A stretch of 32,268 bases of DNA from a virus. Position numbers and translations under genes: made by a program. The DNA lies in IMG/VR virus record IMGVR_UViG_3300042922_000137, positions 1 to 32,268 of that record, one strand, 5' to 3'. Of the stretch, positions 1-32,268 are shown in pieces. Each line of letters begins with the position of its first letter. Positions within the stretch are counted from its first letter, which is position 1. Under the pieces are notes generated by a model. That model did no database searches and was not told the DNA's origin. It worked only from the letters and a program-made list of their open reading frames with translations.

Positions 1-242
1 CATGTAAACTGTACAGTTACATTGTAGTTAGCTTGGATTGTAAGTTCATCTTTACTGTTGGTAAAAGTAGATGTATAACCTTTGCCAATTTGCTCAATCT
101 GTAAAACGCTGATTGTCATATAACTCTCAGCAGGCTCTGTCATATTACTATGAGCAAAGGCTACAGGAACTGTTGGATATTCAGATAAGGCAGCTTTCAC
201 TCCTTTAAATATCCCATCCTCTACATCTCTATAAATAGACAC
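1..242 (-). CDS. Neck / tail terminator-like protein (partial, runs off left edge)
   Basis: This minus-strand frame opens with GTG at 242 and stays open to base 1, so only about 80 N-terminal residues are present. The GTG overlaps the TAG stop of the upstream gene (TAGTG), and the AGAGGTGG sequence just before it can serve as ribosome binding site. The protein begins MSIYRDVEDGIFKGVKAAL and continues into a beta-rich stretch. This N-terminus resembles small phage neck or tail-terminator proteins that cap the tail tube. Its place directly after an HK97-gp10-like gene fits that role. The family call rests on pattern and position only. Confidence 0.55.
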   Translation of the reverse strand, partial: MSIYRDVEDGIFKGVKAALSEYPTVPVAFAHSNMTEPAESYMTISVLQIEQIGKGYTSTFTNSKDELTIQANYNVTVQFT

Positions 243-742
243 TAACCACCTCTCTTAGATACCTTGGCGGTAACATTGTCAATAAGTTCACCCGTGTTTC
301 TAAGAGGATCATTAAAGCCTTTCATTTCAATTGTAAGAGAAGCGTTGGGAGGTGTGTCCCAATCTCTCATTACTTTTTGCAAAAGGTTTTCAAAGAAATT
401 TGCAGACTGCTTTAAAGCTACAAGAGATGATTGACCGCTTATTATTTTCTGAATCATTTTTTTGAATTCAGCCTTAGCAGCGGTAGTGGTCATAGCTTGC
501 CTAAAGCCCACACGCATGAAAGGACGTGGTGGAGTGATAGCTCCGGGAATCATTGCATCAGCACCATTCACATGCCCCATCTCGTTCAATGCTGCAACGT
601 AAGCCATTGGAAGATTTGAGTTGTCAGGACCATACCTATTTTGTTCAAACCAACCCACTTGAATTTCACTTTCGTCAATCTTCATCAAATCTTTACGAAG
701 CTTATTCCACCCAGACTTATCCACTTTCAACTTGAAAGACAT
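242..742 (-). CDS. Tail completion / HK97 gp10-like neck protein
   Basis: A 166-residue protein with the layout of HK97-gp10-type head-tail joining proteins. It has a lysine-rich helical start, a strand reading VGWFEQNRYG, then a PPRPFMR motif near residue 71 followed by a long helix. Near the C-terminus lies PLRNTGELIDNV, matching the 'PL.dTG.L..si' signature of this family. These proteins sit at the head-tail interface and take part in joining a finished head to a tail. It lies between other small head-tail genes on the same strand, 12 bases downstream of the preceding one. The start ATG at 742 follows a purine-rich AAAGGATAAT. Confidence 0.65.
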   Translation of the reverse strand: MSFKLKVDKSGWNKLRKDLMKIDESEIQVGWFEQNRYGPDNSNLPMAYVAALNEMGHVNGADAMIPGAITPPRPFMRVGFRQAMTTTAAKAEFKKMIQKIISGQSSLVALKQSANFFENLLQKVMRDWDTPPNASLTIEMKGFNDPLRNTGELIDNVTAKVSKRGG

Positions 743-754
743 TTGGATTATCCT

Positions 755-1126
755 TTAGTTAGGGGTGTCGCCAACTTTTGCAGCTTTGGCTTCAAAATGG
801 TCAACCACACCCATAGAATATTTCTGAGTTTTCATTACTTCGTATAGATCTCCATCCCAATAGAATCGATCCCCATCATAACCGTTTGGACCTTCTTTCT
901 TAGAACGTATAGGACTGACAGTAAATACCCACATCCAACTCTTGGTTCTATCGGACTCTGGAAGGATCATAACTTGGTAATCAGAGAAAGGGTGAACGTT
1001 AGCTTGAATAACTACTTCAGTTTCGCTACCCTCAACCCAACGTCCATCTTCACCAAGATAACCTTGAGAGTGTCTTAGTAGAGTTAGAGGTTTTTTCCTA
1101 ACTAATGAGAGGTCTGCAATACTCAT
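755..1126 (-). CDS. Head-tail joining protein
   Basis: A protein of about 123 residues. I chose ATG at 1126, where ATGA overlaps the stop of the preceding gene, over the in-frame TTG two codons upstream. It is rich in beta-strand pattern (VVIQANVHPF, KSWMWVFT, DRFYWDGDLYEV), typical of the small beta-barrel head-closure or joining proteins of siphoviruses and myoviruses. The dense run of small genes between capsid and tail genes supports this role. No catalytic motif is seen. Confidence 0.5.
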   Translation of the reverse strand: MSIADLSLVRKKPLTLLRHSQGYLGEDGRWVEGSETEVVIQANVHPFSDYQVMILPESDRTKSWMWVFTVSPIRSKKEGPNGYDGDRFYWDGDLYEVMKTQKYSMGVVDHFEAKAAKVGDTPN

Positions 1127-1596
1127 ACCCAACCCCTGTTGAACCCACCATCTACATAGAAATCGTAAAGTTCATTATTCCACAAAAAGTGGTCATAAGG
1201 GCAACCGGAAATTCTAGGAAGACAAAGACGAACAACATCCCTATTGAGGTTGTTTTTCAACATATCACTTCTAGATATTCCTCCAGCGTAAGGCATTCCT
1301 ACGTACAGAGAAGTTTCCCCTTTGTCAATCAGATCATCAAGAGCATCTGTATAACGTTCGGCGAATTCACTCCATACTTCGTAATTGCCTGCTTTTTCTC
1401 TTGTAGGAGTTTTAGCAATTTGGAACTTGATGACTTTAGCAGCGGCAATAGCTGCTAGCATTTCATCACCATTATATTTATCTAGAAAATATTGGTATGT
1501 GTTATCATCCAATATCTCAAAATCTGTAAACACATCACCGACTAAAAGTCTTACTCTGTCGATGGGGTTCGTTGCCGGAGAATTTGTATAAGCCAA
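1123..1596 (-). CDS. Head-tail adaptor (gp6-like connector)
   Basis: A 157-residue protein that begins with TTG at 1596, 7 bases after AAGGGG. The N-terminal part reads NPIDRVRLLVGDV and then EILDDNTYQYFLDKY, close to the 'RvRlligD.......LsDeeIeyfL' opening of helical head-tail adaptors that dock on the portal ring. A helix-rich middle follows (AAIAAAKVIKFQIAKT). The C-terminus (GCPYDHFLWNNELYD) is less typical. The ribosome binding site lies in a small hairpin, CCTTAT-GTAA-ATAAGG, which may lower its translation. It is the first of the four neck genes after the capsid gene. Confidence 0.6.
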   Translation of the reverse strand: MAYTNSPATNPIDRVRLLVGDVFTDFEILDDNTYQYFLDKYNGDEMLAAIAAAKVIKFQIAKTPTREKAGNYEVWSEFAERYTDALDDLIDKGETSLYVGMPYAGGISRSDMLKNNLNRDVVRLCLPRISGCPYDHFLWNNELYDFYVDGGFNRGWV

Positions 1597-1641
1597 GACG
1601 TGCCCCTTATTTACATAAGGCTATTACGCCTTTTCTTTTTA

Positions 1642-1842
1642 TCAAGCTTTAAGTGCTTTAACCAACTGATTGAAAGCTTCAGCTACTTCTTTAACAGTAA
1701 GTTTGGAATCAGTATCAAGTTCTTCTACACCACTTACATCTACTTTACCGCCAGATTTCATGGTCGAAACCTTATCAGCAAGTTTCATCAACATGGCACG
1801 TTGACCAGCACGAACATCATCTTGTGTAAATTCAAAGCTCAT
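1642..1842 (-). CDS. Small protein between capsid and adaptor genes
   Basis: A 66-residue protein with a good ribosome binding site (AAGAGGTG, 4 bases before ATG). It is not recognised. The sequence is charged and helix-prone at both ends (MSFEFTQDDVRAGQRAMLM and KEVAEAFNQLVKALKA) with a Gly/Ser/Val linker between. Its fixed place between the major capsid protein and the head-tail adaptor suggests a minor head or assembly protein. A hairpin and a TATAAAAT-like box lie just upstream, so it may be transcribed partly from its own promoter. Confidence 0.6.
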   Translation of the reverse strand: MSFEFTQDDVRAGQRAMLMKLADKVSTMKSGGKVDVSGVEELDTDSKLTVKEVAEAFNQLVKALKA

Positions 1843-1869
1843 GTCACACCTCTTATTTTATAGTGTACA

Positions 1870-1891
1870 AGAGGGGCTTTTACACCCCTCT
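1870..1891 (-). terminator. Hairpin after the capsid gene
   Basis: On the minus strand AGAGGGG pairs with CCCCTCT across an 8-base loop, 13 bases after the capsid stop codon. The T-tract is poor (TTGTACAC), so it may be a weak terminator or an RNA-stabilising hairpin that lowers expression of downstream genes relative to capsid. A TATAAAAT box follows within 15 bases. Confidence 0.5.
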
Positions 1892-1903
1892 ATTATTCAA
1901 GCC

Positions 1904-3007
1904 TTATGGATTGTAAGGCTGAACTGGTACAGTGCCGTCTGGCAAGTAAGCAACAACGATTTCCTGTGGACGGGAAACGAAGTTCAGGAGGTTAGTCTCG
2001 GTTTCAACTTCGATGATTTCGTCTTTAGGGTCACGGAATTCCCATGCGTACGAAGCTTGAGCAACAGTGTTAACAGTGCTGAACTTGTTAGGGGTTGCGT
2101 AGTAAGTGGTGAACAGATCATCAACACCCAGCGGCAGGAAGTAAGCTTGACCTTCTGGAATGAAGGTAGTACCAGCTTGAGGACGTACTTCGTAGAAAGT
2201 AACGCCTTGGTATTCGAAGCTACGGTACAGAACACCTTCTTGACCCGGAACCAGACCACCAACTTGACGGTTCAGCAGCAGGTTGGAAGTACCACCAGCC
2301 AGTTGAGCCTTCAGGATGTCAGTGATGTAAGCGTTATTGATCAGTGCTTGGAAGTAGCTAGGCGAGCACAGAGCAATGAAACGATTTACAATTTCACCAG
2401 ATTGCAGGTTATCTTGCAGACCAGCAACAACTTCGTTGATGTTCGAATCAGGGGTAGTGGAGTTATCCAGATCAGTTACGATCTGAGTACGCTGTACACC
2501 AAATTCTTGGTAGAAGTTTTGGGTAACAGTGCCACGAGGCGCATATACACCGCCAGTGGTGATCAGGTTGAAACGCGAAACTTCACGAACCCAAGCGTGG
2601 GCTTTACGAGCCTTAGCCAGTTTACGCTGACGAACAGCGTCGATGGTTTCCAGATCATTACCCTGATATACTTGTGCCCAAGCAGCAATACCTTCCACGT
2701 CTTGTGGAGTGATAGCATACGAGGCTGGGAAGTGTGGAACATCAATACGCATGTAGCTCTTTTGATCTGGGGTCAAGGTTTGGGATTTTTCACCCCAGTT
2801 GTAGTCTTGCAGAGCACCCGACAGCACTTCGTTGTATACAGGAACCAGAGCATGTTTCTGGGTCAGATATACATCTTCAAACAGACCCAGTTGGTCCATC
2901 AGGAAGTAGCGGTTAGGAATTACGTTTACTGCTGGGGTAATCTCAATCCGCAGGTTAGCGTTTGCTGGATCGAAAGCAAGAGCTTTGCTCAGAAATTGCT
3001 CAGACAT
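1904..3007 (-). CDS. Major capsid protein (lambda gpE type)
   Basis: A 367-residue protein built like the phage major capsid protein E family (HK97 fold). It has an N-terminal segment (NRYFLMDQLGLFEDVYLTQ), a central region with DVEGIAAWAQ followed by a basic helix (RQRKLAKARKAHAWVREVSR), and a C-terminal domain with the tract FIPEGQAYFLPLGVDDLFTTYYAP-like strands and the E-family motif PKDEIIEVETETNLL. It follows a decoration protein and scaffold gene, as in lambda. Codon use is more regular and GC-richer than in the neighbours, as expected for the most expressed gene. The ribosome binding site AAGGAAAC lies 8 bases before ATG. Confidence 0.9.
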   Translation of the reverse strand: MSEQFLSKALAFDPANANLRIEITPAVNVIPNRYFLMDQLGLFEDVYLTQKHALVPVYNEVLSGALQDYNWGEKSQTLTPDQKSYMRIDVPHFPASYAITPQDVEGIAAWAQVYQGNDLETIDAVRQRKLAKARKAHAWVREVSRFNLITTGGVYAPRGTVTQNFYQEFGVQRTQIVTDLDNSTTPDSNINEVVAGLQDNLQSGEIVNRFIALCSPSYFQALINNAYITDILKAQLAGGTSNLLLNRQVGGLVPGQEGVLYRSFEYQGVTFYEVRPQAGTTFIPEGQAYFLPLGVDDLFTTYYATPNKFSTVNTVAQASYAWEFRDPKDEIIEVETETNLLNFVSRPQEIVVAYLPDGTVPVQPYNP

Positions 3008-3040
3008 TTAATATGTTTCCTTAATAATTAGTAATTAACT

Positions 3041-3442
3041 TTAGACTGCGACGAGAGCGTCGATGCCTTGAGCATTCAGTTGAGCAGCAACAGTTGCCAT
3101 TTGAGCAGTGCTCAGACCGTTTACAGATTTCAGCAGGTAGTCACTAACCTGTGCAGGACCACGGTAAATAACCAGAGCCAGACTGTTAGCAGTAGTGGTG
3201 AAGGTAGGACGAACGTCGAAGTGATCACCAATTACGATTGCCAGAATCGAGCCAGCAGGTACAGCAGCACCAGCAACATACTTAGCGAAAGTAGCGCCCA
3301 TACCAGTACCAACAACCAGAGTACCCATAGGGTAGGTGCCAGCAGGTACGGTTACTTCATCACGGCAGTAGCCATCAGCAGGGGAGAACTCACGAACAAC
3401 GAGGTCACCGAGGGTACGAATATCAAAGTTTACCAGAGCCAT
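3041..3442 (-). CDS. Head decoration protein (lambda gpD-like)
   Basis: A 133-residue protein immediately upstream of the capsid gene. The segment VVREFSPADGYCRDEVTVPAG is followed by TYPMGTLVV, AGAAVPAGSILAIVIG and LALVIYRGPAQVSD, and this alternation of strands is typical of the phage head decoration D family that binds trimerically to the capsid surface. The C-terminal tail (QLNAQGIDALVAV) matches the common '...aq...Gi.v' ending. Its ATG overlaps the end of the scaffold gene, and AAGGAAG precedes it. As in the capsid gene, codon use is biased toward GC. Confidence 0.8.
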   Translation of the reverse strand: MALVNFDIRTLGDLVVREFSPADGYCRDEVTVPAGTYPMGTLVVGTGMGATFAKYVAGAAVPAGSILAIVIGDHFDVRPTFTTTANSLALVIYRGPAQVSDYLLKSVNGLSTAQMATVAAQLNAQGIDALVAV

Positions 3443-3879
3443 TATTTAGCTTCCTTTTCGAATTTTTCTTTGTAGGATTTAGTGAGGGCAGAAACACCAT
3501 CTTCTTCAACAGTGCTAACAGCTTCACCGGAAACGCCTTTCTCTTTAAACATGTCAGTTTCTTCAACAGCTTTCTTGTCTTTAGCCATTGCTTTAACTAC
3601 AGTTTCAAAGGCTTCAGCGTTCAATGCCTCGGTGGATTTGTAGAGAACTTCTACTTCGTCTTCGGCTACACCTGCGTCTTTAAGAGCTGCTTTACGGCCC
3701 TTCTCAACAGATTCTTTCTCTTTAGCTTCCAAGCCTTTAACAACCTCAAGGGCTGCATCCAGTTCAGCTTGTTTAGCTACGATTTTTTCTTCTTGTTCTT
3801 TAACAGCTTTAGCTACGGCCTCTTCAACAGCCTTGCTAACCTGCTCTTCGTGAACTGCTTTAGTTACGAACTCAGACAT
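3442..3879 (-). CDS. Nested scaffold protein (internal in-frame start)
   Basis: ATG at 3879 lies in the same frame as the 324-residue gene and is preceded by AAAGGTAATGAA, a plausible ribosome binding site. The product would be 145 residues, starting MSEFVTKAVHEEQVSKAV, with a nearly continuous Glu/Lys/Ala helix and coiled-coil character. Many phages make their scaffold this way from the 3' part of a protease or assembly gene. Co-production of both forms is inference. Confidence 0.55.
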   Translation of the reverse strand: MSEFVTKAVHEEQVSKAVEEAVAKAVKEQEEKIVAKQAELDAALEVVKGLEAKEKESVEKGRKAALKDAGVAEDEVEVLYKSTEALNAEAFETVVKAMAKDKKAVEETDMFKEKGVSGEAVSTVEEDGVSALTKSYKEKFEKEAK

Positions 3880-4416
3880 TTCATTACCTTTATTATTGGA
3901 CTTTTCCACAGAGGGAGACTTTGCACCTTTCAATGCAGTTACGCCCTCTTGCGAGGACAATGCTTGTTCGAACTTCTTTTGAGTTTCAAGAAGCAAGAGC
4001 AATTCTTCTGGTTTAAGGGAAGCGATAGCTTTATTTACTTCATGCTCGCTTTTATCCATAACCAAGGACTTCATCAATGTTACAGCTTCAACCTTCTCAT
4101 TGATGTATTTTTCCCACCAATCAATAGTATCTTCTTGCTCATCAGGCTCAGTGTCTAGGCCCATAATTTTTGCCAAGACAACAGCATCCTCATACCAAAG
4201 ATCAAAGAACGTAGTAAGAAAATCTACAATGTTCATTTCAACCTGAACCATTGTCGCCTTCTCTAGCTGCTCATCTGTAATCTTATTGGTTGCCTTGGTC
4301 AGCAAAGTAGTGACGCCATTAGCTGGCCCACCTTGATGTTTGCCAACCAACGCGACGTGTGAGCCTTCGGATTCAAAGCTAAAATTAGATAGCCGCTTAC
4401 GTGCATGTTCTGTCAT
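3442..4416 (-). CDS. Capsid assembly protein (protease-associated N-domain plus scaffold C-domain)
   Basis: A 324-residue protein that starts directly after the protease stop codon with no gap, so the two are probably translationally coupled. The first 180 residues include an RKRLSNFSFESEGSHVALVG segment of the sort seen at the C-terminus of XkdF-like proteases, which suggests that a longer protease was split here. The last 145 residues are Lys/Glu/Ala-rich and strongly helical, as in scaffolding proteins. An internal ATG at 3879 with its own ribosome binding site allows separate production of that scaffold domain. The arrangement parallels lambda C/Nu3. Confidence 0.65.
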   Translation of the reverse strand: MTEHARKRLSNFSFESEGSHVALVGKHQGGPANGVTTLLTKATNKITDEQLEKATMVQVEMNIVDFLTTFFDLWYEDAVVLAKIMGLDTEPDEQEDTIDWWEKYINEKVEAVTLMKSLVMDKSEHEVNKAIASLKPEELLLLLETQKKFEQALSSQEGVTALKGAKSPSVEKSNNKGNEMSEFVTKAVHEEQVSKAVEEAVAKAVKEQEEKIVAKQAELDAALEVVKGLEAKEKESVEKGRKAALKDAGVAEDEVEVLYKSTEALNAEAFETVVKAMAKDKKAVEETDMFKEKGVSGEAVSTVEEDGVSALTKSYKEKFEKEAK

Positions 4417-4866
4417 TTACAAGTCTTCCACAGAAGCGCGGCAGCCAATACTAACTCCGCAAATATCGCCCGATTTAACTTGTTTCCAAAGTTTTTCACT
4501 GTCTGTATTGTCTTCAGGGAAATACCACCATTGGAGCCAAGTTCCTTTTTTAATCAGTCTTCCATCATCAAGCATGAAATCTGACGGAGAAATGAACGAT
4601 TGTTCAATCTTAGCAGTTTCAATTTGTACCTGATGAAAGAGATTAGCTTTGTTACAATGAGTGTTGAAGTTGATGCAGGCTTTTTCAACTTCTTCGGCGG
4701 AGTAGATGTCTCCATGAAGATCTACAGTCTCAGGTTCTAGAACTACGAACAAAGCCCGTCTTTGTTCAATATCAATCGACTTTGTAACTTCAACAACAGA
4801 CTCTTGTTCCCTAGAACCACCGAAGAACTTTTCAAGGAGTTCATACAACTTTTCAGATTTATCCAT
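4417..4866 (-). CDS. Prohead protease, XkdF-like (peptidase S78-2 type)
   Basis: A 149-residue protein that matches the XkdF-like serine protease family. It has the segment VLEPETVDLHGDIYSAEEVE, then a conserved His in NKANLFHQ near residue 80, and GDICGVSIGCR near residue 140 with the presumed catalytic Ser. The motif KGTWLQWWYFPED between them is typical. It cleaves scaffold and capsid precursors inside the procapsid. It is shorter than many family members because the RKLSNF-type C-terminal region is encoded by the next gene. Its ATG overlaps the portal stop codon (TAATG). Confidence 0.8.
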   Translation of the reverse strand: MDKSEKLYELLEKFFGGSREQESVVEVTKSIDIEQRRALFVVLEPETVDLHGDIYSAEEVEKACINFNTHCNKANLFHQVQIETAKIEQSFISPSDFMLDDGRLIKKGTWLQWWYFPEDNTDSEKLWKQVKSGDICGVSIGCRASVEDL

Positions 4867-6359
4867 TATGCGTTCTCAGTATTTCCTGTTGAACTATCAC
4901 CAGAAGCACCTGTTGCTGATCCGGTCCCACCATTAAGACCCTCCTGCATACCTTCGCCACTAGAGCTTGTTTTTTCAGGAAGATATTCTTTTAGAGGTTC
5001 TTCATCCAAATCATGAGGTTTGGCCCCAATAGACTGACGAGTGATGTTCAAGACCTCTCGATCAACTTCGATAGCGCCTACCGCTGCAAAGCGTTGAACA
5101 GCTTTAGAAAGAACATCAAGATCAGTTTCTTGAACTTCTTCATATTGCCAATAAGGCAAATCACCTTCCAAATCCCAACCATTCATTTTGAACAGAAGGT
5201 CACGAAGCTCTTTAAGAGTCTCTTGCATTCCCATAAGCTTATCTTCAACAGCCATGACAACCAAACCACGTTTAGTGTCAGAAAGACTGTAAGAACCGCC
5301 TGTACCTTGACCCATCTGAAGGATGTCAGCCCAAAGAGATTGTAGGATGATGCTGTTGTAACGTCCGATGATTGCATTGGTATCAAAGCGATTTGAACCA
5401 GAGGATGTCACAAGGTCAAACTCAAAGATCAAGTTACCTCTATCATCACGATCACTAGGAACTACAACAGAAGCTTGTTCGTTAGCTTGGATATTGCGAC
5501 CAATCTGCATGTATGCTTGCGCAGCAGCTTTTTTATCATCGCTTGCTGTTTCAGACAAATATTCAGAAGGGATCTTGAATCTAGGAATACCATTCAGATC
5601 ACGAGAGAGACTAACAGCTTCATGTTCTTCAATCTTTGTACGATACTTCCAAGCATAGTAGCATTTAAGCAGTGGGCTTGTTCCCATAGGATTACCACGG
5701 GAAGAATCACAAGTGAAGATTAGAAGCTTATTCTTACGCAAGAACACTTCATCAACACTTGTAGCTTTACCACCGTTAAAACCTCCGTAGAAATCCAGAA
5801 TACCTTTTGGGTTCTGCCAGAATCCTAGGAAGTTACGACCATCTTCTGAAAACTCAGCACGACTGATAGTGTCTTGTGAACGAATTGGTAGCTTACGAAT
5901 CCCTACCAAACCATCATCATACTTTGAGCCATTAATCTTCAAGCGCTTACGAAGTACAATTTCATGAGGGGCAAAACCATAAGTATAGAAACTTACAGCT
6001 TCTTTCATGAAAGAATACCAAGAGTGTTCCATATCCTCTTGCACTTGAGCCATGAAGCGAGCTTTCTTTTTAATGTCCTCTGAAGCATCTTGAGGAACAT
6101 GAACAGACCACTTAACACGACTCATCATCATTTGAAATAAGTCAAGACCAGAAGCAATAGTTGCGTCACGGCTCATTGTCTTAAATGTTTTGGCAGCTTG
6201 TGGATAAACCAACTCTTTTCGTGATTCTTCTAGGATCTGTCCATTGATTTGCTTTAGTCCAATACCGCCAGTTTCACTATATGGGATACGAGGGACACTT
6301 TCAGAACCAGTGGAGAGGTCTAGGCTTTCAGTAGCTTTCTTAACACGTGCCATAGGCAT
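4866..6359 (-). CDS. Portal protein (Mu gp29 / DUF935-like)
   Basis: About 497 residues. The protein has the architecture of portal proteins: an N-terminal arm, a core with TMSRDATIASGLDLFQMMM and VKWSVHVPQDASED, a region with SRGNPMGTSPLLKCYYAWKY (the 'p.G.s.l..ay.....k' signature), and a C-terminal helical crown. The tail end is low-complexity Gly/Ser (GEGMQEGLNGGTGSATG). It forms the dodecameric DNA gate at one capsid vertex and binds the terminase, whose gene is just upstream. The start is uncertain: TTG 6365, GTG 6362, ATG 6359 and ATG 6353 are all in frame. The best-spaced ATG after the ribosome binding site is out of frame. Confidence 0.85.
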   Translation of the reverse strand: MPMARVKKATESLDLSTGSESVPRIPYSETGGIGLKQINGQILEESRKELVYPQAAKTFKTMSRDATIASGLDLFQMMMSRVKWSVHVPQDASEDIKKKARFMAQVQEDMEHSWYSFMKEAVSFYTYGFAPHEIVLRKRLKINGSKYDDGLVGIRKLPIRSQDTISRAEFSEDGRNFLGFWQNPKGILDFYGGFNGGKATSVDEVFLRKNKLLIFTCDSSRGNPMGTSPLLKCYYAWKYRTKIEEHEAVSLSRDLNGIPRFKIPSEYLSETASDDKKAAAQAYMQIGRNIQANEQASVVVPSDRDDRGNLIFEFDLVTSSGSNRFDTNAIIGRYNSIILQSLWADILQMGQGTGGSYSLSDTKRGLVVMAVEDKLMGMQETLKELRDLLFKMNGWDLEGDLPYWQYEEVQETDLDVLSKAVQRFAAVGAIEVDREVLNITRQSIGAKPHDLDEEPLKEYLPEKTSSSGEGMQEGLNGGTGSATGASGDSSTGNTENA

Positions 6360-6386
6360 CACCAATAGGCATCTGGTTGTGCCTCC

Positions 6387-7853
6387 TTATAATCTGAATT
6401 CGTTAGTCTTCTTGTGGATAGGTACACCAAAAGCTGGTATGTTACTTTTACCGGCTAGCTGCATAAATGCATCAGCGCATACGTCAACAAGATCATCGTG
6501 ACCATTAGCACCACTGATTTTTTCACCAGTGAACGTTTCTAATTCTTTGTAGAAAAAAGAGAGGTCATTGTAGATTTTGTTTTCGTAGTCAATTGCACAA
6601 TTTTTGAGGATGTTCATTCCCCCATTCATTGTAAATGATGCAAAAGGACGGAACCTATCAATCTTTGATTTGTTTGACCTAATAGTTTTTACAAAGAATC
6701 CGGCAGCAGAAATCTCTCTTGCAAGCATAGTTGTTGCAGCTTGAGCGGCAGGGTTAGGATCTACAGGTATAATAATGTCTACCTTAGTTCCGTCTTTGTT
6801 GGCGTTATCTATTACAAAGTTTTCCCAATCACCGAATCTGATACGGGTTCTTTGAATATCATGAATGAAATATTCACCATTCTTTAACTTACTCATCTTG
6901 ACGCAAGTTGTATAGTCTGGATCATAAGAACTATCAGAAGATTTTAAAGTTCCCGCAAAGTCGTAAGCTCGTACTGTTCTAATTATATCTGTCCATGCAG
7001 GTTCTTGAGATTGCTCAACAAACCACTCACGACGTATAAGCGAATTTGCTTCTGGCCGGGCTTCCCAGTTTCCGTACAGCAAAATCTCTTTTTGGATTCT
7101 CGGCAACCCCTGAAGGAAAGCAATATAACTCTTTTCAATGTGAGGGTTGTCATATACAGAAGCTGCTATAAATCTAAAAGACAAAGGAACACTGTCAGGA
7201 TATCTATCTTCTAACTCTTCTTTAGAGTCTGCCCAAAACATTTCATTATCTATTCGAACAAACCATCTTATAACTCCCTGTTTAGAAGGGTCCGGTCTTC
7301 CAAATAATTCGTGCCCTTCTGGGTAAAGATACCAGTCAACCCACTTTCTCACCCACGAATCTGGATCTGGGTTCATCGTGGCTCGCATGTTCGGCTTCAT
7401 CTTAGCCTTAGTACGCAAACGAGAAAGGATGTAGTTAAATTGTGATTCTTCGAACTGACACAATTCCTCCATTACACAGCTAGAGATTTGTGCACCTTGG
7501 AAGTTATCTGTATCGTCTACTCTCTCAAAGTGAGAGAAAGCAATCTCAGCGCCGCTACTGGCAATAATCTGATGATCTTTAATTTTAATTCGACATGTAG
7601 GATCAAGTAACCTATAAAGCTGCTTAGCTTCGTCCCACACAGCACCCGGCTTGAGTAGCATGGGTGTTGTTCTACGAAGTGTTAGACCCCTATATAGAGG
7701 ATCATCTATATACTTGGCGTGATGCGCAAGGCCTGCCCAAGTTTTACCTCCGCCTGCCTGTCCACCGTAGAAGCAAATGTCCACCCAATCAGGGGTGGAC
7801 AAAAACATAGCTTGAGGCTTACTAGCCGGGGCAATAATTGTTTGTTCCGTCAT
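6387..7853 (-). CDS. terL: Terminase large subunit (packaging ATPase-nuclease)
   Basis: A 488-residue protein with all expected parts. Walker A is GGQAGGGKT at 30-38, Walker B is SSCVMEE at 124-130 with the catalytic Glu, and the coupling segment RATMNPDP lies at 157-164. The RNase H-like nuclease has VRAYDFAG around Asp298, a second acidic centre near IIPVDPN (residues 361-367) and a third in GHDDLVD at 451-457. It powers DNA packaging through the portal and cuts the concatemer. Its first 32 bases overlap the end of the HNH gene. The stop codon is followed at once by the AAGGAGG that serves the portal gene. Confidence 0.95.
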   Translation of the reverse strand: MTEQTIIAPASKPQAMFLSTPDWVDICFYGGQAGGGKTWAGLAHHAKYIDDPLYRGLTLRRTTPMLLKPGAVWDEAKQLYRLLDPTCRIKIKDHQIIASSGAEIAFSHFERVDDTDNFQGAQISSCVMEELCQFEESQFNYILSRLRTKAKMKPNMRATMNPDPDSWVRKWVDWYLYPEGHELFGRPDPSKQGVIRWFVRIDNEMFWADSKEELEDRYPDSVPLSFRFIAASVYDNPHIEKSYIAFLQGLPRIQKEILLYGNWEARPEANSLIRREWFVEQSQEPAWTDIIRTVRAYDFAGTLKSSDSSYDPDYTTCVKMSKLKNGEYFIHDIQRTRIRFGDWENFVIDNANKDGTKVDIIIPVDPNPAAQAATTMLAREISAAGFFVKTIRSNKSKIDRFRPFASFTMNGGMNILKNCAIDYENKIYNDLSFFYKELETFTGEKISGANGHDDLVDVCADAFMQLAGKSNIPAFGVPIHKKTNEFRL

Positions 7854-8889
7854 TTAAATATCCTTCAGAAAAATTGACCCATTCCTCATCTTCAATAGGA
7901 ACCCAACCTTTACTGAAGTTAATCCTCATGATAGCAAGTAGGGATAAAGTAATATCATCGTTATGAATAAAATCGTATATCTTTTTAAGTTTCTTCAAAC
8001 CGGGTTTGTCGAAGTGACACCAAATATCGAAATAATAATCAGCTAAAGCCCACTTTGATAAATCCGTAAAGTTTTGACAAGTTGGATTTTCCCAAGGCCT
8101 TTGATTTTTGGCTTTAAGGCTTATTGAAATCTTTTTCTTCTGCTCTTCAGACTTTGGAATACCGAAAGAATGATGCTCTTCACCATACTTTAAAGATGCC
8201 ATAATCCCTGCACGTTGTGCTTCAGACCAAGGTTTTCCAGTAAGAGCATCTGATATCTTCTTCCTTTCTTCGGGAGTCTTCTTCCTACCAATATTTGACA
8301 GTCGAGTTTTTTCAATGGCTTCAGGATTCTTGGGCTTTCCTCGTTGGAAGTCACCAATCTTTCTTTTAGTCTCTTCCGTCATAGGTGGACGGTTTCTTTG
8401 GTACTCACTCATTTTAGCAATTGCTTCTTCAGAGTGCTTTTTACCAAGCATATTATTTCTTGTAAAATCAGGATTTGCTGCATGCCAAGCTTTTAATTTT
8501 GTCCGGGTTTCTTCCGTATGGGTCTTACCATAGAAAGGATTATTTTCCCCGGACACTTGCTCGCTGACTGCAACAGCATAGTCAGAACGTAGCTTCTCAT
8601 AAGTTTTAGAATTAACTACTTTAGCATTTTCATCTGTTTTCCAACGATTGCTCATCAGAAATGCAGCTAGCATCAGACTAACTTCCTCTGGAAAAGCTTT
8701 CCAAAGTAGCATATGAGCGATGTAATGTTCACGTCCAGTAAACATTACAAGATTACTTTTATCATTACTCCCACCAAGAGAGCGGGGTATAATATGGTGA
8801 ATTTCAAAGTAACCTTCATGCTGACTTTTATCAAGTCCACGAACTTTAGCTTTTTCAACTAAGTCATTATAAATCTTTTCGTAATTCAA
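7822..8889 (-). CDS. HNH homing endonuclease with NUMOD3 repeats
   Basis: A 355-residue free-standing homing endonuclease. The N-terminus reads MNYEKIYNDLVEKAK and leads into an HNH core, EIHHIIPRSLGGSNDKSNLV, with His31-His32, Asn46 and the helix GREHYIAHML. The middle carries several NUMOD3-type DNA-binding repeats (NPFYGKTHTEETRTKLK, NMLGKKHSEEAIAKMSE, KPKNPEAIEKTRLSNIGRK, GKPWSEAQRAGIMAS). The start is TTG at 8889. Its 3' end overlaps terL, so insertion left the packaging gene intact. Such genes spread between phages by cutting alleles that lack them. Confidence 0.88.
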   Translation of the reverse strand: MNYEKIYNDLVEKAKVRGLDKSQHEGYFEIHHIIPRSLGGSNDKSNLVMFTGREHYIAHMLLWKAFPEEVSLMLAAFLMSNRWKTDENAKVVNSKTYEKLRSDYAVAVSEQVSGENNPFYGKTHTEETRTKLKAWHAANPDFTRNNMLGKKHSEEAIAKMSEYQRNRPPMTEETKRKIGDFQRGKPKNPEAIEKTRLSNIGRKKTPEERKKISDALTGKPWSEAQRAGIMASLKYGEEHHSFGIPKSEEQKKKISISLKAKNQRPWENPTCQNFTDLSKWALADYYFDIWCHFDKPGLKKLKKIYDFIHNDDITLSLLAIMRINFSKGWVPIEDEEWVNFSEGYLNDGTNNYCPG

Positions 8890-9005
8890 CTACTAACTTC
8901 TCAAAGTAAAACAGTGCCTCACCTCGCCAACCGTATTGCTACAGCCTCATGTCTGGTATTACAGTTCACCGAATTCTTTATAACAGAGGCCGCTAATGCA
9001 ACTTG
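8890..9005 (-). other. Short intergenic gap carrying a repeated 15-base motif
   Basis: No gene of convincing length fits here. Around 8943-8957 the minus strand reads CAGACATGAGGCTGT, which recurs with one change (CAGACTTGAGGCTGT) at 12386-12400 in another minus-strand gap. A 16-codon GTG frame runs through the motif but has no ribosome binding site. The gap may hold a processing or regulatory signal, or a relic left by the endonuclease insertion. Confidence 0.3.
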
Positions 9006-9368
9006 CTACTCTTCCGTTTTCACAGAATCTTTCTTAAACGTCTCAAGATACTCACGTATCATCTGATTGCAATCCCTACCTGTCACACCGCGTTCTTTCA
9101 CAATTGGGCGTAGCTCTTGGATTGTAAGTTTCTCAAGATATTCCCGACTATACTGCAACTCTACAGGATATACACGCATCCCATTCTTGATATCATCTAC
9201 AAGAAACTCTTCCGTCTCAATCGACAACATGACTTTATTTGGGAAAGTATTCTTAGTAGGATATGAGCTATCAATAGTAGCCCCTTGATTAGCGAGCTTT
9301 ACAACTTGCTCAAGAAACTTAATCCCTGCGCTATCTGTTGCTTTAAGCTCAACTTTATATTTATTCAC
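9006..9368 (-). CDS. Unknown small protein with SAP-like C-terminal helix pair
   Basis: A 120-residue protein with GTG start at 9368, preceded by AGGAGAG and by the best promoter of this region (9401-9429). The first two thirds is a mixed alpha/beta domain that begins MNKYKVELKATDSAG. The C-terminus reads EYLEKLTIQELRPIVKERG, close to the helix-extended-loop-helix of SAP motifs that bind DNA. It stands at the head of the packaging/capsid transcript, two genes before terL. A DNA-binding role, even as small terminase, is possible but not shown. Confidence 0.6.
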   Translation of the reverse strand: MNKYKVELKATDSAGIKFLEQVVKLANQGATIDSSYPTKNTFPNKVMLSIETEEFLVDDIKNGMRVYPVELQYSREYLEKLTIQELRPIVKERGVTGRDCNQMIREYLETFKKDSVKTEE

Positions 9369-9400
9369 TTATCTCTCCTTTTGTCTGTTTCATAGAAGAG

Positions 9401-9429
9401 ATATTACACATTTTATTTCGTATTGTCAA
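9401..9429 (-). promoter_or_regulatory. Sigma70-type promoter for the packaging/head operon
   Basis: On the minus strand TTGACA (9429-9424) and TAATAT (9406-9401) are separated by exactly 17 bases in an AT-rich setting, and the first gene starts about 32 bases downstream of the -10 box. A perfect -35 and a 5/6 -10 make this one of the clearest promoters in the window. Confidence 0.8.
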
Positions 9430-9463
9430 GCTTTTATAAAATATATTTTAAATACTTTCAATT

Positions 9464-9489
9464 GATAGCATTCATCCTTAAATGCTATC
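9464..9489 (-). terminator. Hairpin after the tail fibre gene
   Basis: GATAGCATT pairs perfectly with AATGCTATC (9 bp) over an 8-base loop, 15 bases after the tail fibre stop codon. The downstream strand is AT-rich but has no clean T-run, so it may be a terminator or a 3'-end stabiliser. It separates the tail fibre transcript from the head operon promoter. Confidence 0.6.
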
Positions 9490-9504
9490 TCAGAAGTTAC
9501 TCTT

Positions 9505-12009
9505 TTACAAAATTACTTCTTGTGCTGATTGGAAAGTAAATGTAGGTGTTCCACTGACGTTAGCTGTACGCAGCCTTACAAACTTACCTGCTGGAATCAA
9601 ACCTGCAAGGTTAGCTGTAGCCAAGTTGTTAACGTTCAATACACCGCCAATGCTATTGGCTGTAGAGCCAACTGTAATGAGGTTTGTTGTCATAGTTGAG
9701 TTATCAGCATATTCCAAATAAACCCTACCACTAGTACCTGCCAACAATAACGCTGCAACAGTAATATCAACACTATAACTTACCATTGCTTCTCTTGTAG
9801 CAGAGATTTGAAAAGCTGTGTTTAGTGCCCTTGTTGGATAAGTGTAGCTCCTTGTTACCGGAGCAGGGATGTTCAGAACACCTGTTGAACTGTTATAAGT
9901 CGCAGCACCACTCCCTGTAGTGGTCAAGCTTACTGAGGCTCTTGCTCCAGCTTGGTTTACATATCCGCTAGGGTTACTAGCATCATAAGGTGTGTAACCA
10001 ATAGCAGAATTAATCTGAGAAGCTGTTACTCCAGTGATATATCCAGAATCATTTGTAAATGCACTGACATTGGTTGGAACTACAGGTGTTGTACCCAAGC
10101 TTCCATCACCACGGACATACTGACTAGTAGTACCTGTTGGTGTATTAAACTTGGTAGCTAATCCACTACTCAATGCAGCAGTTGTAGCATAACCAGACAA
10201 TGCACTTGTAGAAGCTTTGCTGTCAAGAGATGTTTGAAGTCCAACCACATCAGTAATCACATGTGTATGGCTAGTAGCTGCTGCCCCAACATCCACGTTA
10301 GTAAGAACCACAGCGCCAAGCTTTCCGTTAACACTTGTTACAGGGTAGTTTACTGTAGGGATAATTGGTTTATTCAGGATCTGAGCAACACCGCTTGTAG
10401 CATTCCAATCACTATTTACTTGAGCAACTGGAATTGCTGGGAACGCTGCAATACTGCCATCACCTCGAATGTATTGGGAGATATTACCTGTAGGATTACT
10501 GTACTTCCCAGCAAGAAGATTATTCAATGTTGCTGTATTTGTATAGTTAGCCAACTGATTGTTGACGCTTACCGTCGTAGCGTACCCTGCCAGAGCAGAT
10601 GAGGATACTTTGCTATCCAAAGCACTTTGCAAACCATTCACATCTGAAATTGGATGTGTGTGATTGGTTGCAGCAGCACCTACATCAGAGTTACTTAAAA
10701 CTACAGCACCAATCTTTGAATTAACAGATGTAACAGGTGCAGTGAGAAGTGTCACATATCCACTGTCATTAATCAGTTCAGAATTTTTTGTAATCTGTGC
10801 AGGAATGGTTGGAGCATTTGTCAGAGAACTATACGGAATCTGACTACCTACACCAATTGCTCCTACATCCGAAGCTGTCAGAACAACATCGCCAGTTTTA
10901 GAGTTTACACTTGTTACAGGATAGGTTACTGAAGGGATAACAGGTTTGTTAGTGAGGCTATTGTAATCACCATCGAACAATGCTGGCTTATTCTGTAAAT
11001 CAGCATAAATACCAGAAAACAAATTAGGCTTATTTAAAAGATCCTGATAGCTACCAGACTTTGCAACTTTAGCTAATCCAGACACTCCACTATTAGCCTG
11101 TTGAACTGCTGTAGACAGTGAAGAAAGTGAGGCATCCAGACCTTGAATATCAGAAGTAGGGTGAGTGTGAGCACTTGGAGCAAATGTCGCTGGAACATTA
11201 ACTAAATCCGCATAATCTCCAGAGAAAGCTTCATCAATATTTGTAATCTGTTCTTGGAGATTGGCTACATCATTTTCATCAGCAACACCGATGAATACAC
11301 CCTCTTGAACCAAGGCAGCAAACTTTGGAATCCCATTACTACCTGACAAGGAAATAGAGTTAGCTTGAATATCAAATACGATATCAGTTCCGGCTTGGAA
11401 AATTACAGAGGTGTCCATGAAGTCAAGGATATTTTCACCAACTTCAAATGTAGCACCATTCTGACCAGTAACCCATGCAGACTTGCTTGGGAAATACTTT
11501 ACAGCCACGCCAGACTTCTTATCACTGATCCTTATTCTGACATTCTGCATTACAGAATTTGCCTTGAAGAGCATTGCGTTTGTGCGTGCTGTCAGTTTTG
11601 TTTGGTAGTCAAAAGACAGAGGGTTTGTAGTGATTGTTGCAGAACCATTCAAATCCCCTACCCTTCTTTCAGCTTGTATAAGCTTAAAATAGAATGGCTT
11701 GGATGAGGGTCCGTCCCGAGGAACTTCGTAATCAAGAAGTTGGTAACGTGTACCCTCCACAAGATTATCAAAGGCTAGGAAACCTGCTGACTCAGACAAA
11801 CGAAGTGCGTCACCAAAATCTACAGATCCAGATTCTACAGAAAACCCAACAGGGGCTAGAAGACTACCGGATGAAAGCACTCGAAGTCCAGAACCTTGAA
11901 TAGTTCCATCTTCTGCCCTATAAGGAAGTTGCCCAACAGGCCAATCTGAAAGATCGTTACCTTCACCCTCAATGATTACTGTCTTTACACGGCTAGGAAT
12001 AATACTCAT
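9505..12009 (-). CDS. Tail fibre protein with collagen-free repeat shaft
   Basis: An 834-residue structural protein. The first 260 residues form a globular, probably baseplate-attaching region. The shaft is made of repeats: TSVNSKTGDVVLTASDVGA, TSVNSKIGAVVLSNSDVGA and TSVNGKLGAVVLTNVDVGA, each linked to THPISDV-like and LQSALDSK-like segments, plus two copies of a Y(I/V)RGDGS motif. This is the typical build of trimeric phage tail fibres. The final 110 residues, a beta-rich domain, are probably the receptor-binding tip. The start ATG overlaps the stop of the preceding small gene. Repeats at protein level could allow recombination between fibre genes. Confidence 0.85.
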   Translation of the reverse strand: MSIIPSRVKTVIIEGEGNDLSDWPVGQLPYRAEDGTIQGSGLRVLSSGSLLAPVGFSVESGSVDFGDALRLSESAGFLAFDNLVEGTRYQLLDYEVPRDGPSSKPFYFKLIQAERRVGDLNGSATITTNPLSFDYQTKLTARTNAMLFKANSVMQNVRIRISDKKSGVAVKYFPSKSAWVTGQNGATFEVGENILDFMDTSVIFQAGTDIVFDIQANSISLSGSNGIPKFAALVQEGVFIGVADENDVANLQEQITNIDEAFSGDYADLVNVPATFAPSAHTHPTSDIQGLDASLSSLSTAVQQANSGVSGLAKVAKSGSYQDLLNKPNLFSGIYADLQNKPALFDGDYNSLTNKPVIPSVTYPVTSVNSKTGDVVLTASDVGAIGVGSQIPYSSLTNAPTIPAQITKNSELINDSGYVTLLTAPVTSVNSKIGAVVLSNSDVGAAATNHTHPISDVNGLQSALDSKVSSSALAGYATTVSVNNQLANYTNTATLNNLLAGKYSNPTGNISQYIRGDGSIAAFPAIPVAQVNSDWNATSGVAQILNKPIIPTVNYPVTSVNGKLGAVVLTNVDVGAAATSHTHVITDVVGLQTSLDSKASTSALSGYATTAALSSGLATKFNTPTGTTSQYVRGDGSLGTTPVVPTNVSAFTNDSGYITGVTASQINSAIGYTPYDASNPSGYVNQAGARASVSLTTTGSGAATYNSSTGVLNIPAPVTRSYTYPTRALNTAFQISATREAMVSYSVDITVAALLLAGTSGRVYLEYADNSTMTTNLITVGSTANSIGGVLNVNNLATANLAGLIPAGKFVRLRTANVSGTPTFTFQSAQEVIL

Positions 12010-12299
12010 TATTCAAACACCTGTACAAAGAGTTTACCATTCCCCTTCACCCATACACGAGAGCCAGCAGGAACTTTATCTACTGTTGTCCAGTCGCCGC
12101 TAGAACTTGAACCAACACCTGCAAGTGTCCAACCATCTACAGAGCTTGCTGTTGGTACTGTTGCTCTAACTTGAATATAAACAAGGTTACTTGCCTTATT
12201 CTTAAGGATCAAAGCTGTTCCGGGTGCAATTCCTGTTGCATTATAGACATCCAGCCAAACTCCGCTAGCTAACGTAACATCTGGAATTGTATCACTCAC
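12009..12299 (-). CDS. Small tail-associated protein
   Basis: A 96-residue beta-rich protein (LDVYNATGIAPGTALILKNK, YIQVRATVPT, GSRVWVKGNGKLFVQVFE) with GTG start at 12299. The ribosome binding site AAGAGGTG ends 7 bases upstream and lies in one arm of a 13-base inverted repeat. It sits between the SGNH tail protein and the tail fibre and is coupled to the fibre by a TAATG overlap. Small proteins of this look occur near tail fibre genes in many phages as minor virion parts. The exact role is unknown. Confidence 0.6.
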   Translation of the reverse strand: MSDTIPDVTLASGVWLDVYNATGIAPGTALILKNKASNLVYIQVRATVPTASSVDGWTLAGVGSSSSGDWTTVDKVPAGSRVWVKGNGKLFVQVFE

Positions 12300-12301
12300 T
12301 T

Positions 12302-12354
12302 TATAACACCTCTTTTATTTTTATTTTTCTGGTGTTTGTTCAAGAGGTGATATA
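12302..12354 (-). promoter_or_regulatory. Inverted repeat enclosing a ribosome binding site
   Basis: TATAACACCTCTT at 12302-12314 is complementary, with one mismatch, to AAGAGGTGATATA at 12342-12354. On the minus-strand RNA the downstream arm includes the AAGAGGTG ribosome binding site of the small gene starting at 12299. Folding would hide it, so the element may tune translation of the small protein and the coupled tail fibre. Confidence 0.5.
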
Positions 12355-12410
12355 GCTGAGACAGACAAACTTCAGCTTCTGGTTCACAGCCTCAAGTCTG
12401 CTTTAGATCC

Positions 12411-13712
12411 TTACTTAACTTGTTTTCTTACAGCGTATTGACCAATCTTAACTACTGCATTCTGTTGTACGTTCTGTGCAAAGTAAACACTGATACGTGG
12501 AACAATAGCTGTCTCTGTACCATCCACAGTATAACGCTGAGTCTCTAGACTAAGACTCAAGTCATCTTTAGGAAGACTATGAGGATCTTGGTATTTATCA
12601 CCATCCCTGTAGTAGATGGTTGTAGACGTACCACCCACAGGCTTTGTAATCATAAGCTCTGCTGTTACTCCAAGCACCCCAGAATTCTTATCAGAGATTT
12701 CTACAGATGCTAGGAAGGAGATAATATCGCCCACTGCAACGTTAGCCAGAGTGAATGTAGCTGTAGGACTGAATGCTAGATAGGCTCCGGCTGTAGTAGG
12801 AACACCTGTGAATGTCACTACTTGAAGCTCACCAAACTCTGATTGTTCTTTAGACCACTGTGTGTTAACGCCTGTAAAGCTGCTACCTGCACCCTTGAAT
12901 CCTGTTGCAATAACACTTGGTGCAATAGGATTGACAGAAGCTGTGCTCATGTTAGCACTACCAGTCATAAAGGGGTTGGCTACAAGAGAGCCTGTGCTGT
13001 TGAATGCACTGAAAGTATCTGTACTATCTTGAGGAAGATCAGTTGGCATCTTGGAATACTTGACGATAGCTTCAGCGAATGCTCCACCAATCTTGTAAGC
13101 ACCCTTTGGATTCGGGTGAAGATTGTCATGAAGATCAGATTGAACAATACGAGAGTATGTATCAACAACTGGGGTGATGGCAGAAAGTTCGTTCAACACC
13201 CAATCACGAATAGCCTCATGGTCAGCTTGTTGAGAAGGGGTAAGGGCTTTGTCAGCAAAGCGTGGAGTGTCATTCGCTACAATTACAATCTTGCCAGCTT
13301 TATTAAGACGCTTTACAATAGCTGTGATATTACGCTTTGTATCCGCAACACTCATACCACCTGTACGGTCGTTTGTACCACCCATGAACAGCACAATATC
13401 AGCAGCGCTATTCACAACTGGTGTGATACGTGCAAGCATTTGTGCTGTGGTATCACCACCAACACCGAAGTTGTTTGTGTAAGGCGCAAAGGCTTTACCA
13501 GAAAGAGCACATGCCCAGAAAGCATAACCATAGTTTTCTGTAGCATAAGCTGTAGCTGCAATCGTGTGGCACATTGCTGTACGACTATCACCAAAGATTG
13601 CGATTTCACGGTTCAGAGGCTTTGAGGTATTCTCTACATCAAAAGCACCTTCAAGGGCTGCACGAGCAACACCAACACGGGAAATCAGAACATACTTTTC
13701 ATTGTTATCCAT
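12411..13712 (-). CDS. SGNH/GDSL hydrolase tail protein
   Basis: A 433-residue protein with an SGNH esterase domain at about 33-215. Block I is IAIFGDSR with the nucleophile Ser43, block II is FGVGGD with Gly85, block III is GGTND with Asn114, and block V is DNLHPN with Asp196 and His199. The C-terminal 215 residues are beta-rich (QVVTFTGVPTTAGAYLAF) and look like a carbohydrate-binding or trimerisation region. Its position just before the tail fibre suggests a virion enzyme that removes acyl groups from the host surface polysaccharide. The substrate is not deducible. Confidence 0.85.
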   Translation of the reverse strand: MDNNEKYVLISRVGVARAALEGAFDVENTSKPLNREIAIFGDSRTAMCHTIAATAYATENYGYAFWACALSGKAFAPYTNNFGVGGDTTAQMLARITPVVNSAADIVLFMGGTNDRTGGMSVADTKRNITAIVKRLNKAGKIVIVANDTPRFADKALTPSQQADHEAIRDWVLNELSAITPVVDTYSRIVQSDLHDNLHPNPKGAYKIGGAFAEAIVKYSKMPTDLPQDSTDTFSAFNSTGSLVANPFMTGSANMSTASVNPIAPSVIATGFKGAGSSFTGVNTQWSKEQSEFGELQVVTFTGVPTTAGAYLAFSPTATFTLANVAVGDIISFLASVEISDKNSGVLGVTAELMITKPVGGTSTTIYYRDGDKYQDPHSLPKDDLSLSLETQRYTVDGTETAIVPRISVYFAQNVQQNAVVKIGQYAVRKQVK

Positions 13713-13772
13713 TGTAGTCTCATTTGTTTACTATTGCTTGGAGACAATCATATTCAAGAAAATACAATTGAT

Positions 13773-13819
13773 ATAAAATAAAAGAGGAGGACGACAGCAG
13801 TTGGTTTACTGTCTCCTCC
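13773..13819 (-). terminator. Rho-independent terminator before the tail gene block
   Basis: On the minus strand GGAGGAGACAG pairs with CTGTCGTCCTCC (one small interruption) over an 11-base loop and is followed by TCTTTTATTTTAT. This is a strong intrinsic terminator. It closes the transcript carrying tRNA-Tyr, the 137-residue protein, the membrane protein and the cationic peptide. A second hairpin, TTCCCT with AGGGAA, lies directly upstream of it (13821-13838). Confidence 0.8.
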
Positions 13820-13859
13820 GATTCCCTAGGCAAAGGGAAGTACCAAGCCGCAGCTTGAT

Positions 13860-13943
13860 TCATTTTCTACGACGATATTTCTCAATTAATTTAAGAAGCT
13901 TAAAGAGCTTCCATTTGAAGAGAAGTCGTCGTAGAGTGTTCAT
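13860..13943 (-). CDS. 27-residue cationic amphipathic peptide
   Basis: A short frame whose ATG at 13943 is two bases from the stop of the membrane protein gene (TAATATG), with GGTGG as ribosome binding site. The product, starting MNTLRRLLFKWKLFKLLKL and ending in Arg/Lys, has 11 basic and one acidic residue alternating with Leu/Phe/Trp, a textbook membrane-active amphipathic helix. Cationic peptides that disrupt the outer membrane serve in lysis of some phages. The DNA also forms a long hairpin over the same span, so a purely RNA role is the alternative. A terminator follows within 40 bases. Confidence 0.5.
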   Translation of the reverse strand: MNTLRRLLFKWKLFKLLKLIEKYRRRK

Positions 13944-13944
13944 A

Positions 13945-14118
13945 TTACCACCAACGACCACGGCCACCAGCAACAGGCAGAAGATTGACGATAAGACCAA
14001 CCAAAAGAACGATAAGAATTACTTTAAGGATAAAACCCAAACTACCGGCTACAGCGTAAACGCCGAACATTGGAAGAAGGAGAAACAAAATAAGGATAAG
14101 GAGTAGGATATTAATCAT
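13945..14118 (-). CDS. Small double-span membrane protein
   Basis: A 57-residue protein starting at ATG 14118 after AGAGGTAA. It has two hydrophobic segments, about residues 2-21 (INILLLILILFLLLPMF) and 28-50 (GFILKVILIVLLVGLIVNLL), with a GGRGRWW tail. The size and shape fit either a holin-like protein or the DUF3309-type small membrane proteins. It is followed at once by a cationic peptide gene and a terminator, and preceded by a possible terminase gene. It was missed by length cut-offs but has a good start site and a clear membrane pattern. Confidence 0.65.
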   Translation of the reverse strand: MINILLLILILFLLLPMFGVYAVAGSLGFILKVILIVLLVGLIVNLLPVAGGRGRWW

Positions 14119-14140
14119 GTCGCATTACCTCTTTTAGTTA

Positions 14141-14554
14141 TTATTCTTCGTCTTCAGGTTCTACGAACACGAGTGAAAGACGTGGTTTCAGTTCCTTTGA
14201 GATTTCAGCAGGAGTTTGTTCAGCTTCTTGGTCTTCGTCCCGCTTACCTTTGAGCCTAGCGTTAAAACTTCCAAGCTCTTCAGCGCTAGCACTCTTAACA
14301 ACAGAGTTAATGGAAGAAATAACCCACTTGGCACTTGCAACAGCCTCTGGGTCAACAGGTTCACTTTTCAAACTCTTGTCAATCAATTGTAGGGCAATAT
14401 CTTGGCGTTCGATCAGCTTATCCGCGAGGTCACGCAGTTTACTCTTTTGAATACGAGTAGAGGAATTACCCTTGGTGTTGCGATTGCTACGCTCACCTTG
14501 AAACTGTGTTGCTTTTTGTTTATCTGTTTGCTTATCTTTTGTCAGACCAGCCAT
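14141..14554 (-). CDS. Charged helical protein, possible small terminase subunit
   Basis: A 137-residue protein with a basic, disordered N-terminus (TKDKQTDKQKATQFQGERSN), a helical core (KLRDLADKLIERQDIALQLI and AVASAKWVISSINSVVKSAS) and an acidic C-terminal tail (VFVEPEDEE). The pattern of basic head, helical core and acidic tail is seen in several TerS proteins, but no recognisable helix-turn-helix is evident. It is not adjacent to terL. It lies just downstream of tRNA-Tyr, with AAAGGT as ribosome binding site, and is probably on the same transcript. Confidence 0.55.
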   Translation of the reverse strand: MAGLTKDKQTDKQKATQFQGERSNRNTKGNSSTRIQKSKLRDLADKLIERQDIALQLIDKSLKSEPVDPEAVASAKWVISSINSVVKSASAEELGSFNARLKGKRDEDQEAEQTPAEISKELKPRLSLVFVEPEDEE

Positions 14555-14571
14555 AGTGTTTACCTTTTGTT

Positions 14572-14655
14572 TGGTGCTACCTGATGGAATCGAACCACAT
14601 AGCCTCAGCGCCGGATTTACAGTCCAGTGTATGTCCCAGCATACTTTCAGTTAGC
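14572..14655 (-). tRNA. tRNA-Tyr (anticodon GUA)
   Basis: Read on the minus strand, the 5' GCTAACT pairs with AGGTAGC (one A-G mismatch) and ends in an encoded ACCA. The anticodon stem CTGGA/TCCGG encloses the loop CTGTAAA with anticodon GTA. A long variable arm (GCTGAGGC region) follows, as in bacterial class II tRNA-Tyr, and the T-loop is TTCGATT. The D arm is GTATG/CATAC with a short loop. A phage tRNA can compensate for codon-usage differences or for host tRNA cleavage. Confidence 0.9.
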
Positions 14656-14666
14656 TTTAAATTTAA

Positions 14667-14732
14667 TTTCTTAAGTCCTATTAACAAGTCAAGCTTGCAG
14701 TTCATTAATAAATGGTAATAGGACTTAAGAAA
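14667..14732 (-). repeat. Perfect 17-bp inverted repeat just upstream of tRNA-Tyr
   Basis: TTTCTTAAGTCCTATTA at 14667-14683 is exactly complementary to TAATAGGACTTAAGAAA at 14716-14732, with a 32-base spacer. In the minus-strand RNA it would form a 17-bp stem ending 11 bases before the tRNA 5' end. It could be the closing helix or 3' end of the upstream structured RNA, or a double-strand processing site. Confidence 0.85.
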
Positions 14733-15030
14733 AGACCCTGTTCTAAGCATGCTTCCATAGGAGAGGATGGTTACACACTATCAAGGTCTGAAAGATAGGT
14801 CCGAGGAGAGGGCAGACCATCTTTAATGCTGATGGAGGAGAAGACATCAGCGTGTGAAGGCACATTTTTATTTAGAATTGCTTCTGTCAATGTGCCGGGT
14901 GAAATAGGTGACGGGCCAGATGTGTGCTGCACAGGATACCGATGCACACCAACGGCCTAAATCGACTAAGACTCTAATCGGCTTAGGTTGATATCCCTGA
15001 TAGCCATTTATTCCCCGTCTGGGGCTAATC

Positions 15031-15077
15031 CGCGGAACTCAATTAAGAGTTTCGAACTTCCGTTCTCATCAGCCGCG
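15031..15077 (-). ncRNA. Hammerhead ribozyme, type I
   Basis: On the minus strand all conserved core elements occur in order. Stem I is CGCGG (15077-15073) with CCGCG (15035-15031). CTGATGA lies at 15072-15066. Stem II is GAAC/GTTC closed by a GGAA tetraloop. GAAA follows at 15053-15050. Stem III is CTC/GAG with the loop TTAATT, and the cleavage triplet is GTT. Position 15.1 is A and 16.1 is U, as required. Self-cleavage is predicted between 15036 and 15035. Stems II and III are capped and stem I is open, which makes it type I. Such a match is very unlikely by chance. Confidence 0.8.
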
Positions 15078-15312
15078 TTCCGCTTGTGCGGGAATTCATT
15101 GCACCCTAAAGTCGTATAGCTGAATTCTGAGTAAATACCAACTCACCGTCTCTTCAGGATGTCTTTATCAGAACTCGACGCCTCTACTTGCTAATGGGAG
15201 GACCAAAATTAGCTTTTGAGGTGAACATCCTCACGGGTAGTTCGCATTCTGACTTTTAGTGCTTCAAGAGCCTACAATTTAAAGTCAATTAAAAATGTGT
15301 CACTTATACAAC

Positions 15313-15341
15313 ATTGTAACATTATTACAGTACAATTGCAA
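15313..15341 (-). promoter_or_regulatory. Promoter of the structured RNA / tRNA-Tyr transcript
   Basis: On the minus strand TTGCAA (15341-15336) and TACAAT (15318-15313) are spaced by 17 bases. Transcription would begin near 15305, at the start of the structured RNA. The spacer holds the palindrome-like TGTAA-TAATG-TTACA, a possible operator. It lies just beyond the stop codon of the 63-residue gene. Confidence 0.6.
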
Positions 15342-15348
15342 CTACTTT

Positions 15349-15540
15349 CTATTCTCTATAAGATTCAGGAATGTAGAATTCATCGCACTCATCTTCAAAC
15401 GTGTATTTTCGTGGTTCATATTGATCAATGTTGTAAACCACATTTAAGCAGTTTGCACAGAAATCTTCTTCACTACCATCGTCTTGTTTCATTTTAAAAT
15501 TCCTCCACGTAAGAGGCACATTGCAGCAACGACACCTCAT
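15349..15540 (-). CDS. Small zinc-ribbon protein
   Basis: A 63-residue protein starting MRCRCCNVPLTWRNF, with a second Cys pair in EDFCANCLNVVYN. The CxCC ... CxxC spacing suggests one zinc-binding ribbon, a common feature of small phage proteins that bind nucleic acid or host enzymes. The C-terminus is acidic (TFEDECDEFYIPES). AAAGGA precedes the ATG, and a sigma70-like promoter lies at 15573-15602. No family is recognised. Confidence 0.7.
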   Translation of the reverse strand: MRCRCCNVPLTWRNFKMKQDDGSEEDFCANCLNVVYNIDQYEPRKYTFEDECDEFYIPESYRE

Positions 15541-15572
15541 AGGTGGATTCCTTTAATCAATTTCATAAACAG

Positions 15573-15602
15573 AGTATGAACTATCTATTAACCATTTGTC
15601 AA
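15573..15602 (-). promoter_or_regulatory. Promoter for the zinc-ribbon gene
   Basis: On the minus strand a perfect TTGACA (15602-15597) is followed after 18 bases by CATACT (15578-15573), about 33 bases before the zinc-ribbon start codon. The stop codon of the preceding gene lies 17 bases upstream of the -35 box. Confidence 0.6.
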
Positions 15603-15618
15603 GACTTTAGAAAAATAT

Positions 15619-15795
15619 TTATTTACCCTGCTCTTCTAGCCACAAAAGTTTATAAACTATACCCCTCCAAAGACCGTGAGAATCTATTAGTGTAAAAGAG
15701 TCTGCATATTGATGTATTCGGTCAAATGTCCAACCAAATCGCCAGAACTTATATTTAATAGTAGATACATCCTTGCTGAACTTTTCAATCTTCAT
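15619..15795 (-). CDS. Small protein of unknown function
   Basis: A 58-residue protein starting MKIEKFSKDVSTIKYKFWRF at ATG 15795. The ATG overlaps the stop codon of the membrane-anchor gene upstream (ATGA) and has AGGAA just before it. It is basic and aromatic (seven Trp/Phe residues in the middle part) and has no recognised motif. Overlap and spacing indicate co-translation with its neighbours. Confidence 0.6.
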   Translation of the reverse strand: MKIEKFSKDVSTIKYKFWRFGWTFDRIHQYADSFTLIDSHGLWRGIVYKLLWLEEQGK

Positions 15796-15917
15796 TTCCT
15801 ATTCTCCCCACTCATTGGAATTTGATTCACTTGATGACTTTCTACTGGCCTTACTGTCACCCAAACAATTGCTAGGATGGATAGGCCAGCTATGACTATG
15901 ATTGTTAGTTCTTTCAC
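15792..15917 (-). CDS. Single-span membrane peptide
   Basis: A 41-residue protein with GTG start at 15917, overlapping the stop codon of the polymerase-like gene (GTGTGA). The AAAGGTG upstream is its ribosome binding site. Residues 4-21 (LTIIVIAGLSILAIVWVT) form one membrane helix, and the rest is a short polar tail. It could be a membrane anchor or a small lysis or host-takeover factor. There is no family match. Confidence 0.6.
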   Translation of the reverse strand: MKELTIIVIAGLSILAIVWVTVRPVESHQVNQIPMSGENRK

Positions 15918-17197
15918 ACCAACACCTTTTCTTCAAACACTTGACCGTTATCTTTCCAATTAATCCCTACTGGAACTAAGCCGTCTGTACCAAAACGACT
16001 TCTGAAGCAATCACCCATTGTGTCTGACAACAAACCACAGTGCTCACGAGCAATAATGAACGAGTCGTGCACTGGAAGGCAAGGAATATTCTTTTCGATC
16101 ATTACACTCAAAACATCAGCAGCAAGTTCACTATCATGATATTGTAATGCACTACCAAAGCCATCGCCCATACAGAATATATCTTTGAATTGCGGATAAG
16201 CATTTCTAATAAGTGACATTACTTGTGAAGCTTTACCAAGTGTATAATTTTCATCCTTGCGTTTATTAATTTCAGATTGAATAGCTCCTTGTGCCTTCTT
16301 TTCATTAAGAGAGTTAAACATGATATTAACTGCAAGCTTAATAATCTTACGGTTACTTGCTGACATATCCTCTGGATCAAGCATTGCACTGTAAACGTCA
16401 GACCCTACAGTCTCCAAATCAATACCTTCTCTTGCAGCAGCAATACGGAAATGTAGATTACCATAGTCAATCTCAACAACAGGATTTCCGTTGATTGTGA
16501 TATCTAGACGGCTACTCTCGTCGTTCTTGATCCTCAGCACATCAGACCTGTAAAACCTACCTCCACGACTAAAGTCAATGTTAAACACTCGGCAGTAAAA
16601 ATTATTTAGAACATCTCCATTTCCATCACGAATTGTGCAGATATCGTTCAAGATGTTGAGCTTGCGAACAACCTCTTCAAGTTTCTTTGTACGTTCCGTT
16701 GTTCTGAATATCACGGGGTTTTTATCTTCATCACGAAGCTCAATGTAAGCATAAGAGTCTTGATATGCTAGCTCAGCTATGCGCACAGCCTCTACATCAT
16801 TACAGAACTTCTCAATAAACAAATCAGTAGGTAGAATGTAACTCACTACTCTTTTCTCCTCTAAAGCGTGTGCTTTACCAATATAATTATGAGTATAACC
16901 AGATTTAGTCAGATAATCAACAGCTTTTTTAATTCTCCCTGTTGTAATACCTTTCTTACTTAGTGCTTTCTCACCTGTATTTCTTGAGTATACAAGCTTC
17001 CTATTCTTACGATAGCAAGAGACAAGATTAGTGATAACAACACCAATAGCTTCACCATCCTTCTGTTTCCATTCTCTAACAACACTACTAACCTTTGAGT
17101 ACACCTTAATATCATAAGTAAGTAATCTAGTATTGTAGATTCTATTACCACTATCCTCATTCCTCTCCATCCTACACCATATCCTTCTTCTCTCCAT
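15914..17197 (-). CDS. Family-A polymerase-like palm-domain protein
   Basis: A 427-residue protein. The C-terminal half has the three palm motifs of family A polymerases in order. Motif A is VVEIDYGNLHFRIAA (Asp244), motif B is RKIIKLAVNIMFNS (283-296), and motif C is LPVHDSF with His377-Asp378. The N-terminal part (GITTGRIKKAVDYLTKSGY) looks like a winged helix. It lacks an exonuclease domain and is far shorter than true DNA polymerase I (over 550 residues for the polymerase part plus exonuclease). It may act as a replication initiator, primase-like or terminal repair enzyme. The start is uncertain, as ATG 17170 is an alternative. It is the first gene of its leftward transcript. Confidence 0.65.
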   Translation of the reverse strand: MERRRIWCRMERNEDSGNRIYNTRLLTYDIKVYSKVSSVVREWKQKDGEAIGVVITNLVSCYRKNRKLVYSRNTGEKALSKKGITTGRIKKAVDYLTKSGYTHNYIGKAHALEEKRVVSYILPTDLFIEKFCNDVEAVRIAELAYQDSYAYIELRDEDKNPVIFRTTERTKKLEEVVRKLNILNDICTIRDGNGDVLNNFYCRVFNIDFSRGGRFYRSDVLRIKNDESSRLDITINGNPVVEIDYGNLHFRIAAAREGIDLETVGSDVYSAMLDPEDMSASNRKIIKLAVNIMFNSLNEKKAQGAIQSEINKRKDENYTLGKASQVMSLIRNAYPQFKDIFCMGDGFGSALQYHDSELAADVLSVMIEKNIPCLPVHDSFIIAREHCGLLSDTMGDCFRSRFGTDGLVPVGINWKDNGQVFEEKVLV

Positions 17198-17349
17198 ATA
17201 AAGATTAAATCAAGCACTAAAAGCTCTACAGGCCACGTTATATAAGGCTTGCAGGGGATTTGCACTGAATCGAAATAACCCGGACAGTCGTCCTAGCTAT
17301 GTTCATCGACCCCTATATCCTCGCACAGAAAATAAATCCTGTCAACCCC
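17198..17349 (-). other. Leader of the leftward transcript with RNA structure
   Basis: This non-coding stretch lies between divergent genes. On the minus strand TTGACA (17345-17340) suggests a promoter with a weak -10 near GAGGATATA. The likely leader then holds AGGGG (from about 17314) matching CCCCT (from about 17250) and an internal GGAC-GACT-GTCC hairpin. It resembles a shrunken tRNA shape but has no valid anticodon arm, so I leave it as an unassigned structured leader. Confidence 0.4.
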
Positions 17350-17378
17350 TTGCGTAAAAAGAATCAAGGTGCTAAGAT
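17350..17378 (+). promoter_or_regulatory. Rightward early promoter
   Basis: TTGCGT and TAAGAT are separated by 17 bases. Transcription would begin about 20 bases before the first rightward gene's ribosome binding site. The box lies back to back with the leftward TTGACA at 17340-17345, so the two divergent units may be controlled together. Confidence 0.55.
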
Positions 17379-17407
17379 GGATACATAAATTTCAAAAGGA
17401 GAGAAAA

Positions 17408-17677
17408 ATGAAACAATACACACTAGAGATTGAAAGCTCACACTCGGACTATGAACGCATGTACATGTCTAAAGGACATCATCCGGCAGAGGAGTTCAAG
17501 AAAGCTTTGCTTGAATATGGAGAGGATGATCCCATGTCAGAACCTGAACATTTGTGGATTAAGCGTGTACCGTGCAACAATGGTGACTATGCCTTTTACA
17601 ACAATATTGTGGACAAAGGTACAAGAGGTGCTTTCCCTGCCACTTATGTGTTTGAGTTCAGTCGGGATAACAAATGA
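17408..17677 (+). CDS. Early protein, unknown function
   Basis: An 89-residue protein. I chose ATG 17408 because AAAAGGAGAG lies 6 bases upstream; the longer frame has no such site. The sequence begins MKQYTLEIESSHSDYERM and has a mixed alpha/beta pattern with many charged residues. It is the first gene of the long rightward early transcript, a position often used for host-takeover proteins. No family is recognised. Confidence 0.75.
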   Translation: MKQYTLEIESSHSDYERMYMSKGHHPAEEFKKALLEYGEDDPMSEPEHLWIKRVPCNNGDYAFYNNIVDKGTRGAFPATYVFEFSRDNK

Positions 17678-17973
17678 TTAACCTATTAGTCAAATTCATC
17701 TCCACCCTAGAATACAACAAGAAATACAAACACATGCCTGACCAATTCATGTATGATGAGCTTTACAAACTAGCATACATAAGAAACATGGATGGGCTGC
17801 TGTGCTCAAGGGATCGGATAAGCTCACAATATGTCAGCTATAGAACGTCTTCAGATAAACTGAAAATAATGTTTGACACTGTATGGGCAAACGTGAAAGA
17901 ATCACATAAGCGTAAACATTGGGCTTATGAAGTGAACAAACAGATGGCTAAAATTCAGAATGGGGAGAAGTGA
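17674..17973 (+). CDS. Early protein, unknown function
   Basis: A 99-residue basic protein (MINLLVKFISTLEYNKKYKH at its start), with ATG overlapping the previous stop codon (ATGATT). It is helix-rich, with Lys/Arg clusters near the C-terminus (ESHKRKHWAYEVNKQMAK). No motif is recognised, though nucleic-acid binding is conceivable. Confidence 0.65.
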   Translation: MINLLVKFISTLEYNKKYKHMPDQFMYDELYKLAYIRNMDGLLCSRDRISSQYVSYRTSSDKLKIMFDTVWANVKESHKRKHWAYEVNKQMAKIQNGEK

Positions 17974-18287
17974 TGGTTGTCTATAGATTGCAAAACAAAT
18001 ACGGTAGAGGCCCTTTTCACGGGGATGCTAAAATGGCAAACTACTTAATGAATCACAATGATCCAGAAAAGATGTTACGGAAATCTGGTCTAAACAAGAA
18101 AGCGTTTAATAAGTTGTGTAGCATGGGTTGGCTATTTGCATGGTCTACAAAAGACTTGCAAGATAAATTTTTAACACCAAAAGGAAGGAAGAAAAAGAAA
18201 TCTCTTGGATTTGAATTTAAAGTTATGAAAGCAAGACAATGGGTATTATTTGAAGATGGTCAAGTTTTGTTCAGACCATATAATTGA
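17973..18287 (+). CDS. YRL-GxGPF family protein (first of tandem pair)
   Basis: A 104-residue protein. ATG 17973, five bases after GGGGAG, is preferred over the GTG at 17970. It begins MVVYRLQNKYGRGPFHGD, is Lys-rich in the middle (PKGRKKKKSLGFEFKV) and ends with a strand pair. The opening VYRL.N..G.GPF.G is repeated in the next gene, so the two are paralogues. Related phage proteins of this opening are common, but I know no assigned function. It overlaps the previous stop codon. Confidence 0.7.
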   Translation: MVVYRLQNKYGRGPFHGDAKMANYLMNHNDPEKMLRKSGLNKKAFNKLCSMGWLFAWSTKDLQDKFLTPKGRKKKKSLGFEFKVMKARQWVLFEDGQVLFRPYN

Positions 18288-18296
18288 GGTCATTTT

Positions 18297-18695
18297 ATGA
18301 AATTGATAACTGTGTATAGGTTGGAGAATTCAAATGGTGTAGGACCATTTCAAGGTGGACACCGGGATCATGCTGAAAAACTAAAAGGACATGATAACCC
18401 TTTTCAATTTGATAATCGACTATCAGATCGAAGGAAGAAATCTCTCTATAAGGGTGGTTGGGTTTATGGATGGGATAATGAAGAAAGCTTTGACATTTGG
18501 ATGAACGGACAAGAAGAATATTTTAGAGAACTTGGGTATAACAAAGTCAAGTATCAATCTGTCAAGTATAGGGTATATGGTGGGCAAGAATTCTGGTCCT
18601 ACTGTGAAGAGAAAGAAGATTGGATTAAATTTAATACAGATGGTAACCAAGTAATTTTCAAAAAATTCATTAGGATTAAGGAGGAGAAACAATGA
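18297..18695 (+). CDS. YRL-GxGPF family protein (second of tandem pair)
   Basis: A 132-residue paralogue of the preceding gene. It starts MKLITVYRLENSNGVGPFQG, followed by a KGGWVYGWDNEESFDIWM segment that aligns with the GWLFAWSTKDLQDKF part of its neighbour, and a C-terminal KEDWIKFNTDGNQVIFKKF matching ARQWVLFEDGQVLF. It is longer by an insert around EYFRELGYNKVKYQ. The pair has diverged well beyond recent duplication. TTGAGGTC precedes the ATG. Confidence 0.7.
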   Translation: MKLITVYRLENSNGVGPFQGGHRDHAEKLKGHDNPFQFDNRLSDRRKKSLYKGGWVYGWDNEESFDIWMNGQEEYFRELGYNKVKYQSVKYRVYGGQEFWSYCEEKEDWIKFNTDGNQVIFKKFIRIKEEKQ

Positions 18696-18997
18696 CAACC
18701 CTCCTAGCTTGGATAATCGGAGTAATATGCACACAGCTATTGGTGAAATCATACCTTGAAACTTCGTTGAAGCCTTATGGTGGCCTGTGTGAGGCTTGGA
18801 GGAAATGCTACAGGAATGACCCAGAAACCACCGAAGATGAGTTGTGGGAATTGGACAAGGTGCCTGATGAATTCTTCAAGGCTGTCTTCTGGACTCTTGT
18901 ATTAATTTTCAATATTGCTTTGTGGTGGTTCTCATTGTGTGCTATCATTTGGTTCAAGGTGTTTCCGATTGATATTGAGAAGGAGATTTCCAAGTGA
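18692..18997 (+). CDS. Two-span membrane protein
   Basis: A 101-residue protein starting at ATG 18692 (ATGA overlap with the previous stop codon). It has an N-terminal hydrophobic helix at about 4-19 (LLAWIIGVICTQLLV), a charged middle with Cys residues (GGLCEAWRKCYRND, ETTEDELWELDKV), and a second, longer hydrophobic stretch at about 64-90 (AVFWTLVLIFNIALWWFSL). It is probably inserted in the host inner membrane early in infection. No family is recognised. Confidence 0.7.
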   Translation: MTTLLAWIIGVICTQLLVKSYLETSLKPYGGLCEAWRKCYRNDPETTEDELWELDKVPDEFFKAVFWTLVLIFNIALWWFSLCAIIWFKVFPIDIEKEISK

Positions 18998-19110
18998 AAT
19001 TTATTAACTTGACTGAACTTGAAGAGAGGGTAAAGTTGCTGGACAAGCCAAGACCTCAAGACGTTTTGAATCTTATACAACTAATGTATTCAGAGCTTAA
19101 AAACAAATGA
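18994..19110 (+). CDS. 38-residue early protein
   Basis: A short frame with GTG start at 18994, preceded by AAGGAGA and overlapping the previous stop codon (GTGA). The product MKFINLTELEERVKLLDKP... is a charged helical peptide, and its stop codon overlaps the next ATG. Tight overlap on both sides and a strong ribosome binding site argue that it is real. Confidence 0.65.
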   Translation: MKFINLTELEERVKLLDKPRPQDVLNLIQLMYSELKNK

Positions 19111-19328
19111 GTAGAGAAATCCATATAGAATCAACAATAGGTGGTAGGAAAAGTAAATACACGTTTTCTATCAATGACTATGGTGTGATTAATAGTGTTT
19201 ATTATTCTGATATTCAAGTGATTGACGGGATCTGTTCAGGATTTGCAGATTTTATTGATGACAGATATGTTCCAAACACTGTAATGAAAGCATTGACAAT
19301 TCAACTTAAAGGAGAGATAAATGACTAA
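19107..19328 (+). CDS. Small early protein
   Basis: A 73-residue protein that starts MSREIHIESTIGGRKSKYTF with ATG overlapping the previous stop codon (ATGA). It has a strand-rich N-terminal half (SINDYGVINSVYYSDIQVI) and a helical end. It overlaps the next gene by 8 bases, and its own last codons carry GGAGA, the ribosome binding site of that gene. Confidence 0.65.
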   Translation: MSREIHIESTIGGRKSKYTFSINDYGVINSVYYSDIQVIDGICSGFADFIDDRYVPNTVMKALTIQLKGEIND

Positions 19329-19719
19329 AGAACAATATCAATTGGTATTGGAATCTGTTAACAAGGTTGTGCAAGATACGTTGGATCTTGAAACAAGCCT
19401 TACAGATGACCAAGGTAATAAGAAATTCGAAGACGAAATCACAGATATCCTTACAACACTTAACGTAATTGAGGATTGGGCAAAGGAAGGTATTGACAAG
19501 CTTAATCAGGAGGTGGTTATTAATAGTTTTCTTTCTGAATTGAAGCTTGTATTTGAGAAATATGAAGCTAAGCTTGAAGTGCTGGATGAAGAATCAGGTT
19601 ACGGAGAGGGCTATGGACAAGGGGAGCTGAATGGTGTAAGATTTACTGCAACGACTGATGGTGTGACAGGTAGTAAAGATATTTTGAAGAGTGTTATTCT
19701 TAGCGGTGATTTGGTTTAA
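19321..19719 (+). CDS. Acidic helical early protein
   Basis: A 132-residue protein. Residues 1-80 are acidic and helical with coiled-coil character (EQYQLVLESVNKVVQDTLDL, VFEKYEAKLEVLDEES). The C-terminal 50 residues are Gly-rich and strand-like (GYGEGYGQGELNGVRF). It is preceded by GGAGAT. No family is recognised. Confidence 0.65.
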   Translation: MTKEQYQLVLESVNKVVQDTLDLETSLTDDQGNKKFEDEITDILTTLNVIEDWAKEGIDKLNQEVVINSFLSELKLVFEKYEAKLEVLDEESGYGEGYGQGELNGVRFTATTDGVTGSKDILKSVILSGDLV

Positions 19720-19730
19720 GGAGAAAAGAT

Positions 19731-20033
19731 ATGCAAGTACAACTAAATGTTAAATTGGATAGGGTTAATGAGAAACATCTAGCTATTTTCCAAAACTACT
19801 TATCTAAGTCGGAAACTATATCCATTAATATTGGTGAAGATGTTTTTGAAGTTCATGCTTACGAAATTGGGATGGAGTATGATGGACATTTCGAACGCAT
19901 TATCATGAATGGGTGTGGTGTTAACAAAAAAGAACAAGAAATTCTAGAAGCTAAAGCTGCTGTTCGCACTAAACAGAAAGAATTTAAAGAAGCTCAACGT
20001 AAACTGAGTGAATTGACAGGAGGTAAGAAATGA
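19731..20033 (+). CDS. Small early protein with C-terminal coiled coil
   Basis: A 100-residue protein with ribosome binding site AAGGAGAAA. The first 60 residues form alternating strands (MQVQLNVKLDRVNEKHLAIF, SINIGEDVFEVHAYE). The last 40 are a Lys/Glu/Ala helix (KEQEILEAKAAVRTKQKEF) likely to form a coiled coil. Function unknown. Confidence 0.65.
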   Translation: MQVQLNVKLDRVNEKHLAIFQNYLSKSETISINIGEDVFEVHAYEIGMEYDGHFERIIMNGCGVNKKEQEILEAKAAVRTKQKEFKEAQRKLSELTGGKK

Positions 20034-20206
20034 CAGCTTTTATTATCACAATGCTTGTGCTACATTTGATTAATCTAGGGATCAATATGAACGATCTGAC
20101 TACACGAGTTTACCCTTACACGAAAACTCGGGATAAAATGGATGACGTAGTTAGTTTGCTGGTGTGTTTGGGCTTTGCTGTGTGGGCTGGGTTTTTGATT
20201 TTCTAA
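20030..20206 (+). CDS. Two-span membrane peptide
   Basis: A 58-residue protein whose ATG overlaps the previous stop codon (ATGA), with GGAGGTAA upstream. It has a hydrophobic start (AFIITMLVLHLINLGI), a polar loop (NDLTTRVYPYTKTRDK) and a hydrophobic end (VVSLLVCLGFAVWAGFLIF). This looks like a hairpin membrane protein with both ends on one side. The start site and coupling support it. Confidence 0.65.
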   Translation: MTAFIITMLVLHLINLGINMNDLTTRVYPYTKTRDKMDDVVSLLVCLGFAVWAGFLIF

Positions 20207-20226
20207 ATTGAAATGTGAGGTGACAA

Positions 20227-21006
20227 ATGGGTACTCGTGAAAAAGCATTCCTGACATTGGTGGATGGAGAAGAAGTTTTTGCTCCTCGTAAGAAGTCTCG
20301 TTCAGAAAAGAAGCCTCGACAATCTGACCGTACTGGTGAGTGCTATGGTGTTCACAACTTTGAGCCGACAGTTTGGCAAAAAGAAGCTCTAGAGGTAATC
20401 GAATCCCATGATATTACATTCGTAGACTCGGTTGCAGGAACTGGGAAGACCACTATGGCTCTTTTCTACGCCTGCAAAGAATATCTTGCAGATGTAAACA
20501 AGCAGATTGTGTTTGTTCGTACTCCTGCTGAAGTTGGCCCAGATCGAATTGGTTTTCTTCCCGGATCAGCAAAGACCGATTCAGAGAATAAGCTTGGACC
20601 GCACTTTGAGTCAACTAAAGCTTTACTACAAGACTTCATTGGAAAGAACAAGATGGATGCGGATGAAGGTAAGCGCATCCACTTCTCGATTCCTAATTTT
20701 GAACTTGGTAAGACCCGAGAAAACACTGTCTATATTTTGGATGAGTGTCAACTGTTGCAGCCCCTCATCCTTAAGCTTCTGCTGGAGCGTATTGGGCACG
20801 GCACTAGAACAATTGTTTTAGGTTCTAGTGGGCAACTTTACACGAGTGATCGTGGACGTAACGGATTGCGTGATGCATATGCGCGTTTCTTTACAGAAGA
20901 TATGCAAAAGAAGTACGAACGTATTGGTCACTATAAGTTTCCGTTGGATGCAATCCAACGTGCTGATGTAGTTCGAGATGTCATTGAAGCCTATGAAAAT
21001 GAATGA
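20227..21006 (+). CDS. phoH: PhoH-like ATPase
   Basis: A 259-residue P-loop protein of the PhoH family, which is common in phages. Walker A is VAGTGKTT at 69-76 and Walker B is YILDECQLL at 169-177, with the sensor-like GTRTIVLGSSGQ at about 196-207. The N-terminal 45 residues are basic and disordered (APRKKSRSEKKPRQSD). PhoH proteins resemble the ATPase part of superfamily 1 helicases and probably act on RNA or DNA. The ribosome binding site is GAGGTGAC. A homing endonuclease gene is inserted directly after the stop codon. Confidence 0.9.
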   Translation: MGTREKAFLTLVDGEEVFAPRKKSRSEKKPRQSDRTGECYGVHNFEPTVWQKEALEVIESHDITFVDSVAGTGKTTMALFYACKEYLADVNKQIVFVRTPAEVGPDRIGFLPGSAKTDSENKLGPHFESTKALLQDFIGKNKMDADEGKRIHFSIPNFELGKTRENTVYILDECQLLQPLILKLLLERIGHGTRTIVLGSSGQLYTSDRGRNGLRDAYARFFTEDMQKKYERIGHYKFPLDAIQRADVVRDVIEAYENE

Positions 21007-21019
21007 TAGGGAGGTAAAA

Positions 21020-21763
21020 TTGCACAAGAATGCAATTGATTGGACTGATGTTCAGGTTGGTAGGCTAGTAGTAAATAAGTTGCTTGGTAAACACGCGAAA
21101 AGGAGGACACTTATTTGGTCAGCAGTCTGTTCTTGTGGAAATGAAACGAAAGTTACGTCAGCTGAGCTATCAGCGGGTCACACCAAATCTTGTGGGTGTC
21201 TCTATAATGAAATTTTGAAACAGAGAAACGAAGAGTTCGCGGAAAAATATAAAACTCACGGCATGGCAGGAACGGCTGAGCAGAAGGCTTGGAAACGTAT
21301 AAAGCAGAGGTGTTTAAATCCTAAGTGTGATGAATACGAAGTATATTCTAAAATTGGAATCTCCAAGGCTTTTGCAGAAGACTTTATGAATTTCTACAAT
21401 GATATTGGACCCATTCCGGATAACTTTACAGGTAGGGTGTCTGTTGACCGAATAGAAAATTCTCTTGGTTATGTGGAAGGTAATGTTCGTTGGGCTAACG
21501 ATGAGATGCAAGCCCGTAATAAAGGCATGTATGCCAACAACAGTAGCGGTATAACAGGGGTGCGATTGCATGTAGGAAAGAATGGCAAGACCTACTGGAC
21601 TGCATCTTGGTATCCCAAATCCGGAAAAAGTAAAACTAAATACTTTTCGGTAGATAAGTATGGAGATGAATTAGCATTTTTCGCAGCGTGTGAAATGAGA
21701 AGCCTGATGATTGAGCGTTTGAATCTGGCGGGTGCTGGGTATTCAGAAAACCATGGTAAGTAA
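21020..21763 (+). CDS. HNH homing endonuclease with AP2-type DNA-binding domain
   Basis: About 247 residues. TTG at 21020 is the likely start because AGGGAGGTAAAA precedes it; the longer frame would run back into phoH. It has an N-terminal zinc-like segment (SAVCSCGNETKV ... TKSCGCL), a central HNH-like core (VSVDRIENSLGYVEGNVRWA) and a C-terminal AP2-like fold (SSGITGVRLHVGKNGKTYWT). This domain order is typical of mobile endonucleases in phages. Its 3' end lies just upstream of the ClpP-like start codon, so it sits cleanly between two core genes. It is probably a mobile insertion. Confidence 0.85.
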   Translation: MHKNAIDWTDVQVGRLVVNKLLGKHAKRRTLIWSAVCSCGNETKVTSAELSAGHTKSCGCLYNEILKQRNEEFAEKYKTHGMAGTAEQKAWKRIKQRCLNPKCDEYEVYSKIGISKAFAEDFMNFYNDIGPIPDNFTGRVSVDRIENSLGYVEGNVRWANDEMQARNKGMYANNSSGITGVRLHVGKNGKTYWTASWYPKSGKSKTKYFSVDKYGDELAFFAACEMRSLMIERLNLAGAGYSENHGK

Positions 21764-21776
21764 GGAGTATAAAACT

Positions 21777-22550
21777 ATGAAACACGAAGAACTAATGTTG
21801 TTGCCACAAAAGTCGCGTATCTCGTCTAGTCACAATGGAGGTATGACACACGTTATCCGAATCCATGAGGATATCTCAGACCCATCAAACTGGAGTGAGG
21901 AACTAGACCTTATTAACAGTGTAGGTGAACAAGACACCGTGGTGCTTGATGTGTGCTCTCCGGGAGGCTACCTTGACACAGCGATGTTGTTCCACCGAGC
22001 TTTGAATAATTGTGCAGGACATACAGTGGCTATTATTGGACCGGAGTGTGCTTCTGCTGCATCTGTGATTAGCTTGTCATGTCGTGAGTGGATTCTTGAT
22101 GATACATCTAGTCTCATGATCCACACATCGAGTTATTCACTAGGTGGTAAGGACACTGATATTCTGGAACATGCGAACTTCTCTCGTGGTCAACTTAAAC
22201 GCCTGTATGAGAAAGTGTATTCTGGTTTCCTCAGCCCTGAAGATTTGAGCGATGTAATCAAAGGAACTCCATTCTACTTTGATGTAGAACAGATTGCACA
22301 AAGACTGGATAGCTTACAAGAGTATCGTGCAAGTCAACCTTGTAATTGTGGTGAAGAAGACTGTCCTCAAAATGCACGTCTTGCACAGGAGACTCAAGAA
22401 GAGTTTGTAGAGGAACAACATATCTCCCTTGACGAAATCATTGCAAATGCTGTAGAGTCTGGTATTCAAAATTATGAAAAGAAACGCTTGGCAAAGGAAG
22501 CGAAAGCTAGTAACGTAGCTAACAAGAAAGAAACTAAGGTGGAGGTTTAA
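21777..22550 (+). CDS. ClpP-like serine protease
   Basis: About 257 residues. ATG 21777 has AAGGAGT upstream, while the longer frame would overlap the HNH gene. The ClpP/crotonase fold is visible: VVLDVCSPGGYLDTAMLFH (the oxyanion-loop region), PECASAASVISLS with the likely nucleophile Ser93, and SSLMIHTSS with His116, followed by a handle-like helix. The C-terminal 60 residues are charged, with a CNCGEEDC cluster and a Lys-rich end. In most phages such proteases mature heads, but this one is in the early block, which suggests a host-directed or regulatory role. Confidence 0.8.
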   Translation: MKHEELMLLPQKSRISSSHNGGMTHVIRIHEDISDPSNWSEELDLINSVGEQDTVVLDVCSPGGYLDTAMLFHRALNNCAGHTVAIIGPECASAASVISLSCREWILDDTSSLMIHTSSYSLGGKDTDILEHANFSRGQLKRLYEKVYSGFLSPEDLSDVIKGTPFYFDVEQIAQRLDSLQEYRASQPCNCGEEDCPQNARLAQETQEEFVEEQHISLDEIIANAVESGIQNYEKKRLAKEAKASNVANKKETKVEV

Positions 22551-22688
22551 TTGGAAATCTATCTACTCATCAAAGACAACAAAGTATTGAATGTTTACCA
22601 GCAAGAAAAAGATGCTTTCAAGTGGCTAGATGATAATCTGGATCATGAAAAAGGCTTGTTTCATATTGAGACACATATTCTAAAATAA
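22551..22688 (+). CDS. 45-residue early protein
   Basis: A short frame starting with TTG at 22551 right after the protease stop codon, with GGTGGAGGT as ribosome binding site. The product begins MEIYLLIKDNKVLNVYQQEK and has a strand-strand-helix look (DAFKWLDDNLDHEK). Small proteins of this pattern are frequent in phage early regions. Function unknown. Confidence 0.6.
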   Translation: MEIYLLIKDNKVLNVYQQEKDAFKWLDDNLDHEKGLFHIETHILK

Positions 22689-22691
22689 CAC

Positions 22692-22720
22692 TATACAAAC
22701 ATTCGCGTGTCGCTTATAAT
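22692..22720 (+). promoter_or_regulatory. Internal early promoter
   Basis: TATACA and a perfect TATAAT are separated by 17 bases, just after the 45-residue gene. The -10 box is flanked by the inverted GCGTG and CACGC, a possible operator. A new ribosome binding site (AAAAGGAGAG) and gene follow 20 bases later. Confidence 0.6.
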
Positions 22721-22750
22721 TAGGGCACGCATTTTTAAAAGGAGAGATTT

Positions 22751-22915
22751 ATGAAACAGCTTCTAACAATTGCTCTGTTACTGATTCCTTGTTGCATTTG
22801 TTTTGCAGGAGCTGTATATTTATTGGCAATTGGTTCCACGCAAGGTTGGGGTTGGTTGTTGTTTATTGGTCTACTTTGTTCTGGCGTAAGTTATAATACT
22901 AAGGTAGATAAATGA
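22751..22915 (+). CDS. Small membrane protein
   Basis: A 54-residue protein with a strong ribosome binding site (AAAGGAGAG). It has two hydrophobic segments, about 4-27 (LLTIALLLIPCCICFAGAVYL) and 33-46 (GWGWLLFIGLLCSG), and a short polar tail. It could be processed as a signal peptide or stay as a two-span protein. It is the first gene after the promoter at 22692. Confidence 0.65.
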   Translation: MKQLLTIALLLIPCCICFAGAVYLLAIGSTQGWGWLLFIGLLCSGVSYNTKVDK

Positions 22916-23034
22916 ACCTATTTGATCAACTCTACGAATACCAAGATGTAGACGACACACAGATTGACCCATCATTTGATGTAGAGCCTTGGTGGCTTGA
23001 ACTTGATATTGAATCTATGGCGATTGATAATTAA
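22912..23034 (+). CDS. Hyperacidic mini-protein (no Lys or Arg)
   Basis: A 40-residue protein whose ATG overlaps the previous stop codon (ATGA). It has twelve Asp/Glu and no Lys, Arg or His (for example YEYQDVDDTQIDPSF). It is the first of three neighbouring acidic mini-proteins. Such charge is typical of DNA mimics that block host DNA-binding proteins, but no specific family is recognised. Confidence 0.65.
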   Translation: MNLFDQLYEYQDVDDTQIDPSFDVEPWWLELDIESMAIDN

Positions 23035-23050
23035 TATTTAGGAGAATGTT

Positions 23051-23245
23051 ATGACCGTGTATAAAGTTAAATTTGAAGAACGTGATTCTTGGTCCCCACA
23101 AGATAATTGTACTTACACTAAAACCTACCCCACAGAAGCTGAAGCTCGTAAAGCTTATCAGGATATTTGGGATCGGTACATGGGAAGAGCCTCTGCACCA
23201 GAATTCTATATTCGTCCAACTTATCTAGGAACTTTTGAGGAATGA
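23051..23245 (+). CDS. Small early protein
   Basis: A 64-residue protein with ribosome binding site AGGAGAAT. It begins MTVYKVKFEERDSWSPQDN and has a strand-helix pattern (YPTEAEARKAYQDIWDRYMG) seen in many small phage proteins that take up one folded domain. Its stop codon overlaps the next ATG. Function unknown. Confidence 0.65.
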   Translation: MTVYKVKFEERDSWSPQDNCTYTKTYPTEAEARKAYQDIWDRYMGRASAPEFYIRPTYLGTFEE

Positions 23246-23382
23246 ATCAAGAAGACAACACAGAAATCCAAGACTTGGAATCTAATATTGAACATTGGAT
23301 GCTTAGTAATCCTCACGATTTCGAATCGACCTTTGGTGAGGATTTGGTAAGTGCTGTTAGTGAGGTGATTGGGGATGAGTGA
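23242..23382 (+). CDS. Acidic mini-protein (no Lys or Arg)
   Basis: A 46-residue protein, ATG overlapping the previous stop codon (ATGA). It has thirteen acidic residues and only two His as basic ones (NQEDNTEIQDLESNIEHWM). It is probably helical. It overlaps the next acidic gene, so the two are translationally coupled. Confidence 0.6.
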   Translation: MNQEDNTEIQDLESNIEHWMLSNPHDFESTFGEDLVSAVSEVIGDE

Positions 23383-23521
23383 TTCAGCTTACGATATCTT
23401 TCTGGATCATTGTATTGACGAACATTACGAGGATGCGGAAGAAGATAGTGTAGACGATGATGATTGGATGGTAGATGTCTTTGTAGAAGATCAAATTGAG
23501 AGGGAGAGTTTTGATGACTGA
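23375..23521 (+). CDS. Hyperacidic mini-protein (21 acidic of 48 residues)
   Basis: A 48-residue protein in a different frame, starting at ATG 23375 inside the end of the preceding gene. It contains 21 Asp/Glu against one Arg, with runs such as HYEDAEEDSVDDDDWMVDVF. A DNA-mimic or protein-sequestering role is possible. Its end carries the GAGAGGGAGAG that serves as ribosome binding site for the next gene. Confidence 0.6.
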   Translation: MSDSAYDIFLDHCIDEHYEDAEEDSVDDDDWMVDVFVEDQIERESFDD

Positions 23522-23819
23522 AACTAAGAAGAAAGATATTGAAGTTGTTATTGTTTCTTTTGCACAATACACAGACTATCAATTTGTAGAGCCGGGAAGT
23601 TTCTTTTCAATGTCAGCTATGCAAGACTACTACTTCTACAAGACCTCGGATCGTAGACTGGCACAAGAGAAGTGTGATGAAATCTTTGGTAAGGGTCGAT
23701 ACACTGTAAAGACATCCAAGAATATCGCAACAAAAAGCAAGAGAGAAGATGGTGGAGTATCTGCATCAGGCGTTAATACGAGAAAAGGGTTTGCTGCTAA
23801 TCTGAGGAAGACAGTGTGA
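23514..23819 (+). CDS. Early protein, unknown function
   Basis: A 101-residue basic protein. ATG 23514 is preferred because a purine-rich site precedes it; the longer frame adds six residues. It starts MTETKKKDIEVVIVSFAQY and has a strand-rich N-terminal half and a Lys/Arg-rich C-terminus (TSKNIATKSKREDGG). Function unknown. Confidence 0.65.
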   Translation: MTETKKKDIEVVIVSFAQYTDYQFVEPGSFFSMSAMQDYYFYKTSDRRLAQEKCDEIFGKGRYTVKTSKNIATKSKREDGGVSASGVNTRKGFAANLRKTV

Positions 23820-24307
23820 AACCGAAGCACATTGAAATGTACATGAAGATTGCACAAGTCTTGGCAGATACATCAAGTGGTGTACGCCTAAAGGTTGGTG
23901 CAGTGTTAGTGCGTGATAATAACATTTTGTCAACTGGTTACAATGCTTTGCCCTCAGCAATCGATGGCCCGCTTGAAGATAAACAGTACATGATCAATAC
24001 TGCTGCCCCTTGGTTAGATGTTAATTACATTGAGTCTGAATATCCTTTTCAAGACGTGACTGGAAGATATAAATTAGTCACAAAACCAGAAGTAAGGCAC
24101 GCTGAGAAGTCGGTTCTTATGAACTTGTGCAAGACTAATGAATCTGCCGTAGGTGCGTCACTATTCGTTACTGCTAGCTGTTGTAAATATTGCGCTATTG
24201 ACATCGTAGACGCAGGTATCAAGGAAGTATTTTACAAGGAAGAATATCGTGACGTGTCTGGGCTAGAATATCTTCGTGCGAATAATGTGAAAGTAACTAA
24301 AATTTAA
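23816..24307 (+). CDS. dCMP deaminase / cytidine deaminase-like
   Basis: A 163-residue protein with GTG start at 23816 that overlaps the previous stop codon. It has the zinc-dependent deaminase signature: RHAEKSVL with His95 and Glu97, and the second motif SCCKYC with Cys123 and Cys126. The opening RLKVGAVLVRDNNILSTGYN is also typical of dCMP deaminases. It turns dCMP into dUMP and so feeds dTTP synthesis during phage replication. The usual Pro before the first Cys is replaced (SCC), so the exact substrate is not certain. Confidence 0.85.
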   Translation: MKPKHIEMYMKIAQVLADTSSGVRLKVGAVLVRDNNILSTGYNALPSAIDGPLEDKQYMINTAAPWLDVNYIESEYPFQDVTGRYKLVTKPEVRHAEKSVLMNLCKTNESAVGASLFVTASCCKYCAIDIVDAGIKEVFYKEEYRDVSGLEYLRANNVKVTKI

Positions 24308-24319
24308 AGGAGAAAACAA

Positions 24320-24739
24320 ATGACAGATAAACAGAACTACCTAGACCCGTCTGAAATTAAAGATACCTACCTACTTCAAGTAACGAGTTTGAAAAACTTT
24401 CTTTATCAACTAGGTTATGAACCTGTATATTATGTAAATGGTATTGTTTGCTTTGAAAGTGATCTGCCTATTAACAAGGGACGTTCGACAATCAGTTTTG
24501 CTACTGCTGTACGTCTTCACAATGGATATTATCTGGATAATCATGGGAAAACATTCAAACAACCATTCAACTTTAATCCCTATATGCTGAAACGTGCTCT
24601 AGCTGCACGGATTGTTGTAATGGTGAATTTACAAAAGAATCGTAAGACAGGTATTATCAAGCCAAGTAGTCAGATTGTTAAGTTTGTAGAGCCTGCCTAC
24701 TACAAGATGTTCATCAACTCTAAGACTTTTCCTTTCTAA
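24320..24739 (+). CDS. Early protein, unknown function
   Basis: A 139-residue protein with ribosome binding site AAAGGAGAAA. It has a helical start (TYLLQVTSLKNFLYQLGY), a strand region (ISFATAVRLHNGYYLD) and a basic C-terminal half (MVNLQKNRKTGIIKPSSQIV). No motif is recognised. Its length and start are secure. Confidence 0.7.
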   Translation: MTDKQNYLDPSEIKDTYLLQVTSLKNFLYQLGYEPVYYVNGIVCFESDLPINKGRSTISFATAVRLHNGYYLDNHGKTFKQPFNFNPYMLKRALAARIVVMVNLQKNRKTGIIKPSSQIVKFVEPAYYKMFINSKTFPF

Positions 24740-24750
24740 GGTGTCTATTT

Positions 24751-24936
24751 ATGAACAAGATTATTCTTTTCGAAGATGGCTCTTGGGAATGGGAAGAGCT
24801 TGCAACAATCAAGTTGGAAAATAGTGGATTAAAACATATTCTCCTTACCATAGGAGAAGGCTGGTATGACTCTGAGGTTTCAAGGATGATTAAGGATTAC
24901 TATTATGAAGGTAATCTATCATGGGCATTCAGCTAA
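24751..24936 (+). CDS. Small early protein before a terminator
   Basis: A 61-residue acidic and aromatic protein (MNKIILFEDGSWEWEELATI at the start, WYDSEVSRMIKDYYYEGN near the end). It is the last gene before the intrinsic terminator at 24948. The start has only a weak ribosome binding site (AAGGTG). Function unknown. Confidence 0.6.
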   Translation: MNKIILFEDGSWEWEELATIKLENSGLKHILLTIGEGWYDSEVSRMIKDYYYEGNLSWAFS

Positions 24937-24947
24937 TAGATATTTAT

Positions 24948-24982
24948 GAGCAGTTATCTCTTGCGGGGTAGCTGCTCTTTTT
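24948..24982 (+). terminator. Rho-independent terminator with embedded -35 box
   Basis: GAGCAGTTA pairs with TAGCTGCTC (9 bp with one G-T) and is followed by TTTTT. The loop contains TTGCGG, which stands 18 bases upstream of TATTAT (24985-24990), so the terminator and the next promoter overlap. Confidence 0.8.
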
Positions 24983-24990
24983 GTTATTAT
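24961..24990 (+). promoter_or_regulatory. Promoter fused to the preceding terminator
   Basis: TTGCGG in the hairpin loop and TATTAT are separated by 18 bases. Transcription would begin about 20 bases before the TTG start codon of the next gene. The same layout recurs on the minus strand at 30899-30927 and 31254-31282. Confidence 0.5.
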
Positions 24991-25015
24991 ATTGATTCAA
25001 ATTTAGGAGGACACT

Positions 25016-25192
25016 TTGACTAAAGACAAACTAAAGAAATCTCTACAACTTCTCTTGAAGGATCTTCACAAAGCACATACACGCAGTAACAAGATTTCTA
25101 AAGCTTTGAACATTGAAGAGAATGCAGATATCAAGAAGGCTGTTATGGAGACAGAGGAATTGTTGAGGATTATGGGAGAGAAAGATGAGTAA
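25016..25192 (+). CDS. 58-residue helical early protein
   Basis: A frame with TTG start at 25016 behind TAGGAGGACAC. The product, beginning MTKDKLKKSLQLLLKDLHKA, is strongly helical and charged and may form a short coiled coil. Its stop overlaps the next ATG (ATGAGTAA). It is the first gene after the terminator/promoter module. Confidence 0.65.
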   Translation: MTKDKLKKSLQLLLKDLHKAHTRSNKISKALNIEENADIKKAVMETEELLRIMGEKDE

Positions 25193-25430
25193 ATTTAAAT
25201 CATTTTACAATGCACACGGTGTTACTATCTGGCTTGACCTAGATGATATTAGTGTATTGTCAGGAGTTCTCAAAGAATACCCGGATAAGGGCATTATCTT
25301 TAAAGGTCGTCCCGTGTATAGGATTCGATATGCACTTAAATCAGGAATTACAGGTGTCCTTGATTTTAGTTGGAAACAAACTGCATACGACATTATGACA
25401 ATTATTACAAGGGAACTAAACGAATGCTAA
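25185..25430 (+). CDS. Early protein, unknown function
   Basis: An 81-residue protein with ATG in the end of the preceding gene and GGGAGAG upstream. It alternates strands and helices (HGVTIWLDLDDISVLSGVL, RIRYALKSGITGVLDFSW). Its last codons overlap the next start codon (ATGCTAA). No family is recognised. Confidence 0.65.
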   Translation: MSKFKSFYNAHGVTIWLDLDDISVLSGVLKEYPDKGIIFKGRPVYRIRYALKSGITGVLDFSWKQTAYDIMTIITRELNEC

Positions 25431-25819
25431 CTCCAATGACAGACGAACAGCGTCAAGCTAGTGTCGAGCAACGTAAACAAGAACAGAAATATGCACAAGA
25501 CAATCTAAAGATTGAATATGCAGACAAAGGTTTGTGGCAAGAGCTGGCTTCTAAATATGGTAGTAAACTGCCTCTTTATTGGAAGCCTATTAGCGAGCTG
25601 AAATATATGAGGCGTGTTGCCAAGAAAGCTAACTATGACATTAACTTGTTCGTACAAGCTACAGGATTCTCAAATCTCAAGGAATTCACACAAGCTAACT
25701 CAAATCTCACTGCTGTAGCTGGTGTTGGACTGCTTTTGGAAGAGATTGATGACTATTTCACTAAGAATCACAAGTATCCTGAGAAAATAGAAGAGAAATC
25801 AAAGAAGAAAGCTAGTTAG
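25424..25819 (+). CDS. Helical early protein
   Basis: About 131 residues. ATG 25424, overlapping the previous stop codon, is preferred over the longer frame that would run inside the previous gene. It is Lys/Glu/Gln-rich at the start (TDEQRQASVEQRKQEQKYAQ) and ends in a basic tail (EKSKKKAS). Helical throughout; function unknown. Confidence 0.65.
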   Translation: MLTPMTDEQRQASVEQRKQEQKYAQDNLKIEYADKGLWQELASKYGSKLPLYWKPISELKYMRRVAKKANYDINLFVQATGFSNLKEFTQANSNLTAVAGVGLLLEEIDDYFTKNHKYPEKIEEKSKKKAS

Positions 25820-25855
25820 TGGTGGGAAAAGTCGGGTGTAAAACTGCGATAACGA

Positions 25856-25884
25856 TTGAGGGATAAATGCGTTAGGGGTAGAAT
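25856..25884 (+). promoter_or_regulatory. Internal early promoter
   Basis: TTGAGG and TAGAAT are separated by 17 bases in the 110-base gap after the 131-residue gene. A ribosome binding site (TAGGAGAA) and gene follow. The -10 TAGAAT is the same as in the two minus-strand promoters of the right end. Confidence 0.6.
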
Positions 25885-25930
25885 AAACTCAAGCTTAGAT
25901 ATACATAAATTATCGAATTAGGAGAATTAA

Positions 25931-26125
25931 ATGGAACAGTACACTGAAATTAAGAGTTACCGCGTTAAAATGATTTGTGATAAATGCCTCGAAGGAGAAA
26001 TGATTGCCTATGGATATGCTCTAATATGTCACCCTCCAAAATATCCACACAGGTGTAAAGAGTGTGGGTATGAAGAAATTTATACAACAAACTACCCAAC
26101 CACAAGATTTGAGGAAGTGAAATGA
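25931..26125 (+). CDS. Zinc-ribbon protein
   Basis: A 64-residue protein with two metal-binding pairs, MICDKCLEGE and HRCKECGYEE, plus His in between, a classic zinc ribbon. The ribosome binding site is TAGGAGAA. It stands first behind the promoter at 25856. Small zinc ribbons of phages often bind nucleic acid or host RNA polymerase; that role is not proven here. Confidence 0.75.
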   Translation: MEQYTEIKSYRVKMICDKCLEGEMIAYGYALICHPPKYPHRCKECGYEEIYTTNYPTTRFEEVK

Positions 26126-26364
26126 TCCGCACACGTCTAATCAACAATGGAAAACAAACATCGAGAGTGTTTTACGATACCAACACTGGGGCAACTATCA
26201 CATCTCTTCGTTCTGTAACGATTCACGGAGTGGATGATACAATTGTGACAGTGGTGTGGAAAGAGGGTGTTCCTTATATTCACCTTCCACACAAGGATGC
26301 TGTTCTTGTGTCATTGCATGATGCTATTGAAGTGTATAATCTTGTTATTGAGAAGGTGGCGTGA
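26122..26364 (+). CDS. Small early protein, strand-rich
   Basis: An 80-residue protein whose ATG overlaps the previous stop codon (ATGA) behind GAGGAAGTG. It is strand-rich (RVFYDTNTGATITSLRSVTI, DTIVTVVWKEGVPYI) with a closing helix (LHDAIEVYNLVIEKVA). This resembles a small single-domain beta-sandwich. Unknown function. Confidence 0.65.
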   Translation: MIRTRLINNGKQTSRVFYDTNTGATITSLRSVTIHGVDDTIVTVVWKEGVPYIHLPHKDAVLVSLHDAIEVYNLVIEKVA

Positions 26365-26621
26365 TGACTAGAGAAGAGTTTATTAAGAACTTTTATAAAA
26401 GTGAAGACGCTTGTATTATTAAATATGAGAATGATTTTATACCTGCTGATATTCGTGTCACTCTTGCTCTTATAGGTTCAATCTATGATCTACAGCAGCA
26501 AATATCGGAGCTTCAGGATAAACTTGAGGAGAAATATGCAGAGGATAGCTGTCCACAATGTGGGAGCAAAGTTGGAGATAGATGTAAGATGAGCTGTGAT
26601 GAAAAATGGAGGGACAAATGA
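26364..26621 (+). CDS. Early protein with C-terminal zinc knuckle
   Basis: An 85-residue protein; GTG 26361 is an alternative start one codon upstream. A helical middle (GSIYDLQQQISELQDKLEEK) leads to a C-terminal CPQCGSKVGDRCKMSC with four Cys, a zinc-binding ribbon. The pattern of coiled coil plus zinc knuckle suggests a dimeric nucleic-acid-binding protein. Confidence 0.7.
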   Translation: MTREEFIKNFYKSEDACIIKYENDFIPADIRVTLALIGSIYDLQQQISELQDKLEEKYAEDSCPQCGSKVGDRCKMSCDEKWRDK

Positions 26622-26989
26622 ATACTAAAACAGAAGGTAACGATAAAAGCTCCTTTATCTGGATGTGGGGAGTAATGGGGCTCATTGTTGGATGTATTTT
26701 GGTGAAATCTGATCAATACATCTATCCTCAGATTCTTCATTGGGATGACAGGAAGATGTGTAAAGAATCTGCTGACAGTATTAATCTTGAATACAGCTAC
26801 TCAGCTTATAAGGACTCTTGTAAAGTTAGATACAAAGACTCTTGGATGAGTTTCAGTTACTGGAATAATACATATAGTCCTGAAGCTGTTGCGTTGCAAG
26901 AAAGATTATCTCAGGCTATTATTAAGAATATTGAAATCAAGATTGAAAAATTACATAAAATAGAGAAAGGTGAAGGAGATGAGAAATGA
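26618..26989 (+). CDS. Membrane-anchored early protein
   Basis: A 123-residue protein starting at ATG 26618 behind ATGGAGGGACAA; the longer frame adds four residues. Residues about 13-31 (FIWMWGVMGLIVGCILV) form one membrane helix. The remainder is a soluble domain with two Cys (KMCKESADS, YKDSCKVRY) that may form a disulphide in the periplasm, ending in a Lys/Glu helix. It overlaps the next membrane gene, so they may act as a pair. Confidence 0.65.
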   Translation: MNTKTEGNDKSSFIWMWGVMGLIVGCILVKSDQYIYPQILHWDDRKMCKESADSINLEYSYSAYKDSCKVRYKDSWMSFSYWNNTYSPEAVALQERLSQAIIKNIEIKIEKLHKIEKGEGDEK

Positions 26990-27276
26990 AAGATAATTTA
27001 ATACCTAACTTACTTTTAAATATGTTTGTCACATTCTTTGTTACATCGATCACATTCTATCATTTTCAAAAAGATGAGTTTGCAGAAAAGATTGATGCAA
27101 TTGAATCTAATTTTAGAATTTATGAACAGAAGAAAATTGAAGATGATAAAAGAGAAATGTGGACGAAGATACAAGTTCTTAAAAACCGTTACATTGCCCA
27201 CCTGCAAATTTTACATCGAGATAACATTATTACAGAAAAAGAATTTTGGGAGCTTCGTATGAAGGTTGAAGAATGA
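26986..27276 (+). CDS. Membrane-anchored coiled-coil protein
   Basis: A 96-residue protein with ATG overlapping the previous stop codon. An N-terminal membrane helix (about 7-26, PNLLLNMFVTFFVTSITFYH) is followed by a long charged helix with coiled-coil heptads (FAEKIDAIESNFRIYEQKK). The layout resembles inner-membrane spanin subunits (Rz-like), but the C-terminal domain and a partner lipoprotein gene are missing, so I do not name it a spanin. Confidence 0.6.
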   Translation: MKDNLIPNLLLNMFVTFFVTSITFYHFQKDEFAEKIDAIESNFRIYEQKKIEDDKREMWTKIQVLKNRYIAHLQILHRDNIITEKEFWELRMKVEE

Positions 27277-27307
27277 CTGAAATCAATTTAAAAGTTTAGG
27301 AGTGGTT

Positions 27308-27337
27308 TCGACAAAGGATTGTTATATTGTTGATATA
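27308..27337 (+). promoter_or_regulatory. Possible promoter of the alginate-lyase-like gene
   Basis: TCGACA and GATATA are separated by 18 bases, 21 bases before the lyase start codon. The match to the sigma70 consensus is moderate (5/6 at -35, weaker at -10). It would allow the lyase gene to be transcribed on its own. Confidence 0.4.
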
Positions 27338-27357
27338 AACTAAAATAGGAAAATGAA

Positions 27358-28299
27358 ATGCTTAAAGTAGAAGACTTGAAAGTTTACGATATCACAACAC
27401 CACTAGCAAAGAAAGATGCTGGGATTAATAGCACCAGTAAAGACGCTTACACTTGGATACCCGGTAAATCATTCGATCCTGTCTCAGCATTTGTTAGCCA
27501 AGGACAATCTGGTGTTATGCTATGGGCACCGACATCAGGCGCTACAACATCAAGTGTTCATCGCACACGATGTGAAGTGAAGGGTGATCCATTCTATTTC
27601 AAAGATCAGCCTGTACACACAAGTGAGATGACCATTATCATCCACAAAGTTAATTGGCTTGGTAGTGTTGTTATCATGCAAATGCACTGTCATGATGGCA
27701 ATGATCCCACAAACAAAACATTCTTGGAAGTGGTGGATGGCAAAGGAAGATTGCGTAATGGTATGAGGTTGACCAAAAGCACATCCGATCCTAAAAAGAC
27801 ACTCCTGTTGGATAATATTGACCTTAGTCTTCCATTTTCTATCAAATATTGCACAACGCAAGATGGATTCTTCACTGTTGATGCTGGACAAGGAGAAAAT
27901 AAAGGACATCTTGAAGGGCAATTTGATAGTGTGAGGGCTTCTCGTCCACATGTATATCACTGGGGTGCTTACAATCAGATTGATGAGGGCGATGCAAGAG
28001 AGCCGGTAGGTGATGGTACACTTGTCGAGCTAATCCATCTCGCTGAATATCACGGAGAGGTTCCTGTAACAATCCCTCCTGTTGAACTGACTCCTTACGA
28101 AGCTGCACAGAAACGCGTAGATGAGCTTGAGGTTGAATATTACAAAGCTTTGAAGAAGTTGCAGACAAGCATCAAGACAGAACTCAACATTCTCACCACA
28201 GACATGAAGCTATTGGAAGATAAAGAGCTTCTAGCTCCAATCTACATACAGATTAAAGAGTTTAAGCTTGACATGGATGAAGGATGTGCAATAATTTAA
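27358..28299 (+). CDS. PL7-type alginate lyase-like enzyme
   Basis: A 313-residue protein whose first 235 residues carry the three signature motifs of polysaccharide lyase family 7. These are WAPTSGATTSSVHRTRCEV (Arg69/Arg71 in the R-(T/S)-E-type block), MQMHCHDG with Gln108 and His110, and YHWGAYNQ with the catalytic-type Tyr205. All catalytic types of residue are present. PL7 enzymes cut alginate by beta-elimination in a jelly-roll fold. The C-terminal 65 residues form a charged coiled coil (QKRVDELEVEYYKALKKL). It has no signal peptide and lies in the early region, far from the tail genes, so it may be released on lysis as a soluble depolymerase. Confidence 0.78.
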   Translation: MLKVEDLKVYDITTPLAKKDAGINSTSKDAYTWIPGKSFDPVSAFVSQGQSGVMLWAPTSGATTSSVHRTRCEVKGDPFYFKDQPVHTSEMTIIIHKVNWLGSVVIMQMHCHDGNDPTNKTFLEVVDGKGRLRNGMRLTKSTSDPKKTLLLDNIDLSLPFSIKYCTTQDGFFTVDAGQGENKGHLEGQFDSVRASRPHVYHWGAYNQIDEGDAREPVGDGTLVELIHLAEYHGEVPVTIPPVELTPYEAAQKRVDELEVEYYKALKKLQTSIKTELNILTTDMKLLEDKELLAPIYIQIKEFKLDMDEGCAII

Positions 28300-28308
28300 G
28301 GGAAAATT

Positions 28309-28329
28309 GCACAGGGATTGTGCTTTCTT
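28309..28329 (+). terminator. Weak terminator-like hairpin after the lyase gene
   Basis: GCACA pairs with TGTGC over a five-base loop and is followed by TTTCTTATT, ten bases after the lyase stop codon. The stem is short, so read-through into the next small genes is likely. Confidence 0.4.
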
Positions 28330-28344
28330 ATTGGAGGAAGTATT

Positions 28345-28455
28345 ATGGAACCTAGAATTGAAAAGAGAATGGAGCAGATTGATAGAGATTTGAGGGAGCT
28401 TAGGGAGGAGATACGTAAGGATTTGGATAGGTTGATTAATTGGAGATTGAAATGA
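28345..28455 (+). CDS. 36-residue coiled-coil peptide
   Basis: A short frame with ATG 28345 behind TTGGAGGAAG. The product, MEPRIEKRMEQIDRDLREL..., is an almost uninterrupted Arg/Glu/Leu helix. Its stop overlaps the next ATG (ATGA). Ribosome binding site, coupling and helical character support a real gene. It may be a helix-bundle partner or inhibitor peptide. Confidence 0.6.
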   Translation: MEPRIEKRMEQIDRDLRELREEIRKDLDRLINWRLK

Positions 28456-28655
28456 ATAATATTAAACTTATCTGGAATGGCTCATTTATGGGCATCATCT
28501 ACTCATTAGAAATTAATGGGAAATATCACAAGCTTTCTGGAGAGACTGAGCTTGAAGCTAAGGCAGATGCTGAACAGTGGCTATTTGCACATGGAATATA
28601 CACTGATGAGTTTGATGTATGGAATTCAACTTTTGAATATGGAGGGTGTTTGTGA
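28452..28655 (+). CDS. Small early protein
   Basis: A 67-residue protein with ATG 28452 overlapping the previous stop codon. It has strands (NNIKLIWNGSFMGIIYSLEI) and a helix (GETELEAKADAEQWLFAHG). It ends in an acidic segment. The stop overlaps the GTG of the next gene. Confidence 0.65.
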   Translation: MNNIKLIWNGSFMGIIYSLEINGKYHKLSGETELEAKADAEQWLFAHGIYTDEFDVWNSTFEYGGCL

Positions 28656-29296
28656 AAAAGATTTATGGAGTTGGAACCAACGATGCAGGCTATCCTGTAA
28701 CTCGTAATGAGTTAGTAGGGGGAAAGTTTAAGCAAGTATGGATATGTCCATTTTACAAAGCGTGGACTAATATGTTTAAGCGCTGTTATTGTGAAAAGTA
28801 CCAAGCATCTATGCCTACTTATGAAGAAGCTTGTGTTGATGAGCATTGGCACCTATTCTCTAACTTCAGAGTTTGGATGGCAAATCAGGTATGGGAAGGT
28901 CTAGAGTTAGATAAAGAGATACTTTCAAACGGCGGTAAAGTGTACTCTGAAGATACCTGCTGTTTTGTATCTCGGAGAATTAATAGTATGCTTCTGATCA
29001 ATCCTAAAACACGAGGACAGTTCCCTATAGGTGCCTCTATGACAAAGGCTGGAAAATATCAATCCTCTTGTAAGGACCATACTGCTAAAGCAAAAAATCT
29101 CGGTACTTATGTCACCCCAATGGGGGCACATGCAGCTTGGCAACTGTTTAAGGCAGATGTTATATCTACAGTAGCTTCTGAATATCAGGCTGAACCCTAT
29201 TTTAGAAATGACGTCTATTATAAACTAAACCAAATTTCAGACAAACTTAAAGAGGAAAACCTTATGGCAGTTGAGACGGTGACCATGTGGACCTAA
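28652..29296 (+). CDS. HNH-like phage endonuclease, putative
   Basis: About 214 residues. GTG 28652 sits 6 bases after GGAGG; GTG 28646 is too close. The N-terminal half reads KKIYGVGTNDAGYPVT, then CPFYKAWTNMFKRCYCEKYQ and CVDEHWHLFSNFRVWM, then GLELDKEILSNGGKVYSEDT and CCFVSRRINSML. This series matches a family of phage HNH-related proteins in which a Cys/His cluster and the 'lDKDil..gn..YspenC.fv...iN' block form the nuclease core. It could be a further mobile endonuclease or a host-DNA-degrading enzyme. Catalytic residues are inferred from the family. Confidence 0.7.
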   Translation: MKKIYGVGTNDAGYPVTRNELVGGKFKQVWICPFYKAWTNMFKRCYCEKYQASMPTYEEACVDEHWHLFSNFRVWMANQVWEGLELDKEILSNGGKVYSEDTCCFVSRRINSMLLINPKTRGQFPIGASMTKAGKYQSSCKDHTAKAKNLGTYVTPMGAHAAWQLFKADVISTVASEYQAEPYFRNDVYYKLNQISDKLKEENLMAVETVTMWT

Positions 29297-29847
29297 AAGA
29301 GAAAGCTCTAGCCCTACGAAAGCAGGGTTTAACATACGCACAAATATCAAGCACCTTAGATGGTGCTGTATCTGTTGACTGGTGTAAAAGAAACCTCAAG
29401 TCCAGTACAAGGAAAGACAGCGGGGATAATTCAGAGTGTGTGAGTGAAATTATAAAACTTGGTGAACGCCCAGAAGGTGTTACACAGTATGAGGCTAATG
29501 GGATAATCTTCAAATACTTTCCAGAAGCTAATGACAACAAGCTCAGATATATTAAAGATCGAGCTAAAACATTAAGTGATAACTGTATCATTCACACAGG
29601 ATGGATTGATTATATGAAACCAAATGAGAGTCACAAAGCTATGAATGCTTTTGCAATACACCCAATGGATCAAGTGGATGCAATGGTTGAGGACTATACA
29701 GAAATATACCCCAACACCAATAAGTGGTCTGTCAGATATGAGATGTTGAAGCTTGCTTTCTCAAAGCAAATATCACCTGAGAGTTTATCTTCACGGATCA
29801 ATAGCAATGAAGTACTGGCAGAGAGGATGGAGACTCGCAATAAGTAG
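29287..29847 (+). CDS. Helix-turn-helix protein at the end of the early block
   Basis: A 186-residue protein starting with GTG at 29287 within the end of the previous gene. Residues 1-40 (DLKEKALALRKQGLTYAQIS, then VSVDWCKRNLKS) form a homeodomain-like helix-turn-helix as in resolvases and mobile endonuclease add-ons. The rest is helical without recognised motif. It could be a DNA-binding partner of the upstream endonuclease-like protein or a regulator. It is the last rightward gene. Confidence 0.65.
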   Translation: MDLKEKALALRKQGLTYAQISSTLDGAVSVDWCKRNLKSSTRKDSGDNSECVSEIIKLGERPEGVTQYEANGIIFKYFPEANDNKLRYIKDRAKTLSDNCIIHTGWIDYMKPNESHKAMNAFAIHPMDQVDAMVEDYTEIYPNTNKWSVRYEMLKLAFSKQISPESLSSRINSNEVLAERMETRNK

Positions 29848-29980
29848 TGCACTTTAAGTGGGATGCGTGAGTGCACCTTGATAGTGTAAACCACCCGCAC
29901 TTTACCCCCACTATATTTAATAAGGTGCAGTGCACTTAGAAGAGACTTTCTAGCAAGTAAAATATCCCAAACCCCTGTAA

Positions 29981-30015
29981 AGACACTTAGCTTGTATTAG
30001 TAAGTGTCTATTTTT
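29981..30015 (+). terminator. Terminator of the rightward early transcript
   Basis: AGACACTTA pairs perfectly with TAAGTGTCT (9 bp) over an 11-base loop and is followed by ATTTTT. It lies 130 bases after the last rightward gene and is the natural end of the early operon. Confidence 0.8.
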
Positions 30016-30220
30016 ATGTCTGGAAAATATATGTAAGACGACTGAAAGCTTTATGTTATAAGGGCTTGTGTTCAGAAAACTCTGTCGCTATAGCTGATGC
30101 GTTTAACTGCTCTCTACGCCCACCCTATTAAAACCTCTCAGAATAACAAAATATCAGCAATCCTTCCAATTGTATCTCTCTATCACCTAACCCTTCCCTC
30201 ATAGATATTCCTGCCTAGAC

Positions 30221-30243
30221 TTCATTCAGATAAGCTGAATGAA
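30221..30243. repeat. Perfect 9-bp stem-loop
   Basis: TTCATTCAG is exactly complementary to CTGAATGAA with the five-base loop ATAAG. It has no T-tract on either strand and lies far from any gene, so it is not an ordinary terminator. It may be a protein-binding or replication structure. Confidence 0.6.
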
Positions 30244-30387
30244 TCTCTTTGAAAATAAACATGGTGACAAGGAATCTGTTTTAGTATCCACCTATCAAAA
30301 ACCGTTATGACTTCCTGTAACGCATTTTATGTTAAATGACCATTCATAGATTAGGTCTACCTGTCAAGCACTATATTTATACACCAT

Positions 30388-30416
30388 CATCTACCACACT
30401 GCATCTCCTATGTCAA
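30388..30416 (-). promoter_or_regulatory. Promoter-like boxes in the gene-free region
   Basis: On the minus strand a perfect TTGACA (30416-30411) and TAGATG (30393-30388) are separated by 17 bases. No gene follows for at least 400 bases, so if active it would make a non-coding RNA converging on the early operon terminator. Confidence 0.45.
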
Positions 30417-30475
30417 TAGGCTAGATAGTGTATAGAATAATGTTATTAGAATGTAATAAGTGATAGATATTGACA

Positions 30476-30542
30476 GGGATGGTGAGGGAAATTGTAAGAG
30501 TGATGTAAGATCCCACTATGTGGGATGGGTATTGTGAGGGAA
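30476..30542. repeat. Direct repeat in the gene-free region
   Basis: GGGATGGTGAGGGAA at 30476-30490 recurs as GGGATGGGTATTGTGAGGGAA at 30522-30542, with a six-base insert. Between them is the ATCCCAC-TAT-GTGGGAT hairpin. Short repeats around a hairpin are a usual layout of protein-binding or origin sites. Confidence 0.45.
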
Positions 30543-30722
30543 TCGTTACCGTGCTTAGCCATCTCTGATGGCTTCGCTCACACTGACAGTACCTAAAAGT
30601 ACACTAATCAGTGTAACTTCACCCACCTTGCAGATTAGACAGAATAAGCTTTACAGAGGATTTAGACACTATTCCTTAGAGGAATGCAGAAGAGGATGTT
30701 AGATTACTTACTGGAATGACTA

Positions 30723-30743
30723 AGCCCTCCACATTGGAGGGCT
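30723..30743 (-). terminator. Strong hairpin after the 33-residue gene
   Basis: AGCCCTCCA pairs with TGGAGGGCT (9 bp) over a three-base loop, 17 bases after the stop codon of the minus-strand mini-gene. There is no clear T-tract, so it may act as a terminator only in part, or protect the RNA 3' end. Confidence 0.55.
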
Positions 30744-30760
30744 AAAGAATCCTGCTACGA

Positions 30761-30862
30761 TTACTTGCCACATACAACACGCCATTCAAAGCCATAAGCT
30801 GTCTTAGCCTTGGAAGCTATCACAGTCTCTTTACTATATAGGTCTTTGAATGTGCGAGTCAT
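30761..30862 (-). CDS. 33-residue protein, minus strand
   Basis: A short frame starting ATG 30862 with product MTRTFKDLYSKETVIASKAK... ending in EWRVVCGK. It has a promoter-like sequence upstream (30899-30927) and a hairpin downstream, so it looks like a complete small transcription unit. A clear ribosome binding site is lacking, and the 5' leader contains a CTATCA/TGATAG hairpin. This leaves some doubt. Confidence 0.5.
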   Translation of the reverse strand: MTRTFKDLYSKETVIASKAKTAYGFEWRVVCGK

Positions 30863-30898
30863 GGGAGTGTGCTCTATCAATTGTTGTCTGATAGGGCT

Positions 30899-30933
30899 AT
30901 TCTACACAAACGACTAAAGCCCCGCAAGGGGCT
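30899..30933 (-). promoter_or_regulatory. Hairpin terminator overlapping the next promoter
   Basis: On the minus strand AGCCCC-TTGC-GGGGCT (30933-30918) followed by TTTAG ends the upstream gene. Its loop starts TTGCGG (30927-30922), 17 bases upstream of TAGAAT (30904-30899). The hairpin therefore supplies the -35 box of the promoter for the 33-residue gene. Confidence 0.6.
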
Positions 30934-30963
30934 AGAGAAGATTTATTGAGTTTCTTTTAAAGA

Positions 30964-31218
30964 CTAACCAAGTAATTCAGCAAGTAAAGCATCTTCAGAC
31001 ATACTATCAACATCACTAGAAATCGAATAGGTTTCAACCCCTTTAGCTTTCAGCAACTCCTCTTCTTGTGCTATCTCCTTTTCAATCTGCTTGATCCACA
31101 CAGAGCGTAGCTCGATTTCAGACTTCTTAGTTGCTGCTGCCAGATAGGCTTTCTCATTACTAAGGAGATTCATCAGGGCTACATAGTGTTCAGTTGTGTA
31201 AGTGTTGACTGAAGTCAT
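30964..31218 (-). CDS. Helical small protein
   Basis: An 84-residue protein. ATG 31218 is chosen because the longer frame would begin inside the terminator and promoter upstream. It starts MTSVNTYTTEHYVALMNLLS and contains a charged helix (EIELRSVWIKQIEKEIAQEE) and an acidic end (DVDSMSEDALLAELLG). The ribosome binding site is poor. It is preceded by a promoter at 31254-31282 and followed by a terminator. Confidence 0.65.
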   Translation of the reverse strand: MTSVNTYTTEHYVALMNLLSNEKAYLAAATKKSEIELRSVWIKQIEKEIAQEEELLKAKGVETYSISSDVDSMSEDALLAELLG

Positions 31219-31253
31219 TTTAGGAGTCTCTGTGTTTAGTTTCGATAATAGGT

Positions 31254-31289
31254 ATTCTACACACAAACAAAAGGCAGCACAAGGCTGCC
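31254..31289 (-). promoter_or_regulatory. Terminator with embedded promoter -35 box
   Basis: On the minus strand GGCAGC pairs with GCTGCC (31289-31273) and TTTT follows, a compact terminator for the 52-residue gene. The loop and 3' arm contain TTGTGC (31282-31277), exactly 17 bases before TAGAAT (31259-31254), which would drive the next gene. Confidence 0.65.
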
Positions 31290-31297
31290 AGTGTATT

Positions 31298-31456
31298 TTA
31301 TTGTAGGGTGGATAAATAAATCTTTAGTAGTTTCTCAAGTCTTTCCCCATCCTCGGCAGGGTAACGATTACGTCTACCGCTGTTATCAATCAAATCAATC
31401 TGATAGTGCTCTGTTAGCCAGTTAAGAAACTCTGTTAATTCATTAATCTCAATCAT
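31298..31456 (-). CDS. 52-residue small protein
   Basis: A frame starting ATG 31456 that overlaps the previous stop codon (ATGA). The product begins MIEINELTEFLNWLTEHYQI and has a helix followed by a basic loop (SGRRNRYPAED) and a second helix. It is probably one small folded domain. It ends 9 bases before a terminator. Function unknown. Confidence 0.65.
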   Translation of the reverse strand: MIEINELTEFLNWLTEHYQIDLIDNSGRRNRYPAEDGERLEKLLKIYLSTLQ

Positions 31457-31593
31457 TTCAGTAATTCCTTTTCAATGTAAGATAAAGCTTTCTCATAAGT
31501 ATCAAACCATTCGAGACCAGCATAAAGCCAACCTGATGGTGTCATAGCCCAACCCTTGCCAATCCATTCACCATGATCTTCAACGATAGTCAT
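31453..31593 (-). CDS. 46-residue small protein
   Basis: A frame starting ATG 31593, overlapping the end of the signal-peptide gene. The product begins MTIVEDHGEWIGKGWAMTPS and has a strand-strand-helix pattern rich in Trp and Tyr (WLYAGLEWFDTYEKAL). It is coupled to both neighbours by overlaps. Similar small modules are common in phage early regions. Function unknown. Confidence 0.65.
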   Translation of the reverse strand: MTIVEDHGEWIGKGWAMTPSGWLYAGLEWFDTYEKALSYIEKELLK

Positions 31594-31883
31594 GGAATCA
31601 TATCCTCACTAATCATCTCTTGTGTAACATTCAAGCTATCCAGCTGTGCAAGATCAGCCTTGATATTGTATCGTGCAAGCCACTTAGCCATCTCTTTGTC
31701 TGTAGCTTCCCAATATACTTTAGCCTCTTGCTTTACAGACAATGTATTCATGTTGCAGTCGGTAGATTGACTATCTACAGCCTGTGTGTGAGCATTGCTT
31801 GCTGTGTCTACGATGTAGCTTTCTTCAGAATAGACATTAGCTGCTGATATGAAAGACAGAGTGAGGATTGTGGCGCAAAGCAT
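31590..31883 (-). CDS. Exported small protein with signal peptide
   Basis: A 97-residue protein behind AAGGAAC. Residues 1-19 (MLCATILTLSFISAANVYS) look like a signal peptide, though the n-region lacks a Lys or Arg. The mature part is polar and partly helical (DKEMAKWLARYNIKADL) with one Cys. It would act in the periplasm or at the cell surface during infection. A promoter at 31940-31968 precedes it. No family is recognised. Confidence 0.65.
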   Translation of the reverse strand: MLCATILTLSFISAANVYSEESYIVDTASNAHTQAVDSQSTDCNMNTLSVKQEAKVYWEATDKEMAKWLARYNIKADLAQLDSLNVTQEMISEDMIP

Positions 31884-31939
31884 GATGGTGTTCCTTAAGA
31901 GATTCTGTTTGGTTTAAGCTTTCGCTTTGGTGTAAAACA

Positions 31940-31976
31940 ATCTTACTGGAAAGCTCTTATTGGGTCAAGAGCTTTC
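31940..31976 (-). promoter_or_regulatory. Hairpin with embedded promoter -35 box
   Basis: On the minus strand GAAAGCTCTT and AAGAGCTTTC form a 10-bp stem (31976-31949). TTGACC (31968-31963) covers the upper stem and loop and lies 17 bases upstream of TAAGAT (31945-31940). There is no T-tract, so termination is doubtful, but the promoter match is good. Confidence 0.6.
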
Positions 31977-31983
31977 GATAAAA

Positions 31984-32166
31984 TTATTTGTATTTATCAA
32001 AAAAAGTTTTAATGTCTTGGAAAGCATTAAAGTGTTCAGTACCATTAAGTTGGTTAGCGCCACCATTAAGTTGACGATAGAATAGTTCAATTAGTCGTCT
32101 AGCTTCATCTTTCATTGCATGAACATATTCAGGATCGTATGTATAGCCATGTTTAGTGTCTTTCAT
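31984..32166 (-). CDS. 60-residue small protein
   Basis: A 60-residue protein with ribosome binding site AAAGGATGAG. It begins MKDTKHGYTYDPEYVHAMKD and is helical (EARRLIELFYRQLNGG) with a basic-aromatic end (IKTFFDKYK). It is the first gene behind the strong promoter at 32221-32249, followed by a hairpin. Function unknown. Confidence 0.65.
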   Translation of the reverse strand: MKDTKHGYTYDPEYVHAMKDEARRLIELFYRQLNGGANQLNGTEHFNAFQDIKTFFDKYK

Positions 32167-32220
32167 TTCTACTCATCCTTTCTATTCGACAACACTAAAT
32201 GTCTTGTCTTGATGTGTTAG

Positions 32221-32249
32221 ATTTTAGTCTTATTGCCTAAATCTGTCAA
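32221..32249 (-). promoter_or_regulatory. Strong sigma70-type promoter
   Basis: On the minus strand a perfect TTGACA (32249-32244) and TAAAAT (32226-32221) are separated by 17 bases. The first start codon lies 55 bases downstream of the -10 box. This is one of the best promoter matches in the window. Confidence 0.8.
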
Positions 32250-32268
32250 CACATTTCTCAAACAAATT

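Follow-up and report, generated by a model that had tools for sequence, protein, structure and literature searches.

The window, that is, the whole stretch of 32,268 nucleotides of viral DNA analysed here (IMG/VR record IMGVR_UViG_3300042922_000137), carries on its minus strand a candidate type I hammerhead ribozyme and, directly 3' of the predicted cut, an RNA domain of about 100 nt with a predicted double-pseudoknot fold (15035-14909); a tRNA-like element lies downstream. The features of the locus are:

15080..15092, minus strand: small hairpin CCGC-ACAA-GCGG directly 5' of stem I (sequence, folding)
15031..15077, minus strand: hammerhead ribozyme of type I, cleavage predicted between 15036 and 15035 (sequence, descriptor, fold, homologues)
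15031..15035, minus strand: N2-CGCG(G), at once the start of unit 2 and the 3' strand of stem I of the hammerhead; N2 is C15035
14990..15035, minus strand: unit 2 (N2CGCGGA, P4, PKb loop strand, PKa tail strand)
15028-15024 with 15004-15000, minus strand: P4 hairpin of unit 2 (covariation)
15019-15014, minus strand: PKb loop strand of unit 2 (covariation)
14994-14990, minus strand: PKa tail strand of unit 2 (covariation)
14956..14987, minus strand: capped linker hairpin CCUAA...UUAGG joining unit 2 to unit 1 (arrangement A)
14909..14955, minus strand: unit 1 (N1CGUUGG with N1 = C14955, P2, PKa loop strand, AUCUGG, PKb tail)
14948-14944 with 14927-14923, minus strand: P2 hairpin of unit 1
14940-14936, minus strand: PKa loop strand of unit 1
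14915-14910, minus strand: PKb tail strand of unit 1
14905..15034, minus strand: stretch aligning with Enterobacter phage SDFMU_EhYP (73% identity), starting at the cleavage site
14572..14655, minus strand: tRNA-like element with GUA anticodon and encoded CCA, downstream of the domain

Read on the minus strand, positions 15077-15031 consist of CGCGG, CUGAUGA, GAAC/GGAA/GUUC, GAAA, CUC UUAAUU GAG, UU and CCGCG, with the predicted cut before the last of these. They form three helices whose strands enter via stem I (5 bp in stem I, 4 bp in stem II, and 3 bp besides A15.1-U16.1 in stem III), and the type I core (CUGANGA, GAAA and A15.1-U16.1) is present together with the NUH triplet GUU. A strict descriptor of core, spacing and triplet matched once in the window, versus 0.01 matches expected in shuffled sequences. 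The minimum-free-energy structure of the isolated 47-mer is the three-way hammerhead fold; with some flank added, a competing pairing beats this fold. The Rfam check proposed in the earlier note did return a match, to model HH9, at 21.1 bits (E 0.024) and thus below the gathering score of 52, which is a curator's filter and no defining feature of a hammerhead ribozyme. Fold energy and Rfam were both undecided, and a comparison with homologues was therefore required.

The comparison confirmed the window copy as a hammerhead, with cleavage predicted between 15036 and 15035. The ordered core that the earlier note had read on the minus strand is intact, with an NUH triplet, at exactly the same place in 91 of 122 homologues, which carry 86 different stem II/III sequences; the GUU triplet and the predicted cut were re-read from the minus strand and agree with the first reading, and the defined 5' end predicted at 15035 for the downstream RNA is well supported by the comparison. 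The hairpin directly 5' of stem I (15092-15080) may keep the stem I strand free, and could be the source of a loop-loop tertiary contact between stem I and stem II; a similar element was also found in homologues L046 and L074.

The family was collected from a match in phage SDFMU_EhYP (EhYP), obtained by searching phage records with the intergenic region of the window; in EhYP, a hammerhead with the same core and different stems directly precedes the conserved stretch. A pattern built from this stretch gave 56 viral contigs and a looser pattern at least 120, and the collected family comprises 122 distinct homologues, including the window. For covariation analysis, 52 homologues were aligned with their units placed in the order of arrangement B (see below). 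Four helices covary in this set: P2 (98.8% paired, with both partners altered in 106 of 260 cells; at most 66.5% paired after shuffling), P4 (98.1% paired), PKa (90.4% paired; shuffle maximum, 53.1%) and PKb (98.9% paired, with the compensatory pairs GC, CG, TA and AT). Hairpin 2, counted separately on unit 2 alone, had a covariation score of 0.648, versus 0.146 when shuffled. An additional pair covaries between the fifth base of NCGU[G/U]GG in unit 1 and the [C/A] of GGAAUAA[C/A]U (GC in 41, UA in 11), and the domain also contains highly conserved unpaired bases, e.g. GGGGAAUAA. The window matches every element of the family, with the additional pair in its U-A form and one unpaired position in P4 (U15028/U15000); its unit 2 is matched by model R1 with 59.3 bits (E 7e-11).

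Both units, of about 45 nt each, follow a common plan of NCGYGG, a hairpin, a loop with a pairing strand, a short linker and a pairing tail. PKa joins the P2 loop with the tail of unit 2, and PKb joins the tail of unit 1 with the P4 loop; since the pairings are exchanged between units, the molecule resembles a domain-swapped dimer that a tandem duplication has fixed. Units 1 and 2 may share an origin, as judged by eye only.

Three arrangements were distinguished among the 122 homologues. In arrangement A (24 copies, including the window, EhYP and E. coli prophages) the order is hammerhead, unit 2, linker hairpin, unit 1; in arrangement B (76 copies) it is unit 1, hammerhead, unit 2; and in arrangement C (22 copies) the hammerhead is absent and a short linker, mostly of 1-3 nt and up to about 19 nt, connects unit 1 to unit 2. 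The copy of the Microcystis phage, about 97 nt long, is such a form without hammerhead. Circular permutation turns A into B, and in both the hammerhead, where present, is placed to cut exactly before N2 of unit 2. The core is intact in 24 of 24 A copies, and the triplets of the 91 intact cores are GUC (65), GUA (18), GUU (3), AUA (2) and AUU, AUC and CUC (1 each). Decayed cores were found in a few B copies (L093, L082, L130, L137, L184; the core of mycobacteriophage Gaia, for example, reads UUGAUAA), which suggests that cleavage is dispensable in places; the B copies L109 and L148 were scored as without hammerhead, but appear to contain one whose stem III is longer than the filter allowed.

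Some variants were observed in addition. Position 10.1-11.1 is A.A or U.U instead of G-C in about one third of the intact hammerheads (in B, e.g. L033, L054, L067, L073). L064 (2569-2784) carries the hammerhead-domain RNA twice in tandem, 172 nt apart, with C and U as the N bases. The linkers between units 1 and 2 in L077 (a Patescibacteria contig), L021 and L137 are 37-47 nt long and contain no intact hammerhead; possibly, these are decayed hammerheads or other structures. In L033, L039, L028 and L069, similar short hairpins (e.g. AATTCGCCC-AACA-GGGCAACG) flank the RNA on both sides, as if these were moved or arrayed copies. Streptomyces phage phiSASD1 (L097, 1995-2035) contains half of a unit 1 after a tRNA-like end and without unit 2, which is likely a remnant.

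The base preceding CG is identical in units 1 and 2 in 120 of the 122 homologues (CC 60, GG 50, TT 9, AA 1), among them all 30 sequences not counted as carrying a hammerhead core. In the 52-sequence set, 51 matches of N1 and N2 were seen, compared with 22.5 predicted from composition, and on a rough tree (from a short alignment, hence poorly resolved) the N base changed at least 33 times. No third position in the alignment correlated with N1/N2 (mutual information at most 0.2 bits). The identity of N1 and N2 could be explained if both read one partner base in trans, or if they contact each other on a pseudo-twofold axis. We know of no other RNA with such same-base covariation.

The domain is carried by EhYP, the Pectobacterium phages Pappous and Taid, phage Setonix, the Arthrobacter phages Karkharias and Constance, mycobacteriophage Gaia and Microcystis phage Mwe-JY26, by prophage regions in 15 of 5,426 E. 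coli genomes, and by single contigs labelled Bordetella trematum, Burkholderiaceae and Patescibacteria. Only one of 399 Burkholderiales genomes matched under stricter filters, and this was the one already known, which argues against an ordinary bacterial gene; plasmids gave no match. None of the records inspected annotates the domain as RNA, and several have 'hypothetical protein' calls overlapping it. Searches of the window and the homologues with the Rfam 15 covariance models, at gathering and relaxed thresholds, placed the domain in no family; they left sub-threshold hammerhead and tRNA-like matches (e.g. 28.7 bits, with a threshold of 34, for the EhYP-like copy L024 and the type I hammerhead model), scattered low-score miRNA, snoRNA and riboswitch matches, and a weak permuted-tmRNA match in L050 outside the element. 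No description of the domain was found in the open-access literature, although a preprint or subscription journal may contain one. On these grounds, the RNA domain appears to be new; the hammerhead itself is of a known kind.

Of the 122 homologues, 35 have a tRNA call within 150 nt of the domain, nearly always on its strand, compared with 9.2% of random windows from the same loci; ARAGORN was used with relaxed settings for this count and some calls are false. The C copies in L023, L026 and L094 sit within arrays of 27, 11 and 16 tRNA calls, respectively. In the actinophage copies L023, L026, L066, L092 and L093, unit 1 begins one base past the discriminator base of a tRNA, and in L023, L026 and L066 a further tRNA follows within a few bases 3' of unit 2. 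Copies without hammerhead often have tRNAs on both sides, or a long closing stem. In about one third of the B and C copies the flanks form a closing stem of 11-22 bp, unconserved in sequence, and in 35 of 98 B/C loci this stem equals or exceeds every mismatched-flank control. Such a stem is likely a substrate of the RNase III type; RNase P and RNase III would be the enzymes releasing the domain from tRNA flanks and closing stems, respectively. It thus looks as though a single core is excised in alternative ways, by a hammerhead, by a closing stem or through flanking tRNAs. The hammerhead is placed relative to unit 2 and not to the tRNAs, so nothing suggests that it processes tRNAs.

Relatives that share the adjacent 137-aa protein (51-85% identity) lack hammerhead and domain. 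The earlier note had held that loss of the core in relatives keeping the flanks would speak against a ribozyme; relatives that keep parts of the flanks without the hammerhead exist and lack the whole domain too, which indicates loss or gain of a module rather than decay of a chance motif. An upstream segment is kept in L014 (86% over 96 nt) and a downstream segment in L009 (85% over 67 nt); the noncoding region is thus a mosaic, in which hammerhead and domain travel together. The 'long structured RNA upstream of tRNA-Tyr' of the earlier note is accordingly a set of separable modules, among which the discrete double-pseudoknot domain had been overlooked.

The reading that we favour, and consider reasonably probable, is that the phage encodes a distinct noncoding RNA, structured, freed by interchangeable devices and acting in trans. 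The motif, its covariation and permutation, the conservation of the hammerhead and the association with tRNAs are shown by the comparison; cleavage in the cell, excision, action in trans and the molecular role are what we infer here. The minus-strand transcript would fold into the type I hammerhead and cut between 15036 and 15035, releasing a compact two-unit domain with a 5'-OH end at C15035, in which each hairpin loop would pair with the tail of the other unit to give a quasi-twofold double pseudoknot. Elsewhere, the domain would be freed through its 11-22 bp closing stem (RNase III type) or its tRNA flanks (RNase P and tRNA 3' processing). In the simplest reading, the product would be a stable RNA that acts in trans and is produced alongside phage tRNAs or late mRNA. 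A more specific version, which we put forward only tentatively, is a new class of phage RNA that is an internal domain-swapped dimer with symmetric NCGYGG sites, forced to carry the same N, and with alternative release devices; the same N would then arise because both sites read, in trans, a single nucleotide in a partner RNA, or because they form a like-with-like pair on the axis.

The families of flanking genes differ among phages and none is fixed among the homologue loci as a clue to function, which fits a stand-alone RNA; however, many copies lie shortly upstream of same-strand terminase, portal, head or packaging genes, and this fits a role in cis as well, in which cleavage by the hammerhead would leave a late mRNA with a 5'-OH terminus and the double pseudoknot would cap it, shielding structural-gene mRNA from decay. 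In E. coli prophage L091 the RNA is flanked by antiterminator Q and holin, and in EhYP by capsid and tail genes, positions that agree with such a role. Yet the closest gene downstream shares the strand of the RNA in only 77 of 113 cases, much like the upstream gene (73 of 110), its family varies, and the copies within tRNA arrays have no mRNA to protect; we regard the cis role as unlikely. A switchable, aptazyme-like ribozyme was considered because NCGYGG is common to hammerhead stem I and unit 2, so that domain folding or ligand binding could toggle cleavage: in every form with a hammerhead, the conserved beginning of unit 2 doubles as the 3' strand of stem I, and unpaired bases of the domain are highly conserved, but the 22 C copies conserve the domain without any ribozyme and no metabolic gene is a fixed neighbour, which makes the switch improbable. 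That the hammerhead is mainly a structural or decaying mobile piece, tolerated as an insertion in a surface loop and with little cleavage in the cell, seems very improbable given 91 intact cores with NUH triplets and diverse stems and the intact core of every A copy, even though decayed cores occur and the loop may alternatively be 1-3 nt. Group I intron, tmRNA and codon-anticodon ideas were also considered and found no support.

GOLLD and ROOL are large structured noncoding RNAs of phages that are often located near tRNAs; the domain is likewise structured and near tRNAs, but GOLLD and ROOL are much larger and gave no Rfam match here at relaxed thresholds. The type I hammerheads described from bacteria and phages, including PaP3 and Bcep176 (Perreault 2011, PMC3088659), share with the present one the core, the three helices, the NUH site and the phage setting. 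The present ribozyme differs in being joined to a conserved RNA, and about one third of its family differs in having A.A or U.U at 10.1-11.1; the domain is absent from the PaP3 and Bcep176 genomes, which were searched. HDV-like theta ribozymes beside phage tRNAs, with a proposed role in trimming tRNA 3' trailers (PMC10879173), are also self-cleaving phage RNAs next to tRNA genes, but have an HDV-type fold, whereas the hammerhead here is fixed to a noncoding RNA and not to tRNA ends; the general HDV models of Rfam (none of them theta-specific) found no nested double pseudoknot of this type in the window and homologues. Permuted tmRNA, known among other permuted RNAs (PMC10085705), resembles the domain in its circularly permuted gene orders; it has tRNA-like and mRNA domains, whereas the domain here has neither, and ARAGORN scans of the window and homologues detected no tmRNA. 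The circular permutation observed here would follow from the two exchangeable units, i.e. a natural permutation explained through internal symmetry. Natural hammerheads of phages would gain a visible purpose, the freeing of one particular conserved RNA, and the RNA class so added spans phages of at least three bacterial phyla, including E. coli prophages that are accessible to laboratory work. The tRNA clusters of phages have long been puzzling; a conserved RNA within them that is not a tRNA would be a direct handle on their role.

Further elements of the window flank the ribozyme and domain. Upstream, at about 15260-15160 (minus strand), a conserved noncoding segment (GUCAGAAUGCGAACUACCCG...GUCGAGUUCUGAUAAAG) is 86% identical in L014 (2159-2253) and has no match in annotated phages. 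Downstream, at 14900-14660 (minus strand), an array of hairpins with CCUCUCC-type loops leads up to a long, almost perfect hairpin (14731-14668, folding z -5.3); the array belongs to no Rfam family, precedes the gene of the 137-aa protein, and occurs in versions of different sequence in L008-L011, L014, L015, L017 and L018. The tRNA setting assumed by the earlier note holds for the family, whereas the downstream tRNA-Tyr of the window itself (14655-14572) is less secure: ARAGORN made no call, and the element scored 33.9 bits on the tRNA-Sec model, although it is conserved in Pseudomonas phages. Its acceptor stem seems to span 9 bp and its T stem 4 bp, which is unusual and resembles tRNA-Sec or allo-tRNAs. 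A counterpart lies in L007 (about 1501-1595), and in Pseudomonas phage ventosus the element is conserved beside tRNA-Asn with apparent compensatory changes.
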